This document shows positions 1-64,000 of a DNA stretch of 64,000 nt, one piece after another (positions within the stretch are counted from its first letter, which is position 1; the number at the start of each line of letters is the position of its first letter). The notes under the pieces are model-generated. The model ran no database searches. It was not told the origin of the DNA and saw nothing but the letters and a program-made list of their open reading frames with translations. The stretch lies in assembly GCA_950097245.1 (NCBI GenBank), contig CATNCS010000001.1, positions 51,238 through 115,237 on the forward strand. Direction: 5' to 3'. Made by a program: the position numbers and the translations under genes. The stretch is from an uncultured Oscillospiraceae bacterium (GTDB lineage: Bacteria; Bacillota; Clostridia; Oscillospirales; Oscillospiraceae).

Positions 1-1599
1 CGGGACGGAGGGACCCGCTTCGGTGAGCTTCTGCCCCCGGGCGTCGGTCATGGCCCGGACACGGCCCACTGCGGTGCCGGCGATGATGACATCGCCCTGC
101 TTCAGGGTGCCGTTCTGCACCAGCAGAGTGGCCACAGGGCCCCGGCCCTTGTCCAGCCGGGCCTCAATCACCGCGCCGTGGGCGGTGCGGTTGGGATTGG
201 CCTTCAGCTCCTGGACCTCGGAGGTGAGCACCACCATGTCCAGCAGGTTGTCGATGCCCATGCCCGTCTTGGCGGAAATCTTACACACAATGGTCTCGCC
301 GCCCCACTCCTCGGGCACCAGCTCATACTCGGTGAGCTGCTGCATGATCCGGTCTGGGTTGGCCGCCGGCTTATCCATCTTGTTGATGGCCACGATGATG
401 GGGATATTGGCCGCCTTGGCGTGGTTGATGGACTCCACGGTCTGGGGCATAATGCCGTCGTCGGCGGCCACCACCAGGATGGCCACGTCGGTAATCATAG
501 CGCCCCGGGCCCGCATGGCGGTAAAGGCCTCGTGGCCGGGGGTGTCCAGGAAGGTGACGGGGTTGCCCTTCACGTCCACCTGGTAGGCGCCGATGTGCTG
601 GGTGATGCCGCCGGCCTCGCCGGCGGTGACGTTGGCATTTCGGATATAATCCAGAAGGGAGGTCTTGCCGTGGTCCACGTGGCCCATGACCACCACCACG
701 GGAGCCCGGGGCTCCAGGTCCTCCTCCCTGTCCTCGGCGGTGTCGATGAGCCGCTCCTCGATGGTGACGATCACTTCCTTCTCCACCTTGCAGCCCATCT
801 CCTCGGCGATGATGGCGGCGGTGTCGAAGTCGATGATGTCGCTGAGGGAGGCCATAACCCCGTTCTTGATGAGGCACTTCACCACCTCGGCCCCGGTCTT
901 CTTCATCCGGGAGGCCAGCTCGCCCACGCCGATCTCGTCGGGGATGAGCACCTTGGTGGGGGCCTTCTTGGCAATCTCCAGCTGGAGGCGGCGCATCCGG
1001 TCCTGCTCCTCCTGGCGGCGCTTGTTGCCGAAGGACTGGCCCCGGCCGCCCTGCTGGCGGCCCCGCTGGTTCTGCTTCTGGAGCTTCTGCTTGCCCCCCC
1101 GCATATCCTGGCGGCGCTGGTCGGTGAAGTTCTCCAGCCGCTCGTCGTACTTCTCCAGGTTGACCGCCGGGCCGCCCCGGGTGTCCACCACCTTCTTGGC
1201 GGGGACGCGGGAGGTGGGCTGCTGAACCGGCTGCTTTGCCTGTCCCTGCTGCTGGGGAGGGTTGGGCTTGGCGCCCTGGTCCTGGACGGGCCTGGGCTGC
1301 TGCGCCTTCTTCTCCCCCTTGGGGGCGGGCTGCCTGGGCTCCGCCTTGGGGGCGGGCTCCTTCCTGGCCTCCGGCTCGTGGTAGACGTCGGCGTAGACCT
1401 GTTCGATGGAGTCGATCTGGTTGTGCTGGGTCAGGTACTCGAACACAATGGACAGCTCCTCGTCGGTGAGGGGCTGCATGTGGTTCTTGGGGGGATGTCC
1501 GTACTGGGTCAGGATATCCATAATATCCTTGGAGGGCAGGGCTTTACCGCCCCTGCTGAAGTCCTTGGCCAGCTTATGGACCGGATATTTAATCATCAT
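1..1599 (-). CDS. infB: Translation initiation factor IF-2 (C-terminus runs off the window start)
   Basis: Minus-strand translation begins [30 protein letters not shown] and contains [48 protein letters not shown] and AINKMDKP (IF-2 G domain). Last gene of a nusA-infB-type operon. Confidence 0.96.
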
Positions 1600-1619
1600 A
1601 GATGAATGCACCTCGTTTC

Positions 1620-2156
1620 TCAGGGTTTACGGAGCTTGCCGGTAAGCCGGCGTCCGCCAGGACCATGCTTCACTGCTTTGCCCCCCTGGTGCGGGGGCAT
1701 CTCCTCCTTGGGGGGCGGAGGAGCCCAGGGTTTTCGCTTGCCCTGGCGGAGGTTCTTCTCATGCTGCCGCTGTTCCTTCTGCCGCTGGAGCACACGGTCG
1801 GCCTTATCCCGCAGCTGCCGGGCGGCGGGGCCGTATCTGTCCGGGTCCCGGGCGGCCAGCTTCTCCACAACGGCGGCCCCGAAGCCCGCGTCGGTGAGGG
1901 CCAGCATGGCGCAGGAGGACCGGCCCAGAATAAAGCCCAGCTCCCCCTTGGTGAAGGGGGTCTCCAGCCAGAGGACTCCCCCCGCCTCGCCGAAGTGGGC
2001 GGCCCGGCGGCGGGTGTTGGGGGCGGCGTCGGCGGCCAGCAGGATCAATCTGGCCTGCCGGGCCCGGCAGGCTCCCCCCACCGGCTCCTCACCGATCTCC
2101 AGCCGGCCGGCCTTTTTGGCCAGTCCCAGCAGGTGGAGAATGGGATCATTGGGCAT
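1620..2156 (-). CDS. L7Ae-family ribosomal protein (YlxQ-like) with a basic C-terminal extension
   Basis: ORF 178 aa, [21 protein letters not shown]..., located between ylxR and infB as in Firmicutes. Confidence 0.85.
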
Positions 2157-2424
2157 CCGCGGGCACCTCCTTCATCTGTTCCTCCAGCCCCGCCCATACC
2201 TCGTCGGGCATGGGGGCGGAGAAGGCCCGCTCCAGCGCCCGGCTCTTCCGGGCCCGCTTCAGGCACTCCGGGTTGGGGCACACATAGGCCCCCCGGCCGG
2301 GCAGCTTGCCCTTGAAGTCCAAGGACACCGCCCCCTCCGGGGATTTGACCACCCGGATCAGGGTCTTCTTCTCTTTCATTTCCCGGCAGCCGACACATTG
2401 GCGCATGGGTATCTTCTTGGGCAA
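2146..2424 (-). CDS. rnpM: YlxR/RnpM family protein (DUF448); TTG start proposed
   Basis: MPKKIPMRQCVGCREMKEKKTLIRVVKSPEG...GRGAYVCPNPECLKRA. Canonical DUF448 motifs and position between nusA and ylxQ. Confidence 0.88.
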   Translation of the reverse strand: MPKKIPMRQCVGCREMKEKKTLIRVVKSPEGAVSLDFKGKLPGRGAYVCPNPECLKRARKSRALERAFSAPMPDEVWAGLEEQMKEVPADAQ

Positions 2425-2460
2425 GACTCTCTCTCCTTCATCAACGCGGGGGAATTGTTG

Positions 2461-2535
2461 TGTGTAGGGGCGGACATTGTCCGCCCGCTGTTGGCGCTTT
2501 TGATTCCTGCGGGTGCACATTGTGCGCCCCTACAA
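2461..2535. repeat. Palindromic intercistronic repeat (nusA-rnpM)
   Basis: TGTGTAGGGGCGGACATTGTCCGCCC...GGGTGCACATTGTGCGCCCCTACA. Confidence 0.8.
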
Positions 2536-2537
2536 GG

Positions 2538-3752
2538 TCATTCCTCCGGGGCCTCCCCGTTCTCCTCCGCTTCGGCCATAGCCGCCTCCAGGGCGTCGGC
2601 CTGGGCCTGGGCCTCCGCCTGGGCGGCCAGCTCCTCGATGGACTCCAGGGGGGCGGAGGCGGGCTTGATGTCAATTTTATAGCCGGTGAGCTTGGCGGCC
2701 AGGCGGGCGTTCTGGCCCTCCTTGCCGATGGCCAGGGACAGCTGGTCGTCGGGGACCACCACCCGGCAGCTCTTGGCGTCGCCCACAGAGGGCAGCTCCT
2801 CCACGCTGATGACGTCGGCGGGGGACAGGGCAGCGGCGATATACTCCGCCGGGTCCTCAGACCACTTGATGATGTCGATCTTCTCCCCCTTGAGCTCCTC
2901 CACAATGGTGTTCACCCGCTGGCCCCGGGGACCCACACAGGCGCCGATGGGGTCCACGTTGGGCTCCACGGCCCAGACAGCCATCTTTGTCCGGGAGCCC
3001 GCCTCCCGGGCCACGGAGCGAATCTCCACCGTGCCGTCGTAGACCTCGGGGACCTCCATCTCAAACAGCCGCTTCACCAGGCCGGGGTGGGTGCGGGAGA
3101 TGAGCACCTGGGGGCCCTTGGTGGCCTTGCGGACCTCCACCACGTAGACCTTCAGCCGCTGGCCCTCGGTATAGCGCTCCCCCTTCACCTGCTCACCCGT
3201 CCCCAGATAGGCGTCGGTAAACTCAGAACCGGAGTGCAGCCGCAGAGACACCGCCCCGTTCCGGGGGTCGATGCGGGTGACGGTGCCGGTGAGCAGCTCG
3301 TGCTCCTTGGTGGAAAACTCGTCGTAAATCATCCCCTGCTCCGCCTCGCGGATGCCCTGGATGATTACCTGGCGGGCGGTCTGGGCGGCGATACGGCCAA
3401 AGGCCCGGGCCTTCACCTCCATGCGCACCGTGTCCCCCAGCTCGGCCTGGGGCAGGGAGCGCCTGGCCTCCTCCAGGCTGATCTCGGTGGCGGGGTTATC
3501 CACCTCCTCCACGATCTCCTTCTTCAAAAACAGCCGGACGGTATAGGTGGACTCGTCGGCCTCGATAAACAGATTGTCCCCCACGCCCTCGTGGTCCCGG
3601 CGGTAGGCGGACAGCAACGCCTGGGTCACCTTCTCCATCATGTACCCGGGCTTGATTCCCTTCTCCTGCTCAATCTGATGGATCGCCTCAAAAAATTCCT
3701 TGCCGTCCATCTCGTTGGGGTTGACGGCCTTCTTTGTCACTCGTTTTGCCAC
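2538..3752 (-). CDS. nusA: Transcription termination/antitermination factor NusA
   Basis: 404 aa with S1 and KH regions (EVRSVAREAGSRTKMAVW, DPIGACVGPRGQRVNTIVEELKGEKIDIIKW). Confidence 0.96.
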   Translation of the reverse strand: MAKRVTKKAVNPNEMDGKEFFEAIHQIEQEKGIKPGYMMEKVTQALLSAYRRDHEGVGDNLFIEADESTYTVRLFLKKEIVEEVDNPATEISLEEARRSLPQAELGDTVRMEVKARAFGRIAAQTARQVIIQGIREAEQGMIYDEFSTKEHELLTGTVTRIDPRNGAVSLRLHSGSEFTDAYLGTGEQVKGERYTEGQRLKVYVVEVRKATKGPQVLISRTHPGLVKRLFEMEVPEVYDGTVEIRSVAREAGSRTKMAVWAVEPNVDPIGACVGPRGQRVNTIVEELKGEKIDIIKWSEDPAEYIAAALSPADVISVEELPSVGDAKSCRVVVPDDQLSLAIGKEGQNARLAAKLTGYKIDIKPASAPLESIEELAAQAEAQAQADALEAAMAEAEENGEAPEE

Positions 3753-3767
3753 GTGCTCTTCCTCCTA

Positions 3768-3838
3768 CGGCAGGGGCGCACAGTATGCGCCCGCTCATTA
3801 CGCATTTGTTTGCGGACGGATGATATCCGCCCTTACAT
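3768..3838. repeat. Palindromic intercistronic repeat (rimP-nusA)
   Basis: GGCAGGGGCGCACAGTATGCGCCC...GCGGACGGATGATATCCGCCCTTACA. Confidence 0.75.
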
Positions 3839-4302
3839 TAGAACCTGGGGTACAGCCGTACCAGCGCAATCTCCTGCTTGCTGAAACGGGTCTCCGCCCC
3901 GTTCACGTCTAAGGTCACATCTCCGATCTCATACCCCTTGAGGACGCCCACAAACTCCTTGCGGCCCTCCCGGGGACGGTAGAGCTTGACCTCCACCTCT
4001 TCCCCCAGAAAGGCGGCAAAGTGCTCGGGCTTTTTCAGCGCCCGGTCCGCCCCGGCGGAGGACACCTCAAAGGTGTAGCTGCCCTCGATGGGATCGGCCT
4101 GGTCCAGCAGGTCGGACAGGGGGCGGGAGACAGCCTCGCAGTCGTCGATGGACACGCCGCCCTCCCTGTCGATATAGACCCGGAGGAACCAGGTCCCCGC
4201 CTCCTTTACATATTCCACGTCCCACAGGGAGCACCCGGCCTGCTCCACCACCGGAAGGGCCAGGGCGGCCACCGCGTCGGTCACCTTTGCCATATTGGTC
4301 AA
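3838..4302 (-). CDS. rimP: Ribosome maturation factor RimP
   Basis: 154 aa; LWDVEYVKEAGTWFLRVYIDREGGVSIDDCEAVSRPLSDLLD...YTFEVSSAGADRALKK. First gene of the nusA operon. Confidence 0.95.
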   Translation of the reverse strand: MTNMAKVTDAVAALALPVVEQAGCSLWDVEYVKEAGTWFLRVYIDREGGVSIDDCEAVSRPLSDLLDQADPIEGSYTFEVSSAGADRALKKPEHFAAFLGEEVEVKLYRPREGRKEFVGVLKGYEIGDVTLDVNGAETRFSKQEIALVRLYPRF

Positions 4303-4598
4303 AACCTCCTGAAAACCGGTGTTTCTCCGGTTTTTTCAACAATAAAGAGCGGAGCCACAACCCCACTCTTACCATACTACCTTACTTTCTGATTATACTA
4401 TACCACACCGCTGCGGGAATTGCAAGAGATTACACCGAAGTTTTTTCCAAAAATTCGGAGCTTTTCAAAAATCCTCCCGTCAAAGACGGTCAAAAAATCC
4501 AGTTTCTCCGCTCATTTCCGGATTGAACCTTTTAAAGCGGGCACATACTAGATCGCGGATGGGACTTCCGTGAAAAAACGAGCGGGAGGATTCTTCAC

Positions 4599-5081
4599 AT
4601 GAAAAAGAGCATTGCGGCTCTGGCCCTGGCCCTCGCCCTGGCGGGTACGCTGACGGCCTGCAGCAATCGGGACCCTAACGCCAACAACGGCGGCAGCAAT
4701 ACCAACGGCGGCGCCAACAGCGGCGTCACCTCCGGGGCCAACGGCTCCGGCACAACCTCCGGCACCGGTTCCGCCTCCGGCACTCCCGGCACGGTGAGCC
4801 GGCGCTACGGCGGCCAGACCGTCTACAACGGCCGCACCTACAGCAATGGCCGGGACTATTTTGACGACGGCCGCTATACCGCCGGCTCCAACGGCCGGGT
4901 CTACGGCGGCGACGGCAATGCCGTCTCCCGGGACCTGACCCGGGACGCCCGGGATATCGTCCGGGACACCGGCGACGCCATCGGTGACATCGGCCGTGGC
5001 ATCGGCGATGTGATTACCGGAAACGACACCTACTCCGGCACCCCCAGCTGGGAGCCTGACTCCAGCGCGGTGCGCTATTAA
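4599..5081 (+). CDS. Gly/Asn/Ser-rich lipoprotein, unknown function
   Basis: ORF 160 aa with lipobox-like MKKSIAALALALALAGTLTACSN; low-complexity linker then an RDARDIVRDTGDAIGDIGRGIGDVI repeat. SD upstream, terminator downstream. Confidence 0.8.
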   Translation: MKKSIAALALALALAGTLTACSNRDPNANNGGSNTNGGANSGVTSGANGSGTTSGTGSASGTPGTVSRRYGGQTVYNGRTYSNGRDYFDDGRYTAGSNGRVYGGDGNAVSRDLTRDARDIVRDTGDAIGDIGRGIGDVITGNDTYSGTPSWEPDSSAVRY

Positions 5082-5083
5082 CC

Positions 5084-5120
5084 AAAACGGGACGGGCAAT
5101 CGCCCGTCCCGCGCTTTTTT
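5084..5120 (+). terminator. Rho-independent terminator
   Basis: GGGACGGGCAATCGCCCGTCCC followed by GCGCTTTTTT. Confidence 0.8.
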
Positions 5121-5156
5121 CCTTGACAAATATGTATCATCGGGTATAATAAATAC

Positions 5157-5248
5157 GGAAGGGCGCTGTCAGCAAACGACTAGCCCCCTGTTTTAGTTAC
5201 AAGAAGTAACCGCCAAACTGTTGGGAGCAGAGGGCGGTTACTTCTTTT
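5157..5248 (+). ncRNA. Putative type I antitoxin RNA (locus A), convergent to the 26-aa peptide gene
   Basis: Promoter TTGACA(5123-5128)-16 nt-TATAAT(5145-5150); the RNA would end at the hairpin aagaagtaaccgcc...ggcggttacttctttt. Confidence 0.55.
5201..5248. terminator. Bidirectional hairpin terminator shared by the locus A toxin and antisense RNA
   Basis: AAGAAGTAACCGCC...GGCGGTTACTTCTTTTT reads as a terminator in both directions; it overlaps the toxin stop codon. Confidence 0.7.
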
Positions 5249-5318
5249 TACCCTGGATGAACAGGCCGCAGATACCAATGATAACGAGACACAACTGCAA
5301 AACCTCTGATGTACTCAC
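5238..5318 (-). CDS. Small hydrophobic peptide, putative holin-like type I toxin (26 aa)
   Basis: GTG-start ORF MSTSEVLQLCLVIIGICGLFIQGKKK with upstream SD-like AAAGGGGGG and promoter TTGACA-18-TATAAT (minus strand, 5460-5431). One TM plus a basic tail. Confidence 0.6.
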   Translation of the reverse strand: MSTSEVLQLCLVIIGICGLFIQGKKK

Positions 5319-5463
5319 TGGGCAGCCCCCCTTTCGCAAGATCAGGGGGCAGAAGCGCCCCCTGTTGGGGGACTAACCGTCTACTGTTATGACAGCGCAC
5401 CTTCGTCCCGCCTGGCTGGCGGGCATTTTTATTATAACGCAATCAGTTGGATTCTGTCAAATC

Positions 5464-7428
5464 CTACTTCTTTTTCTTTGGCTTTGCCCAGCCCTTCTTG
5501 CGGATTGGCTTGGCGGAGCCTTCTTTTTTCTCTACCCGGGTGCGGGTGTCGGCACGGGGCTTTTTCCGCGGCTGTCCCTTGGACGGCGGGGCGGCGCAGA
5601 GGCCGCCCCCTACGGGAGTGCCTCTGTCCGGCTTGACCAGGCAGTGCTTGCCGTAGCCGATCAGGTCCTCCCGGCCGGTTTTGCGGAGGGCCTCCAGCAC
5701 CAGCTTGCGGTTCTGGGGCTTGCGCCACTGCATCAGCGCCCGCTGGAGGGCCTTGTCGTGGGGGGACTTGGGGACAAACACCGGCTCCATGGTCCTGGGG
5801 TCGATGCCGGTGTACCACATGCAGGTGGCCAGGGTGCCGGGGGTGGGGTAGAAGTCCTGGACCTGCTCGGGCATGTGGCCCTGCCGGTTCAGCCACTCAG
5901 CCAGCCGGACGGCGTCCTCCAGCGTACAGCCCGGGTGGGAGGAGATGAGGTAGGGCACCAGGTACTGGTCCTTGCCGTAACGGCGGTTGAGCTTGAAGTA
6001 CTTCTCCCGGAACTTTTCGTAGACCTCAATGTGGGGCTTGCCCATATAGTCCAGGGTGTGGGCCACACAGTGCTCCGGGGCCACCTTCAGCTGGCCGGAG
6101 ATGTGGTGCTGGACCAGGTCGGTGAAGAACTCCCCGCTGGGGTCCTTCATCAGGTGGTCAAAGCGAATCCCCGACCGGATGAACACCTTTTTCACCTTGG
6201 GAATGGCCCGGAGCTTGCGCAGAAGCAGCATGTAGTCGGTGTGGTCGGCGTCCAGGTTGGGGCAGGGCTCCGGGGCCAGGCAGGCCCGGTTCCGGCACAT
6301 GCCGGATTTCAACTGCTTCTGGCAGGAGGGGCGGCGGAAGGTGGCAGACGGTCCGCCCACATCGTGGATGTAGCCCTTGAAGCCGGGGTGCTCTGTGAGC
6401 AGGCGTACCTCCCGGACCACGCTGTCGTGGCTGCGGCAGGAGACGGTCCGGCCCTGGTGGAAGGCCAGGGAACAGAAGCTGCACGCCCCGAAGCAGCCCC
6501 GGTTGTGGGTGACGGAGAAGCGCACCTCCTCAATGGCGGGGACGCCCCCCATGTCGTCGTACATGGGGTGTGGCTCCCGGACGTAGGGCAGCTCGGCCAC
6601 CCGGTCCATTTCCCCAGTGGTCAGGGGAAAGGCGGGCGGGTTGACAATCAAAAACCGGTCTCCGTGCTTCTGGATGATGGCCTTGCCGGACACCGCGTCG
6701 TGCTCCTGATACTCCACCATGTTGGCCTTGGCGTAGGCCGTTTTGGAGGCGGACACCTCCTCAAAGGAGGGCACCTCCACCCGGGGATAGGCGCACAGGG
6801 AGGGGTACTTTCCAATGACGCAGGTCCCCCGCACGTCGGTAATCTCAGAGACGGGGGTCCCGGAGGCCAGCCGGGCGGCGATCTCTAAAGTCGCCGTCTC
6901 CCCCATACCGTAGGTGAGGATGTCCGCCTGGGCGTCGAAGAGGACGGACCGGCGGACCTTGTCCTCCCAGTAGTCGTAGTGGGCGAAGCGGCGGAGGGAG
7001 GCCTCCAGCCCGCCGATGACGATGGGGATGTCCCCAAAGGCCTCACGGACCCGGTTGGAGTACACCGCTACCGCGTGGTCGGGGCGCAGGCCGGCCTTCC
7101 GCCCGGGGGAGTAGGCGTCGTCGTGGCGGCGCTTTTTGGCGGCGGTGTAGTGGGCCACCATGGAGTCGATGTTCCCCGCCCCGATGAGCACCCCCAGCCG
7201 GGGCCGGCCCAGGGCGGCGAAGGCCTCCGCCGATCTCCAGTCCGGCTGGGCCAGCACCGCCACCCGGTAGCCCTCCGCCTCCAGAATCCGGCCGATGATG
7301 GCCGGGCCGAAGGAGGGGTGATCCACATAGGCGTCGCCGGTGATGAGCAGAAAGTCGAAGAAATCCCACCCCCGGCGGGCCATGTCCTCCCGGCTGACGG
7401 GGAGGAATAAATCTCGGTCAAAAGGCAT
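5464..7428 (-). CDS. YgiQ family radical SAM protein
   Basis: [41 protein letters not shown]..., radical SAM motif [30 protein letters not shown]. The listed ORF is open to 7680; the ATG at 7428 fits the family start. Confidence 0.93.
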
Positions 7429-7494
7429 AATCTGCCCTCTTTTCTTTTGGAATACTGCCAGTATATCAGCCTGCGGAGAATCCGTCAACGTGTC

Positions 7495-7523
7495 TTGCGT
7501 CCCCTGTCGGATTTTGGTATAAT
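7495..7523 (+). promoter_or_regulatory. Promoter of toxin locus B1
   Basis: TTGCGT-17 nt-TATAAT. Confidence 0.65.
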
Positions 7524-7570
7524 GGCGGTGCTGTCCCCACCTACACCGGCAGCGGGAGGAGGTGGGAATC

Positions 7571-7666
7571 GTGGAGTACATACTCGGTTTCATTGTGTCT
7601 GTCGCAGCGAACGTAGTCTCCCACTGCGTGAGCAAGTGGCTTGACAGGCATAACAGGGAACAGTAA
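7571..7666 (+). CDS. Fst/par-like type I toxin candidate, copy B1 (31 aa)
   Basis: GTG start with [42 protein letters not shown]. Paralogous to the ORFs at 7900 and 22578. Confidence 0.68.
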
Positions 7667-7678
7667 GCCCACCATAGC

Positions 7679-7733
7679 AAAAAGCGGCCCTCCGGAGAGC
7701 TCCCATCTCTTCCGGAGGGCCGCTTTTTGCGGT
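7679..7733. terminator. Bidirectional terminator of locus B1
   Basis: AAAAAGCGGCCCTCCGG...CCGGAGGGCCGCTTTTT. Confidence 0.85.
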
Positions 7734-7769
7734 GGAAATATGAAATACATCCTCGGTTTGGCTTTCGCC
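7680..7769 (-). ncRNA. Putative antitoxin RNA of locus B1
   Basis: Minus-strand promoter TTGCAT-18-TATAAT (7805-7776), reading into the shared terminator; carries a repeat of the toxin 5' region (7746-7759 vs 7577-7590, 13/14). Confidence 0.6.
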
Positions 7770-7825
7770 AGAGATATTATACCACATTGGTGTCACTCAA
7801 TGCAAGAGGAATTTTCACCGCCGCC

Positions 7826-7854
7826 TTGCGTCCCCTGTCGGATTTTGGTATAAT
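7826..7854 (+). promoter_or_regulatory. Promoter of toxin locus B2
   Basis: TTGCGTCCCCTGTCGGATTTTGGTATAAT, identical to the B1 promoter core. Confidence 0.65.
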
Positions 7855-7899
7855 GACGGTGCTGTCTCACCCATACCGGCGGCAGAAGGAGGTGGGATT

Positions 7900-7995
7900 G
7901 TGGAATACTTATTTAACTTCTTTGTGTCTGTCACAGCAAACGTAGTTGCCAGCTGCGTAAGCAAATGGCTCGACAGGCACAGCAGGGGACAGTGA
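7900..7995 (+). CDS. Fst/par-like type I toxin candidate, copy B2 (31 aa)
   Basis: GTG start with [41 protein letters not shown]. Confidence 0.68.
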   Translation: MEYLFNFFVSVTANVVASCVSKWLDRHSRGQ

Positions 7996-8005
7996 GCCCG
8001 TTACC

Positions 8006-8053
8006 GCAAAAGCAACTCCCGGAGAGTGCCAGCTCTCCGGGAGTTGCTTTTGC
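8006..8053. terminator. Bidirectional terminator of locus B2
   Basis: GCAAAAGCAACTCCCGGAGAG...CTCTCCGGGAGTTGCTTTTGC. Confidence 0.8.
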
Positions 8054-8094
8054 TCGGTGAGATCATGGAATTATTTAACTTCTTAGCTTTCGCT
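8006..8094 (-). ncRNA. Putative antitoxin RNA of locus B2
   Basis: Minus-strand promoter TTGCAA-17-TATGAT (8129-8101); direct repeat TTATTTAACTTCTT at 7909-7922 and 8071-8084 (14/14). Confidence 0.6.
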
Positions 8095-8138
8095 ATGTTT
8101 ATCATAGCACACCTTTTCCACATTTGCAAGAGCCAATT

Positions 8139-8357
8139 TCACCGCCGCTCCCGCACGTCGGAACGGCCCACCAGATAGTCCAGGCTGACGTCGAAGAAGT
8201 CGGCGAGGGCAATGAGGCCTTTAAATTCAGGGTATCGGGTGGCATACTCATAGCATTGATAAGAGTTTAACGCCAATCCAAATTGTGCTGCCATCTCTCG
8301 TTGCTTTAACCCACGTTCTTTGCGCAGCATTTTTAAGCGTTCACAAAATTCTGCCAT
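8139..8357 (-). CDS. XRE-family HTH transcriptional regulator
   Basis: MAEFCERLKMLRKERGLKQREMAAQFGLALNSYQCYEYATRYPEFKGLIALADFFDVSLDYLVGRSD. Confidence 0.88.
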   Translation of the reverse strand: MAEFCERLKMLRKERGLKQREMAAQFGLALNSYQCYEYATRYPEFKGLIALADFFDVSLDYLVGRSDVRERR

Positions 8358-8373
8358 AATTTCCTCCCGCCCC

Positions 8374-8416
8374 TTGACATAGGCTTTAAGCAGGTATATA
8401 ATTAGCATGCTTAAAG
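8374..8416 (+). promoter_or_regulatory. Promoter with an inverted-repeat operator between divergent XRE and small-protein genes
   Basis: TTGACA-17-TATAAT (8374-8402) with perfect IR CTTTAAGCA (8384-8392) / TGCTTAAAG (8408-8416) flanking the -10. Confidence 0.7.
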
Positions 8417-8437
8417 TCTATAAAAGGAGTGACTAAA

Positions 8438-8701
8438 ATGCAAGAACTATTTGCTGAGTTATTCTGGAAAAACGAAGAGGTCTCCCACGCGGTGGCCTGT
8501 CTCTGTGAAAATCTTCCCGGCTATCACTCCGCCAGGGAGGAATACAACAAAATCGAGTCACAGGTCCGGGAACTGATCGGATACGAGCTGTACAACCAGC
8601 TTCTGGACCGGCTGACGGAGTACAGCAGCTACGAGGAATACGCCTATTACGCCGTGGGGCTGGGTCTTCGGGAGGCCACGTTCCGGGAGCTGTGCATGTA
8701 G
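8438..8701 (+). CDS. Small hypothetical protein (possibly DUF6809-like)
   Basis: MQELFAELFWKNEEVSHAVACLCENLPGYHSAREEYNKIESQVRELIGYELYNQLLDRLTEYSSYEEYAYYAVGLGLREATFREL; divergent from XRE. Family assignment is from memory. Confidence 0.7.
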   Translation: MQELFAELFWKNEEVSHAVACLCENLPGYHSAREEYNKIESQVRELIGYELYNQLLDRLTEYSSYEEYAYYAVGLGLREATFRELCM

Positions 8702-8704
8702 CGC

Positions 8705-9856
8705 CTACCGGTCAAACCCGATGTACTTCTCCAGAATCTCCAGGGGCACCCGGCTGCCTGTCTCGTCTCCGATTTTGAAAAAGCCGTACTTCTGATAAAA
8801 CCGCTGGGCCCTGTTGTTATAGGGGGCGCACCGCAGGCGCAGCTTGTCCCGGCCCATGGGGCGGTAGAGGGACACCGCCTGACCGATGAGCTGCACCCCC
8901 AGGCCCTGGCCCCGGCGCGGGGGGACGATGTAGCAGAAGGGGATGTACCCGGCGTTGTCCTGGCTGTACCGCTCCGGGTCCAGCTGAAACATCCCGGCCA
9001 GGTCATCCCCGGCAAAGGCCAGGGTCACCCCCCAGGGGGTGCGGGACAGGTGGAGCCGGGCGTCCCGCAGAAAGCCCTCCCCGTCAAAGGGGACGCCCTC
9101 CCCGTGGGTGGAGGTCCAGGCCTCCCGGCGGGCCTCCAGGTAGAGCTCCCGCTCCTCCTCCCAGCGGATGGGCCGGTACCACAGGTTGACGTCCTTCGCC
9201 TTGCCCCCCTTCCGCCACCAGGCCTGCCGGGCCAGGGTGGAGATCTCCTCCGGCAGGTGGGAGTTGTCCAGCTCCAGCTCCAGCCCGAACTGATCCCCGT
9301 CGAAGGTGAGGCGGGTTACCGCTGTGTTGTCCCCGTGGGGGACGTCGTGCCACTCCTCCGGCGGGACCGCCTTCACCCGGGCGATAAACTGGCGGATGGC
9401 CATGCCGTGGCTGAACAGGACGACGGTCTGGTTCGGGTGCTTTCGGGCAATGGCCCGCACCGCCCCCTCAATCCGGTCCCCCAGCTGGAAAAAGCTCTCC
9501 CCGCCGGGGGCCTGCCAGGTGGGGTCGCTGCGGTTGAACCGCTCCATCTCCTCCGGCCAGCGGTGGCGGACATAGCCGAAGGGCAGGTCCTCCCAGTCCC
9601 CCAGGTTCATCTCCCGCAGGCCGGGATCGGTGTTCAGGGGCAGGTTTTTAGGTATGTAGACGGCCCGGGCGGTTGCAGATGTGCGAAACAGGTCGCTGGA
9701 GTACACCGCGTCAACAGGTACATCCCGGAAGCACGCCTCCAGGGCCGCGATCTGCCGAAAGCCGTTCTCGGTAATCAGGGAGTTGTACCAGCCGTGGACC
9801 CGGCGGTACAGGTTGCCCTCCGCCTCAGCGTGGCGGATGAGATAAATGGTGGTCAT
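8705..9856 (-). CDS. Histidine phosphatase (phosphoglycerate mutase-like) fused to a GNAT N-acetyltransferase
   Basis: N-term MTTIYLIRHAEAEGNLYRRVHGW...VVLFSHGMAIRQFI (RHG motif and second His); C-term PFCYIVPPRRGQGLGVQLIGQAVSLYR...NNRAQRFYQKYGFFKIG (GNAT). Confidence 0.88.
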   Translation of the reverse strand: MTTIYLIRHAEAEGNLYRRVHGWYNSLITENGFRQIAALEACFRDVPVDAVYSSDLFRTSATARAVYIPKNLPLNTDPGLREMNLGDWEDLPFGYVRHRWPEEMERFNRSDPTWQAPGGESFFQLGDRIEGAVRAIARKHPNQTVVLFSHGMAIRQFIARVKAVPPEEWHDVPHGDNTAVTRLTFDGDQFGLELELDNSHLPEEISTLARQAWWRKGGKAKDVNLWYRPIRWEEERELYLEARREAWTSTHGEGVPFDGEGFLRDARLHLSRTPWGVTLAFAGDDLAGMFQLDPERYSQDNAGYIPFCYIVPPRRGQGLGVQLIGQAVSLYRPMGRDKLRLRCAPYNNRAQRFYQKYGFFKIGDETGSRVPLEILEKYIGFDR

Positions 9857-9878
9857 CCTATCAGTCCTTTAAAAATTG

Positions 9879-9960
9879 TGTGTAGGGGGCGGGCTCTGTC
9901 CCGCCCCATCCCAGGGAGTCCCTCAAATAGACGGGGCGGCACAGAGGCCGCCCCCTACAG
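9879..9960. repeat. Palindromic intercistronic repeat (pyrD-phosphatase/GNAT)
   Basis: TGTGTAGGGGGCGGGCTCTGTCCCGCCCC...GACGGGGCGGCACAGAGGCCGCCCCCTACAG. Confidence 0.8.
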
Positions 9961-9965
9961 GGCAT

Positions 9966-10880
9966 CTACCAGGGTTTCACCCCGCCGGTCAGCTCGCTGA
10001 CGGCGGACAGGCCCTGTTTTGCGGCGATGTCCGCCAGGCCGTCCCGGACCTTCAGCGGGGCGAAGGGGTCGGCAAACAGGGCGGTGCCCACCGCCACGGC
10101 GGAGGCCCCGGCCAGCATCAGCTGGGCAGCGTCCTCCCCCTTGCTGACGCCCCCCATGCCCAGGACGGGCAGGGAGACAGCCTGGGACACCTCCCACACC
10201 ATCCGCACCGCCACCGGCAGCACGGCGGGGCCGGACAGTCCCCCGGTGTTCATCTTCAAAACGGGCCGGCGGGTGTTGACGTCAATGCGCATCCCCCGGA
10301 TGGTGTTGATGAGGGACAGGGCGTCCGCCCCGGCCCCCTCCACCGCTTTGGCAATTTCGGTGATGTCCGTCACGTTGGGGGACAGCTTTACCATCACAGG
10401 CACGCCGTTGGCGTGCTTTTTTGCCTCCTCGGTGACCTCGGCGGCCAGCTCGGGCCGGGTGCCGTAGGCCAGCCCCCCCGCCTTCACGTTGGGACAGGAG
10501 ATGTTCACCTCAATCATATCCACTCCGGCGGCGGAGAGCTTTTCGCACATGATGCCGTACTCCTCCGGAGTATTGCCGGAGATGTTGGCAATCACCTTCG
10601 TGTCAAACTGCCGCAGGAAGGGCAGCTCTTCGGCAATAAAGGCGTCCACCCCGGGGTTTTCCAGCCCCACAGAGTTGAGAATGCCCATAGGGGTCTCGGC
10701 GACGCGGGGGGCAGGGTTGCCGTTGCGGGGGTGGAGGGTGAGCCCCTTGGCGCAGATGCCCCCCAGCTCAGACAGGTCGTAGAATTGGCTGTACTCCCGG
10801 CCGAAGCCGAAGGTGCCGGAGGCCACCACCACCGGGTTTTTCAGGGTGACACCGGCCAGCTTGACGGACATATCAGGCAT
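9966..10880 (-). CDS. pyrD: Dihydroorotate dehydrogenase, catalytic subunit (type 1B)
   Basis: MPDMSVKLAGVTLKNPVVVASGTFGFGREY...EVNISCPNVKAGG...MGGVSKGEDAAQLMLAGASAVAVGTALF; adjacent to pyrK. Confidence 0.94.
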   Translation of the reverse strand: MPDMSVKLAGVTLKNPVVVASGTFGFGREYSQFYDLSELGGICAKGLTLHPRNGNPAPRVAETPMGILNSVGLENPGVDAFIAEELPFLRQFDTKVIANISGNTPEEYGIMCEKLSAAGVDMIEVNISCPNVKAGGLAYGTRPELAAEVTEEAKKHANGVPVMVKLSPNVTDITEIAKAVEGAGADALSLINTIRGMRIDVNTRRPVLKMNTGGLSGPAVLPVAVRMVWEVSQAVSLPVLGMGGVSKGEDAAQLMLAGASAVAVGTALFADPFAPLKVRDGLADIAAKQGLSAVSELTGGVKPW

Positions 10881-11667
10881 CCCAGTCCACCTCCTCCGCG
10901 TTGAACACCGGGCCGTCCTTGCACACGTGCTTGACGGTCCCGTCCTTCATGGCTACCGCGCAGACCAGGCAGGCCCCCACGCCGCAGCCCATCCGCTCCT
11001 CCATGGAGACCTGGCAGGGTACGCCAAATTCCGCCGCCACCTTTGCCACGCTTTTCAGCATGGGCCTGGGTCCGCAGGCCAGGACGCCCTGGTAGTGGTG
11101 CTCCTTCTCCAGCTCCTGGCGGACCAGGGCGTCCACAAAGCCGTGATAGCCCAGGGAGCCGTCGTCGGTGGCGATCTGCACATCGATGCACTCGCTGTCA
11201 AACTCGTTCAGCAGGATGGCCCGGTCCTTGGACCGAAAGCCTAAAATGGCGGTGGAGGAGCAGCCGGTGTAACAAGCACAGGCGTAGAGGGGGGGCACGC
11301 CAATGCCGCCCCCCACCAGCAGATAGGGGCCGGGCGTCGTCTGAAAGCCGTTCCCCAAGGGACCCAGTACATCCACTGTGTGTCCCACCGGGCAGCGGGC
11401 CAGCCAGCTTGTTCCCTCGCCTTTGACCTCAAAGACAATCCGGATTCTGCCCCCCGCTGCATCCCCTTCCCAGAAGCAGACGGAGATGGGCCGGCGGAGC
11501 AGCAGGCCGTCTCCGCATTTAATGTGGACAAACTGCCCCGGATAGATGCTCTGTCCTTCTACTGTCCTGGCGTGGTACAGCATATCCCCCACATCCAGCG
11601 TCATGGACACCGCGTCCCGGGTCAGCCACTCCTTGGCAATCACCTTGCATTTGCGTTCTACTTTCAT
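10873..11667 (-). CDS. pyrK: Dihydroorotate dehydrogenase electron transfer subunit PyrK
   Basis: FAD/NAD-binding reductase fold and C-terminal 2Fe-2S Cys cluster EERMGCGVGACLVCAVAMKDGTVKHVCKDGPVF. Confidence 0.94.
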   Translation of the reverse strand: MKVERKCKVIAKEWLTRDAVSMTLDVGDMLYHARTVEGQSIYPGQFVHIKCGDGLLLRRPISVCFWEGDAAGGRIRIVFEVKGEGTSWLARCPVGHTVDVLGPLGNGFQTTPGPYLLVGGGIGVPPLYACACYTGCSSTAILGFRSKDRAILLNEFDSECIDVQIATDDGSLGYHGFVDALVRQELEKEHHYQGVLACGPRPMLKSVAKVAAEFGVPCQVSMEERMGCGVGACLVCAVAMKDGTVKHVCKDGPVFNAEEVDWDA

Positions 11668-11681
11668 ATGTTCACCGCTTT

Positions 11682-12224
11682 CTATTTCTCCCAGGGCGGG
11701 CGCGTTTCCTTCCGTCGTCCCAGCCCCAGGAAGCCGCCGCTCCGCAGCTCGGCCGGCTCCGGTTTCTCAACAGGCTCCGTCGTCTCCTCCGCCGGTTTTT
11801 CCTCCGGCTTTTGGAAGCCGGCGGTGTACAGCTCCACCTTGCCGCAGTTGGGGCAGGCGTACAGGTCCACGTCGTACTGCTCCAGAAACAGGGAACTAAG
11901 CCCGCCGTGGCCGTCCGCGCCGATGGAGAAATCCTTCAGCTTTAACTCCATTTTCGCCCCGCAGGCGGGACAGAGAGAGGCCTTTTCCCGCCACTCCTCC
12001 AATTCCCGCTTTCTCTTTTCCGCCCTCTCCAGGAAGGTCCGGACACGCTCCGGCTCTCTGGCCCATTCGCCGTTCAGCAGCCCACGGCACCGCTCAATTT
12101 GAGAAACCCGGACATACTTCTCCGCGCAGTCCGCGCATGCCGGCTGTGACACATCTCCACACGTCAGCGTGTCTATATCAAACAGCGTCAATTTCTTCCC
12201 GCAAAACGAGCATAATTCCGCCAT
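11682..12224 (-). CDS. Zinc-ribbon hypothetical protein inside the pyr operon
   Basis: MAELCSFCGKKLTLF..., CADCAEKYV, CPACGAKMELKLKDF, YACPNCGKVELYTAGF. Confidence 0.8.
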   Translation of the reverse strand: MAELCSFCGKKLTLFDIDTLTCGDVSQPACADCAEKYVRVSQIERCRGLLNGEWAREPERVRTFLERAEKRKRELEEWREKASLCPACGAKMELKLKDFSIGADGHGGLSSLFLEQYDVDLYACPNCGKVELYTAGFQKPEEKPAEETTEPVEKPEPAELRSGGFLGLGRRKETRPPWEK

Positions 12225-12233
12225 TTCTTCCTC

Positions 12234-13157
12234 CTACACAATGGTGACATACTGCCTGATGTCGTCCCGCATGGCAAGGGCTGCGTTCCGGGCGGCGGCG
12301 GCGAAGTCGCGGCCGTCCCCGCCCGTCTTCTGCCAGGCGCACATAATCCCCCGGGAGGAGTTGACAATGGCCCCGTGGCCGTACTTGTCGAAGGCGTACT
12401 GCACGTCGTCCGCCGTCCCCCCCTGGGCCCCGTAGCCGGGCACCAGGAAGAAGGTGTGCTCCAGCCGCTTCCGCAGGGCGCGGATATCGGAGGGGTAGGT
12501 GGCCCCGGTGACCGCCCCGGCCATGGTGAAGCCGTATTTGCCCTCGGTGCCGGCGGCGATGCGCTCGTTCAGGTCGCCCATCACCTGGTAGACCAGCCGG
12601 TCCCCGGCCACGATGTCCTGGAGCTCCCCGGAGCCGGGGTTGGAGGTCTTCACCAGTACAAAGACGCACTTGTCCTCCATTTTCGCCGCCTCCAGGAAGG
12701 GTTTCACCGAGTCGGAGCCCATGTAGCCGTTGAGGGTGACACAGTCGGCGTCGAAGGACTTGAAAACCTCCCCCTCGATCCTGGCCCCGGACAGCCAGCC
12801 CTCGGCGTAGGCGGCGGCGGTGGAGCCGATGTCCCCCCGCTTGACGTCGGCAATGACGAACAGGCCCTTCTCCCTGGCGTAGCGGATGGTCCGCTCCAGC
12901 ACCTCCATCCCCTGCCAGCCCAGGTTTTCGTAGTAGGCCGCCTGGGGCTTGACCGCCGGTACGATGTCGCACAGGGCGTCGATGAGGCCCACGTTGAACT
13001 GCCAGACGGCCTCGGCGGCCCCCTTGAGCCCCACCCCGTGCTCCTCAAAGGCGGCTTTGCGGATGTGCTCGGGCACGTATTCGATCCGGGCGTCCAGCCC
13101 GGCCACGGTGGGGTTTTTCATGGCCCTGATTTTATCCTGCAAAATATCGAATGACAT
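12234..13157 (-). CDS. pyrF: Orotidine 5'-phosphate decarboxylase (type 2)
   Basis: VKPQAAYYENLGWQGMEVLERTIRYAREKGLFVIADVKRGDIGSTAAAYAEG. Confidence 0.94.
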   Translation of the reverse strand: MSFDILQDKIRAMKNPTVAGLDARIEYVPEHIRKAAFEEHGVGLKGAAEAVWQFNVGLIDALCDIVPAVKPQAAYYENLGWQGMEVLERTIRYAREKGLFVIADVKRGDIGSTAAAYAEGWLSGARIEGEVFKSFDADCVTLNGYMGSDSVKPFLEAAKMEDKCVFVLVKTSNPGSGELQDIVAGDRLVYQVMGDLNERIAAGTEGKYGFTMAGAVTGATYPSDIRALRKRLEHTFFLVPGYGAQGGTADDVQYAFDKYGHGAIVNSSRGIMCAWQKTGGDGRDFAAAARNAALAMRDDIRQYVTIV

Positions 13158-13178
13158 GATGGTTGTTCCTTTCTATCG

Positions 13179-13255
13179 TGTGTAGGGGCGGATAATATCC
13201 GCCCGTTCACTATTTCGCCTTGTTTTGCGGGCGGATAATATCCGCCCCTACAATA
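13179..13255. repeat. Palindromic intercistronic repeat (pyrC-pyrF)
   Basis: TGTGTAGGGGCGGATAATATCCGCCC...GCGGGCGGATAATATCCGCCCCTACA. Confidence 0.85.
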
Positions 13256-13260
13256 TGACA

Positions 13261-14541
13261 TTATACCCCATCCTGGTAGATGACCTCGCCCCTGGCGATG
13301 GTATACTTCACCCGGCCCTTGACCGTCCGTCCGGCAAAGGGGGTGTTCCGGGCCTTGGAGGCAAACTGCTCCGGGTCGATGGTCCAGGCCTCGTCGGGGT
13401 TGAAGATGACCAGGTCGGCCACCGCCCCCAGAGACATGCGGCCCCGGGACAGGTGGAGGATATCGGCGGGGTTGGTGGACATGCGGCGGATGATGGCGGG
13501 CAGGTCCAGCTTTCTGGTGTGGTACAGCTGGGTGAGGGTGAGAGCCAGGCTGGTCTCCAGGCCGATCATGCCGCTGGGGGCCCGGCTGAGGGGGCGGGCC
13601 TTCTCCTCCGGGGAGTGGGGGGCGTGGTCGGTGGCGATGGCGTCGATGGTGCCGTCCTTCAGCCCGGTGATGATGCCCTGGACGTCCGCCTTGGTCCGCA
13701 GGGGCGGGTTGACCCGGGCCATAGCCCCCTGCCGGAGCACCTCGTCCTCGGTGAGGGTGAAGTACTGGGGGCAGGTCTCACAGGTGATGAGCACCCCCTT
13801 CTTCTTCATCCTCCGAATGATATCCACGCTTTTGGCGGTGGACACATGGCAGATATGGACCCGGGCGCCTGTTTCCTCGGCCAGCATGGCGTCCCGCATG
13901 ACCATGATCTCCTCCGCGATGGCGGGCCGGCCCTCCAGCCACAGCTGGCGGGACACGCTGCCCTCGTTCACCGCCCGGCCGGCCACCATGGAGGTGTCCT
14001 CGCAGTGGCACAGCACGGGCATCTCCAGCTGCCGGGCCCGGATGAGCACGTCCCGCATGAGGTTGGCGTTGTCCACGTTGTTGCCGTCGTCAGACAGGGC
14101 AATTGCCCCGGCCGCCTTCAATGCCTCGGCGTCGGTGGGCTCCTCTCCCCGCAGGCCCCTGGACAGGGCCGCTACGGGGTACACCCCCACGCCGTTGGCC
14201 TGGCGCGCCCGGTCCAGCACATAGTTCACCTGCTCCGGGCAGTCCACCGCCGGGCTGGTGTTGGCCATGCAGGCCAGGGAGGTGACCCCTCCCCGGGCCG
14301 CGGCTCCGCAGCCGGTGAGGATGTCCTCCTTATAGGTCAGGCCCGGGTCCCGGAGGTGGACGTGCATGTCCACCAGCCCCGGGGCCACCATCAGCCCGGT
14401 GGCATCGATCACCCGGTCGGCCTCACAGTCCAGCCCGTGCTCCAGCAGACTCACCCGGCCGTTTTCCGCCAAAAGATCCTGGACCAGAACGGTCCCGGTC
14501 ACCGGGTGGACCACCCGTCCGTTTTTAATCAAAAGCTTCAT
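13261..14541 (-). CDS. pyrC: Dihydroorotase
   Basis: APGLVDMHVHLRDPGLTYKEDILTGCGAAARGGVTSLACMANTSPAVD...IATDHAPHSPEEK. Confidence 0.95.
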   Translation of the reverse strand: MKLLIKNGRVVHPVTGTVLVQDLLAENGRVSLLEHGLDCEADRVIDATGLMVAPGLVDMHVHLRDPGLTYKEDILTGCGAAARGGVTSLACMANTSPAVDCPEQVNYVLDRARQANGVGVYPVAALSRGLRGEEPTDAEALKAAGAIALSDDGNNVDNANLMRDVLIRARQLEMPVLCHCEDTSMVAGRAVNEGSVSRQLWLEGRPAIAEEIMVMRDAMLAEETGARVHICHVSTAKSVDIIRRMKKKGVLITCETCPQYFTLTEDEVLRQGAMARVNPPLRTKADVQGIITGLKDGTIDAIATDHAPHSPEEKARPLSRAPSGMIGLETSLALTLTQLYHTRKLDLPAIIRRMSTNPADILHLSRGRMSLGAVADLVIFNPDEAWTIDPEQFASKARNTPFAGRTVKGRVKYTIARGEVIYQDGV

Positions 14542-14722
14542 GATGTCTCCTCCGCGAATACGTGGTCGGTTTCAAAAGCGCCTCCGCCCGTCGGCGCAGA
14601 CTGTTCTGATAATAAATTATAGCGGAAGATACAGGATTTAGCAACGAGTTTTTCAAATTTTCGGGGTATGCTATCACAGACGGAGAACAAGTCGCATTCT
14701 CCGGGATAAAGGAGGGAAATTT

Positions 14723-14914
14723 ATGTACGGAAATTCCTGCCACTCCAACGGCTGCGGGTCCTTCATCATGGGTACCGCCGCCGGCATGCTGGCCGGCGTC
14801 GCCGTGGGCACCATGATGGCAACCCCCAGCCGGCAGATCAAACGGACCGCCCATAAGGCCGCCCGCCGGGTCAACGAGGCCATCGACCACCTGGCCGACG
14901 CCATGGACATGTGA
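14723..14914 (+). CDS. Small YtxH-like hypothetical protein
   Basis: 63 aa MYGNSCHSNGCGSFIMGTAAGMLAGVAVGTMMATPSRQIKRTAHKAARRVNEAIDHLADAMDM with SD AAGGAGGG. Confidence 0.75.
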   Translation: MYGNSCHSNGCGSFIMGTAAGMLAGVAVGTMMATPSRQIKRTAHKAARRVNEAIDHLADAMDM

Positions 14915-14951
14915 GCAAAACAGGCCCCCGGCTTGCGCCGGGGGCCGCCGC

Positions 14952-15089
14952 TTATGGTTTGTCTTCGTTCTCTTCATCCATTGCATCCATATAGAGTTCT
15001 TCACACTTTTGTTGCGCAGCAATTAAAATATTGATCGCCTTTTCCGTTTCACATGCCATCGTCAAATACATCTCCTTGTATTCCGACAT
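14952..15089 (-). CDS. Small hypothetical protein (45 aa), divergent from an RHH gene
   Basis: MSEYKEMYLTMACETEKAINILIAAQQKCEELYMDAMDEENEDKP; SD AAAGGAGG upstream (minus). Confidence 0.55.
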   Translation of the reverse strand: MSEYKEMYLTMACETEKAINILIAAQQKCEELYMDAMDEENEDKP

Positions 15090-15187
15090 TTTTGCCTCCT
15101 TTATTGCGTCATAAATACGTCATTTCTCCTGTTGACTATATCACGACGTTAAAATGATGTCAAGAATAACTTCAAGGAGGCCCACCT

Positions 15188-15355
15188 ATGGATAAGAATT
15201 TAGCCCGTTTCACATTGCGGGTAGAGAAGCAGCTCCTTGATAAGCTCGCCTATATTTCGGAGTATGAAGGCCGTACAAAAAACAAAGAAATCGAACAGCT
15301 CATTAAGCGCCACATCTCTGAGTTTGAGGAAACGCATGGAAAAATAGAGATATAA
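15188..15355 (+). CDS. Arc-like ribbon-helix-helix DNA-binding protein (55 aa)
   Basis: MDKNLARFTLRVEKQLLDKLAYISEYEGRTKNKEIEQLIKRHISEFEETHGKIEI, SD AAGGAGG. Confidence 0.75.
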   Translation: MDKNLARFTLRVEKQLLDKLAYISEYEGRTKNKEIEQLIKRHISEFEETHGKIEI

Positions 15356-15386
15356 AAGCCGAAGGGAGCGATCCCCTCGGCTTTAT

Positions 15387-15414
15387 TTGACAATAAATGC
15401 TGTTGTGTTATAAT
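15387..15414 (+). promoter_or_regulatory. Promoter of small-peptide locus C
   Basis: TTGACA-16-TATAAT. Confidence 0.65.
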
Positions 15415-15516
15415 AATCTTGCCCCTCAGCCAGAGGGGACAGGGCGCTGTTACATTTGGCGGTTGGTTCACCGATATTACCCCACTGCAAAATCCTGGAT
15501 GGGGGAGGTGAAGCGG

Positions 15517-15603
15517 ATGTGGAAAAAACGTATAGTCACTGTACTTCAGATCCTGGCGTACCTGGCAGTCATACTGTACGTAATGACCATAGATGCGTGT
15601 TAG
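15517..15603 (+). CDS. Small hydrophobic peptide, type I toxin-like candidate (28 aa)
   Basis: SD GGGGGAGG then MWKKRIVTVLQILAYLAVILYVMTIDAC; one predicted TM; convergent promoter downstream. Confidence 0.5.
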   Translation: MWKKRIVTVLQILAYLAVILYVMTIDAC

Positions 15604-15678
15604 CCGCCCGGCTGGACCCGAGCGGCTAACCTTAGTTAAGTTAGTCTAAATTGGGCCAACCGCTGTAGCTGCGCCCTT
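15595..15678 (-). ncRNA. Putative antisense RNA of locus C
   Basis: Minus-strand promoter TTGACA-16-TATAAT (15712-15685) reading into hairpin GTTAGCCGCTCGGGTCCAGCCGGGCGGCTAAC, which overlaps the peptide stop codon. Confidence 0.45.
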
Positions 15679-15720
15679 GTATTTATTATACCATCCACCG
15701 CCTTTTTGTCAAGGCGTTTT

Positions 15721-16527
15721 TTAATACAGTCCGTCCAGAATATCCACAATATCCCCGATTACCCCGTCGTTGCAGTGACAGAGAATGCGGGCGCCCCAGT
15801 CCTTCACCTCCCGGGCGCAGTTGGCGGGGGCGAAGGGGACGGCGGACAGCTCCAGCATGGGGATGTCGTTCTGGTTGTCCCCCACGCAGTAGATGTGGTC
15901 CGGAGCCACCCCCAGCAGCCGGGCCACCCGGGCCACCCCGCCCCCCTTGTTGCTGCCCTTGGCGGTCAGCTCCAGGTAGCGGGGGTTGGAGAAGATGGCC
16001 TCATACCGGTCTCCGTACTCCGCCAGCAGCCGGGCCTGGACCTGGAGCAGCACCTCCCGCTCCTGGTGGAACAGGGCCTTCACCCAGGGGGTGGGCATGT
16101 CGGAAATTTCACACTGGGTGTAGTCGCAGTTCACCTTTTTCAGGTGGGCGGCGGTGATATAATTGGGGTGGCAGACGTAGATGTCCTCCCCGTGGTAGAC
16201 CTCCAGAGACAGGGAAGGGAACTCCTCCATCATCGCCCCCAGGTCCCGGGGGGCGCTCTCCGGCAGGTGGGTCTGCTCCAGCATCCTGTCCGCCTGGAAG
16301 TCGTAGATGGCCGCCCCGTTGGACAGCACCGCCGGGGCGTTCATGGGCACCAGGGGGGCGAAGGGGGCGAAGGTGCGGTGAGCCCGGCCGGTGGACATGA
16401 CAAAATATCCGCCCTCCCGGGTAAAATATCGGATGGCCTCCAGGTTGCGCTCCGGGATGCGCAGGTCCAGGCCGTACAGCGTATCGTCAAAGTCGCTGGC
16501 CAGTAAAACGCCGTCAAATTTTCCCAT
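15721..16527 (-). CDS. HAD-superfamily (Cof-type) hydrolase
   Basis: GVLLASDFDDTLYGLDLRIPERNLEAIRYFTREGGYFVMSTGR...GSNKGGGVARVARLLGVAPDHIYCVGDNQNDIPML. Confidence 0.9.
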   Translation of the reverse strand: MGKFDGVLLASDFDDTLYGLDLRIPERNLEAIRYFTREGGYFVMSTGRAHRTFAPFAPLVPMNAPAVLSNGAAIYDFQADRMLEQTHLPESAPRDLGAMMEEFPSLSLEVYHGEDIYVCHPNYITAAHLKKVNCDYTQCEISDMPTPWVKALFHQEREVLLQVQARLLAEYGDRYEAIFSNPRYLELTAKGSNKGGGVARVARLLGVAPDHIYCVGDNQNDIPMLELSAVPFAPANCAREVKDWGARILCHCNDGVIGDIVDILDGLY

Positions 16528-16553
16528 GGGGCCTCCTTTCGCCCCAACGGGGC

Positions 16554-17108
16554 TTATTTCAGGTCCTCACCCTGATAATATTTCTTCATTGCCTTGGACG
16601 CCAATGCGAAAATCGCCAGGCAGAGAAGCAAATCAACGCCGATATAGCTGATGTTATAGACAAAAGAATAAAGATAAGGATTGTCAAATACCATGCCGAT
16701 GACCTCGGTAGGAACCAGAATACGGTACACAGTGATACCGCTGACAAAGTGAACCATAAAGCGGCCAGCAGCTCCCAGCACACTGCCCCAATAAATACCG
16801 CCGGGCTTCCCCTTGCCCAGCCCCGCCAAGGCCACCGGGATGGGCGCGGCGATGTAATCCAGGATAATGGAGACCCAGCCGTAACCTACCGCCCCCTGGA
16901 CAAATACCTGAAGCACACCAAACGCGGTACAAGTCACCAGGCCAGGACCCACGCCCCAGCGCACACAAAACAGAAACAGGGGCAGCATTTCCAGGGAGAT
17001 GGAACCACCGTTGGGGAACTCATAAGGTTTAATCATTCCCAGCACCAGGGCTAGGGCAATCATGATACCGGCCTCCGCCAGCATCCGGGTCGCTTTGTTT
17101 TTTGTCAT
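16554..17108 (-). CDS. thiT: Energy-coupled thiamine transporter ThiT
   Basis: MTKNKATRMLAEAGIMIALALVLGMIKPYEFPNGGSISLEMLPLFLFCVRWGVGPGL..., preceded by a TPP riboswitch. Confidence 0.92.
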   Translation of the reverse strand: MTKNKATRMLAEAGIMIALALVLGMIKPYEFPNGGSISLEMLPLFLFCVRWGVGPGLVTCTAFGVLQVFVQGAVGYGWVSIILDYIAAPIPVALAGLGKGKPGGIYWGSVLGAAGRFMVHFVSGITVYRILVPTEVIGMVFDNPYLYSFVYNISYIGVDLLLCLAIFALASKAMKKYYQGEDLK

Positions 17109-17194
17109 AGTCGTTTCCTCCAATAAGTGAAGATACCGCATTACATCCGGACGGGTGTAGTGCGGTCTTAGAGGAGACGACGGCAAGATCTCTC

Positions 17195-17298
17195 TTCCAC
17201 TTCCTACGCCGGCATTACCCGGATCAGGTTCAAGGGACCGGAGACAGCTTTGTTTGTCTCTGCATCTCAGCCGGGAACTGTGCTCCCAGCGCCCCTGT
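17195..17298 (-). promoter_or_regulatory. TPP (THI-box) riboswitch
   Basis: Minus strand GGGGCGCTGGGAGCACAGTTCCCGGCTGAGATGCAGAGAC...CCGGTCCCTTGAACCTGATCCGGGTAATGCCGGCGTAGGAAGTGG: conserved CTGAGA and CCCTTGAACCTGATC.GGGTAATGCCGGCGTAGG blocks. Confidence 0.95.
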
Positions 17299-17416
17299 GT
17301 TCGATTGTACTGCGGTTCTTTTTTATTTTAGAAGCTTTCCGGGCGTTTGTCAACCCTCTCCTTGACAATCCTCCGCCCCGCCGATATACTGTATCCCACA
17401 AAGGGGGTGGGACGCC

Positions 17417-18217
17417 GTGAACAAAAAGGAGCTGCTGGACCGCTGCGCCCGGGACGGGGCGGAGCGCATTCTTCTGGCCCGGGCGCTGGACAAGCTGGAG
17501 CTGGCCCGGAGCCGGGGCATCTCCACCCATACGGCCTTTCTCTCCCCCGGGGAGCAGGCCTCTGTAACCGACCTGCTCAACGGCGCGGGAAGGCCCAGGC
17601 ATCTCTTCTGGGGCGGCTATCCGGACAGCGAGCGGCAGATCTGCTGTTTTCCCGCGGACTGGCAGGAGGAGGACAGCGTCCTGACCGACCCCGAGGGCCC
17701 GCTGGCCGCCCTGGAGGCCAAATTTCCGGAGAGCGCTTTCCTCACCCACCGGGACATTCTGGGCTCCCTCATGGGCCTGGGCCTCTCCCGGGAGGCGCTG
17801 GGGGACATCCTCCTGCCCCGGCCGGGGCTGTGCCAGGTGGTGGCCCTGCGGGACGCTCTGCCCATCCTCTTGTCCCAGTGGGAGGGGGCCGGGCGGCATA
17901 AGGTGAGCCTGTCTGAGATTCCCCTGGACGCGCTCGCCCCCAGGCCACCCCAGGTGAGGACCATCCGGGACACGGTGGCCACCCCCCGGCTGGACGCCGT
18001 CGTCGCCTCCGGCTTCTCCCTGTCCCGGGGGAAGGCCGCCGGGCTCATCTCCTCGGGCAAGGTGTCTCTGAACCACCGGGAGTGCCTCAAGGCCGACCGC
18101 CCGGTGGCGGAGGGGGACGTGCTCACCTGCCGGGGTCTGGGCAAGTGCGTGATAAAAGAGGTGCCCGGCCAGTCGAAGAAGGGCCGGACCATGCTGGTGA
18201 TAGAACGCTACCTGTAG
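17417..18217 (+). CDS. S4-domain RNA-binding protein (YlmH-like)
   Basis: ARDGAERILLARALDKLELARSRGISTHTAFLSPGEQ...; C-terminal S4 motif RLDAVVASGFSLSRGKAAGLISSGKVSLNHRECLKADRPVAEGDVLTCRGLGKCVI. Confidence 0.88.
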   Translation: MNKKELLDRCARDGAERILLARALDKLELARSRGISTHTAFLSPGEQASVTDLLNGAGRPRHLFWGGYPDSERQICCFPADWQEEDSVLTDPEGPLAALEAKFPESAFLTHRDILGSLMGLGLSREALGDILLPRPGLCQVVALRDALPILLSQWEGAGRHKVSLSEIPLDALAPRPPQVRTIRDTVATPRLDAVVASGFSLSRGKAAGLISSGKVSLNHRECLKADRPVAEGDVLTCRGLGKCVIKEVPGQSKKGRTMLVIERYL

Positions 18218-18285
18218 GGGCGGATAATATCCGCCCGGCTCAGCCGAATTTTGTTATCGCGGGCGGATGATATCCGCCCCTGCAC
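18212..18285. repeat. Palindromic intercistronic repeat (S4 protein-DUF896)
   Basis: CTGTAGGGGCGGATAATATCCGCCC...GCGGGCGGATGATATCCGCCCCTGCA; the TAG stop of the upstream gene lies in the repeat. Confidence 0.85.
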
Positions 18286-18304
18286 ACGAAAGAGGTCATA
18301 TATT

Positions 18305-18514
18305 ATGGAACAGGCAAAGATCGACCGCATCAACGAGCTGGCCCGGAAATCCCGGACAGAGGAGGGCCTCACCCCGGAAGAGAAGGCGGAGCAGGCGGCC
18401 CTGCGGCAGGAGTATGTGGCCGCCATCCGGGCCAGCCTCACCGCCCAGCTGGACAGCACCGTAATCCAGTACCCCGACGGCACCCGGAAGAAGCTGAAAC
18501 GGAAGCGGCCTTAA
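18305..18514 (+). CDS. DUF896 family protein (YnzC-like)
   Basis: MEQAKIDRINELARKSRTEEGLTPEEKAEQAALRQEYVAAIRASLTAQLDSTVIQYPDG. Confidence 0.9.
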   Translation: MEQAKIDRINELARKSRTEEGLTPEEKAEQAALRQEYVAAIRASLTAQLDSTVIQYPDGTRKKLKRKRP

Positions 18515-18595
18515 TGGTTTTTTAATTTGACAAGCCGTCCATTTTCTGCCATAATTGCCTTGGTCTGCACCAACCAGTGAAAAGGAGGCCCCGCT

Positions 18596-19459
18596 ATGGC
18601 GCGTATCAAATTTTCTACCGACTCCGCCGCCGACATCCCCGTCTCTCTGCGGGAGGAGCTGAACATTCAGGTGCTCCCCTTCCCCATCGCCATGGGGGAC
18701 CGGGAGCTGTCCGACGGCTTTGACTTCACCCCTGAAGAATTTTACGACATGCTCCTGGCCGCCCCCAAGATTCCCACCCACGCCCAGCTCAACCCCTATG
18801 TGTTCACCGAGCTGTTTGAGCAGGCCTGGGAGGAGGGGTACACCGATCTGATCCACACCTCCATCAACTCCAAGGGCTCCGCCACCTGTTCCAACGCCTT
18901 CCAGGCCAGGGGCGACTTCTACCGGGACCACCCGGAGGCGGAGGAGACCTTCCACATCCACATCATCGACGCCCTGAACTACACCATGGGCTACGGCTGG
19001 CCGGTGGTCCAGGGGGCCAGAATGGCCGCCGGGGGCGCTCAGGCCCGGGAGGTTGTGGACTATATTCAGGACTGGGTGGACCATGTCCGGGTCATCTTCT
19101 CCCCGCTGGACCTGCGCTTTGCCAAAAAGTCGGGCCGGGTGTCCGCCGCGGCCGCCTTCGTGGGGGAGGCCCTGGGCCTGAAGCCCGTTATGACCTTCAC
19201 CGGCGGGGAGTCCAAAATCCTGGCCAAGGTCCGGGGGGAGAAGGCCGTGACGGCCAAGCTGGCAGATATGTGCAAACATGAGCGCCGGCCCGGCACCCCC
19301 TATCTGATGATTCAGGGCAACAATGAGGAGCAGTCCGGCAGGCTGCTGGACGCCTGCCGTCAGGAGCTGGGGGAGGAGCCCGCCCTGTCCTTCCATATCG
19401 GCGGGGTGATTGCCATCAACGCCGGGCCCAACCTGGTGGGCGTCATCTACCGCACGTGA
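18596..19459 (+). CDS. DegV family fatty-acid-binding protein
   Basis: IKFSTDSAADIPVSLREELNIQVLPFPIAMGDRELSDG...HTSINSKGSATCSNAFQAR...HIGGVIAINAGPNLVGVIY. Confidence 0.92.
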   Translation: MARIKFSTDSAADIPVSLREELNIQVLPFPIAMGDRELSDGFDFTPEEFYDMLLAAPKIPTHAQLNPYVFTELFEQAWEEGYTDLIHTSINSKGSATCSNAFQARGDFYRDHPEAEETFHIHIIDALNYTMGYGWPVVQGARMAAGGAQAREVVDYIQDWVDHVRVIFSPLDLRFAKKSGRVSAAAAFVGEALGLKPVMTFTGGESKILAKVRGEKAVTAKLADMCKHERRPGTPYLMIQGNNEEQSGRLLDACRQELGEEPALSFHIGGVIAINAGPNLVGVIYRT

Positions 19460-19463
19460 ACCC

Positions 19464-19503
19464 TTTCCGCCCGGCCGTTTTTTCACGGCCGGGCTTATTA
19501 TTT
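19464..19503 (+). terminator. Rho-independent terminator
   Basis: CCGCCCGGCCGTTTTTTCACGGCCGGGCTTATTATTTT. Confidence 0.7.
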
Positions 19504-19575
19504 TACAGATTATTCATCTGGTTTGTGGTATCTTAGCTATGTAAAGATACACAAGAATCAAAGGAGGTCTCCTCC

Positions 19576-20730
19576 ATGACCAACAAACAGCTCACCTGGA
19601 GACAGCGGGGCGCGCTGTGGCTGCGGCTGGGCATCCGGCTGGTGCTGGCGGCGCTGGCTGTGTGGAGCGCGGCGAGGTTCGGGCGGCCCCTGCTGTCCCT
19701 CTTTGCCCCCTTTCTCTTCGCTCTGGCCGCCGCGGCCTCTCTCAACCCCCTGGTGAAAAAGCTGCAAAAGGCCCTGGGCTGGAACCGGCAGGCCCTCACA
19801 CTGCTGCTTCTGCTCCTTCTCTTCGGCCTGCTGGGCGGGGGACTGGCCCTGCTGGTCTACGCCGCCGCGGGGCAGCTGGTGTCCCTGGTGCAGAACTGGA
19901 GCGGCCTGCTGGAGCAGCTCCAGTCCGTTCTGGATCAGCTGGAGGAGCTGGCCGCCCACTTTCTCACCCTGGTGCCGCCCCAGGTCACTGAGATCGCCCG
20001 GAGCGCCGGGGACGACCTGTTCCAGTGGCTGTCTGAGGCGGTGCCTGCCGCCCTGGCCGGCCTGGGTATGGAGGCGGGGGAGCGGGCCATGGGCCTGCCC
20101 GCCTTCTGCGTGGCGGTGGTGATCTTTGTCATGGCCACCTTCTTTCTCACGGCGGACTACCCCTATCTCCGCAGCCGGTACGTCCAGCACCTGGACGAGG
20201 GGCTGCTCCGCTTTCTCAGTCAGCTGCGCTCCACCGCCCTAGGGGCCTTCGGGGGGTATGTGAAGGCGGAATTACTCCTGTCAGTGGGGGTGTTCTTCAT
20301 CCTGCTGGCCGGCTTTTTCCTCATTCGGCAGCCCTACGGCCTGCTGCTGGCCCTGGGACTGGCCGTGATGGACTTTATCCCTATTATCGGGGCGGGCACC
20401 GTGATGGTGCCCTGGGCCTTTATCGACCTGTTCACCGGTGATCTGCCCGCCGCCGTGGCACTGATGTCCATCTGGGGCGTGATCGCCCTGTTCCGCCGGG
20501 TGATGGAGCCCAAATTCGTGGGGGATCAGACGGGGCTGTCACCCATTCTGTCTCTGGTGTCCATCTACGTGGGCATGAAGCTGGCCGGGGTGCTGGGGAT
20601 GGTCTTCGGGCCGGTGGTGCTGCTGGTGGTCCTCAACCTGGCCGGCATGGGCATGTTCCGGGGCCTCCGCCTGGACCTGGAGGAGGCCGCCCGGGACATC
20701 ACCGCTATTTTGTCAGAGAGAACGCAGTAG
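19576..20730 (+). CDS. AI-2E/YtvI-type transporter family integral membrane protein
   Basis: 384 aa multi-TM; GAFGGYVKAELLLSVGVFFILLAGFFLIRQPYGLLLALGLAVMDFIPIIGAGTVMVPWAFIDLFTGD. Confidence 0.88.
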   Translation: MTNKQLTWRQRGALWLRLGIRLVLAALAVWSAARFGRPLLSLFAPFLFALAAAASLNPLVKKLQKALGWNRQALTLLLLLLLFGLLGGGLALLVYAAAGQLVSLVQNWSGLLEQLQSVLDQLEELAAHFLTLVPPQVTEIARSAGDDLFQWLSEAVPAALAGLGMEAGERAMGLPAFCVAVVIFVMATFFLTADYPYLRSRYVQHLDEGLLRFLSQLRSTALGAFGGYVKAELLLSVGVFFILLAGFFLIRQPYGLLLALGLAVMDFIPIIGAGTVMVPWAFIDLFTGDLPAAVALMSIWGVIALFRRVMEPKFVGDQTGLSPILSLVSIYVGMKLAGVLGMVFGPVVLLVVLNLAGMGMFRGLRLDLEEAARDITAILSERTQ

Positions 20731-20799
20731 GGGCCGCCCCCTTGGGCGGCCCGCCGGACACGGGTCAAAACGGGCCGCCGAGGGCGGCGGCCCCTACAG
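20728..20799. repeat. Palindromic repeat downstream of the AI-2E-family gene
   Basis: CAGTAGGGGCCGCCCCCTTGGGCGGCCCG...GGGCCGCCGAGGGCGGCGGCCCCTACAG; the TAG stop is in the repeat. Confidence 0.8.
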
Positions 20800-20957
20800 A
20801 ATCAGGCCGGCCGCCGTTCACAAAATCCCCAAATTCCCCCTGCAAAGTTCAAAAAGATAACTGTTTTTCTTCATGCTTTTTTCATAATTTAGAGGTATGA
20901 TACCCTCAGTTCCAGGGAACACCTGAAGACAACCCGTTTCGAGAGGAGCGTTTGATT

Positions 20958-22334
20958 ATGGACGAATTCAACTTTTACAACAGCGAGAACGACGGCTACC
21001 GGGGCGGCTTCGGCGGCTATGTGGACCCGGAGCCGGTGATGCCCAACACCCCCTTCTCCACCGGCGGCATGAGGCCCCCGAAGAAAAAGCGGCGCGGCGC
21101 GGCCAAGGCCGTCGCCCTGGTGCTGGCCTGCGCCATCGCCGGAGGCGGCGCGGGGGTGGGAGGGGCCTACCTCTACAACCGCGCGGCGGTCCCCGCCAAC
21201 ACCACCACCATCTACGAGGAGGACCGGCCCCAGGTGCGGACGGTAGTCAACACCAACAACGGCCAGCCCATGACCCCCGAGCAGCTCTACGCCGCCAATC
21301 TGGCCTCCTGCGTGGGCATCACAGTGAACACCACCGTGAACATCTTCGGCCAGACCACCACCTCCGCCGCCTCGGGCTCCGGCTTTGTCCTCAGCCAGGA
21401 CGGATACATCGCCACCAACTACCACGTCATTGAGAGCGCGGTGAACGACTCCTCTGTGACCATCCAGGTGTCCTTCGCCAACGGCGACAAGTACGACGCC
21501 AAGCTGGTGGGGGGCGAGAAGGACAACGACGTGGCCGTGCTGAAGATTGAGGCCACCGGCCTGACCCGGGTGACCCTGGGGGACTCCGACAAGCTGGTGG
21601 TGGGCGAGGCGGTCTACGCCATCGGCAACCCCCTGGGCGAGCTGACCTACTCCCTCACCGACGGCATCGTCTCCGCCCTGGACCGGCTCATTACCACCGG
21701 GGAGAACGGAGACAACACCACCCTGAATGTGCTCCAGACCAACTGCGCCATCAATCCGGGCAACTCGGGCGGCCCCCTCTTTGACAGCTACGGCAACGTC
21801 ATCGGCATCACCACCGCCAAGTACACCCAATCCTCCTCCGGCGTCAACGCCGAGGGCCTGGGCTTCGCCCTGCCTATCAACGACGTGAAGGATATTCTGG
21901 CCGATATTATTGAGCACGGCTATGTCACCGGCAAGCCCTATATGGGCGTTCAGGTGTCTGACGTGTCCTCCGAGGCCCAGCGCTACGGCGTCACCGCCGG
22001 CGCGGCGGTGTCCTATGTGGCTGAGGGCTCCTGCGCTCAGAAGGCCGGCCTGAAGGTCAACGACATCATCACTGCCATCGACGACACCGCCATCGACTCC
22101 TCCTCCGCCCTCACCGCCGCCCTGTCCACCGGCTACAAGGCTGGTGACACCGCCACCCTCACCGTCATCCGGGACCAGAAGGAGCTCAAGCTGTCCATCA
22201 CCTTCGACGAGAAGAATGCCGAGACCGAGGGCCGCAACCAGCTCCAGCAGAATCAGCAGCAGCAACAGCAGCCCTCCCAGGGCAACGGCGGCTACTACTA
22301 CCAGTGGCCCTTCGGGAATATGTTCCCGTGGTAA
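20958..22334 (+). CDS. HtrA/DegP-like S1C serine protease with PDZ domain
   Basis: GSGFVLSQDGYIATNYHVIE...NDVAVLKIEATGLTRVTLGDSD...QTNCAINPGNSGGPLFDSYGNVIGITTAKY...PDZ; C-terminal poly-Gln tract. Confidence 0.94.
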   Translation: MDEFNFYNSENDGYRGGFGGYVDPEPVMPNTPFSTGGMRPPKKKRRGAAKAVALVLACAIAGGGAGVGGAYLYNRAAVPANTTTIYEEDRPQVRTVVNTNNGQPMTPEQLYAANLASCVGITVNTTVNIFGQTTTSAASGSGFVLSQDGYIATNYHVIESAVNDSSVTIQVSFANGDKYDAKLVGGEKDNDVAVLKIEATGLTRVTLGDSDKLVVGEAVYAIGNPLGELTYSLTDGIVSALDRLITTGENGDNTTLNVLQTNCAINPGNSGGPLFDSYGNVIGITTAKYTQSSSGVNAEGLGFALPINDVKDILADIIEHGYVTGKPYMGVQVSDVSSEAQRYGVTAGAAVSYVAEGSCAQKAGLKVNDIITAIDDTAIDSSSALTAALSTGYKAGDTATLTVIRDQKELKLSITFDEKNAETEGRNQLQQNQQQQQQPSQGNGGYYYQWPFGNMFPW

Positions 22335-22342
22335 AGTTTTTC

Positions 22343-22372
22343 TTGCAAAAGCAGGCAGCGGTATGTTATAAT
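22343..22372 (+). promoter_or_regulatory. Promoter of antitoxin RNA, locus B3
   Basis: TTGCAA-18-TATAAT. Confidence 0.6.
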
Positions 22373-22378
22373 CGTGTT

Positions 22379-22474
22379 GGCGAAAGCCAGACTGATAACG
22401 ATCCAGTTTGTACCCACCGCAAAAAAGCGGCCCTCCGGAAGAGGTTGGAGCTCTCCGGAGGGCCGCTTTTGCTG
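22379..22474 (+). ncRNA. Putative antitoxin RNA of locus B3
   Basis: Convergent to the peptide gene; contains TAACGATCCAGT (22396-22407), which directly repeats 22563-22574 in the toxin 5' region. Confidence 0.6.
22420..22474. terminator. Bidirectional terminator of locus B3
   Basis: AAAAAAGCGGCCCTCCGG...CCGGAGGGCCGCTTTTGC; nearly identical stem to locus B1. Confidence 0.85.
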
Positions 22475-22482
22475 TGGCGGGC

Positions 22483-22578
22483 TTACTGTTCCCTTCCATG
22501 TCTGTCAAGCCATTTGCTCACACAGTTGGAGACTATGTTCGCTGCGACAGACACAAGGAAATTAACGATCCAGTCCAT
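22483..22578 (-). CDS. Fst/par-like type I toxin candidate, copy B3 (31 aa)
   Basis: [42 protein letters not shown]; promoter TTGTAA-17-TATAAT (22653-22625, minus). Confidence 0.7.
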   Translation of the reverse strand: MDWIVNFLVSVAANIVSNCVSKWLDRHGREQ

Positions 22579-22743
22579 AAACCCACCTCCTCCCGCTGTC
22601 GGTTTTGGTGGGGACAGCGTAAAAATTATAGCAAAATACGACAAGAATTACAAGCCGTAAAGAAAAGAGACCTAAAGGATAGACAATCTCAAAAAAACAG
22701 GTATAATATAGCATGATAGATTATACAGAAGAGGGATATAACT

Positions 22744-23925
22744 ATGGAGATAAATGGACAAACTGTCAGCGGCACAGGACGCTACGATGAAATGAACCTC
22801 TCCCCCGAGCTGATGCGGGCGATTGAGAAAAAAGGCTATGTGGAGGCCACCCCCATCCAGACCGGGGCCATTCCATACTTCATGGACTGGAAGGACGTCA
22901 TTGCCAAGGCCCCCACCGGAACCGGCAAGACCTTCGCCTTCGGCATCCCCATGGTGGAGCACACCGACCCCGCCTCCACCGATGTCACCGGCCTGGTGCT
23001 GGCCCCCACCCGGGAGCTGGCCATTCAGATTCAGGACGAGCTGCGGGACCTGTGCGCCTTCAAGGAGGGGGTGCGGGTGGTGTGCCTCTACGGCGGCCAG
23101 CCCATCGGCGGGCAGATCAACCAGCTGAAAAGGAAGCCCCAGATTGTCGTCGCCACCCCCGGGCGGCTGATGGACCACATGAAGCGGCGCACCGTCCGGC
23201 TGGACAGGGTGGAGACGGTGGTGCTGGACGAGGCCGACCGGATGCTGGACATGGGCTTTGTCCGGGACGTGACCCACATTCTGGACCAGATGCCCAAGCG
23301 GAAAAACCTGGGGATGTTCTCCGCCACCATCTCCCGGGAGGTGCTGGATATCTCCTGGGTCTACCAGCGGGAGCCGGTGGAGATCACCGTCCAGGCCGAC
23401 CAGGAGAACCGGCCCGACATCGCTCAGTACCGGCTGGATGTGGACCGCAGCGAGAAGGCAGACACCATGGCCCGTCTGCTGGAGATGGGGGACTACGAGC
23501 GAGTGATTGCCTTCTGCAACACCAAGAACATGACCGACCGGCTGGCCGGCCTGCTGGAGATGCGTGGGGTGTCCTGCGAGGCCATCCACGGGGACATCAC
23601 CCAGTCCCTCCGGGAACGGACGCTGCAAAAGTTCCGGGACGGCAAGCTCCGGGTGCTGGCCGCCACCGACGTGGCCGCCCGGGGACTGGACATCGACGAC
23701 GTGGACGCGGTGTTCAACTACGACGTCCCCGACGAGAACGAGTACTACATCCACCGCATCGGCCGCACCGGCCGGGCACGCCGCCACGGGGTGGCCTTCT
23801 CCCTGGTGGCCTCCATCTCCGAGGGCCTGCGGCTGGACGACATTGTAAAGTCCACTGGCAGTCAAATTCGAACAGTCTATTTCAATGAAAAGGGCGACCT
23901 GGTGGCCGCCGCGGAACGCAAATGA
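22744..23925 (+). CDS. DEAD-box RNA helicase
   Basis: KAPTGTGKTFAFGIP, PTRELAIQIQ, VLDEADRMLDMGF, ATDVAARGLDI, HRIGRTGRA. Confidence 0.95.
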   Translation: MEINGQTVSGTGRYDEMNLSPELMRAIEKKGYVEATPIQTGAIPYFMDWKDVIAKAPTGTGKTFAFGIPMVEHTDPASTDVTGLVLAPTRELAIQIQDELRDLCAFKEGVRVVCLYGGQPIGGQINQLKRKPQIVVATPGRLMDHMKRRTVRLDRVETVVLDEADRMLDMGFVRDVTHILDQMPKRKNLGMFSATISREVLDISWVYQREPVEITVQADQENRPDIAQYRLDVDRSEKADTMARLLEMGDYERVIAFCNTKNMTDRLAGLLEMRGVSCEAIHGDITQSLRERTLQKFRDGKLRVLAATDVAARGLDIDDVDAVFNYDVPDENEYYIHRIGRTGRARRHGVAFSLVASISEGLRLDDIVKSTGSQIRTVYFNEKGDLVAAAERK

Positions 23926-24497
23926 ACAAACGTCATTCCCGCTTTTTGCTGGATTTCTTCGCCTGCTTCCTCATCCCCGCCTACACCCTGCTCTTTGCCG
24001 GCGGCGTTCAGTGGTTTGGCACCAACTTTTCCGTCATCGCCGTCACCGGGCCGGACCACTACCGGGGGTTTATCTACTGGGGGGTGCTGGCCGGGGGGTA
24101 TTTTCTGGTTCTGCTCAACGCCCTGGCCGCGACTCTCCCCCAGCCCGGTGCCCGTTTGACGGTCCGCGTCCTCACCGCCGCCGCCCTGCTCTCTCTGGCT
24201 TACGCCGTGGCCATCCCCTACCTGCCCGCGTATTTTCCCAAATACGCCGCCCTCCATGTGGCCCTCGCCGCAGAGGCCTGCGTCCTACTGATGCTGGCCC
24301 TACTGCTTGTCATTCTCTTCCACCGGCAGACGGACCCAGACCGCTGGCGGAGACCTTTTCTGGTCTGGAAACTGATTGTTCTGGGCTGCGCGGTCATTTT
24401 CCTGATCCCCCAGATGGTGACCACCGCCCTGGAGGTGTTTTTTACCATCTCCGCCGCCCTGCTCGCCCGGAGGACCTGGCTGCTGGCGAAATTTTAA
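23922..24497 (+). CDS. Multi-TM membrane protein, unknown function
   Basis: 191 aa hydrophobic ORF overlapping the helicase stop by 4 nt (ATGA). Confidence 0.75.
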   Translation: MNKRHSRFLLDFFACFLIPAYTLLFAGGVQWFGTNFSVIAVTGPDHYRGFIYWGVLAGGYFLVLLNALAATLPQPGARLTVRVLTAAALLSLAYAVAIPYLPAYFPKYAALHVALAAEACVLLMLALLLVILFHRQTDPDRWRRPFLVWKLIVLGCAVIFLIPQMVTTALEVFFTISAALLARRTWLLAKF

Positions 24498-24599
24498 TCA
24501 TTCTTTCATCTTTTCCCTATGGTATTTTCAATCCTTAAGGCGTATGATGCAGTACAGAAACAGACCTGCCATACTTTTTCAACAAGGAGCGATTATAAA

Positions 24600-24809
24600 A
24601 TGGGAAGCAAGAAATTATACCGGACTGAGGGCCCCTATAAGATGCTGTGCGGTGTGTGCGGCGGCATCGCCGAGTACTTCGACATCGACCCCACCCTGGT
24701 GCGGGTGGGCTGGGTCATCGCCTTTTTCTGCGCCAGCGTAGGCTTCTGGGCCTACCTGATCTGCGCCCTTATCATGCCTAAGAAGAGCGACATCTACCCC
24801 GGGTATTAA
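24600..24809 (+). CDS. PspC-domain protein
   Basis: MGSKKLYRTEGPYKMLCGVCGGIAEYFDIDPTLVRVGWVIAFFCASVGFWAYLICALIMPKK. Confidence 0.93.
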   Translation: MGSKKLYRTEGPYKMLCGVCGGIAEYFDIDPTLVRVGWVIAFFCASVGFWAYLICALIMPKKSDIYPGY

Positions 24810-24825
24810 ACAAGGAGGTCCCCCT

Positions 24826-25701
24826 ATGCTCACCGTCCGACCCTCCGTCCCCACCGACGTCCCCGCCCAGCGGGAGCTGTGGAAGCTGGCCTTTGGGGAC
24901 AGCGACCAGTATATCGACAACTTTTATAACACTTACTACCGCCCGGACCGGGTGGTGGTGCTGGAGGAGGACAGGGCGGTCAAGTCCATGACCGCCTGGT
25001 TTGACACAACCTTCGCAGTCCCGGGCCGGGGGGAGTACCGGGCGGCCTACCTCTACGCCGTGGCCACCCATCCCGACTGCCGGGGCCGGGGTCTGGCGGG
25101 CAAGCTGCTGGCCGGGGCGGACAACTATTTCCGCTCTTTGAGCATCCCCGCCGTCACCACCGTGCCGGCGGAGCCCTCCCTCCACAACTTCTTCGGGGCC
25201 AACGGCTTCCGGGAGTGCTTCCGCATTTTGGGCGGAACGCTGCGGCCGGAGGAGCTTCCCCTGTCGCCCTCCAACCTCCTCCGGCCCGCCTCAACTGAGG
25301 AGTACGGCCGGGTCCGGGAGACACTGCTGAAGGATATCCCCCATATCGCCTACCCCGCAGACGCCCTGGCCTACCAGGCGGGCTGCTGCACCCTGGGGGA
25401 CGGCGGACTGTTCGTCGGGGAGACGGCTTCCGGGCCGGTGTGTCTGTGCGCCGAGCGGGCGGACGGTGAGCTGGTTATCGTCAAGGAGTGCCTGGGCTCC
25501 GACAAGCGCCCGGTCTTTCTGGACCTGCCCCGGATCGCCCCCGCCCGGCGGTGGGAGATACGGGGGCCCCGCCCTCGGGACGAGAGGCCCGACCTCCGGG
25601 GAAATCTGGGCAAATTCGGAATGCTCAAATGGCTGGACCCGGAGCTGGAAAAAAGCTGGAACTGGGACACGGTGGGCTATCTGGGGCTTGCATTTGACTG
25701 A
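24826..25701 (+). CDS. GNAT family N-acetyltransferase
   Basis: AYLYAVATHPDCRGRGLAGKLLAGADNYFRSLSIPAVTTVPAEPSLHNFFGANGFREC. Confidence 0.85.
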   Translation: MLTVRPSVPTDVPAQRELWKLAFGDSDQYIDNFYNTYYRPDRVVVLEEDRAVKSMTAWFDTTFAVPGRGEYRAAYLYAVATHPDCRGRGLAGKLLAGADNYFRSLSIPAVTTVPAEPSLHNFFGANGFRECFRILGGTLRPEELPLSPSNLLRPASTEEYGRVRETLLKDIPHIAYPADALAYQAGCCTLGDGGLFVGETASGPVCLCAERADGELVIVKECLGSDKRPVFLDLPRIAPARRWEIRGPRPRDERPDLRGNLGKFGMLKWLDPELEKSWNWDTVGYLGLAFD

Positions 25702-25939
25702 GCTCTTGCATCTTATACAAAAACGGCTGTGACTTTTTGTGGAAACGGCCGTTTTTTTGTGTCCAATTTCGTCTGCCACAGCCATTTGGTTGTGGCAACC
25801 CCCACAAAACATATGCTTTACATGGCAAAATTTTATGGTATAATATACATATCAGAGCACCTGAGGCCCCTTTTAACAGACAAAATGAAAGGGTTCTGTC
25901 AAAATTACCGTACCAAATTTTTTTAGGAGGAATGCTGCT

Positions 25940-27292
25940 ATGAACCAGTACATCGAGAGAGTCCTGAACGCCACCAAGGCCAAGAACGCCAACGAGCCCG
26001 AGTTCCTGCAGACCGTGGAGGAGGTTCTCTCCTCTCTGGAGCCTGTCATCAACGCCCACCCCGAGTATGAGAAGGTCGCCCTGCTGGAGCGCATGGTGGA
26101 GCCCGAGCGCCTGGTGGAGTTCCGGGTCACCTGGGAGGACGACAACCACAACTGGCAGGTCAACCGCGGCTACCGCGTGCAGTATAACGGAGCTCTTGGC
26201 CCCTACAAGGGCGGCATCCGCTTCGACCCCTCCGTCAACCTGTCCATCATCAAGTTCCTGGGCTTTGAGCAGGTCTTCAAGGACGCCATGACCGGCCTGC
26301 CCATCGGCGGCGCCAAGGGCGGCTCCGACTTCGACCCCCGGGGCAAGAGCGACGCTGAGGTCATGCGCTTCTGCCAGGCCTTCATCACCGAGCTGTACCG
26401 CCACATCGGCCAGGACATCGACTGCCCCGCCGGCGACCTGGGCTGCGGCGGCCGTGAGATCGGCTATATGTACGGCCAGTACCGCCGCATCGTGGGCGCC
26501 TCCGAGTTCGGCGCTCTGTCCGGCAAGGCCGTGTGCACCGGCGGCTCCCTGATGCGTCCCGAGGCCACCGGCTACGGCGCTGTCTACTATCTGGTAGAGG
26601 CCCTGAAGCACGACGGCGAGGACATCAAGGGCAAGCGGATCGCCATGTCCGGCTACGGCAACGTGGGCTGGGGCATCATGAAGAAGGCCGCTGAGCTGGG
26701 CGCCAAGGTCACCTACTTCGCCGGCCCCGACGGCTACATCCACGATCCCGACGGCGTGGACACCGAGGAGAAGCTGAACTACATCCTGGAGATGCGGGCC
26801 AAGGATCCCATGCACTGCGCCTCCTACGCCGAGAAGTTCGGCTGCGAGTTCGTCGCCGGCCAGAAGTGCTGGGGCGTGAAGGACGTGGACATCTACATGC
26901 CCGCCGCCACCCAGAACGACGTGAATATGGACTGGGCCGAGAAGATCGCCGCCTCCGGTGTGAAGTACTACATTGAGGTCGCCAATATGCCCACTACCAA
27001 CGACGCCCTGGAGTTCCTGAAGAAGCAGCCCCACATCGTGGTGGCCCCCTCCAAGGCCGTCAATGCCGGCGGCGTGTCCGTCTCTGAGCTGGAGATGGCC
27101 CAGAACGCCGAGCGCCTGTACTGGAGCGCCGAAGAGGTGGACGAGAAGCTGAAGGGCATCATGAAGAACATCTACGCCTCCTCCGTGGAGGTGGCCGAGC
27201 GCTATGGCCTGGGCTACGACCTGGTGGCCGGCGCCAACATCGTGGGCTTCCAGAAGGTTGCCGACGCCATGATGGCTCAGGGTATCTTCTAA
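25940..27292 (+). CDS. gdhA: NADP-type glutamate dehydrogenase
   Basis: MNQYIERVLNATKAKNANEPEFLQTVEEVLSSLEPVI...YKGGIRFDPSVNLSIIKFLGFEQVFKDAMTGLPIGGAKGGSDFDPRGKSDAEVMRFCQAF. Confidence 0.97.
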   Translation: MNQYIERVLNATKAKNANEPEFLQTVEEVLSSLEPVINAHPEYEKVALLERMVEPERLVEFRVTWEDDNHNWQVNRGYRVQYNGALGPYKGGIRFDPSVNLSIIKFLGFEQVFKDAMTGLPIGGAKGGSDFDPRGKSDAEVMRFCQAFITELYRHIGQDIDCPAGDLGCGGREIGYMYGQYRRIVGASEFGALSGKAVCTGGSLMRPEATGYGAVYYLVEALKHDGEDIKGKRIAMSGYGNVGWGIMKKAAELGAKVTYFAGPDGYIHDPDGVDTEEKLNYILEMRAKDPMHCASYAEKFGCEFVAGQKCWGVKDVDIYMPAATQNDVNMDWAEKIAASGVKYYIEVANMPTTNDALEFLKKQPHIVVAPSKAVNAGGVSVSELEMAQNAERLYWSAEEVDEKLKGIMKNIYASSVEVAERYGLGYDLVAGANIVGFQKVADAMMAQGIF

Positions 27293-27326
27293 GACATCCG
27301 TTCATCACTCTCTCAAACAAACACAA

Positions 27327-27367
27327 AAGCCCGGGCGTCCCTCAAATGGGGCGCCCGGGCTTTACAT
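27327..27367 (+). terminator. Rho-independent terminator of gdhA
   Basis: AAAGCCCGGGCGTCCCTCAAATGGGGCGCCCGGGCTTT. Confidence 0.8.
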
Positions 27368-27443
27368 TTTTGCCGGAATCCATTATAATGGAAGCGATAC
27401 GACAGGAATATACAAAAACACCCATGAAAAAGGAGAGCTTGCC

Positions 27444-28805
27444 ATGCCTCGAAACCTCTTTCGCCCGGGAGCGCTTTTTATCGCCCTGGCGCTGCTCCTC
27501 ACCGCCTGCGCCCCCGCCGCTTCCCCCTCAGAAAGCTCCGCCGCCAGCTCAGGGATGGAACCGGTGGATGCCAGCGAGGTGGTTATGCGGGACGCCGTCC
27601 CCACGATTCTCCCTGAACCGGAGCCCGAGCCTCAGCCCGTCCTCACCCAGGCGGACATCGACGAGGCCCTGGACACGGTGATGGAAAACTACTCGGCCGC
27701 CGGCGTGACGGTGGCCACGGTGGAGCTGGGTCAGCTGAGCCAGGCCGGCGCCTGGGGCTGGGCGGTAAAAAACGAGCGGGAGATGACCCCTGACACCAAG
27801 ATCCGTATCGCCTCTATCAGCAAGGTGGTCATCGCCATGTGCGCCATGGCCATGGCGGAGGACGGCCTCATCGACCTGGACGCCCCCATATCCGACTACT
27901 GGGGCAAGGGGGCGGTCAACCCCTACAGCAAGAGCCAGCCCACCGCCCGCACCTTTATGACCCACACCTCCTCCATCAAGAACCTGGACACCACACGGGG
28001 CCTGTCCAAGCTGCGGGGCATCCTCCAGAGCAAATCCTCCTGGCGGTCCATGGAGCCGGGGAACGGGGGCTACTGGGCCTACAGCAACTTCGGCATGTGC
28101 ATCCTGGGCACCACCCTGGAGCTGGCCTCCGACCAGCTGCTGGACGACTACCTCCAGGCCCGGCTGCTGGAGCCCATCGGGGCCAGGGCCTCCTTCTGCG
28201 GGGGCAGGCTGGCCGCAAGCGAGGTGGCCACCCTGTACAGCGGGGGCAGCGTCAGCCGCTCCGCCGCCGCCCACACCGGCCAGTCCATCCCCACCCAGAT
28301 CGGACAGACCGCCTCCTACTTCCCCGGAGGCTACACCACCAGCGCAGTGGACATGGCCAAGCTGGTGGCCGTGCTGGCCAACGACGGGGTGTACAAGGAG
28401 CCGGTTGAGCTCTATACCCTGGTGGAGAACACGGAGACCGGAGAGCAGCTGGCGGTGTCTGAGTCCCTCCCGGGCAAGTTTAAGGAGACCCGGCTGCTCA
28501 CTGAGGAGTCCGTCGCCGACATGGAGACCCCCCGGTTTGCCGTGGAGCTGGCGGACTACGCCCCCTTCGAGCAGTGCCTCATCCTCCGCCGGCAGGAGAA
28601 CGTGATGGGCCAGGATGTGCTCTACTACCACACCGGCAGCGCCTACGGGGTCTTCTCCCTGATGACCTACAACCCGGAGACCAAAAACGGGGTTGTGGTC
28701 ATCACCACCGGCGCCCGCCGCAATATGAATGAGCGGGGCATGTACGCCCTGTGCTACGACATCATGGAAATTCTGTACACGAAAATGGAGGAACAGCCTG
28801 TATGA
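27444..28805 (+). CDS. Serine hydrolase (beta-lactamase/class C PBP fold) lipoprotein
   Basis: Lipobox ALALLLTACAP; SISKVVIAMCAMAMAEDGLIDLDAPISDYWG (SxxK), YSNFG, ... Confidence 0.87.
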   Translation: MPRNLFRPGALFIALALLLTACAPAASPSESSAASSGMEPVDASEVVMRDAVPTILPEPEPEPQPVLTQADIDEALDTVMENYSAAGVTVATVELGQLSQAGAWGWAVKNEREMTPDTKIRIASISKVVIAMCAMAMAEDGLIDLDAPISDYWGKGAVNPYSKSQPTARTFMTHTSSIKNLDTTRGLSKLRGILQSKSSWRSMEPGNGGYWAYSNFGMCILGTTLELASDQLLDDYLQARLLEPIGARASFCGGRLAASEVATLYSGGSVSRSAAAHTGQSIPTQIGQTASYFPGGYTTSAVDMAKLVAVLANDGVYKEPVELYTLVENTETGEQLAVSESLPGKFKETRLLTEESVADMETPRFAVELADYAPFEQCLILRRQENVMGQDVLYYHTGSAYGVFSLMTYNPETKNGVVVITTGARRNMNERGMYALCYDIMEILYTKMEEQPV

Positions 28806-30085
28806 GACGCTTTCTATCCCTCGCTTTAAGCCTTGTCCTGCTGGCGGGGTGCGCCCCCAGCCAGCCCGTGGACGCCGACCAGTCTGCCGACATTTCCCAG
28901 CCCCCCGCCCAGTCCCAGCCGGCTGATGTCACCCCGGAGCCCGAACCGGAACCGGAGCCCGAACCGGAGCCCATTGTCTCCCACCTGATGGTGGCGGGGG
29001 ACATTATGAGCCACATGCCCCTCACCAACGACTGCTATGTGAAGGAGACCGACTCCTACGACTACACCCACGTCGTGCAGGAGGCCGCCAAACAGCTGGC
29101 CCTGGCCGACTACGCCGTGGGCAACCTGGAGACCACCCTGGCCGGCGGGCCGGAGTACTCCGGCTACCCCCGGTTCAACTCCCCCGACGAGCTGGCCTAC
29201 AACATCAAGGACGCCGGCTTCGACCTGCTGTGCACCACCAACAACCACTGCCTGGACAAGGGCATCGACGGCCTGAACCGCACCCTGGACGTGCTGGACG
29301 GGGCCAATATGCCCCATGTGGGCACCTACCGCTCCCAGGAGGAGCGGGATGAGAACAGCGGCATCTATGTGGCCGACGTAGGAGGCATCTCGGTGGCCTT
29401 CCTGGCCTACACCTACGGCCTCAACGGCCACCGCCTGCCCGACAGCAAGCCCTACGCCGCCAACGTGTTCAACACCGACTACTACACCTCCGTCTCCAAC
29501 CCGGACTACGATATGCTAAAGGCCGACCTGGCCGCCGCCCGGGCGCTGGACACCGACCTGATCGCCGTCATCACCCACTGGGGCATCGAGTACCGCACCA
29601 AGCAGAACGGCCACCAGGAGAAGCTGACCCAGTTCCTGGTGGAGCAGGGGGCCGACCTGGTGCTGGGGGGACACCCACACGTCCTCCAGCCCTACGACAC
29701 CGTCACCGTCACCGGGGAGGACGGGCAGGAGCGGCAGGGCTTTGTGATCTACTCCCTGGGCAACTTCATCTCCAACCAGAACTTTGACGACCACAAAAAG
29801 GACCTGGCCACCAAGACCACCGCCATTCTGGACCTGGAGCTGACCAAGGACCCCCAGGGGAACACCTCCCTCACCGACGTGCGCTACACCCCCTACTACA
29901 TGGTCCACCGGAACAACAAGCCGGCGGGCGAGCGGCGCAACCTGGTGAACGTCCATGAGGCCATGGCCGCCTACGAGGCCGGGGAGGAGACCATTATCGA
30001 CAAGAACTCCTACCGGCAGCTCCAGGAGGCGCTGGCCCTGTGCCACGAGGTGCTGGGCGAGGCGGGAGACCTGCCCTCGGAATAA
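28802..30085 (+). CDS. CapA-family (PGA_cap) lipoprotein, metallophosphatase-like
   Basis: Lipobox LVLLAGCAP; HLMVAGDIMSHMPL...VGNLETTLAGGPEYSGYPRFNSPDELAYNIKDAGFDLLCTTNNHCLDKG...ITHWGIEY...VLGGHPHVLQP. ATGA overlap with the upstream gene. Confidence 0.9.
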   Translation: MRRFLSLALSLVLLAGCAPSQPVDADQSADISQPPAQSQPADVTPEPEPEPEPEPEPIVSHLMVAGDIMSHMPLTNDCYVKETDSYDYTHVVQEAAKQLALADYAVGNLETTLAGGPEYSGYPRFNSPDELAYNIKDAGFDLLCTTNNHCLDKGIDGLNRTLDVLDGANMPHVGTYRSQEERDENSGIYVADVGGISVAFLAYTYGLNGHRLPDSKPYAANVFNTDYYTSVSNPDYDMLKADLAAARALDTDLIAVITHWGIEYRTKQNGHQEKLTQFLVEQGADLVLGGHPHVLQPYDTVTVTGEDGQERQGFVIYSLGNFISNQNFDDHKKDLATKTTAILDLELTKDPQGNTSLTDVRYTPYYMVHRNNKPAGERRNLVNVHEAMAAYEAGEETIIDKNSYRQLQEALALCHEVLGEAGDLPSE

Positions 30086-30086
30086 C

Positions 30087-30131
30087 AAAAAACCGCGCCC
30101 AGCTGTCTCCACAGGCGGGCGCGGTTTTTGT
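30087..30131. terminator. Bidirectional terminator
   Basis: AAAAAACCGCGCCCAGCTG...CAGGCGGGCGCGGTTTTT between convergent genes. Confidence 0.8.
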
Positions 30132-30733
30132 TATTTCACAAACAGCTGGGACCAGGCGTAGCCCCGGTAGCGGTTGCCGGTGTTGGGCGAAAAGCCCACC
30201 CCCAGTTTGGTGAACTTCTCGTTCAGGATATTGGCCCTGTGCCCTTCGGAGCGCAGCCAGGCGTCCACCACCTGCCTGGCGCTGGTATGGCCGGTGGCCA
30301 CGTTCTCCCCGGTGTAGTTGGAGTCCACCCCCGCCTCGGAGATGGCGGTCTTATACTTGGTCCCGTCGGGGCGGGTGTGGCTGAAGGTGCCCACGCACTC
30401 CTTGGCCCGGACCTGGGCCGCGCCGCACAGGGCGGGGTCCAGGTCCAGAGCGGCCAGGCCCGCGTCTGCGCGGGCCTTGTTCACCAGCTCCAGCACCTCG
30501 TTCATAGTGGTCCGCTGATCCTCGGTAAAGGCGGCAAAGGGGTCCTCCTCCTGGCCGGGCTCGGAGTCCGGGAGGTCGGCCCTGGGTACGTCGCTGTCCC
30601 CAATGTCCACGGACCCGGGGGCATCCACCGGAAGACTGTCATTTTCCAAAAGGGCCGGCCGGGGAACGTCTGCCCACAGGAGAGCCCCCGCACACAGCGC
30701 CGCCGCCAGCAATATCGGATATTTTTTCTTCAC
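30131..30733 (-). CDS. CAP/SCP-domain (YkwD-like) secreted protein
   Basis: MNEVLELVNKARADAGLAALDLDPALCGAAQVRAKECVGTFSHTRPDGT...VDAWLRSEGHRANILNEKFTKLGVGF. Confidence 0.92.
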   Translation of the reverse strand: MKKKYPILLAAALCAGALLWADVPRPALLENDSLPVDAPGSVDIGDSDVPRADLPDSEPGQEEDPFAAFTEDQRTTMNEVLELVNKARADAGLAALDLDPALCGAAQVRAKECVGTFSHTRPDGTKYKTAISEAGVDSNYTGENVATGHTSARQVVDAWLRSEGHRANILNEKFTKLGVGFSPNTGNRYRGYAWSQLFVK

Positions 30734-30754
30734 AGATCATTTCCCCTCTCTGAA

Positions 30755-32146
30755 TCAGTTCAATTTCTGCTCCTCCTGGGGCAGCAGGGTCCTCCTCTTG
30801 CGGAGGAACAGGGTCAGCGTGGTGGCGGAGGCCAGGATATCGGCCACCGGCTCGGCCACATAGATGCCCATGACGTTTTGGGTTATCATCGGCAGGATAA
30901 TCGCCAGAGGCACCAGCAGGATCACCTTTCGCAGCAGGGCCAGGAAGAGGCTGGTTTTAGCCTGACCCATGGCCATAAAGGCGGACTGACAGGCCATCTG
31001 GGCTCCAAACGCCCAGATGCCGCCGAAGAAGATGGGCATCACCCTCCCCACCAGCTCTACCAGCTCCCGGTTGTCGTTAAAGATGAGGGCCAGAGGCCTG
31101 GGAAAAAGGATCACAATCAGGAAAGAAGTAACGGTCACAGTGAGGGTGGTGCGCAGCAGCAGGCGGAAGACCTCCCGCACCCGCCGGTAGTTTTTCGCCC
31201 CGTAGTTATAGCTCATAATGGGCTGCACCCCCTGGGTCACCCCCTGGACGGGCATCACCACCATCTGCATCACGCTCTGCATCACGGTGACGGTGGCCAC
31301 GTACAGGTCCCCGCCGTAGAACTGCAGGCCGGAGTTGAGCACCACCGTCACCAGGCTTTCGGTGGACTGCATGATAAAGGGGGCGACGCCCAGGGCGGCG
31401 ATGCTGCCGATTACCTTGCCCTCCAGCCTCATGTTTTTCCGGCGGATGCGCAGCCCGGACCGGGGGGAGCACAGAAAGCCCACCACCCAGCAGGCGCTTA
31501 CCCCCTGGGAGATAATTGTGGCGGTGGCTGCCCCCCGCACCCCCATGTCAAAGACAAAGATAAACAGGGGGTCCAGCAGGATATTGAGCACCGCTCCGAT
31601 GAGCACCGAGCACATGGCCACCAGGGCCTGGCCCTGGGCGGTGATGTAGGCGTTGAGCCCCAGGGCCAGCTGGACAAAAACGGTGCCCATCAGATAGATG
31701 GAGATGTAGTCCAGGGCGTAGCCGATGGTGTCCTCCGAGGCGCCGAAGGCCATGAGCACTGGCTCCTTGACGGCGGTGAACACCGCCGTCAGCAGGGCCG
31801 CCATAATCAGCAGCAGGGTGGTGGAGTTGCCCAGAATTTTCTCCGCGCCCTCCCGGTCCCCCGCCCCCAGGCGGATGGAGGCCAGGGGGGCGCCCCCCAT
31901 GCCCGCAAAGGCAGTGAAGGCGGAGATAAGCATGAGGATGGGAAAGGTCACCCCCAGGCCGGTGAGGGCGGTACGGCCCACCTCCGGAATGTGGCCGATG
32001 TAGATGCGGTCCACAATGTTATACAGCATGTTAATGAGCTGGGCCGCCACCGCAGGCAGAGCCAGCCTGAACATCAGCGGGCCGACAGGGGCATTTGCCA
32101 GCGCCTCCTCGCTCCTATGGGACTGGGACAAGCTGCGTTCCTCCAA
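30755..32146 (-). CDS. MATE family efflux transporter
   Basis: 463 aa; LALPAVAAQLINMLYNIVDRIYIGHIPEVGRTALTGLGVTFPILMLISAFTAFAGMGGAPLASIRLGAGDREGAEKILGNS. Confidence 0.93.
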   Translation of the reverse strand: MEERSLSQSHRSEEALANAPVGPLMFRLALPAVAAQLINMLYNIVDRIYIGHIPEVGRTALTGLGVTFPILMLISAFTAFAGMGGAPLASIRLGAGDREGAEKILGNSTTLLLIMAALLTAVFTAVKEPVLMAFGASEDTIGYALDYISIYLMGTVFVQLALGLNAYITAQGQALVAMCSVLIGAVLNILLDPLFIFVFDMGVRGAATATIISQGVSACWVVGFLCSPRSGLRIRRKNMRLEGKVIGSIAALGVAPFIMQSTESLVTVVLNSGLQFYGGDLYVATVTVMQSVMQMVVMPVQGVTQGVQPIMSYNYGAKNYRRVREVFRLLLRTTLTVTVTSFLIVILFPRPLALIFNDNRELVELVGRVMPIFFGGIWAFGAQMACQSAFMAMGQAKTSLFLALLRKVILLVPLAIILPMITQNVMGIYVAEPVADILASATTLTLFLRKRRTLLPQEEQKLN

Positions 32147-32233
32147 TCAAATCTGCGCCGTACGGCGCGCGCCGTTTTCGATGATAGAGGGCAGTATACC
32201 ACAGTTTTAAGAAAAATGGAAGAGGGAAACTGC

Positions 32234-33376
32234 TCATCCCGGCTGACCTGTTCCGCCAGAGGGAGTATCCCCCTCCCAGCTCACCTGGGTAGAGTCGCTG
32301 ACAAAGGCGATGTAGCTGGGTCCAAAGGCCAAAACCGCATCCAGATTGGACTTGTCCAGGAAGGTGAGGCAGTCCGTCCGCTTGTCCCGCTTCCAGGTGA
32401 TCTCATAGAGCTGGCCGTCCCGGAGGAGGAGGCCGTCCCCGGTGCCGGTGGTGCGCACAGACATACGGCCCTTGTCGTCGCCCTTGACCCGGCCCACGTC
32501 TGTGTACAGCACCAGCACGTTGCTGAAGCCCACCTCCTCATTGTCTGCGCCGTCCACATAGGGGATGGGGTCGGAGCCGTCCAGGCTCTGGGACATGACA
32601 TACCGCCCCTGCTCCGCGTCATAGGCGAAATAGCCGGTCTTGTACTTGGAGAAGGGGATGGTCAGACTGACGGCGGGCCGGCCGACATAGGCGGTCTCCC
32701 CGGCAAAGGCCCAGGGGACTGCAAAGCCCTCCTCGTGGTCCAGGCGGAAGCGGCTGGGCATCTGCTCCAGCACCTTCTCGCTGGAGGTGAACAGGGAGTG
32801 CTCCAGGCCGGCGGTCTTTCTCCGGTCCTGGTCCCGCCAGCACATCTTGCCATAGGGTCCGTTGACAAAGTCGATGTGGGTGACCCCCCAATCGCTGAAG
32901 GCGTCGTAGGCCTGGGGGCTGCCTCCGGCGTGGATGTAGATGGCGTCGTGGCCCAGGGCCAGGCTGACGTAGTAGTCCCGGGCGGAGCGGATGCTGCCCA
33001 GGTCGCCCACCCCCTCCAGGTCCTGGAACACCCCCATCATCCGGGTGATGCCCCCCTCGGCCACAATCTCATAGATCACGTCCGCCCGGGACACCCCCAC
33101 CTGGGGCAGGGCCTTTTTCAGGTTGTTGAACATGACGGCGACGGGCCGCTTTCCGCTGATGTCCGTATACAGCCCCTCGCCGGTGAGGGGGTTGCTGTAG
33201 GGGTACACCGGCTCGGGCTCCGGTTCCGGCTCCACCGGGGCGATAACGGAGATGTCCGGCTCCTCCGGAGGCGCTGAGGCGCTGCCCGGCTGGGAGGTGT
33301 TCCCGCCCCCGCAGGCGGCCAGCAGAGTCAGGGTCAGGGCGCCGGCAAAAAGTGCGGCCCACTGTCGTTTGTTCAT
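32234..33376 (-). CDS. DUF3048-domain lipoprotein
   Basis: Lipobox LTLLAACGG; YSNPLTGEGLYTDISGKRPVAVMFNNLKKALPQVGVSRADVIYEIVAEGGITRMMGVF. Confidence 0.9.
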   Translation of the reverse strand: MNKRQWAALFAGALTLTLLAACGGGNTSQPGSASAPPEEPDISVIAPVEPEPEPEPVYPYSNPLTGEGLYTDISGKRPVAVMFNNLKKALPQVGVSRADVIYEIVAEGGITRMMGVFQDLEGVGDLGSIRSARDYYVSLALGHDAIYIHAGGSPQAYDAFSDWGVTHIDFVNGPYGKMCWRDQDRRKTAGLEHSLFTSSEKVLEQMPSRFRLDHEEGFAVPWAFAGETAYVGRPAVSLTIPFSKYKTGYFAYDAEQGRYVMSQSLDGSDPIPYVDGADNEEVGFSNVLVLYTDVGRVKGDDKGRMSVRTTGTGDGLLLRDGQLYEITWKRDKRTDCLTFLDKSNLDAVLAFGPSYIAFVSDSTQVSWEGDTPSGGTGQPG

Positions 33377-33482
33377 CTGAAAATCCCTCCAATCGTCTCT
33401 CCTATCATACGATATTGATTGTTTAAAGTCAACAAAAAAGTCCGCCGGAGGGCGGACTGATGGATTTATCTCCGTTTTTTTG

Positions 33483-33686
33483 TCACACCGCCTTCAAACA
33501 GGCGTCCAGCTGCTCCCGAAGGGTCCGGCTGGCATCGGTCAGGTAGCCGCAGACAGCGTCGAATCCGTCCGTGCAGGGGTCCAGTGTCCGGTCCAGCCCC
33601 ATGGACATCAGATAGACTGCGTTGATACCACTGGAAATCTGGTTGACTGTCACGTCCAAATCAAGTAATTGCTCCCGTAAACTCAT
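33483..33686 (-). CDS. Small hypothetical protein (67 aa)
   Basis: MSLREQLLDLDVTVNQISSGINAVYLMSMGLDRTLDPCTDGFDAVCGYLTDASRTLREQLDACLKAV, SD AAGGAGGAAACG. Confidence 0.6.
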   Translation of the reverse strand: MSLREQLLDLDVTVNQISSGINAVYLMSMGLDRTLDPCTDGFDAVCGYLTDASRTLREQLDACLKAV

Positions 33687-33795
33687 CGTTTCCTCCTTGA
33701 TTTTTCCCCGGCGATATGGCATAATCAGATTTGCCACTCCTCCGGGTTTGGTAATAGGAACAGTCCGTGACTTTTTGAGGGTTGGCGGGCTGTTT

Positions 33796-33978
33796 CTATT
33801 TGTTTTGACCGAGTTCCTCACCGATTTTTTCTAAAAGCCACTGTTTCTTTGTTTTCTGCTTCTCTTGAAGGCATTTATCTAACTTTTCCGCCAGTTCTAT
33901 GTCAATATCTACATAAAACGCTTTTGTGGCTTTTCGACGCTGCTTCATGTACTCGGCCCTGCTCTTGGGGGAGATAAT
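33796..33978 (-). CDS. Ribbon-helix-helix-like small DNA-binding protein; probable non-canonical ATT start
   Basis: (I)ISPKSRAEYMKQRRKATKAFYVDIDIELAEKLDKCLQEKQKTKKQWLLEKIGEELGQNK, SD AAGGAGG at 33990-33984, 5 nt before ATT (33978-33976). Confidence 0.65.
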   Translation of the reverse strand: MISPKSRAEYMKQRRKATKAFYVDIDIELAEKLDKCLQEKQKTKKQWLLEKIGEELGQNK

Positions 33979-33992
33979 TATCACCTCCTTGT

Positions 33993-34023
33993 AACTTGTT
34001 ACCATTATATATTGTAACAAGTT
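33993..34023 (-). promoter_or_regulatory. Operator/promoter of the RHH gene
   Basis: Perfect 10-bp inverted repeat AACTTGTTAC/GTAACAAGTT (33993-34002/34014-34023) flanking TATAAT; -35 TTGACT with 17-nt spacing (minus strand). Confidence 0.7.
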
Positions 34024-34059
34024 GCAAGTCAAGGGGATTTTGCAAAGTTTTCTGTAGAA

Positions 34060-34235
34060 CGAAAAAAAGCCCCTTTTGAAAGGGGCTCCGCCCGCAGGGC
34101 GGTGGGGATTGTGTTCGCGAAGCGAACATACGAAGTAATCAAGATTTTGTTTGCTTCGCACATTCCGGCTTCGCCGGAATACAATCCTCCGCCCCAGTGT
34201 GCGCACTGGGGCACCTCCTTTCAAAAGGAGGCTTG
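34060..34235. repeat. Composite palindromic repeat cluster (site 1)
   Basis: Serial palindromes AGCCCCTTTTGAAAGGGGCT, CCGCCCGCAGGGCGG, GTTCGCGAAGCGAAC, ATTCCGGCTTCGCCGGAAT, GCCCCAGTGTGCGCACTGGGGC, CCTCCTTTCAAAAGGAGG. Confidence 0.75.
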
Positions 34236-34320
34236 CCCCCGCGGGGGGATGAGAGCAGAAAAAGCGGAAACCGCCACTCGGCCAAGTGACGGTTCCCTGA
34301 TTCTTTTGTACAAATCGTTT

Positions 34321-35442
34321 TTATTTGGCCGCCCAATTTCCGGTGGCCTCGGCGGTGAGGTAGGCGTTGACGAAGCCGTCCAGGTCGCCGTCCATCACGG
34401 AATTGATATTGCTGGTCTCAAAGGCGGTGCGGTTGTCCTTCACCATCTGATAGGGCATGAAGACGTAGGAGCGGATCTGGCTGCCCCACTCGATTTTCAG
34501 CTGGACGCCCTTCAAATCGGAGATCTTCTCCGCCTTCTCCTGCATCTGCAGCTCCACCAGCTTGGCCCGGAGCATCTTCATACAGTTGTCCTTGTTCTGG
34601 AACTGGGACCGCTCCTGCTGAGAAGCCACCACCACCCCGGTGGGCTTGTGGATGAGCCGGACGGCGGAGGAGGTCTTGTTCACGTGCTGGCCGCCGGCGC
34701 CGGAGGCCCGGTAGACCTGCATCTCAATGTCCTCAGGGCGGATGTCGATCTCCACGTCCTCGGGCAGATCGGGCATGACCTCCACCGAGGCAAAGGAGGT
34801 CTGCCGCCGGGCGTTGGCGTCGAAGGGGGACACCCGCACCAGCCGGTGGACGCCGTGCTCCCCCCGGAGGTAGCCGTAGGCGTTCTCCCCCTCGATCATG
34901 ATGGTGGCCGACTTGATACCCGCCTCGTCCCCCTCCTGGTAGTCCATGATCTGGTAGGTGAAGCCGTGGCGCTCGGTCCAGCGGGTGTACATCCGGTAGA
35001 GCATCTGGGCCCAGTCCTGGGCCTCGGTGCCCCCCGCCCCCGGGTGGATGGTGAGGATCACATTGGACCGGTCGTACTCCCCGGTGAGCAGGGTGGCCAG
35101 CCGGGCGGTCTCCATGTTGGCCTCCAGGGCGGCGAAGCCCTCCTCCAGTTCAGGGATGAGGGACTCGTCCTCAAACTCGTTGCCCATCTCGCACAGGGCC
35201 ATCAGGTCGTCCCACTGGCCCTGCCGCCTGTTCTGCTGGTCCACCTTGTCCTGGAGGTTCTTGATCCGCTGCTGGACCTTCTGCGCCTTGGCCAGATTGT
35301 CCCAGAAGCCGTCGGCGGCCGACTCGGCCTGGAGCATGTCCAGCTCCCGCTCCGCCCCCTCCAGGTCCAGGGCCTGGGCCAGCTCCTTCAGGGCCGGGGC
35401 CAGATTGTTCAGCTTTACCTTATACTCGTCAAATTGGAGCAT
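34321..35442 (-). CDS. prfB: Peptide chain release factor 2 (single uninterrupted frame)
   Basis: 373 aa; HPGAGGTEAQDWAQMLYRMYTRW...YRASGAGGQHVNKTSSAVRLIHKPTG (GGQ). Confidence 0.95.
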   Translation of the reverse strand: MLQFDEYKVKLNNLAPALKELAQALDLEGAERELDMLQAESAADGFWDNLAKAQKVQQRIKNLQDKVDQQNRRQGQWDDLMALCEMGNEFEDESLIPELEEGFAALEANMETARLATLLTGEYDRSNVILTIHPGAGGTEAQDWAQMLYRMYTRWTERHGFTYQIMDYQEGDEAGIKSATIMIEGENAYGYLRGEHGVHRLVRVSPFDANARRQTSFASVEVMPDLPEDVEIDIRPEDIEMQVYRASGAGGQHVNKTSSAVRLIHKPTGVVVASQQERSQFQNKDNCMKMLRAKLVELQMQEKAEKISDLKGVQLKIEWGSQIRSYVFMPYQMVKDNRTAFETSNINSVMDGDLDGFVNAYLTAEATGNWAAK

Positions 35443-35585
35443 GTGTTTCCCACACTTTCTAAAATTCTTTCCGGACCATTATATAGGAACAGGGCAAAAA
35501 AGTAAAGGGAGTTTTCCCGACTTTTCCGCCGAAAACAGAAGCCCCGCGGAGACCGCAAGGCTTTTGAACCGTATTTCATCTCATG

Positions 35586-36380
35586 TCAGTCTCCCGCCCG
35601 CTGGCAGGCGACGACTACAAAGCGTCCGTTTTTGGTGTGGTAGCTGCAGGTGGACAGAACCAGGATCCGGTCCCCGTAGGCTGGCTCCACGCCGGTGTCG
35701 TAGAGGGCAAGCTTCCCAATCTGGTCGAAGTACTCCTGAAAGGCCTCCTGGTCGGGCAGCTCGGTGTACTGGTAGTACTGAAAGGTACCCGTCTCATTCA
35801 CCCGGTAAATTTTGCTGAAAAAGGCGGTGACCACCTCATACTCCCGGACCTCGTCCAGGGTGTCGAAGCGGATGACGGGGTGGGCCTGAGCGTACTCCAG
35901 GTTCTGATACTCGTCCAGGTCGCCGAACATGGAGCCGTCCTTCATGTGGTGGCCGTAGATGATGGCGTAGTCCCCGGCCGGGTCACACTTTCCGTCCAGA
36001 AACAGGGTGCCGCTGATGGCCCGCTTCTTTTCAAAGCTCCGGCGCAGGTAGTACTCCGGGTCCTCGGGGGTGTGCATGACGGGGTAGTCGATATTCGTAT
36101 CCTCAATCCACAGCCAGCCCGCCAGGTCGCTGTTCTCCTGAGCCAGGGCGGCGTACTCCGCCAGAATCAGCTCCTCCTCCGTGGGGCCCTGGGGCAGCTG
36201 CGCCCCCTCGGGCAGGGAGATGTGGATGGCGTCCCGCACCTGCTGAACCTGCCGGGCCAGCGCCTGATTGTCCGCCTTCTCCCGGTTGGAACGGAGCAGG
36301 TCCCGGGCCAGCAGTCCGGCGGAAACTGCAAACACCGCCACAAACACCAGCGTCGCCAGACGGCGCACGTTCTTTTTCAT
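35586..36380 (-). CDS. srtB: Class B sortase
   Basis: IEDTNIDYPVMHTPEDPEYYLRRSFEKKRAISGTLFLDGKCDPAGDYAIIYGHHMKDGSMFGDL...ILVLSTCSYHTKNGRFVVVACQ (catalytic TCSYH). Confidence 0.92.
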   Translation of the reverse strand: MKKNVRRLATLVFVAVFAVSAGLLARDLLRSNREKADNQALARQVQQVRDAIHISLPEGAQLPQGPTEEELILAEYAALAQENSDLAGWLWIEDTNIDYPVMHTPEDPEYYLRRSFEKKRAISGTLFLDGKCDPAGDYAIIYGHHMKDGSMFGDLDEYQNLEYAQAHPVIRFDTLDEVREYEVVTAFFSKIYRVNETGTFQYYQYTELPDQEAFQEYFDQIGKLALYDTGVEPAYGDRILVLSTCSYHTKNGRFVVVACQRAGD

Positions 36381-36447
36381 AGGGCACCTCCTAAAAAAGG
36401 GGCGCCGGCGTTGCCGCCGGCGCCTTTCTGCTCAGGCGAATCAGGGA

Positions 36448-39400
36448 TTACAGTTCGTCGCGCTTCTTGCCCAGCACCATGGCCAGCATCCCAAGCAGGG
36501 AGAATCCGCTCAGAGCGGCCCAGAGCGCCGTGTGGCTCCCGTCGCCGGTCTGGGGAGACTCAGCCAGAGGCACTTCCTCCTCGGGAATCTCAATCTCGGG
36601 CTCCTCGGGGAGGTTCGCCAGAGGCACTTCAGGCTCGGGAACATCTACCGTAGGATCCTCGGGGGGATTCTCGGGGGGCGGATTGTCGGGCTCGTCGTCG
36701 TCGTCATCGTCGTCGTCGCCACCGGGCTCATCGCGAACGGGGGTGGAGGTGTACTTGTTGTTGAAGGTCATCTTGTCATCACCAAGTTCACTCAAGACCT
36801 CATCACCGTTCTTGTCATAAGTCACTTTATAGATGACCATCTTTGCGGTCACCCTAGTACCTGTAATAGGCTCGCCCTTTCCGATCTCGAACTTATCCTC
36901 GATGTCATCCTTGCTGACAGTGACAACTACCTTGTACTTGGTCCCATCATAAATGATGTTCTCAGCACCGTCGTTGACCTCTGTGATATAGAACTCGTGG
37001 TCGCCCGTTTCCTTATCAAGGAAATAGCCCTCGGGGAACTTGATGACGATATCGCCATCAGCATTGTTGGTACCCGTGTAAATCGGATTGCCCGCTTTGT
37101 CCGTCAGGACAAATTTGAACTCGCCGTCCTTCAGGTCGCGGTCAGGAGTGGCCGCGGGGGCGTTCTCGTCCTTGGTCAGGGTCTTTGTTCCTTCGGGATC
37201 GTCCGGGTCATCGTACTCGAACACGTCCTCACCGATAATCAGCAGGCCGTTGTTGGCGATGCCGCCGCCGTGAGTCTTGGAGTAGTTGCCTTCGATCCAG
37301 ACGCCGCCAGTCGCAGCCCTAGCTGCGGCCTTAGCGGCTTCAATCGTCTCGGCATCGGGCTCCGCAGTTACGCCCAGCAGCCTGTCGGCATAGACAAGGT
37401 TTCCATCCTCATCCTTGGTAACCTGAACACAAGCTACCTTGCCATTGACAGTCTCCAGGTTACCCTTCTCATCATAGATGAACTTCCAGCCGACCCAGTT
37501 GGCGTCGCCACCGCCCAGCATTTGAGGACCAATAACAACGCCGGGTTTGCCATACTCGTTTGTTGACCAATCCGTCTGCTTGGCATCGCTGGCAGTGAAA
37601 ATATCCTGAGCGCCGTCCTTGAAGCCCTGGTTGTCCTTCCACAAGTCGTTTCCGTCGATCTTGGTTCCGTTCCCGTTATAGCCTTTGGAAGCAGCTTCGC
37701 CGTTGGCAGTATTCTCCCAGATGGCCGCACCGTTCTTGACATAAACGACAGTTTTGCCGTGGACACAGGCAGCCAGACCACCGCCCAGACCATCGGCCTT
37801 GTTGTCGGTGATGATGGCATTGTAGAGCTTCAGTTCACCGCCATTCTCAATGTAAATGCCGCCGCCACCAAGGTCACGCTCAGTGAGGGTCACATTATTG
37901 AGAATATGGCCGGCGGTGATGGTACCCTTGCCTTGGATATAGATGCCGCCGCCTTCACCGATATTGGCAGTGTTTCCAAGAACAGTACCGTCACTCATGT
38001 TGAAGGTGCCGTTGGGGAGCTTAATACTCCAGTCCTGCACCTTGCCATCATAGTATCTGGGCGAATCTGCGCCCTCGGTGAAGATGCCGCCACCTTCATC
38101 GGCAGTGTTGCCGGAGATGGTGCCTCCGTTCAAATTGAACCCAGCGCCATGACCAACATACACGCCGCCGCCCTGACCGATGGGTTCATTCTGACTGTTG
38201 GGGTTGCCGGTATCAGCGTGGTTATTGGAAATTGTACCGCCAGTCATGTTGAAGGTACTGTGTCCCGCGAATTTACCACTGTCATAGTAGTCCTTGACAG
38301 CTACGCCGCCGCCGTTTCCGCCGATCGCGCTGTTGTTGGTAATGGTACCGCCGGACATGTTAAAGGTACCGCCCTCTACCAGCACGCCGCCGCCGTCAGC
38401 CTCGTAGTGTTTATCCTTGTACATGTAATCTTTGACAGTATTGCCGGAAATTTCGCCGTCCTTCATATTGAAGGTACTGTCTTTGCCGACATATACACCG
38501 CCGCCGTTTGAACCTGTCGTATTACCAGAAATGGTACCGCCCTCCATAGTGAAGGAGCTGCCATTCTGGAGATAGACACCAGTGGTGCCACCAGTGATTG
38601 TACCACCGCCTTTGCTGTCATTCAGGGTCAGGTTACCTGAGTCTACCTTGACAACATTGTCCTTTCCGTTACCTGTCACGCTGTGTCCAAACAGGTCCAG
38701 GATGATTTTTCCGCCGGACGGGGTATTACCAATGGTAATGCTTCCGGCCTTGTCAGAGCTGCTGTGCGTGACATCATCTCTGAGCTGGATATAACGATCT
38801 GTGACATCGTTGTCACCTTTGACATCCCAGGTAACGATACTGTAGGTCCACTTACCGTCTTCGTCCTGAGTCCAGCCGTAGCCGTACTGCGTGTTGCCGT
38901 CAATATTGCCCACTACGCTTCCGTTTTCGGGCTTCTTGGGCTCCTCAGGGGTCTTCACTTCAGGAACCTCAGGCTGATCGCCTTCAGCGGGCTGGCCACC
39001 GGCGGGATTCTCACCATTGCCTTCGTTGGACTCGGTGTCCGCAGGAGTCTCAGAGGGCTCCACAGGGGGCTCGGTGTCCGCAGGGGGCTCGGTGTCTTCG
39101 GGCTCGGTGGGTTCGGTGCCTTCGCCATTGCCATCCTCGCTGGTGGTGTTGTCGTTGTTGACCTCGCCGCCTTCGGTGCCCTGAGTACCATCAGAGGTTT
39201 CAGAACCCTCAGTGGGAGTACCGGCGGTCTCACCGGAGTTGTCGGTATTGCTGGAGTCACCGGAGTCGGCACCGTCAGTGGAGCCGGACTGGTCAGACTC
39301 GCCGGGAGTGCTGGGCTCACTGGGAGCGCTGGAGTCGTCGCTGCCGCCATCGGGCTCAGGATCGGGCTCGGGTGTCTTGTCGGCCGGGAGGCTATCCGCA

Positions 39401-39546
39401 GGGGCACTCACCTCGGGCTTATCACTGCCGTCAATGGCCGCCTGCAGGTCGTCAAACGAAGCCGCAAAGACGTAGGAGCAGGTCATAGACGCGACCACAG
39501 TTAAGGCAAGTAATCGTGCCAAACATTTTTTCAATGTTTTTCTCAT
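36448..39546 (-). CDS. Large cell-wall-anchored adhesin: signal peptide, acidic low-complexity region, beta-helix GGTISGN repeats, pilin-like (FctA/SpaA-type) domain, SPQTG sorting signal
   Basis: MRKTLKKCLARLLALTVVASMTCSYVFA...; repeated F(T/N)M.GGTISGNT..NGGGVYV; FKFVLTDKAGNPIYTGTNNADGDIVIKFPEGYFLDKETGDHEFYITEVNDG; C-term PLAESPQTGDGSHTALWAALSGFSLLGMLAMVLGKKRDEL. Confidence 0.9.
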   Translation of the reverse strand: MRKTLKKCLARLLALTVVASMTCSYVFAASFDDLQAAIDGSDKPEVSAPADSLPADKTPEPDPEPDGGSDDSSAPSEPSTPGESDQSGSTDGADSGDSSNTDNSGETAGTPTEGSETSDGTQGTEGGEVNNDNTTSEDGNGEGTEPTEPEDTEPPADTEPPVEPSETPADTESNEGNGENPAGGQPAEGDQPEVPEVKTPEEPKKPENGSVVGNIDGNTQYGYGWTQDEDGKWTYSIVTWDVKGDNDVTDRYIQLRDDVTHSSSDKAGSITIGNTPSGGKIILDLFGHSVTGNGKDNVVKVDSGNLTLNDSKGGGTITGGTTGVYLQNGSSFTMEGGTISGNTTGSNGGGVYVGKDSTFNMKDGEISGNTVKDYMYKDKHYEADGGGVLVEGGTFNMSGGTITNNSAIGGNGGGVAVKDYYDSGKFAGHSTFNMTGGTISNNHADTGNPNSQNEPIGQGGGVYVGHGAGFNLNGGTISGNTADEGGGIFTEGADSPRYYDGKVQDWSIKLPNGTFNMSDGTVLGNTANIGEGGGIYIQGKGTITAGHILNNVTLTERDLGGGGIYIENGGELKLYNAIITDNKADGLGGGLAACVHGKTVVYVKNGAAIWENTANGEAASKGYNGNGTKIDGNDLWKDNQGFKDGAQDIFTASDAKQTDWSTNEYGKPGVVIGPQMLGGGDANWVGWKFIYDEKGNLETVNGKVACVQVTKDEDGNLVYADRLLGVTAEPDAETIEAAKAAARAATGGVWIEGNYSKTHGGGIANNGLLIIGEDVFEYDDPDDPEGTKTLTKDENAPAATPDRDLKDGEFKFVLTDKAGNPIYTGTNNADGDIVIKFPEGYFLDKETGDHEFYITEVNDGAENIIYDGTKYKVVVTVSKDDIEDKFEIGKGEPITGTRVTAKMVIYKVTYDKNGDEVLSELGDDKMTFNNKYTSTPVRDEPGGDDDDDDDDEPDNPPPENPPEDPTVDVPEPEVPLANLPEEPEIEIPEEEVPLAESPQTGDGSHTALWAALSGFSLLGMLAMVLGKKRDEL

Positions 39547-39579
39547 ATTTATCTTCCTTTCTTTGCAAATTGTCGGATG

Positions 39580-39672
39580 CAAAGTATCCGGCGGCCGGGC
39601 TGGCATTGTGCTGAGCACGTTAGCCCCCATAGCTTTGCGTCCCGTCATTTCTGGCGGTTTGCTAATCATAAT
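39580..39672 (-). promoter_or_regulatory. GEMM/cyclic-di-GMP-I-type riboswitch aptamer A (gene-proximal)
   Basis: Minus strand ATTAGCAAACCGCCAGAAATGACGGGACGCAAAGCTATGGGGGCTAACGTGCTC...: GCAAACC, GAAA-capped P2, GGACGCAAAGC, CTAA blocks. Confidence 0.75.
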
Positions 39673-39759
39673 CAGTAGCCGGGCGGTCATGGCCGGTGCG
39701 GCTTTAGACCCCATAGCTTTGCGTCGCGAGGTTTCCCCCGGTTTGCCTTTATGATTAGC
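39661..39759 (-). promoter_or_regulatory. GEMM/cyclic-di-GMP-I-type riboswitch aptamer B
   Basis: Minus strand GCTAATCATAAAGGCAAACCGGGGGAAACCTCGCGACGCAAAGCTATGGGGTCTAAAGCCGCACCGGCCATGACCGCCCGGCTACTGATTATGATTAGC; perfect 11-bp P1 GCTAATCATAA/TTATGATTAGC. Confidence 0.85.
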
Positions 39760-39799
39760 AGCCAGGCTAACATAGCTGTCCGGAGCACGGCCTGCTATG

Positions 39800-39915
39800 G
39801 CCTGCTCCTCCTCCGCGAACATGACCCGCACATGGGCCATCAGAGGTTCGCCTTAGTCCCTATAGCTTTGCGTCCCAGAATTTCTTCTGGTTTGCCAAAG
39901 TGTCATAGTGTTCAG
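39800..39915 (-). promoter_or_regulatory. GEMM/cyclic-di-GMP-I-type riboswitch aptamer C (promoter-proximal)
   Basis: Minus strand CACTTTGGCAAACCAGAAGAAATTCTGGGACGCAAAGCTATAGGGACTAAGGCGAAC...GTTCGC. Confidence 0.8.
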
Positions 39916-39973
39916 CGCGGTTATCCTGCCCGTGCCTGATTTCCGCTGTCCCTGACATGCGAAGACAGCGGAG

Positions 39974-40006
39974 CTACCGCCACGGCGGCGTCGCCTGAGC
40001 ATCCAT
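39974..40006 (-). CDS. Possible 10-codon leader ORF in the adhesin 5' leader
   Basis: AAGGAGG + 8 nt + ATGGATGCTCAGGCGACGCCGCCGTGGCGGTAG (MDAQATPPWR*). Strong SD but very short. Confidence 0.3.
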   Translation of the reverse strand: MDAQATPPWR

Positions 40007-40173
40007 TGGCCCCACCTCCTTACCTGGCCAGTCCGCGGGCCCAAAAGCCTCGCGGACGCATCCCCTCCCCCGTCTCCGGGGGTACGACGCTTCCCCTCAT
40101 ATCCAAGGATATGAGTAATGCCTCCATCCAGTGAGGAAACTCCTATTCCGCAGCCGATATTGAGGCACGTTAA

Positions 40174-40202
40174 ATTATACCACTACTCGCCGAAGAATTC
40201 AA
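40174..40202 (-). promoter_or_regulatory. Candidate promoter for the riboswitch leader/adhesin
   Basis: Minus strand TTGAAT-17-TATAAT, about 620 nt upstream of the adhesin ATG. Confidence 0.6.
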
Positions 40203-40327
40203 GGGCTTCCTCCCGCCAAATTTCCCAAATCTGAAAATTTTGGTTCAACCTACCAGGTTTATGGAATTTTGTGCAAAAAACAGGAATAAAACGGAAAAAG
40301 CCCGGGCCGCAGCCCAGGCTTTCTCTG

Positions 40328-41389
40328 TTACAGCTTCATGATCCAGCCGTGGGGGTCGGCGATGCGGCCCCACTGGATGCCGGTAAGCTCGTCGTAGAGC
40401 TTCTGGGTGATCTCGCCAATCTGGTTGTTGGAGACGGTGACCTTCTTGTCCCCCATGGCCAGCTCACCGATGGGAGAGACCACGGCGGCGGTGCCAGTGC
40501 CCCAGGCCTCCTCCAGGGTGCCGTTCTCGGCGGCCTCGAAGAGCTCCTCAGCGGAGATGCGCCGCTCCTCCACCTCATAGCCCCAGTCCTTCAGCAGCTG
40601 GATGCAGGACCGGCGGGTGATGCCGTCCAGCACGGAGCCGTTCAGGTCGGGGGTGAGGATCTTGCCGGCCACCTTGAACATCACGTTCATGGAGCCCACC
40701 TCTTCAATATACTTGCGGTGGAGGCCGTCCAGCCACAGCACCTGGCTGTAGCCGGCCTTCTCGGCCAGGTCGCCGGCCCGGAGGGAGGCGGCGTAGTTGC
40801 CGCCGGTCTTGGCCATGCCCATGCCGCCCTTCACGGCCCGGACATCCTTCTCCTCCACGTAGATCTTCACCGGGTCCAGCCCCTCGGGGTAGTAGGCGCC
40901 CACGGGGCACACCACCACGATGTACTGGACGTGGTGGGAGGAGTGGACGCCCAGGGCGGCGTCCAGGCCGATCATAAAGGGGCGGATATACAGGGAGGTG
41001 CCCTCCTCGCTGGGCACCCAGTCCTGCTCGGTCTTCACCAGCTCGGTGATGCCGGCCAGGGCCAGCTCCTCAGGAATCCGGGGCAGGCACAGGCGGTCGG
41101 CGGACTTGTTCATCCGGTCAATATTGTCCCTGGGCCGGAACAGCTGGATGGAGCCGTCGGCGATGCGGTAGGCTTTCAGGCCCTCAAAGATCTCCTCGCC
41201 GTAGTGGAGCACCTTGGCGGCGGGGTCGATCTGCAGGGGGCCGTAGGGAATAATACGGGGATCATGCCAGCCCTGGCCGGCGTCGTAGTCCACGATGAAC
41301 ATATGGTCAGTCATGGCCTTGCCGAACACCAGCGTGGAGGAATCAGGCTTCTCCTTGAGGGTCGCGGCACGGGTAAATTTGATTTCCAT
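40328..41389 (-). CDS. ilvE: Branched-chain amino acid aminotransferase
   Basis: GPLQIDPAAKVLHYGEEIFEGLKAYRIADGSIQLFRPRDNIDRMNKSADRLCLP...YIEEVGSMNVMFKV. Confidence 0.95.
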   Translation of the reverse strand: MEIKFTRAATLKEKPDSSTLVFGKAMTDHMFIVDYDAGQGWHDPRIIPYGPLQIDPAAKVLHYGEEIFEGLKAYRIADGSIQLFRPRDNIDRMNKSADRLCLPRIPEELALAGITELVKTEQDWVPSEEGTSLYIRPFMIGLDAALGVHSSHHVQYIVVVCPVGAYYPEGLDPVKIYVEEKDVRAVKGGMGMAKTGGNYAASLRAGDLAEKAGYSQVLWLDGLHRKYIEEVGSMNVMFKVAGKILTPDLNGSVLDGITRRSCIQLLKDWGYEVEERRISAEELFEAAENGTLEEAWGTGTAAVVSPIGELAMGDKKVTVSNNQIGEITQKLYDELTGIQWGRIADPHGWIMKL

Positions 41390-41628
41390 AGTAGATCACT
41401 CCTGTTTCCATTTTAGGGTACCCTCTATTATATCAGCATTTTTTCTCCGGTCAAGGGCCGGGCCCCGCAAAAATCAAGATTAAACGGTAAAAATTACTCC
41501 CGCCGTCCCACAGGCGGGCCGCCGGAAAATATCTTCCAAAAGAAGATTGCTTTTTCCCCGCCCATCGTCTACAATAAAAGCGCCGCGCTCCAATCCAGCG
41601 GAGCGACTTTACAGAAGTGAGGTTCTCT

Positions 41629-42777
41629 ATGAATCAAAAAGAAGTCAGCGAGCTGCGCCGCCGGTGGCGGCCGGAAAAAAACGCAGTCAGCCGTATTTAC
41701 GGCTGCTTTGTCAACAGCAGCAGAGAGATTGTCTCCGACCTGGACGAGTCCCTGGGGACCATGCCCGAGGAGGAGGCGGACAAGTACCTGGGCCTGCTGA
41801 AAAAGGCCCTGTCCGGGGCGCTGGGCAAAAATCTGATCGACATCATATTTTCCACCCAGCAGGTCATGGACAGCGAGGAGCACAGGCTGCTGTCCGCCCT
41901 GCGCTCCAGCGCCCTGAAGGACGGGCAGGCCCGGAGCAGCTTTTACCGGAAGGTAATCGACAGTCTGGACATGGGGGACAGCAGCTATCTGCTTCTGATG
42001 GCCTGTGACAGCTACGACGTCCCCCGCCGGGGCAGGGATGGCGATATTCAGGCGGATTCCTCTGAGAACGTCTTCACCTACCTTCTCTGCTGCGTCTGCC
42101 CGGTGAAGCCGGGAAAGGCGGAGCTGAGCTACTTCCCGGGCGACAACGAGTTCCACTATGCCGCCGGCCAGGTGGTATCCCCCCCGGAGCTGGGCTTTCT
42201 GTTCCCCGCCTTCGACGGCCGGACGGCCAACATCTACAACGCCCTGTTCTACTCCCGGAAGGCGGACGAGATCCACCAGGAGTTCATCGACGCGGTCTTC
42301 CACACCGAGCCGCCCATGTCCGCCGCCGAGCAGCGGGAGGCCTTTCAGGGCGCCCTCTCCGAAGCCCTGGAGGATACCTTCAGCATGGAGGTGGCCCGAA
42401 CCATTCACGAGTGTCTGACGGACCGGCTCGCCCGGCACAGGGAGGAGAAATCTCCGGAGCCGCCGGTCCTGACGGCGGACGACGTCGGCGCGGTCCTGCT
42501 GGACTGCGCCGTTCCCCGGGAGCGGCTCGATGCCTTCCGGCGGAGCTGGGAGGAGCGGTTTGGTCCGGGGGCGGTCCTCAATCCGGCCAACCTGGTTGAC
42601 GCCGGTAAATTCGAGGTCAAGACCGCTCAGGCCTCGGTGTCTGTCAGCCCGGACTGCAGCTATCTGGTGGAGGCCCGGACCATCGACGGCAAGCGGTATC
42701 TCCTCATCCCCGCCGAGGAGACTGTGGAGGTCAACGGTCAGGCGGTAAAGCTGGACTCCTCCGCGGACCATCCATAA
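41629..42777 (+). CDS. DUF4317 domain-containing protein
   Basis: MNQKEVSELRRRWRPEKNAVSRIYGCFVNSSREIVSDLDESLGTMPEEEADKYLGLLKKALSGALGKNLIDIIFSTQQV. Confidence 0.85.
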   Translation: MNQKEVSELRRRWRPEKNAVSRIYGCFVNSSREIVSDLDESLGTMPEEEADKYLGLLKKALSGALGKNLIDIIFSTQQVMDSEEHRLLSALRSSALKDGQARSSFYRKVIDSLDMGDSSYLLLMACDSYDVPRRGRDGDIQADSSENVFTYLLCCVCPVKPGKAELSYFPGDNEFHYAAGQVVSPPELGFLFPAFDGRTANIYNALFYSRKADEIHQEFIDAVFHTEPPMSAAEQREAFQGALSEALEDTFSMEVARTIHECLTDRLARHREEKSPEPPVLTADDVGAVLLDCAVPRERLDAFRRSWEERFGPGAVLNPANLVDAGKFEVKTAQASVSVSPDCSYLVEARTIDGKRYLLIPAEETVEVNGQAVKLDSSADHP

Positions 42778-42778
42778 G

Positions 42779-42826
42779 CAAAAAACGGCCCCGCGCTGCT
42801 CTGTAGCAGCGCGGGGCCTTTTTCAT
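42779..42826. terminator. Bidirectional terminator
   Basis: AAAAAACGGCCCCGCGCTGCTCTGTAGCAGCGCGGGGCCTTTTT. Confidence 0.8.
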
Positions 42827-43587
42827 CCCTTCCGCAGGGCCAGGGCCTGCATGACGGCGGCCTCCTGGCGGGTGAGAAAGTCCCCGGGCCGCTCAATGGA
42901 GCCCTCCTTCTCCGCCATAATTCCGGCCTCAATACACGCCTCAATGTGGGGCGCCGCCCACTCCGCCGGCGCGGAAGCCCCCAGCTCCCCCCGGTAGCGC
43001 TCCATATACTCCTTCCACTTGTCGTAGCTGGACATCCAATCATCCTCCCTGTTATACTCCCTGGCGTCGATGAGCCAGTACTGCTTGACCTCCCGCCTGA
43101 AGATTTCCGGGTCGCCGTTCAGGCGTTTTTCCCTGGTGCTGGCCGGGTCGTTGATCCGCACCTTATCATCCCAGTCCCAGATCAGGATGTAGTGGCCGCC
43201 GCTGGTCCAGGTGCCCGGACCCATGAGGGCAACGGCCCAGCAGCCGTCCCTGACAGACTCCTTCACCTGGCCGTGGACGGGGTGGTCCGGCTTGTTGTGC
43301 AGGGAGCTGCCCAGCATTTGGCGGCACTCGATCCCGAAGGCCCGGAACTGGGGCACAAAGTAGCTGTAGTAGGTGCCGGCGTTCAGGGCCTTGTAGCCGT
43401 GGTCCACCGACCACCCGCAGGCGTCCACAGGGGTGAAGGTCTTGCCGGTGAGGGTCTCAATGGCCATGGCCGCCGCCGTGGGGCCGCAGCCGGAGCCGCC
43501 GATGGTGGCCGTTTCCCCCCGCACCCGGTAGGGCAGGGCCTTCCACCGCCTGTCCGTCTGCATGTAGACAACCGGCCGCCTATTCAT
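42823..43587 (-). CDS. C39-like cysteine peptidase/amidase, probable phage-type lysin
   Basis: VVYMQTDRRWKALPYRVRGETATIGGSGCGPTAAAMAIETLTGKTFTPVDACGWSVDHGY...SGGHYILIWDWDD; downstream of two small membrane proteins. Confidence 0.75.
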   Translation of the reverse strand: MNRRPVVYMQTDRRWKALPYRVRGETATIGGSGCGPTAAAMAIETLTGKTFTPVDACGWSVDHGYKALNAGTYYSYFVPQFRAFGIECRQMLGSSLHNKPDHPVHGQVKESVRDGCWAVALMGPGTWTSGGHYILIWDWDDKVRINDPASTREKRLNGDPEIFRREVKQYWLIDAREYNREDDWMSSYDKWKEYMERYRGELGASAPAEWAAPHIEACIEAGIMAEKEGSIERPGDFLTRQEAAVMQALALRKG

Positions 43588-43798
43588 CGCCGCCTCCGGA
43601 CCGCCTGTCCACCGCGTCCTGCACCTTCTGGCTCTGGGTGCCGAAGTAGAAGGCGATAATCACGGCATAGATGGTCATAAAATCCTGAGAAATCCTGCCC
43701 TGGCAGGCCATACAGGCAAATACGCCGGTCAGCGCCAGGGTGACAATTGATTTGACCGACATCAGCGCCCCCAGACGCTTGAGGATAATATCATTCAT
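43580..43798 (-). CDS. Small membrane protein, holin-like
   Basis: 72 aa MNDIILKRLGALMSVKSIVTLALTGVFACMACQGRISQDFMTIYAVIIAFYFGTQSQKVQDAVDRRSGGGDE, overlapping the lysin start. Confidence 0.6.
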   Translation of the reverse strand: MNDIILKRLGALMSVKSIVTLALTGVFACMACQGRISQDFMTIYAVIIAFYFGTQSQKVQDAVDRRSGGGDE

Positions 43799-44012
43799 GG
43801 TCCTCCTCCTTTCGTTTTTTGTCCCCGTTGAGGACGGTCTTCAGACACATCAGCAGCAGCTCCCCGCCGAAAAAGGCCAGGATCACCCCCAGCAGCGGGG
43901 CGGGGTCGTGGCCGGTGCGGGACAGAATCCGCAGGGCGTAGGCGGAGGCCGCCGTCCCGCAGGCCACGCACCACAGCACCATCCCCTTGGCGAACAGATG
44001 ACGAATCCTCAC
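43791..44012 (-). CDS. Small membrane protein, holin-like
   Basis: 73 aa with two hydrophobic segments and a charged tail; overlaps the next ORF by 8 nt. Confidence 0.55.
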   Translation of the reverse strand: MRIRHLFAKGMVLWCVACGTAASAYALRILSRTGHDPAPLLGVILAFFGGELLLMCLKTVLNGDKKRKEEDHE

Positions 44013-44144
44013 CTCAAAATCCCTCCAGGTCAGAATCCGCCGGGTCCTTGAATTTGGGCTTTAACATCACTTGCACTCCTTTCTGTTGGTTTCAACCTTC
44101 GCGGGCAGAGCGCCTTTGTTGTACGTCCGGGTACACCTTTCCCG

Positions 44145-44245
44145 CGATAAAATAAAAAAGGGCATAATAATGCCCTGCTTCCACTAAATGTATGCAAACG
44201 TCCCACTTTGGGGCGTTTTTTTGTGGTTATTAGAGGGGTACAAAA
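44145..44245. repeat. Duplicated intergenic segment (copy 1 of 2)
   Basis: AAAAAAGGGCATAATAATGCCCTGCTTCCACTAAATGTATGCAAACGTCCCACTTTGGGGCGTTTTTTTGTGG, near-identical to 59193-59264. Confidence 0.8.
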
Positions 44246-44368
44246 GGCTCCTTTGGAAAGGAGCTGTCAGCCGCAGGCTGACTGAGGATTGCGTTTCGCC
44301 GCAGGCGAAACGCAATCCCCACCCGGCTTCGCCGGGAGCCCCTTTCAAAAGGGGCCTTTTCCGCCCTC
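44245..44368. repeat. Composite palindromic repeat cluster (site 2)
   Basis: GGCTCCTTTGGAAAGGAGCT, GTCAGCCGCAGGCTGAC, GGATTGCGTTTCGCCGCAGGCGAAACGCAATCC, CCCGGCTTCGCCGGG, GCCCCTTTCAAAAGGGGC. Confidence 0.8.
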
Positions 44369-44392
44369 AACAACATTTAAGGAGGAACACAC

Positions 44393-44851
44393 ATGAACAA
44401 AACCCAAAACTACAATCTGAATCAATGGGAGAAATCCGACAAGGTCCTGATGGACGACTTCAACGCGGACAACGCAAAAATCGATGCCGCGCTGAAAGGC
44501 GAAGCCGGCGCCCGGGCAGCGGGGGACGCCGCCCTGCAAGCCGCCCTGTCCGCCAAGGGCAACTGCCGGATACGCACGGTCACCCGCGTCGGCGACGGTG
44601 ACATCAACAAGCCCGCCACCGTTACCTTTCCCGAAAAGCCCCTGCTCGTGATGGCGGGGCTGGGCACCAGCATTTTCCTCGCCTATTACGGCGTGGGTTA
44701 CGGAACCTTTCTCCACGGCTCCGACTCGGGTATCAATCTCATCACCTGGTCCGGAAATTCTATGAGTATGGAGGGCCGCGACGCCAATACCCAGTGCAAT
44801 GTCAAGGGCGCGCAATATACGTTTGTGTACCTGGTCGATCCCAACGTATAA
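44393..44851 (+). CDS. Phage tail-fiber-like protein, conserved N-terminal head/diverged tail (paralog 1)
   Basis: MNKTQNYNLNQWEKSDKVLMDDFNADNAKIDAALKGEAGARAAGDAALQAAL...; 5' end nearly identical to the ORF at 59441. Confidence 0.7.
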   Translation: MNKTQNYNLNQWEKSDKVLMDDFNADNAKIDAALKGEAGARAAGDAALQAALSAKGNCRIRTVTRVGDGDINKPATVTFPEKPLLVMAGLGTSIFLAYYGVGYGTFLHGSDSGINLITWSGNSMSMEGRDANTQCNVKGAQYTFVYLVDPNV

Positions 44852-44930
44852 GCAAAGGCAAAGCCCCGCTCCTTTCGGAGCGGGGTCTTTGCAGAGCCTT
44901 GAGACAAACACATCTAAGGCAAGTTTTTGT

Positions 44931-47900
44931 TTAAGCTGTAGCCAGGGTATATGTCAGAGTGATATTCTTGGCCGCGCCAGCTTCAACCGTCACAGTATCG
45001 GTCCCAGTCGCCAGCGCCTGAGTGCCATCGGCAATCAAGGTAGTGGCATTAGCAAAGTTGGCGCTTGTCAGGCCAGTAGTCGTTCCACCCAGAACCGCAG
45101 TGATTTCATCGGTCACATTGACAGCAGTGCCGCCCATAGCGAAAGTCACAGTGACAGCATCGCCAACCTTGACATACACATCAGCAGCCCCGACACTGGC
45201 ACTGACCGTGTTGGTTCCCAGCTCAGTCGTAACAGCCGCAGCGGTTACAGTAACAGCCGCAGCAACCTTCTTGTACACGTCGGTGTTGGTGATGGTCTTG
45301 CCAGCAGCGGGCATAGCAAAACCGGTAAACTTCTCCCCGTTCGCCTTATACTCGTTTCCCTCCTTGTAGTAACCGGGGTCACTCGCTTCGGCAACCTCAA
45401 TCACCACACTAGCACCGACAGGAACATCAACAGCCGCAGTCGTATACGCGGTCTGAGCCTGCGCTGTGATGCCCAAACTCGAGTCTGCAGCCCACTCATA
45501 CTTCCAGCCTGTGGGGATGGTCAGCTTGGCCTTGGCGCGTTCCACGACCACGTCGATCTTCTGGCCCGCAGCGGTCACAACCTGCTGTGCAGTGCTGGTA
45601 ACCTTCCAATTCTCGGCGGCAGCGGGATCCTTAATTGCGGCGTCCGCATCGTTCAGAATGGCCACGCCACCATCCAGGGTAACGTCGATGACCTTAGTAA
45701 GGACAGTTGTACCGGAAGTATTGGTCAGATGATAGTTGACAACAGCCTTAACCTGATCTTGGCTGGTACTGGCTCCATCCTTGGTGTAGGTGAAGCTGAC
45801 CTCGTACTCACGCACGCCCTTGACGTAGGTGACAGTCTTGGAGGCGGTGATAGCGGTGTAGCCAGTCACAGTGGGAGCGGTGATGGTCCAGTAGCCGCTG
45901 GTCAGAGCGGTGGTGGAGACGGTGCGGAGCTCGGGCTCCAGCTCGTCGGTGATGCCGTTGCCCACGTTCAGGATCTTGCGGACCTTGATGGAGCAGTTGT
46001 TGCCGGTCAGGATCTCGCCCTTGGTGGTGACCTCAGTGTCGCTGATGAAGACGACCCACTTGGCAGCGCCCTGGTCGTTCAGCACGGCCACGATACGGCC
46101 GGCGAACTCCTTGGCGGTAGTGGTGACCTCGGGATCGCCCAGCTCGGCGATGGCCTGAGCCACGGAGGAGCACTCGATCTTCTTGGTGTCGCCGTCCACC
46201 TTGTGGATGACCACGGCGGGGGCGCCGTTCACGATGGCCAGACCGCTGTCCTTGGCATAGGTCGTGCCGCCGAAGGTCTTGGTGTCGGGCTGGAAGTACA
46301 TGGTGTTGCCGATCATCTTCAGATCGCTGGCCTCGTACAGCCGCCTGATCTCAGTGCCAACGGTGACGTCGCTGTAGGTCAGATGGCCGCGCTTGGTGAC
46401 ATAGGGGTTGCCAGCGCTGTCGCTGGACTCGTGCTTGGCGTCGCTCAGGCCGCACTCGCTCTTGCTGCCGGCGACAACAGTGGTCCAGTCGTGGCCGATG
46501 TCGTAGATCTCTTCCTTGTCGATCCGCTGGGAGGCGTTGACGGCCTCATCATAGCCCCAATACTGGGTGGTCTTGGCGGGAGTCTTCACGCCGGTGACAT
46601 AGTCGCCGTTGTAGCGCAGCTCCTGCACGTGACCAGGCTCCAGGCTGGAGATCACGGAGCTGAACTTGCTGTTGGTCTTCAGGGTGACGACCTTGCCGTC
46701 CACGACGGCCTCGAACTCCCAGATGGTGGTGCCGTCGCTCAGCCGCTCCTCGCTCTTGGCGGCGGTGAGGATGTAGGCGTAGTTGGCGTTGTTGCCCTTG
46801 GCCTCGCCGATAACCACGGAGGCGATGATGTAGTTGTTCTTGTCGTAGACAGTGTAGATGCTGTCATACAGGGCGGTGCCGGGGATGGCGTTGCCATTGG
46901 TGGTGGTGGTCACCTCGATCTCCACGTTCTGCACGCCGGTGTAGACGCCGGAGACCTCGGTGATGACCTTGCGGGTGGGAGCCTCAGACTTATCCACCAG
47001 CTCGGTGTCGTCGGGCTCCACAACCAGATAGACGGAGTTGTCGTTGCCGTAGACGCGGGTGCCGGTCTTGCCCTGGGCAGCGCCGTTCCAATAAACCGCG
47101 GGAGTCGTGCCGGCGGCAGCCGTGCGGATGGTATCGGAGGCATTCTCGTCGATACGGACGCTGTTGGTCTTGATGGTCAGACCACTGGGATAGCCGGTGG
47201 GAGCGCCAACATCTGTGGCCACCTCAGTGGTGATCATCCGGGTGGCGGGATGCAGGGTGTAGACGTTGTTGCTGTCCACGGTGTAGGTGTACCAGCGGTT
47301 CAGGGCGTACTTCTCAGCGGACATGGAGCCGTCCCACTGCTCGAAGTAGGCGCCGTCGGCGGTGCCTTCCACCTTCTCGATGTTCTTGTTGGTGGCCTTG
47401 GTGTCAACCTTGATCACGCTCTGGGTGCCGTCAGTGAAGATGGCGTTGGCATTGGCGTTGCCGTAGCTGATCCAGCTGCCGCTGGGATCGAAGCCGGTGA
47501 TGAACACGTAGTTGCTCTCACCCTCGAACAGGTCGATGCCGATGGGGTAGCCGTACTTGTCCAGATAGATGTTGTAGGTCTTGTTGACCAGGCGGTCATC
47601 GTCGTACAGGTCCAGAACATCGTCGTTGTAGTAGGTCTTCTGAGAGGTCTTGTACTCGGTGCCGCCGGTGACAACGCTCTTGAACAGGGCGCGGTTGCCG
47701 TCGCTGTTGATGTCGCTGGAGCTGCCCTTGCTGAACTTGGTCAGCGTGGTATCGCTCATGATCTCGGGATCAGAGATAGCGACCACGTCATAACCGGTCA
47801 GGGTCTTGGGGGTATGGCTGGTGTAGTCCTTGCCGGAGACGTTAACCAGAACGTACTGGTCCTGCTTCACGTCCTCGATGGCGGGCACGTCGGTCAGGCT

Positions 47901-49142
47901 GACAGTCTTGGTGTAGCTGTCGGTCTTATAGGTGATGTTGGGGGAGGTGCCGGACTCGGTGATGCTGCCGTAGACATTCAGGGAGACAGACTCAGTGGTC
48001 TTGCTGTAGTCGTTGGCAGCCTTGGCCAGCCAGGTGTTGATGGAGGTGATGTCGATGGTCTCAGCCTCCACGTCCACGAAGACCTGGGTCAGCACGCCGC
48101 GGCCGGTCTGGCCGTAGTCGTTGGTCTGGCGGGACAGGATGTTGGCAGCGGTATCCTCAATCAGCACGCCGTCCACATAGTAGGCGAAGTCGTACTCCTG
48201 GAGGATGGTGCGGCCCAGCTTGTCATACAGGTCCCGCTTGCTGACAGCGGTGGTGTAGGTCTCGCGGATGTTCTCCTTCTTCATGTAGGTGCCGATTTCC
48301 TTGCCGTCGTACTCCCAGGTGCGGGAGGGGCGCATGAACTCGTCGTCAGTGTACCCATACAGCTTCAGGTCGCCGTTGTACAGCCGCTCGCCCAGCTCCA
48401 CGATCCAGCCGTCGTTGGTGGAACCGATGGAGGTGGCCTGAGTCTTGCTGATAGCGGAGGCGAAGGGCTTGTTGCTGGTCACGCTGACGTAGTTGACCTT
48501 ACCGGTGGTGGCCAGAACAGTGCCGTCGGGGTTCAGGAAGGTGGTGGTGTTGCCGTCGGGCTCGACTACGGCGCACTGCAGGGCGTTCAGAACCATCTGA
48601 GCCACCTGGTCACGGGTCATGGCGGAGTCGGCATTGGCGTCCACGCCGTCAAAGATGCCGATCTTGTTGCCCTGGGTCACGGTGGCCAGAATCCAACCGT
48701 CAGCCACATCGTTGGAATACTGGAAGTAGCCCAGCGCCCGCATGAGCATCATGGCGGCCTCCACGGCGGTCACAGAGGAGCCGGGATCGTAGATGCCGTC
48801 GCCGCGGCCGGACAGGATCTTGTTGGCGTAGCAGGCGCCAACGTAACCACGAGCCCAGTCGTAGACGTCGTTAAAGGGACATGCGGCGGAGTAGTAGTTG
48901 TAGTCCAGGTTCAGCAGCTTGCCCATGACAACCGCCATCTCGGCACGGTTGACGGGACGGTCGGGACCAAAGCCGCGCTCGTCGCCGACCATGACCTCGA
49001 TCTCCTGCAGAACCTCGATCGCTTCGACGTTGTTGCTTTCGTCAACATCGTCATAGCCCACAGCGCCGGAACCGACGACCATCATGCCCAGAAACATGAC
49101 AGAGGCCAGAGTCAGGCTGAGGGCCCGCTTCAGGTTTCTCAT
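44931..49142 (-). CDS. Giant SLH-domain S-layer-type protein (paralog 1)
   Basis: Signal peptide MRNLKRALSLTLASVMFLGMMVVGSGAVG; SLH repeats GFGPDRPVNRAEMAVVMGKLLNLD, FNDVYDWARGYVGACYANKILSGRGDGIYDPGSSVTAVEAAMMLMRALGY, SAMTRDQVAQMVLNAL. Confidence 0.92.
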   Translation of the reverse strand: MRNLKRALSLTLASVMFLGMMVVGSGAVGYDDVDESNNVEAIEVLQEIEVMVGDERGFGPDRPVNRAEMAVVMGKLLNLDYNYYSAACPFNDVYDWARGYVGACYANKILSGRGDGIYDPGSSVTAVEAAMMLMRALGYFQYSNDVADGWILATVTQGNKIGIFDGVDANADSAMTRDQVAQMVLNALQCAVVEPDGNTTTFLNPDGTVLATTGKVNYVSVTSNKPFASAISKTQATSIGSTNDGWIVELGERLYNGDLKLYGYTDDEFMRPSRTWEYDGKEIGTYMKKENIRETYTTAVSKRDLYDKLGRTILQEYDFAYYVDGVLIEDTAANILSRQTNDYGQTGRGVLTQVFVDVEAETIDITSINTWLAKAANDYSKTTESVSLNVYGSITESGTSPNITYKTDSYTKTVSLTDVPAIEDVKQDQYVLVNVSGKDYTSHTPKTLTGYDVVAISDPEIMSDTTLTKFSKGSSSDINSDGNRALFKSVVTGGTEYKTSQKTYYNDDVLDLYDDDRLVNKTYNIYLDKYGYPIGIDLFEGESNYVFITGFDPSGSWISYGNANANAIFTDGTQSVIKVDTKATNKNIEKVEGTADGAYFEQWDGSMSAEKYALNRWYTYTVDSNNVYTLHPATRMITTEVATDVGAPTGYPSGLTIKTNSVRIDENASDTIRTAAAGTTPAVYWNGAAQGKTGTRVYGNDNSVYLVVEPDDTELVDKSEAPTRKVITEVSGVYTGVQNVEIEVTTTTNGNAIPGTALYDSIYTVYDKNNYIIASVVIGEAKGNNANYAYILTAAKSEERLSDGTTIWEFEAVVDGKVVTLKTNSKFSSVISSLEPGHVQELRYNGDYVTGVKTPAKTTQYWGYDEAVNASQRIDKEEIYDIGHDWTTVVAGSKSECGLSDAKHESSDSAGNPYVTKRGHLTYSDVTVGTEIRRLYEASDLKMIGNTMYFQPDTKTFGGTTYAKDSGLAIVNGAPAVVIHKVDGDTKKIECSSVAQAIAELGDPEVTTTAKEFAGRIVAVLNDQGAAKWVVFISDTEVTTKGEILTGNNCSIKVRKILNVGNGITDELEPELRTVSTTALTSGYWTITAPTVTGYTAITASKTVTYVKGVREYEVSFTYTKDGASTSQDQVKAVVNYHLTNTSGTTVLTKVIDVTLDGGVAILNDADAAIKDPAAAENWKVTSTAQQVVTAAGQKIDVVVERAKAKLTIPTGWKYEWAADSSLGITAQAQTAYTTAAVDVPVGASVVIEVAEASDPGYYKEGNEYKANGEKFTGFAMPAAGKTITNTDVYKKVAAAVTVTAAAVTTELGTNTVSASVGAADVYVKVGDAVTVTFAMGGTAVNVTDEITAVLGGTTTGLTSANFANATTLIADGTQALATGTDTVTVEAGAAKNITLTYTLATA

Positions 49143-49230
49143 TCGGATTTCCTCCTTACAATTTTTTCGGCCTGAGAGGGGCCGGGTTTCGGATAAACCA
49201 TGGAAAATTTTTTCGTTCTGTCGGCTCTCC

Positions 49231-49504
49231 GGTAGACCCGGGAGATTTAACATTTTTGAAATCATTTTCTCTGTTTTATCCAAATTTTTCGAGGTTTTTC
49301 AACTTTTCTCCCTATCACCCCAGTGTCACGATCCTTGCACGGGATTTTTCGTTGCGGAAAGCAGGAGAAAATCCGAAAAAAGGCCTGTTTCCACGTAAAA
49401 AAGTTTCGCTGGTAGACATCCGGTAGACACCCTAAAATATGGAAAGGCCCCCAACCCCTGGGCCGCAGGGGATTGGAGGCCTTTCTGGTAGACTTTTGGT
49501 AGAC
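49231..49504. repeat. Five GGTAGAC heptamers, including two pairs with 11-bp period, in the S-layer upstream region
   Basis: GGTAGAC at 49231, 49411, 49422, 49487 and 49498. Confidence 0.7.
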
Positions 49505-49650
49505 CTGCGGGAGATTGTACGAAAAAATATTGTCCGCAGGCATCTTAACAAAAGCTTCACAATTCCCGCCTTGACATGGGAAAGACCCTTCTGTATAATA
49601 CATGACATCCTGTCACATTGCGACAGCCTGTCATAACAAGGAGGGAGACT

Positions 49651-50277
49651 GTGCCCACCGCAACATTTTTTCGATTGCCGGAGGAGAAGAGAAAAAGGCT
49701 GATTGATGCCTGTTGGAGCGAGATGACCAGGGTGCGTTTTACCGATGCATCCATCAACCGGATTATTACGGCGGCCCGCATCCCCCGGGGCAGCTTCTAC
49801 CAGTATTTCGAGGACAAAGAGGACCTGATCCGCTACTTATTGGAGGATATGCGGGAGTATTTCGTCTCTCTGCTGCGAAATATCCTCATCGAGGCCCGGG
49901 GCGACCTGTTCGCCCTGCCGCTGGCGGCCTACGACCGCTTTATCGGCCAGCGGGGACATACCGACCCCATGCTCTCCCTGTTTCTCAAGCTGCTGCGGCT
50001 GAATCAGGGGATGGATCTGCAAAATTTCATGGGCGGCCCGGAGCAATTTCTGCCCGACGAGCTGTGGGAGGCGGTGGACACCGTCAAGCTGCGGCGGGGC
50101 AGCCGGGAATATGCCGACCAGGTCTTTCACCTGTCCTGTGCGGTGCTGGCCTTCGCCATTGTGGAGACCCTGCACGACCCGGCCCAGACCACCCAAATAC
50201 GCGAGATGACCCAAATACGTATGGACCTGCTCCGCTACGGCGGGGCGGCGGAAGGATATAAGGAGGAGCCCACATGA
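49651..50277 (+). CDS. TetR/AcrR family regulator of the downstream efflux operon
   Basis: GTG start after AAGGAGGGAG; EEKRKRLIDACWSEMTRVRFTDASINRIITAARIPRGSFYQYFEDKEDLIRYLLEDM. Promoter TTGACA-17-TATAAT and a TGACA/TGTCA-rich palindromic region upstream. Confidence 0.9.
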   Translation: MPTATFFRLPEEKRKRLIDACWSEMTRVRFTDASINRIITAARIPRGSFYQYFEDKEDLIRYLLEDMREYFVSLLRNILIEARGDLFALPLAAYDRFIGQRGHTDPMLSLFLKLLRLNQGMDLQNFMGGPEQFLPDELWEAVDTVKLRRGSREYADQVFHLSCAVLAFAIVETLHDPAQTTQIREMTQIRMDLLRYGGAAEGYKEEPT

Positions 50278-51659
50278 AGCAACGAATAACCGCCCTGCTG
50301 CTGACGGCGGCGCTGGCCCTGTCCCTGCTGGCCACTGCCGCCCTGGCGGCGGAGGAAAGCCCGTCCGCGCCGGCCGCCTCCGCAGTCCAGACGGAGCCTG
50401 ACGGCACCTCCGCCGGGGAGCCGGAGGCCCAGGCGGAGCCTGAGGAAAACGCTGAACAGACCGGCGGCGATACCGGGGAGGAGCCCGAGCCCCCGGTGGA
50501 GGAGTACATACCGGACCCGGTGGGGTCCATCACCTTCGGCAACCTGAACCGCCGGATGCACGAGGGCAACCTCCAGGTGCTGGCCCTTCAGGAGAGCATC
50601 GACATGATTGATGAGCTGGACTACGATAAGCTGAAGGAGGAGCTGCGGGAGCAGCTCAACGAGATTGCCAAGGCCCAGTGGAGCATGGTGATGTCCTCCG
50701 ATATGATGATCCAGGCGGGTATGATGAGCGAGTATGAGTACCACAGCGCCTACGATCAGATGGACAGCGCCTACGACGCCCTGCGCAAGCAGTTTGACGC
50801 CATCAAGGAGGGCGACATGCAGGCGGACAACGCCGACACCGTCCGTCAGCTGAAAAGCCTGCAAAACCAGATCATTATGGCCGGGGAGGCCACCTACATC
50901 GCCCTGACCGCCATGGAGCTGCAGGAGGACGGCCTGGAGCGGCAGCTGGCCGCCCTGGACCGGCAGATTACCGAGCTGGAGCTGCGCTACCAGCTGGGCC
51001 ACGTATCCTCCATGACGGTGAAGCAGGCCAAGTCAGGCCGGGCGGCCCTGTCCAGCGGCCTGTCCACTCTGAGGATGAGCCTGAACACCTACAAGGGGCA
51101 GCTGGAGCTGCTCATCGGGGCGGATATCACCGGGGAGCTCTCCCTGGGGACTCTGCCCACCGTATCCCAGGAGGAGCTGAGCTCCATGGACCTGGAGAAA
51201 GACCTGGAGACCGCCAAGGAAAACAGCTGGGACCTGTACCAGGCCACCGAGGACTACAAGGACGCCCGGGAGAAATACAACGACCACGGGGGGGACTACG
51301 GCCAGACCTACAAGGCCAACGACCGGTCCTACCAGCAGGCCCGGCACACCTACTACTCCGCCAAGTACACCTACGACAACACGGTGCAGAGCTTCGAGCT
51401 GAACCTGCGCAACCTGTATCTGAAGGTGAAGGACTGCCAGCAGATCCTGGCCGCCTCCCGCACCGCCCTGGCGGTGGAGCAGGACAACTACGCCGTGGCC
51501 CAGCTGAAGCAGAGCCAGGGCACCATCTCCCAAAACGCCCTTCTGGAGGCTGAGGATAAGCTGAAGGAGGCCCGGGAGAAGGCGGCCGGGGCGGAAAACG
51601 ACCTGTTCTCCGCCTGGAACACCTACCGCTGGGCCGTGGACTACGGCATTATGAATTAA
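50274..51659 (+). CDS. TolC-family outer-membrane-efflux-like protein
   Basis: Signal peptide; long coiled-coil helices; C-terminal NLRNLYLKVKDCQQILAASRTALAVEQDNYAVAQLKQSQGTISQNALLEAEDKLKEAREKAAGAENDLFSAWNTYRWAVDYG, TolC-like repeat. Operon with MFP and RND genes. Confidence 0.82.
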   Translation: MKQRITALLLTAALALSLLATAALAAEESPSAPAASAVQTEPDGTSAGEPEAQAEPEENAEQTGGDTGEEPEPPVEEYIPDPVGSITFGNLNRRMHEGNLQVLALQESIDMIDELDYDKLKEELREQLNEIAKAQWSMVMSSDMMIQAGMMSEYEYHSAYDQMDSAYDALRKQFDAIKEGDMQADNADTVRQLKSLQNQIIMAGEATYIALTAMELQEDGLERQLAALDRQITELELRYQLGHVSSMTVKQAKSGRAALSSGLSTLRMSLNTYKGQLELLIGADITGELSLGTLPTVSQEELSSMDLEKDLETAKENSWDLYQATEDYKDAREKYNDHGGDYGQTYKANDRSYQQARHTYYSAKYTYDNTVQSFELNLRNLYLKVKDCQQILAASRTALAVEQDNYAVAQLKQSQGTISQNALLEAEDKLKEAREKAAGAENDLFSAWNTYRWAVDYGIMN

Positions 51660-51672
51660 AGGAGACCGCCTC

Positions 51673-52863
51673 ATGAAGCAGAAAAAAATTGTTGCCGCTC
51701 TCCTGGCCGGCGCCATGATATTCGGCCTTGCCGCCTGCCAGTCCGGCGGGGAGGCCTCCGGCTCCCAGGGGGACGCCGCCCCCGCCGGAGTGGCCGTCCA
51801 GGTCCAGGAGGTGGCCATCGACACCATCTCCACCGAGAACAAGGTATCCGGCCGGGTGGTCACCGACGGGCAGGAGTCCGTCTTTGTCATGACCAACGCC
51901 CAGTGCCTGGCCGTCTACGTGGAGGCGGGGGACGCGGTCACCGCCGGGCAGACCCTGTGCGCCCTGGACCTGGCCAGCACTCTGTCCTCCTACAGCGCCG
52001 CCAATATCACCTATACCTCCGCCGTCCAGAGCTATCAGGACCAGGCGGCCATCTTCGACAAGCAGATCGACCTGGCGGAGAAGAATGTCAGCGATTTGCA
52101 GGCCCTGTTTGAGATCGGGGCCGCCTCTCAGCTGGAAATCGACCAGGCGGAGCTGTCTCTCCAGACCGCCCGGGCTCAGCGGGACTCCACCCTGGCCCAG
52201 CTGGAGGCCGGGATGCAGAGCTACAAATCCAACGTGGAGCAGCTGGGGTCCGTACTGGAGAACGTGGACGCCAAGGGCAACGTGATCGCCCCCATCGACG
52301 GCACAATTATCTCCCTCAGCGCCACGGAGGGCGGGTTCATCTCCGCCTCCGCCCCGGTGGCCGTCATCGACGGGGTGGACCGGATGGAGGTGGCGGTCTC
52401 TGTCTCCGAGGCCCTGGTGCCCAAGCTGTCCCGGGGGGACGAGGTGGACGTGTCCATCAGCTCCCTGGGGGTCGACGTGGTGGGCACCATCAAGAGCATC
52501 GACCTGGCCGCCAGCATGCAGACCAAGCTGTACAGCGTCACCGTCTCCATCAACGAGGACGTGCCCGGCCTGCTGTCCGGCATGTTCGCCGACGTGTCCT
52601 TCCGCACCGACACCTCCGCCGACACCGTCGTCATCCCCACCGAGGCCATCCTCACCAGCAACGGCCAGCAGTATGTCTTTGTGGCGGACGGCATCTCAGA
52701 GGGCAGCGGCACCGCCCGCTATGTGGAGATCAGCACCGGCCTGACGGGCAACGGCGTCACCGAGGTCACCTCCGGCCTGAAGGCCGGGGACATGCTGGTG
52801 ACAGTGGGGCAGGCCTACCTGTCTGAGGGCGACCCGGTGCGCATCGTCTCTGAGGAGGGCTGA
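51673..52863 (+). CDS. RND efflux periplasmic-adaptor-like (MFP/HlyD family) lipoprotein
   Basis: Lipobox MIFGLAACQS; NVIAPIDGTIISLSATEGGFISASAPVAVI...VLVT VGQAYLSEGDPVRI; hairpin coiled coil. Confidence 0.92.
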   Translation: MKQKKIVAALLAGAMIFGLAACQSGGEASGSQGDAAPAGVAVQVQEVAIDTISTENKVSGRVVTDGQESVFVMTNAQCLAVYVEAGDAVTAGQTLCALDLASTLSSYSAANITYTSAVQSYQDQAAIFDKQIDLAEKNVSDLQALFEIGAASQLEIDQAELSLQTARAQRDSTLAQLEAGMQSYKSNVEQLGSVLENVDAKGNVIAPIDGTIISLSATEGGFISASAPVAVIDGVDRMEVAVSVSEALVPKLSRGDEVDVSISSLGVDVVGTIKSIDLAASMQTKLYSVTVSINEDVPGLLSGMFADVSFRTDTSADTVVIPTEAILTSNGQQYVFVADGISEGSGTARYVEISTGLTGNGVTEVTSGLKAGDMLVTVGQAYLSEGDPVRIVSEEG

Positions 52864-52868
52864 GGCCT

Positions 52869-55800
52869 GTGAATAATATCGCGAAATTCTGTATCAGGCA
52901 CAAGGTCACCACCCTGATGGCGGTGATTATGATCTCCATCTTCGGCGTGGTCTTTACCACCCGGCTGCAGCTGGCCCTCCTCCCGGATATGGAGGCCCCC
53001 GCGGCGCTGGTGATGTGCTACTACAACGGCGCCACCCCCTCCGACATGGAGGAGCTGGTCACCCGGCCCCTGGAGTCGGCCATCATGTCGGTGTCCGGGG
53101 TGGACGGGGTGAGCTCCACCTCCTCCGACGGGGTGAGCCAGCTCCAGATCACCTACGTGGAGGGCACCAATCTGGACATCGCCGCCACCAAGCTGCGGGA
53201 GCAGTTTGACCGGCTGTCCCTCCCCGACGGGGCCATGGAGCCCATCATCGTCAACATCAATGTGGGCGACCTGATGCCCTCGGCCATGATCGCCCTCCAG
53301 GGGGAGGACCTGGCCTCGGTCCAGGCCCTGGCGGAGGACACGGTGTCCCCCGCCCTGGAGCGCATCGACGGGGTGGCCCACGTCACCGTCTCCGGCGGCG
53401 TCACCCAGCAGATCGCCGTGGAGGTGGACCCCACCCGGGCGGCGGGCTTCGGCCTGTCCAACAGCTACATCGCCCAGATGCTGGCGGCGGACAACCTGCT
53501 CTACCCCGGGGGCGACATGCACAACGGCACCCAGACCCTCACCGTCACCACCGACGCCAAATTCCAGACGGTGGAGGACGTGGCCAACCTGATTCTCCCC
53601 CTCCAGACCGGGGGCACCGTCCGCCTGTCTGAGGTGGCCAGGGTGACCCTGGAGACCGGTGACCCGGAGGCCATCGCCAAGACCGACGGCGCACCCTGTG
53701 TGGTGCTCCAGGTGTCCAAGCAGTCGGGGGCCAACGAGGTGGACACCGCCGACGCGGTGGTGGAGGAGATGGAGAAGCTCCACGCCAAAAACAGCGCGGT
53801 GGAGTACACTGTGCTGTATACCGCCTCCGACTACATCAACATGGCGGTAAACGCCGCCGTGCAGAACATCATTATGGGGGTCATCCTGGCCGCCGTGGTG
53901 GTCTTCCTCTTCCTGCGGCGCTGGGGCGCCACCGCCACCATCGCCGTGTCCATGCCCGTGTGTATCCTCACGGTGTTCGTGCTGATGAACGTGTTTCACC
54001 TCACCCTGAACATGATGTCCCTGGGGGGCATCGCCATGGGCGTGGGCATGATTGTGGACAACTCCATTGTGGTGCTGGAGAACATCTACCGCTACTCCGC
54101 CGAGGGCCACAGCCGGATGGAGTCCTGCGTGGAGGGCACAAAGGAGGTCTTTACCTCCCTCACCGCCTCCACCCTCACCACCGTGGCGGTGTTCCTGCCC
54201 CTGGGCCTCACCGGGGGGATGGCGGGGATGCTCTTTGACGACTTCTGCCTGACCATCTCCTTCCTGATCCTGGGTTCCCTGGTGATTGCCGTCACCCTGG
54301 TCCCTCTGCTGTGCTATTTCCTGCTGGATGAGAAGAAGGTCCACCAGCACGCCCTGAAAAAGGCGGAAAAAAAGGCCAAAAAGCACGCCGCCGGCCAGTT
54401 CGGCCTGGGCCACCGGGTCAACGAGACATACACCAGGCTGCTGAGCTACTTTGTCCGCCACCTGTGGGTGGGGATGCTGGCCTCCGTGGGGCTGGTGGCC
54501 GTCTTTATTTTCGCCTGTATGTCTACCAAGATGGTGCTCATGCCTGAGATGGACCAGGGCATGGTCCAGATTTCCATCAGCACCCCCACCGGCTCCGAGG
54601 TGGAGGACACCGCCGCCATCGCCGACCGGGTGGTGGATATCGCCATGGAGAACGTCCCGGAGCTGGAGTCGGTCTACCACCTGTCCCAGCCCGAGTCCTC
54701 CACCGTGGGCCTGGTGCTGTCCGACAAGGAGGACCGGAACCGGAGCAGCAGTGATGTGGCCCAGGCCATGCGCCAGCTGACCCGGGATATCGCCGGGTGC
54801 GAGATCACCGTCTCCACCTCCGATATGACCGCCCTCATGGGCGGCGGGGCGGACATCAGCGTGGACATCACCGGCAGCGACTACGAGACCCTGACCATGA
54901 TCGCCAACGACCTGGCCGCCCAGATCAGCCAGCTGCCCGACGCGGTGGACGTGGGTACCTCTGAGGCCAAGGAGGTGGAACAGGTCACCGTCACCATGAA
55001 CCGGGAGGCCGCCTCCCAGTACGGCCTGACCGCCGCTACCGTGGGGGCCGCCGTCCGCTCCGAGCTGTCCGGCTCCACCGCCACCACCGTCACCATCAGC
55101 AACAAGGAGCTGGACGTGGTGGTCCGGGGGGACGGCAAGGCCGCCGCCAGCCTGGACGCCCTGAAGTCCATGTCCATCCCCTCCGCCTTCGGCGGGACGG
55201 TGCCCCTGTCCGCCGTGGCTGACGTGAATATCGAGCTGGCCCCCCAGAGCATCATCCGGGTGAACCAGTCCCGGCAGATTTCCGTCACCGGCGACACCAT
55301 CAGCGGCGATACCACCGCCATCACCCAGGAGATTGAAAAAATCCTGGCCGGCTACACCCTCCCCGACGGCTATAACGCGGAGACCTCAGGGGCCTACGAG
55401 GATATGATGGACAGCTTTGGCGACCTGCTGCTGGCCCTGGTGGTGGCTATGGGCCTGGTCTACTTCGTGCTGGCCTCCCAGTTTGAGTCCTTCCTCATGC
55501 CGGTGATTGTGATGATGATCCTCCCCGTGGCCTTCACCGGGGCGCTGTTCGCCCTGCCCCTCACCGGCCGGGACCTGTCCATGATCTCTCTGGTGGCCCT
55601 GATTATGCTGGCCGGCACGGTGGTCAACTCCTCCATCATCCTGGTGGACTACATCCGCCAGCGCCGGGAACAGGGGGAGAGTCGGGTGGACGCCATCCTC
55701 CACGCCTGCCCCCTGCGTATCCGCCCCGTGCTCATGACCACCCTCACCACCATCCTGGCCCTGGTGCCCATGGCCCTGGGGCTGGCCGAGGGCGCGGCGG

Positions 55801-55991
55801 AGATGATGAGCGATATGAGCATCACCATGATCTCCGGTATGGTCATCTCCACCGTTATCACCCTGCTGTTTACCCCGGTTTACTACTCCGTCATCGATGA
55901 TCTGAGCCACATCTTCTCCCGGAAAAAGAAAAAGGGAGCGCCCCCTGCTCAGCCAACCGCTGAGGAAGCCGTCCCTGCAACAGCTGAATAA
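52869..55991 (+). CDS. RND family efflux permease (AcrB/MMPL-like, 1040 aa)
   Basis: FCIRHKVTTLMAVIMISIFGVVFTTRLQLALLPDMEAPAALVMCYYNGATPSDMEELVTRPLE...SLGGIAMGVGMIVDNSIVVLENIYR...VVNSSIILVDYIRQRREQG. Confidence 0.96.
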   Translation: MNNIAKFCIRHKVTTLMAVIMISIFGVVFTTRLQLALLPDMEAPAALVMCYYNGATPSDMEELVTRPLESAIMSVSGVDGVSSTSSDGVSQLQITYVEGTNLDIAATKLREQFDRLSLPDGAMEPIIVNINVGDLMPSAMIALQGEDLASVQALAEDTVSPALERIDGVAHVTVSGGVTQQIAVEVDPTRAAGFGLSNSYIAQMLAADNLLYPGGDMHNGTQTLTVTTDAKFQTVEDVANLILPLQTGGTVRLSEVARVTLETGDPEAIAKTDGAPCVVLQVSKQSGANEVDTADAVVEEMEKLHAKNSAVEYTVLYTASDYINMAVNAAVQNIIMGVILAAVVVFLFLRRWGATATIAVSMPVCILTVFVLMNVFHLTLNMMSLGGIAMGVGMIVDNSIVVLENIYRYSAEGHSRMESCVEGTKEVFTSLTASTLTTVAVFLPLGLTGGMAGMLFDDFCLTISFLILGSLVIAVTLVPLLCYFLLDEKKVHQHALKKAEKKAKKHAAGQFGLGHRVNETYTRLLSYFVRHLWVGMLASVGLVAVFIFACMSTKMVLMPEMDQGMVQISISTPTGSEVEDTAAIADRVVDIAMENVPELESVYHLSQPESSTVGLVLSDKEDRNRSSSDVAQAMRQLTRDIAGCEITVSTSDMTALMGGGADISVDITGSDYETLTMIANDLAAQISQLPDAVDVGTSEAKEVEQVTVTMNREAASQYGLTAATVGAAVRSELSGSTATTVTISNKELDVVVRGDGKAAASLDALKSMSIPSAFGGTVPLSAVADVNIELAPQSIIRVNQSRQISVTGDTISGDTTAITQEIEKILAGYTLPDGYNAETSGAYEDMMDSFGDLLLALVVAMGLVYFVLASQFESFLMPVIVMMILPVAFTGALFALPLTGRDLSMISLVALIMLAGTVVNSSIILVDYIRQRREQGESRVDAILHACPLRIRPVLMTTLTTILALVPMALGLAEGAAEMMSDMSITMISGMVISTVITLLFTPVYYSVIDDLSHIFSRKKKKGAPPAQPTAEEAVPATAE

Positions 55992-56033
55992 CAAAAAAAG
56001 ACGCTGAAATTCTAGCTTTCAGCGTCTTTTCTT
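55990..56033. terminator. Bidirectional terminator
   Basis: AAAAAAAGACGCTGAAATTCTAGCTTTCAGCGTCTTTTCTT. Confidence 0.85.
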
Positions 56034-56253
56034 ATTTTGTCCTGGGGTAGGGCTTCTGCACATCAGTTAAGCCCAAAAGGTAATCTATGCTGGTGTGGTA
56101 GAATGCCGCTAATCGAATGAGCACATCCGTCGGGATATCCCGCTTTCCCAGCTCATAATGGGAATAGCTCACCTGACTGCATTGCAGATAGCTTGCAAGG
56201 TCCCTTTGAAGCAGGTCGCTGTCTTCCCTCAGATCGCGTATCCGTCTATACAT
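56032..56253 (-). CDS. XRE-family HTH regulator
   Basis: MYRRIRDLREDSDLLQRDLASYLQCSQVSYSHYELGKRDIPTDVLIRLAAFYHTSIDYLLGLTD. Confidence 0.9.
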   Translation of the reverse strand: MYRRIRDLREDSDLLQRDLASYLQCSQVSYSHYELGKRDIPTDVLIRLAAFYHTSIDYLLGLTDVQKPYPRTK

Positions 56254-56302
56254 TCTGTGTCGCTCCTCTCAAAATCAGGGTGCACACAAAAAGTATAGAT
56301 AA

Positions 56303-56345
56303 AACATTTTGTTATCTTGACTGACAAAACAAAATGTTATATAAT
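56303..56345. promoter_or_regulatory. Operator/promoter between the XRE gene and a divergent membrane-protein gene
   Basis: Perfect 11-bp IR AACATTTTGTT (56303-56313)/AACAAAATGTT (56328-56338) overlapping TTGACT-17-TATAAT. Confidence 0.7.
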
Positions 56346-56391
56346 GAAACCGCAGCGCTGAACAAGAACGATGAAAAGAGGTATCAATTAT

Positions 56392-56883
56392 ATGAGTCTG
56401 TCTGATTTATTCCCAATGATCTTTTTTCTGGCCATCATAGTCGCTTTTATTGCTTTTACGGTGTTGTACTTCAAAGCATTCTACTCAGGACGGGCAAAGC
56501 GGCAGGAAAAGGTAGAGGAACAGCGAAAACGTCACGGCGGCGAGTGCATACTGGAGTGGAGCGGCCCACTGGCCCAGGGTGCGGCAGATCAGGAGTTTGG
56601 CAATCTGGTCGTAGTCATACCCAAAAAGCGGGGAGACGGCAGTGCCCGTTTTTACGAGAAGGGCGTAATTGTGGATCAGAAACGGGTGCCCTATTCGGAG
56701 GTAAAAGATATTGTCTATCTGAAAGGACGGCCAGGGAAAAAATATACGTTAAAATCCACTATGAGAGATTCGGCGGTCATGTGGATTTATCGCAGAAAGG
56801 GATCAACTATTGGCATCCGGGATTTCAGTTATTCTTTCGATGACCAGACGATGGAAACTATTAAAAACGGATTGGGATACTAA
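56392..56883 (+). CDS. Single-TM membrane protein, unknown function
   Basis: MSLSDLFPMIFFLAIIVAFIAFTVLYFKAFYSGRAKRQEKVEEQRKRHGGECILEWSGPLAQG...; SD AAAGAGG. Confidence 0.75.
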   Translation: MSLSDLFPMIFFLAIIVAFIAFTVLYFKAFYSGRAKRQEKVEEQRKRHGGECILEWSGPLAQGAADQEFGNLVVVIPKKRGDGSARFYEKGVIVDQKRVPYSEVKDIVYLKGRPGKKYTLKSTMRDSAVMWIYRRKGSTIGIRDFSYSFDDQTMETIKNGLGY

Positions 56884-56934
56884 AAAATTTTGGCCCCGCC
56901 AACCGGCGGGGCCTTTCCAATCGTTTTGCGTTTA

Positions 56935-57084
56935 TTACTTCTGACCTGCGGAAAAAACGTACACGGTGATCAATTTCTTAACTTCCTCCGGTGTGTAGCT
57001 CTCCTGCGTAGGGTTCTCATCAATGATGTGGCACAGGTCAAGGGCCATTGCCTTTCGCGTGTCCTGCCGTTCTGCTTCTGTCAT
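56935..57084 (-). CDS. Small hypothetical protein (49 aa)
   Basis: MTEAERQDTRKAMALDLCHIIDENPTQESYTPEEVKKLITVYVFSAGQK; SD AGGAGG upstream. Confidence 0.6.
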   Translation of the reverse strand: MTEAERQDTRKAMALDLCHIIDENPTQESYTPEEVKKLITVYVFSAGQK

Positions 57085-57121
57085 TGCTTAAAACCTCCTT
57101 TTCTTTTATAACTCCATTATA

Positions 57122-59062
57122 TCAAATCCCTGGCTGGGATTCAAGGTCTTCCAGCTCCTTCATCCACAGCGCGTTCACCGCGTCGGAGGGCATCCGCCAG
57201 TCTCCCCGGGGGGAGAGGGCCAGGGAGCCCACCTTGGGGCCGTCGGGCAGGCAGGAGCGCTTGAACTGCTGGGCGAAGAAGCGGCGGTAGAAGTTTTTCA
57301 GCCATTTCAGGATGGTCTCCCGGCCGTAGTCCTCCCCCAGGGCCTGGAGGGCCAGGCGGAAGACCTTCCGGGGGGAGAAGCCCCAGCGGACGGCGTAGTA
57401 GAGGAAGAAGTCGTGGAGCTCGTAGGGCCCCACCAGGTCCTCAGTCCTCTGGGCGATCTCCCCCTCCCTGGGGGGGAGCAGCTCCGGGGAGACGGGGGTG
57501 TCCAGAATGTCCCGGAGGACGGCGGCCAGCTGGGGGTCGGAGCCCTCCGCCTCATCGGCGGCGTAGGCGGTGAGGTGGCGCACCAGGGTCTTGGGGATGG
57601 AGCCGTTCACCCCGTACATGGACATGTGGTCGCCGTTGTAGGTGGCCCAGCCCAGGGCCAGCTCACTGAGGTCGCCGGTGCCAATCACTAAGCCCCCCCG
57701 CTGGTTGGCCAGGTCCATCAGCACCTGGGTCCGCTCCCGGGCCTGTCCGTTCTCAAAGGTGACGGACAGGTCGTCCATGGACTGGCCGATGTCCCTAAAG
57801 TGGACCCGCACCGCCTCGCCGATGTCCACGGTGCGGAAGTCAGTCCCCATGCGCTCGGCCAGGATCTGGGCGTTGGACTTGGTGCGGCTGGTGGTGCCGA
57901 AGCAGGGCATGGTGACGGCCAGGATGTCGGTCCGGGGCCGGGACAGCAGGTCGAAGGCCCGGGCGGTGATGAGCAGGGCCAGGGTGGAGTCCAGCCCGCC
58001 GGACAGCCCCACCACGGCGCAGGAGGCGTTGGTGTGCTCCAGCCGCTTTTTCAGCCCCAGGGCGGCGATGGTGAAAATCTCCTCGCACCGCTCCCGCCGG
58101 TCCGCGCCGTCCTCGGGGACGAAGGGGTTCTTCCCCACAGGCCGGGTGAGGGCGGTGTCCTCCGCCTCCAGCCGGAAGAAGCAGGGGCAGGAGGAGCCCT
58201 CCGCCGCGCCGAAGGTATTCATCCGCTGGCGCTCGTGGGCCAGACGGCCCACATCAATCTCGCTCACCGTCAGCCCGGTTTCAAAGCGATTCTCCGCCAA
58301 AATTGTCCCATTTTCCGCGATGATGTTGTGTCCGGCAAAGACCAGGTCGGTGGTGGACTCCCCCTCACCGGCGTCGGCATAGACATAGCCGCACACCAGA
58401 CGGGCGGACTGCCCCGCCACCAGGGATCGGCGGTAGGCCGCCTTGCCCGCCACCTCGTTGCTGGCCGACAGATTCAAAATTACGGCGGCCCCGTTGAGCG
58501 CCAGGCGGGTGGAAGGGGGGTCGGTGGACCACAGGTCCTCACAAATCTCCACCCCCACCGTCAGGTTGGGGACATTCTCGCAGTCAAACACAACAGGATT
58601 GTGAGCATCCAAATTGACCCGCTGGCCGCAGAAAGTGAGGAAGTAGTCGGCCCCCCGGCCCGAGGCGAACCACCGCCCCTCGTAGAACTCCCCATAGCTG
58701 GGGATATAAATCTTGGGGATGAGGGCCAGAATCTTGCCCCGGTTGATAACCGCCGCGCAGTTGTACAGCTTGCTGTCCCACCGATTCCACACCGGCAGGC
58801 CCACGGCGGTGAGCATGTCCAGGGTGGAGGTCTCCTCCAGAATATGAGCCAGCGCGTCCTCCGCCCCCTGGAGCAAAGTGTGCTGCAAAAACAGGTCGCC
58901 GCAGGTGTAGCCGGTGACGCACAGCTCCGGCAGGGCCAGCACCTTCACTCCCCGGGCGGCCGCCTCCTTCATCAGAGCGATAATCTGCCCCGCGTTGTAC
59001 TCGCAGTCCGCCACTCTGATTTTCGGCGTTCCCGCCGCCACTTTAATAAAACCGTCCCGCAT
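57122..59062 (-). CDS. nadE: Glutamine-dependent NAD+ synthetase
   Basis: 646 aa; N-terminal nitrilase domain (LALPELCVTGYTCGDLF, GVEICEDLW) plus synthetase domain (VVGLSGGLDSTLALLI, GTGDLSELALGWATYNGDHMSMYGVNGSIPKTLV). Confidence 0.96.
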   Translation of the reverse strand: MRDGFIKVAAGTPKIRVADCEYNAGQIIALMKEAAARGVKVLALPELCVTGYTCGDLFLQHTLLQGAEDALAHILEETSTLDMLTAVGLPVWNRWDSKLYNCAAVINRGKILALIPKIYIPSYGEFYEGRWFASGRGADYFLTFCGQRVNLDAHNPVVFDCENVPNLTVGVEICEDLWSTDPPSTRLALNGAAVILNLSASNEVAGKAAYRRSLVAGQSARLVCGYVYADAGEGESTTDLVFAGHNIIAENGTILAENRFETGLTVSEIDVGRLAHERQRMNTFGAAEGSSCPCFFRLEAEDTALTRPVGKNPFVPEDGADRRERCEEIFTIAALGLKKRLEHTNASCAVVGLSGGLDSTLALLITARAFDLLSRPRTDILAVTMPCFGTTSRTKSNAQILAERMGTDFRTVDIGEAVRVHFRDIGQSMDDLSVTFENGQARERTQVLMDLANQRGGLVIGTGDLSELALGWATYNGDHMSMYGVNGSIPKTLVRHLTAYAADEAEGSDPQLAAVLRDILDTPVSPELLPPREGEIAQRTEDLVGPYELHDFFLYYAVRWGFSPRKVFRLALQALGEDYGRETILKWLKNFYRRFFAQQFKRSCLPDGPKVGSLALSPRGDWRMPSDAVNALWMKELEDLESQPGI

Positions 59063-59192
59063 AGTCGGGCCCCCTTCGGTGGTAAATTTTCAAGTACCAT
59101 CATATCCCAATCCAGCCCCGATTGCAAGAAAAAAAGGGCGCACTGCGCCCTGTGAATCCCTCCCGCCGCCCGCCGAAGGCGGGAGGCATCTA

Positions 59193-59264
59193 AAAAAGGG
59201 CATAATAATGCCCTTTTTCCACTAAATGTATGCAAACGTCCCACTTTGGGGCGCTTTTTGTGGT
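59193..59264. repeat. Duplicated intergenic segment (copy 2 of 2)
   Basis: AAAAAAGGGCATAATAATGCCCTTTTTCCACTAAATGTATGCAAACGTCCCACTTTGGGGCGCTTTTTGTGG. Confidence 0.8.
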
Positions 59265-59274
59265 TTATAGGGGG

Positions 59275-59415
59275 GACACCTCATCCGCCCTCTTCGGGGG
59301 CACCTTCCCCTAAAGGGGAAGGCTTGGGGAGGTCAAATTGGCTGAAGCAAAAGAAAAAGGCTTCCCCTTTAGGGGAAGCTGGCACGGCGAAGCCGTGACT
59401 GATGAGGCCGTCCCC
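59275..59415. repeat. Composite palindromic repeat cluster (site 3)
   Basis: CACCTCATCCGCC..., CTTCCCCTAAAGGGGAAGG, AGGCTTCCCCTTTAGGGGAAGCT, GGCACGGCGAAGCCGTGACTGATGAGG; outer arms CTCATC/GATGAG. Confidence 0.75.
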
Positions 59416-59440
59416 CCACAACATTTAAGGAGGAACACAC

Positions 59441-59914
59441 ATGAATCGCACACCAAACTACAATCTGAATCAATGGGAGAAATCCGACAAGGTCCTGATG
59501 GACGACTTCAACGCGGACAACGCCAAAATCGACGGGGCGCTGAAAGCCGAGGCCGACGCCAGGGCCGCCGGCGATGCCGCCCTGCAAACCGTCCTGGCCG
59601 GCAAGGGCAACTGCTCTGTCGGCACGTTCACCTATACCGGCAACGGCACCTGCGGCCAGGATGATCCCACTGTGATTACCTTCCCCAAAATGCCCGCCGC
59701 GTTTATTATCATCGGCGACTGCCTGCTGGTCGCGCAAGGCGGGTCGTCAACGGGCATCTGCCTCTACTCCGGATCGTCCTACGCCATCCTCAGCACCTTC
59801 GGGGGGATGAGCTGGTCCGGCTGTACCGCCTACCTGCGAAACGGTAACGGCCCCCCCGCTCAGGCAAACTCAGCCACCACCTATACGGTCATCGCGTTCT
59901 ATCCGGAGAGCTGA
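59441..59914 (+). CDS. Phage tail-fiber-like protein, conserved N-terminal head/diverged tail (paralog 2)
   Basis: MNRTPNYNLNQWEKSDKVLMDDFNADNAKIDGALKAEADARAAGDAALQTVL... Confidence 0.7.
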   Translation: MNRTPNYNLNQWEKSDKVLMDDFNADNAKIDGALKAEADARAAGDAALQTVLAGKGNCSVGTFTYTGNGTCGQDDPTVITFPKMPAAFIIIGDCLLVAQGGSSTGICLYSGSSYAILSTFGGMSWSGCTAYLRNGNGPPAQANSATTYTVIAFYPES

Positions 59915-59966
59915 ACAAAAGCCCCCCGGGCTTGCGCCCGGGGGGATAAACCTTAATCGCTTGGAC

Positions 59967-62900
59967 TTAGTCTGCGTCCTTCAAGGTGACAGTCAATGTT
60001 GCCGTCCCAGTTCCGGCACTCGGGGCACCGGAAACGGTAAACGTGATGTCCTTCTTGTTGGCGTCGGCCGAATCAAAAGCGGCATCGTTCGCCATGACAT
60101 CTTCAAGCTCGGCAACAGTGATACCAGCCACATCGAATGCACCGGTAGCATCCACAGCGCCCGCAGTCTTTGTTCCAGCATCAGCGGTTGTGGCAATGGT
60201 AATCACCACAGTATCGGTAGCCTTTACAAACGTATCACTACCAATCTTAGTACCACCGCTCTTCAGCGTGGCAGTAATGTCCTTGCCGTTGAAGGCGTCA
60301 CCTGTGTCAGCAGAGGGCAGGGCGGTACTTGCAGTGTTGGTAACATCGTTCTCCACTACCAACTTCGCATACTTGTCGGCCTTCAGCTCGGCATTGTCAG
60401 TCATCTCGAAAGTACCCCACGCTGTAGCAATATCAGCGGCGGTCGCATTCGCCTGCATCTGCTTGGCCTCATCCACGTAAGGATTGTAGAGGTAGTGAGT
60501 TGCAGCCTGATCGCCGGTCTTAGGCGTGACCTTCACATCAGCGCCCAGAGGCACAGCAATGGTCTCGCCGCCGGCTCCGGCAGTCTTACCAGCTTCAGCC
60601 GCAATACCCAGATCCGCCTTCGCATCCCATTCGGCTTTCCATCCCTCAGGCAGCTTTAGGTTACGGGTTACGCGCTTCACCTGGACATCAGCCTCGGCAT
60701 AGCCGTCGCCGGTGCCCTTTTTCTCCAGGCTCAGGGGGAGCAGGGTCTTGGAGGTGTCAACCACATAGCCCTCGGGCAGGTAATCGGTCAGGTCGGCGGC
60801 CTCCAGAACGAGGCGGCCAGTGCTGGAAGCGGCCTTCTTCAGAGGCATAGCCTTCTTGGGGGCCTTATTACCGGTCTTGTGGTCAACATCGGTGTAGAAG
60901 TTGACGTAAATCTCGACCCCTTCGCCGGTCTCACCCTCGCCGGGGTTACGGTCCTTGTCGCCGGTGTCAATGCCAGTCGCGTTCCAGTCGTGGATGACAA
61001 CCACGGTGGCGCGGCCGTCAACCAGGATGGCGCTGATCTTGAACTGGTAGGTCCCGGCGGTCTCGTCATAGTTGAGGTCGCCCAGGAAGCCTTCCAGGTC
61101 GGCGGTGCCGGAGCCGTAGCTCTCGGTGGTCTTGCCGTTGTTGCTCTGGATCAGCACGGACTTGACGTCCTTGTGGACATAGAAGCCCTTGCTGGCGGCG
61201 GTGTCCACATACAGGGTGCTGCCCTTCAGGCTGGGGGCGTTGTTCTCACCCATGGCGGCCTTCGCGGTCGAGGTGCTGCCGTAACCGGTGGTGGTGTCGG
61301 CAGTCATGCTCTTGTCGGCGCCGGTCTCGTCTTCCTTGTTGCCCCAGACCTCTTCGTAGAGGACGGTCTTGCTGTTGTCCTCCATGGTCTTCTCCAGGAA
61401 CTCGATGTGGTTGACGAACTCGCCCTTGACATTGTTCGCAACGTAGGACTCACTCAGAGCGGGACCGTCCACCTGGTTGACGGTTCCCGAGCTCTTACCG
61501 ACGTTCTTGCCTGCGTCATTGAAGTAGGCGTACTCAACGTCCTTCACGGTGCCGTCGGCCTTGTAGGTGACCTCATACCAGGTGTTGGCGTACATCCGGT
61601 AGATGCTGTTGGCGGGATTGACCTTGTCGCCGTTCTGGGTCAGCAGGATCTCCTCGCCGTTGGAGATGACGTAGCGGGTCCAGGTCCAGTCGTCGCTGGA
61701 GCTGTTGTAGCGCTCGCTCTCCACAGAGCCCTTGTGAGAGTACACCAGGTTCTTGCTGGCGCCGCTGTCCTCGCCCAGGATCACGGCGGCGATGACGTAG
61801 CCGTCGTTGTCAAACAGGGTGTAGATGTAGCCGGGATAGGCCTTGGCGGTGCTGCCGGTTCTGGCCGCATTCTTGATGGCGGTCGTGTCGGCGAGGGTCT
61901 CAATCTTCACGTTGTCAACGCCGGTGCCCATGCTGTCCACGCCGCTGATCACGATGACGGGGGACTCCTCAGCAAGAGTCGCGTTGGCGGTGTTAGCACC
62001 GACCGTCGAGCTGTTGGGAATCGGGAACTCCTTATAAATCTTGTTCTTGGAGGTAACTTCCTTCACCTCGGCCATGATATAGACGGAGTTGTCGTTGCCG
62101 TAGACGTACTTGTTGGTGTCGCCCTTCAGGGAGACGTGCTTGGTGTCGATGCTCTTGCTGGCGGCGTTGCTGGTCAGGTCGGCGAACTGGCCGGCCTTGG
62201 CGGGCTTGTTGCCAGTAGTGCTGTTGTAGTCGCCCACCTCAGTCAGGGTGTAGACGCCGTCCTTGTCCACGGTGTAGGTACACCAGGTGTTCCACAGGGC
62301 GTGGCCCTGGAAGCGGCCCTTGGTGGTGGTCGCACCGCCGTCAGCAGTGGAACCGGCCTTGTGGACGGTCTCGCCGTAGACGTCGGTCACGGCGCGGCTG
62401 TCGGTCATGTTCATCCGGAAATTGACGAAGGTACCGTCGGTCAGGATGCCGGCCGCGTCAGAGGTCTTGGCGTTCAGGTTGCTGCTGCCCTGGTCGATGC
62501 CGGTGAGGAAGATGTAATTCTTCACGGCGTCAACCACTTCGATACCGATCAGGTAGCCGTAGGGGTCCAGATACAGGTTGTAGCTGGTATCCTTCAGCTG
62601 CTGGGTGGCGCTGGCACCGGTGTAGTCGTCCAGCACGTCGGGATCGTAGTCGATGGTGGTGTCGTACTCGTACTTGGTTCCGTCATTGATGACGTACTTG
62701 TTCTTGGAGAACTCGCTCAGGGTAGCAGCAGAGATGACCTGGGGCTCAACCACAGTGATGATCTCGCCGTTGGACTCGGTGACCAGGACGATGTCGTCCT
62801 TCTTCATGGTCTCGGCAACCGCAAAGTCCTCGCCGGCGATCTTCAGGGGCTCGTACTGCTTGCCAGCCTGCGCAGCAGCATACGCGCCAGTGGTGTAATC

Positions 62901-64000
62901 CTTGTGGTAAACATCGCTATCGCCGCCGCCGGTCCTCGACTTCTCAAGGCCGTAGACGTCCAGGCTGACCTCGTCCCGCTTCTCGTTGTAGTCGGAGGTG
63001 GCCTTGGCCAGGTAGGTGTTGATCACAGAGACCCAAACCCGGCCGCGGGTCAGGCCGTTGTTCAGCAGGGTGGCGTCGGGGTCCACAAAGACCTGGGTCA
63101 GCACGCCCTTGCCGGTCCGGCCCACGCCGGTCTTGTTGGTCCGGGTCATGTTGTTCTCGGTGAAGTAGGACTGCGCATTGGCACCCTTCAGCACGGTCTC
63201 ATGCACGGTGGTGCCGGTCTTGCCGTCGATATCCACACCGTCGATGGTGATGACAAAGTCGTAATCCTTAATGGTGTCGGAGCCCAGCAGGTCGTACAGG
63301 TCCTTGCCCTGGACCTCAACGGTCCACTCCTGCTTCAGCAGCTCCTTCTTCATGTAGGTGCCGATTTCCTTGCCGTCGTACTCCCACATACGGGAGGGCC
63401 GGCCGAAATCGTCCTTGCGGCCGTCATACAGCTTCAGGTCGCCGTTGTACAGGCGCTCGCCCAGCTCCACGATGTAGCCTTCGTTGGTGGAGCCGATGGA
63501 GGTGGCCCGCAGGGCGCTGATGGCCCGGGCGAAGTCCTTGTTGCTGGTGACGCTCACGTAGTTGACCTTACCGGTGGTAGCCAGCACGGTGCCGTCGGGA
63601 TTCAGGAAGGTGGTGGTGTTGCCGTCGGGCTCCACAACCGCGCTCTGCAGGGCGTTCAGAACCATCTGAGCCACCTGGTCACGGGTCATGGGGGAGTCGG
63701 CATTGGCGTCCACGCCGTCAAAGATGCCGATCTTGTTGCCCTGGGTCACGGTGGCCAGAATCCAACCGTCAGCCACATCGTTGGAATACTGGAAGTAGCC
63801 CAGTGCCCGCATGAGCATCATGGCGGCCTCCACGGCGGTCACAGAGGAGCCGGGATCGTAGATGCCGTCACCACGGCCGGACAGGATCTTGTTGGCGTAG
63901 CAGGCGCCAACGTAACCACGAGCCCAGTCGTAGACGTCGTTAAAGGGACATGCGGCGGAGTAGTAGTTGTAGTCCAGGTTCAGCAGCTTGCCCATGACAA
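59967..64000 (-). CDS. Giant SLH-domain S-layer-type protein (paralog 2; N-terminus off window end)
   Basis: MGKLLNLDYNYYSAACPFNDVYDWARGYVGACYANKILSGRGDGIYDPGSSVTAVEAAMMLMRALGY... near-identical to paralog 1 in the SLH region, then divergent. Confidence 0.92.
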   Translation of the reverse strand, partial: VMGKLLNLDYNYYSAACPFNDVYDWARGYVGACYANKILSGRGDGIYDPGSSVTAVEAAMMLMRALGYFQYSNDVADGWILATVTQGNKIGIFDGVDANADSPMTRDQVAQMVLNALQSAVVEPDGNTTTFLNPDGTVLATTGKVNYVSVTSNKDFARAISALRATSIGSTNEGYIVELGERLYNGDLKLYDGRKDDFGRPSRMWEYDGKEIGTYMKKELLKQEWTVEVQGKDLYDLLGSDTIKDYDFVITIDGVDIDGKTGTTVHETVLKGANAQSYFTENNMTRTNKTGVGRTGKGVLTQVFVDPDATLLNNGLTRGRVWVSVINTYLAKATSDYNEKRDEVSLDVYGLEKSRTGGGDSDVYHKDYTTGAYAAAQAGKQYEPLKIAGEDFAVAETMKKDDIVLVTESNGEIITVVEPQVISAATLSEFSKNKYVINDGTKYEYDTTIDYDPDVLDDYTGASATQQLKDTSYNLYLDPYGYLIGIEVVDAVKNYIFLTGIDQGSSNLNAKTSDAAGILTDGTFVNFRMNMTDSRAVTDVYGETVHKAGSTADGGATTTKGRFQGHALWNTWCTYTVDKDGVYTLTEVGDYNSTTGNKPAKAGQFADLTSNAASKSIDTKHVSLKGDTNKYVYGNDNSVYIMAEVKEVTSKNKIYKEFPIPNSSTVGANTANATLAEESPVIVISGVDSMGTGVDNVKIETLADTTAIKNAARTGSTAKAYPGYIYTLFDNDGYVIAAVILGEDSGASKNLVYSHKGSVESERYNSSSDDWTWTRYVISNGEEILLTQNGDKVNPANSIYRMYANTWYEVTYKADGTVKDVEYAYFNDAGKNVGKSSGTVNQVDGPALSESYVANNVKGEFVNHIEFLEKTMEDNSKTVLYEEVWGNKEDETGADKSMTADTTTGYGSTSTAKAAMGENNAPSLKGSTLYVDTAASKGFYVHKDVKSVLIQSNNGKTTESYGSGTADLEGFLGDLNYDETAGTYQFKISAILVDGRATVVVIHDWNATGIDTGDKDRNPGEGETGEGVEIYVNFYTDVDHKTGNKAPKKAMPLKKAASSTGRLVLEAADLTDYLPEGYVVDTSKTLLPLSLEKKGTGDGYAEADVQVKRVTRNLKLPEGWKAEWDAKADLGIAAEAGKTAGAGGETIAVPLGADVKVTPKTGDQAATHYLYNPYVDEAKQMQANATAADIATAWGTFEMTDNAELKADKYAKLVVENDVTNTASTALPSADTGDAFNGKDITATLKSGGTKIGSDTFVKATDTVVITIATTADAGTKTAGAVDATGAFDVAGITVAELEDVMANDAAFDSADANKKDITFTVSGAPSAGTGTATLTVTLKDAD

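Follow-up and report, generated by a model that had tools for sequence, protein, structure and literature searches.

The leader of an adhesin gene at positions 39546-40170 of the window (the whole stretch of 64,000 nucleotides analysed here, from an uncultured Oscillospiraceae bacterium) contains three c-di-GMP-I aptamers on the minus strand, followed by a single shared platform without a terminator. We consider it probable that this leader is a c-di-GMP translational switch in which three aptamers serve one expression platform and the last of them competes with an anti-aptamer strand. Tandem and triple c-di-GMP-I arrays were already known; what is unusual here is the chained layout, with short linkers and one common platform.

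A search of the window's genome with RF01051 (Infernal cmsearch, gathering score 35 bits) recovered three minus-strand matches: copy 1 at 49.5 bits (39754-39899), copy 2, the best-scoring, at 69.2 bits (39671-39757), and copy 3 at 62.6 bits (39587-39673). The E-values ranged from 1e-8 to 1.6e-13 in this one-genome search, and the model ends of neighbouring copies overlap by 3-4 nt. The initial annotation had proposed three tandem GEMM c-di-GMP-I aptamers on this strand and had named the RF01051 search as a check, with sub-threshold scores counting against the proposal; no copy scored below the threshold, and the proposal is confirmed. Only two of the three aptamers are reported by cmscan, probably as a result of its overlap removal. 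With the copy boundaries given from position 20 to C92 in Vc2 numbering (Table 1), C92, A47, and the GNRA tetraloop are present by sequence in all three copies, and a C precedes CGGA in 92/92 of the arrays collected from relatives (see below). The window copies share GCAAAC, the GNRA tetraloop hairpin, GACGCAAAG, P3, and C92 with the c-di-GMP-I family (GEMM-I, RF01051) but differ from its ordinary members in that copy 3 has A20, copies 1 and 3 are without a clear P1 of their own, and the copies are chained at 10-11 nt.

Table 1 Features of the array leader and adjoining genes (window positions).
Feature	Position	Strand	Remark
Predicted promoter TTGAAT-17-TATAAT, TG ahead of -10	40174-40202	minus	10/12 consensus bases
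Structured 5' leader part, no Rfam family	39900-40167	minus	folding z-score -3.5
Small ORF MDAQATPPWR (then stop), SD AGGAGGTGG	39974-40006	minus	recurrent SD-ATG Pro-Pro ORF upstream of arrays
Hairpin CCGCTGTC...GACAGCGG, between small ORF and aptamer 1	39943-39971	minus	read from sequence
c-di-GMP-I aptamer copy 1, G20 to C92, long P3 insertion	39758-39896	minus	49.5 bits
Linker 1, 5' strand of copy 2 P1, 10 nt	39748-39757	minus	11/11 Watson-Crick with linker 2
c-di-GMP-I aptamer copy 2, G20 to C92, P1 from both linkers	39675-39747	minus	69.2 bits
Linker 2, 3' strand of copy 2 P1, 11 nt	39664-39674	minus	alternative self hairpin
c-di-GMP-I aptamer copy 3, A20 to C92, joined to expression platform	39591-39663	minus	62.6 bits
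Platform hairpin H1 CGGAU-ACUUUGC-AUCCG, starts at position 93	39574-39590	minus	invariant in 19 genus arrays
Anti-aptamer strand CUUUGCAUCC, within H1	39575-39584	minus	anti-core duplex -13.7 kcal/mol
GCAAAG adjoining Shine-Dalgarno; complement of H1 loop CUUUGC, copy of aptamer core	39561-39566	minus	
Shine-Dalgarno AAAGGAAG of adhesin gene	39553-39560	minus	kept in alignment A1
Putatively regulated gene, secreted surface protein, 1032 aa	36448-39546	minus	FctA isopeptide domain, SPQTG (LPXTG_double)
Class B sortase adjoining adhesin gene	35586-36380	minus	PF04203 3.8e-12

Chained arrays of this kind recur among relatives. RF01051 matches were found in 21 of 64 genomes of the same genus, and in at least nine of these besides the window's own the model ends of the copies overlap or nearly touch, giving arrays of 2, 3, or 4. 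An order-wide sample of 150 genomes had RF01051 matches in 44, with overlapping copies in the window's own genome only. All 19 genus arrays, which were picked by RF01051 independently of any platform pattern, end in CGGA-N-CUUUGC-R-UCCG...GCAAAGARAGG. Scanning 85,488 GTDB genomes for the platform pattern returned at least 120 stretches, and the platform lies in more than 120 contigs from Oscillospiraceae, Lachnospiraceae, and other Clostridia; several genomes hold 3-6 arrays (e.g., Flintibacter muris, Acetatifactor muris, Oscillibacter sp. 1-3, and Pseudoflavonifractor sp. 60 among the matches listed). Many of the records come from mouse or vole gut, an impression from record titles rather than a count. 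The 127 distinct arrays comprise 98 in which 2-4 regular copies can be parsed and 29 in which only one can. Most of the latter show, beside the parsed copy, another that is degenerate or written differently; by eye, about 5 of the 127 look truly single.

The common platform opens with the hairpin H1, which begins at the nucleotide following C92 of the last copy, in the place usually taken by the start of P1; its fifth pair is U-A in 54 arrays, U.G in 21, and C-G in 8, with 9 non-pairs. The CUUUGC-R-UCC strand is complementary to the aptamer core GGAC-GCAAAG, perfectly for R=G and with one A.C mismatch in R=A platforms, the window's included, and the duplex energy is -13.7 kcal/mol in the window, compared with -15.6 in an R=G platform (CUUUGCGUCC). 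The control for this anti-core complement, which is partly contaminated by upstream array copies and is indicative only, reached at most 7 nt. In the Vienna folding model, which takes no account of pseudoknots or ligand, the free ensemble of the window has the platform strand paired to the core of copy 3 (P=0.99) and not to copies 1 or 2 (P ~0), while blocking all aptamers shifts it to the GCAAAG on the Shine-Dalgarno side at P=0.95 (0.93 and 0.94, respectively, with longer flanks). A model in which the anti-aptamer strand polls every aptamer, so that all would have to be bound, is not supported for the window, as its folding exchanges copy 3 only; the array-wide mean folding values are weakly compatible with it. 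CUUUGC and GCAAAG show no covariation in the collection, where both are invariant and the collection pattern itself fixed them.

We infer that an exchange of the core strand between the last aptamer and the flank of the Shine-Dalgarno sequence is the most economical model for these arrays. When ligand is absent, the platform strand CUUUGCRUCC would pair with the core of the last aptamer (GGACGCAAAG). Filling of this aptamer by c-di-GMP would free the strand to fold into H1 beneath the bound ligand, and the H1 loop could then pair with the GCAAAG beside the Shine-Dalgarno, either as a pseudoknot or as a hairpin. The upstream copies would probably act via the linkers they share, which can pair alternatively with C92 of one copy and A20-G21 of the next, and ligand binding in one copy would thereby affect the adjoining one. 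As for direction, Shine-Dalgarno accessibility in the window fell from 0.92 to 0.59 once the aptamers were blocked in the nested folding model, and over 71 arrays the same blocking left 12 more open and 17 more closed, with no consistent trend. The exchange model predicts that the ligand lowers translation (OFF), a direction that we favour only slightly and regard as near even, because the arrays show no common Shine-Dalgarno trend and the related Bc2 switch is ON.

A similar exchange is suggested elsewhere in the genus. In a congener (G006; L067 1661-1800 and L068 450-590), a terminator lies behind an ordinary c-di-GMP-I aptamer. In the L067 terminator, AAGCUUUGCGUC-UA-GACGCAAAGCUU-U6, one arm is the anti-core strand and the other repeats the aptamer core, which would be an independent use of the same core-strand exchange. 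Ordinary single c-di-GMP-I switches of the order (e.g., L070, L074, and L076) seem to pair their P3 end, GCUGCAAA, with a downstream UUUGCAGC beside a U run.

The linkers of the window form the P1 of copy 2, with 11/11 pairs in the window and 10-11/11 in four relatives, and the helix covaries (C-G in the window, U-A in L096 and L157, and U.G in L063). It is present in the free minimum-energy fold, and at full length it occupies C92 of copy 1 plus A20, G21, and C22 of copy 3. Alternatively, linker 2 can form a hairpin of its own (CUGAU-UAUG-AUUAG) that extends into both adjoining copies, taking in C92 of copy 2 at one end and A20-G21 of copy 3 at the other. Hairpins of this type in long-linker arrays join A20 to U93 of the copy before it, and the 94:19 pair varies between A-U, G.U, and G-C. 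The self-pairing of long, window-type linkers averages 4.59 bp, compared with 2.01 in shuffles (maximum 2.82 of 2000). Because these pairings are alternatives, the state of each copy would be tied to that of its neighbour, and a coupling of the copies through their linkers, be it cooperative or antagonistic, is suggested by the sequences. We retained the copy 2 P1 as a feature of the long-linker subtype only. A shared P1 was rejected as a universal rule: most arrays have linkers of 1-6 nt, too short for a P1, ordinary single aptamers of the order likewise have little of it, and Cd1 of C. difficile binds in its absence. A UUGC/GCAA hairpin was also discarded as a selected trait of short linkers, because YUGC and GCAAA are the consensus ends of the aptamer and any two abutting copies can form it; the permutation of short linkers gave no signal for this hairpin (4.01 vs. 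3.90).

A stronger version of our reading is that 2-4 aptamers coupled by linkers (C92 to the next G21) and sharing one anti-aptamer strand achieve true cooperativity or multi-input logic on a single translational platform spread through the lineage, which we put forward tentatively and at somewhat less than an even chance. The published model of tandem c-di-GMP-I riboswitches is one of independent switching (PMC9481103, PMC4759541), and by analogy with Bc3-5 of B. thuringiensis the triple would then be pseudo-cooperative and just sharpen the response. We find this very unlikely in the present arrays, as it requires a platform per aptamer: linkers of only 10-11 nt in the window, and mostly 1-11 nt among the 127 arrays, leave no room for a switch between copies, and there is no terminator between the window copies. 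It could also be that the last aptamer alone switches and that the upstream copies are left over from slippage or recombination, or serve as non-sensing structural spacers. This would fit the exchange of copy 3 alone with the platform in the folding model, the labile copy number (e.g., the L065 array, where copies 1 and 3 are fused and copy 2 is gone), and the ~5 single-aptamer versions that have the same platform. However, the upstream copies retain the full consensus, including G20 in nearly all first copies, and score like ordinary aptamers, only ~5 of the 127 arrays look single, and the linker pairings that join neighbours are kept through compensatory change; we therefore judge last-only switching to be rather unlikely. 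Another reading holds that a tight copy 2, via its 11-bp P1, blocks its neighbours and produces a threshold or band-pass response. In its favour, this P1 consists exactly of both linkers, with 10-11/11 pairs in five relatives and one C-G/U-A exchange, and appears in the free fold; yet the helix may end at 9 bp, which would leave C92 and G21 free, and is limited to the long-linker subtype, so that such antagonism is in our view unlikely.

With regard to ligand identity, the ligand is read by the junction base that precedes P2 and by the C that follows P3, and these provide the basis for the numbering (PMC6274999). The specificity base is position 20, immediately 5' of GCAAACC, where copies 1 and 2 carry G but copy 3 carries A; the initial annotation had sought the determinant after GACGCAAAGC, on the wrong side of this motif (PMC6274999). 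First copies have G20 in 96/98 arrays and A20 in 2/98, whereas last copies have A in 42, G in 41, C in 14, and U in 1 (n=98; G vs. non-G, Fisher p=9e-20), and ordinary aptamers of the same order have G20 in 29/31. This asymmetry is real, and it may reflect a change in which ligand is preferred, weaker binding, or a role in structure. A20 marks cGAMP-type aptamers, so the base in copy 3 and its frequency among last copies would suit a device that reads c-di-GMP with its upstream G20 copies and 3',3'-cGAMP with its terminal A20 copy. The likeness of copy 3 to the 3',3'-cGAMP riboswitch (GEMM-Ib) is confined to A20, however, and the remainder of its core is c-di-GMP-I-like. Hypr enzymes, which make cGAMP, are expected to carry Ser in GHxxGD. 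No Hypr-type GGDEF protein (Ser for Asp) was found among the four of the window's genome, which is ~96% complete (the search for cGAMP synthesis covered GGDEF enzymes only). All four have kept Asp in GHxxGD and resemble ordinary c-di-GMP synthases, which makes c-di-GMP the likely ligand. Two-ligand sensing also has to contend with the 14 last copies that have C20, with the pairing to U93 that explains A20 in long-linker arrays, and with C. difficile Cd1, where A or C at position 20 does not abolish c-di-GMP binding and is no hard filter (PMC9262584). Taken together, we regard the two-ligand device as quite improbable. Of the multi-input sensing that the initial annotation had suggested, A20 of copy 3 speaks in favour and the c-di-GMP-type Asp of all four GGDEF proteins against.

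Upstream of the array, the promoter in Table 1 is the sole promoter-like site of the region (shuffles 0.7 +/- 0.7) and predicts a transcript start near 40167. It would be followed by ~270 nt of structured leader (z-score computed over 39900-40172). No Rfam family other than c-di-GMP-I reached threshold in the leader region, and its 5' part was unmatched even at lax thresholds; weak matches to mir-240 and Mu-gpT-DE in the region were dismissed as chance. The small ORF, which has a strong Shine-Dalgarno, has counterparts elsewhere, as SD-ATG ORFs that carry Pro-Pro between codons 4 and 11 occur in 49/87 arrays compared with 4.9% of 3105 other SD-ATG ORFs at the same loci. The Pro-Pro is followed by W, G, or V, the wobble bases of the Pro codons vary, and the ORFs mostly lie 73-95 nt upstream of aptamer 1; a frame-shifted control gave 26/98 because the region is C-rich. 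It is possible that these ORFs encode a stalling leader peptide. Hairpins of the form CCCGCNG..CNGCGGG, similar to the one between the small ORF and aptamer 1, precede other arrays. No intrinsic terminator was found in the window array or before the adhesin gene, and the only good one near the leader (40325-40294) ends the upstream gene.

The putatively regulated gene starts with an ATG at 39546, and its product, a pilin-like adhesin, has a signal peptide and an isopeptide domain of the FctA (Spy0128-like) type; its anchor is of the doubled-LPXTG type and ends in SPQTG. The adjacent class B sortase matches TIGR03064 at 9.5e-45 and 152.7 bits, slightly below the 153.75 cut-off. The sortase-linked adhesin expected downstream of the aptamers is thus borne out. 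The single common platform, the linkers shared between copies, and the small ORF went unremarked in the initial annotation. A second array in the same genome (contig C65; L034 1721-1950) has two copies at 68.1 and 49.4 bits and precedes another surface protein with an APETG signal and, as read from the sequence, a sortase-like ORF downstream. The window also holds a TPP riboswitch (17184-17306, minus strand, 64 bits).

Triple arrays as such are not new: Bc3-5 of B. thuringiensis was published in 2016 (PMC4759541), and a survey counted 347 doublets and 12 triplets of c-di-GMP-I, the commonest same-ligand tandems in it, and described them as independent switches with their own platforms (PMC9481103). 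Bc3-5 of strain CT-43 likewise places three c-di-GMP-I aptamers in one 5'-UTR, but there every copy comes with a terminator of its own and is regarded as independent (PMC4759541), in contrast to the one terminal, terminator-less platform that serves all copies in the window. The tandem glycine riboswitch also joins several same-ligand aptamers to one platform ('dual aptamer, one expression platform'; PMC9481103), although with two aptamers and another ligand and fold, compared with up to four aptamers here. Similarly, Bc2 precedes the gene of a cell-wall adhesin, the collagen adhesin cap, but is a single aptamer with a transcription terminator and acts as an ON switch (PMC4933901), whereas the window has three aptamers and no terminator. 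Published surveys would have missed chained arrays because pairs with overlapping coordinates were dropped as false positives (PMC9481103), and text searches of the open-access literature returned no account of single-platform c-di-GMP-I chains. If our reading is correct, a chain of 2-4 aptamers on a single platform would represent a different route to steep or multi-input control. Such arrays occur several per genome in some gut Firmicutes, before sortase-anchored surface proteins, and c-di-GMP would then govern the attachment of common gut commensals.

Variation among the arrays includes shrinkage, as seen when L065 is compared with L063 (G025 and G004): copies 1 and 3 are fused and copy 2 is lost, and as a result of the fusion the last copy has G instead of A at position 20. 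In a further subtype (L049, L060, L057, L090, L101, and L105), the second copy reads GUAAACC...GACACAAAG or GGCAACCC..., and in L049 and L060 the pair C22:G45 has become U22:A45, a compensatory change within P2.
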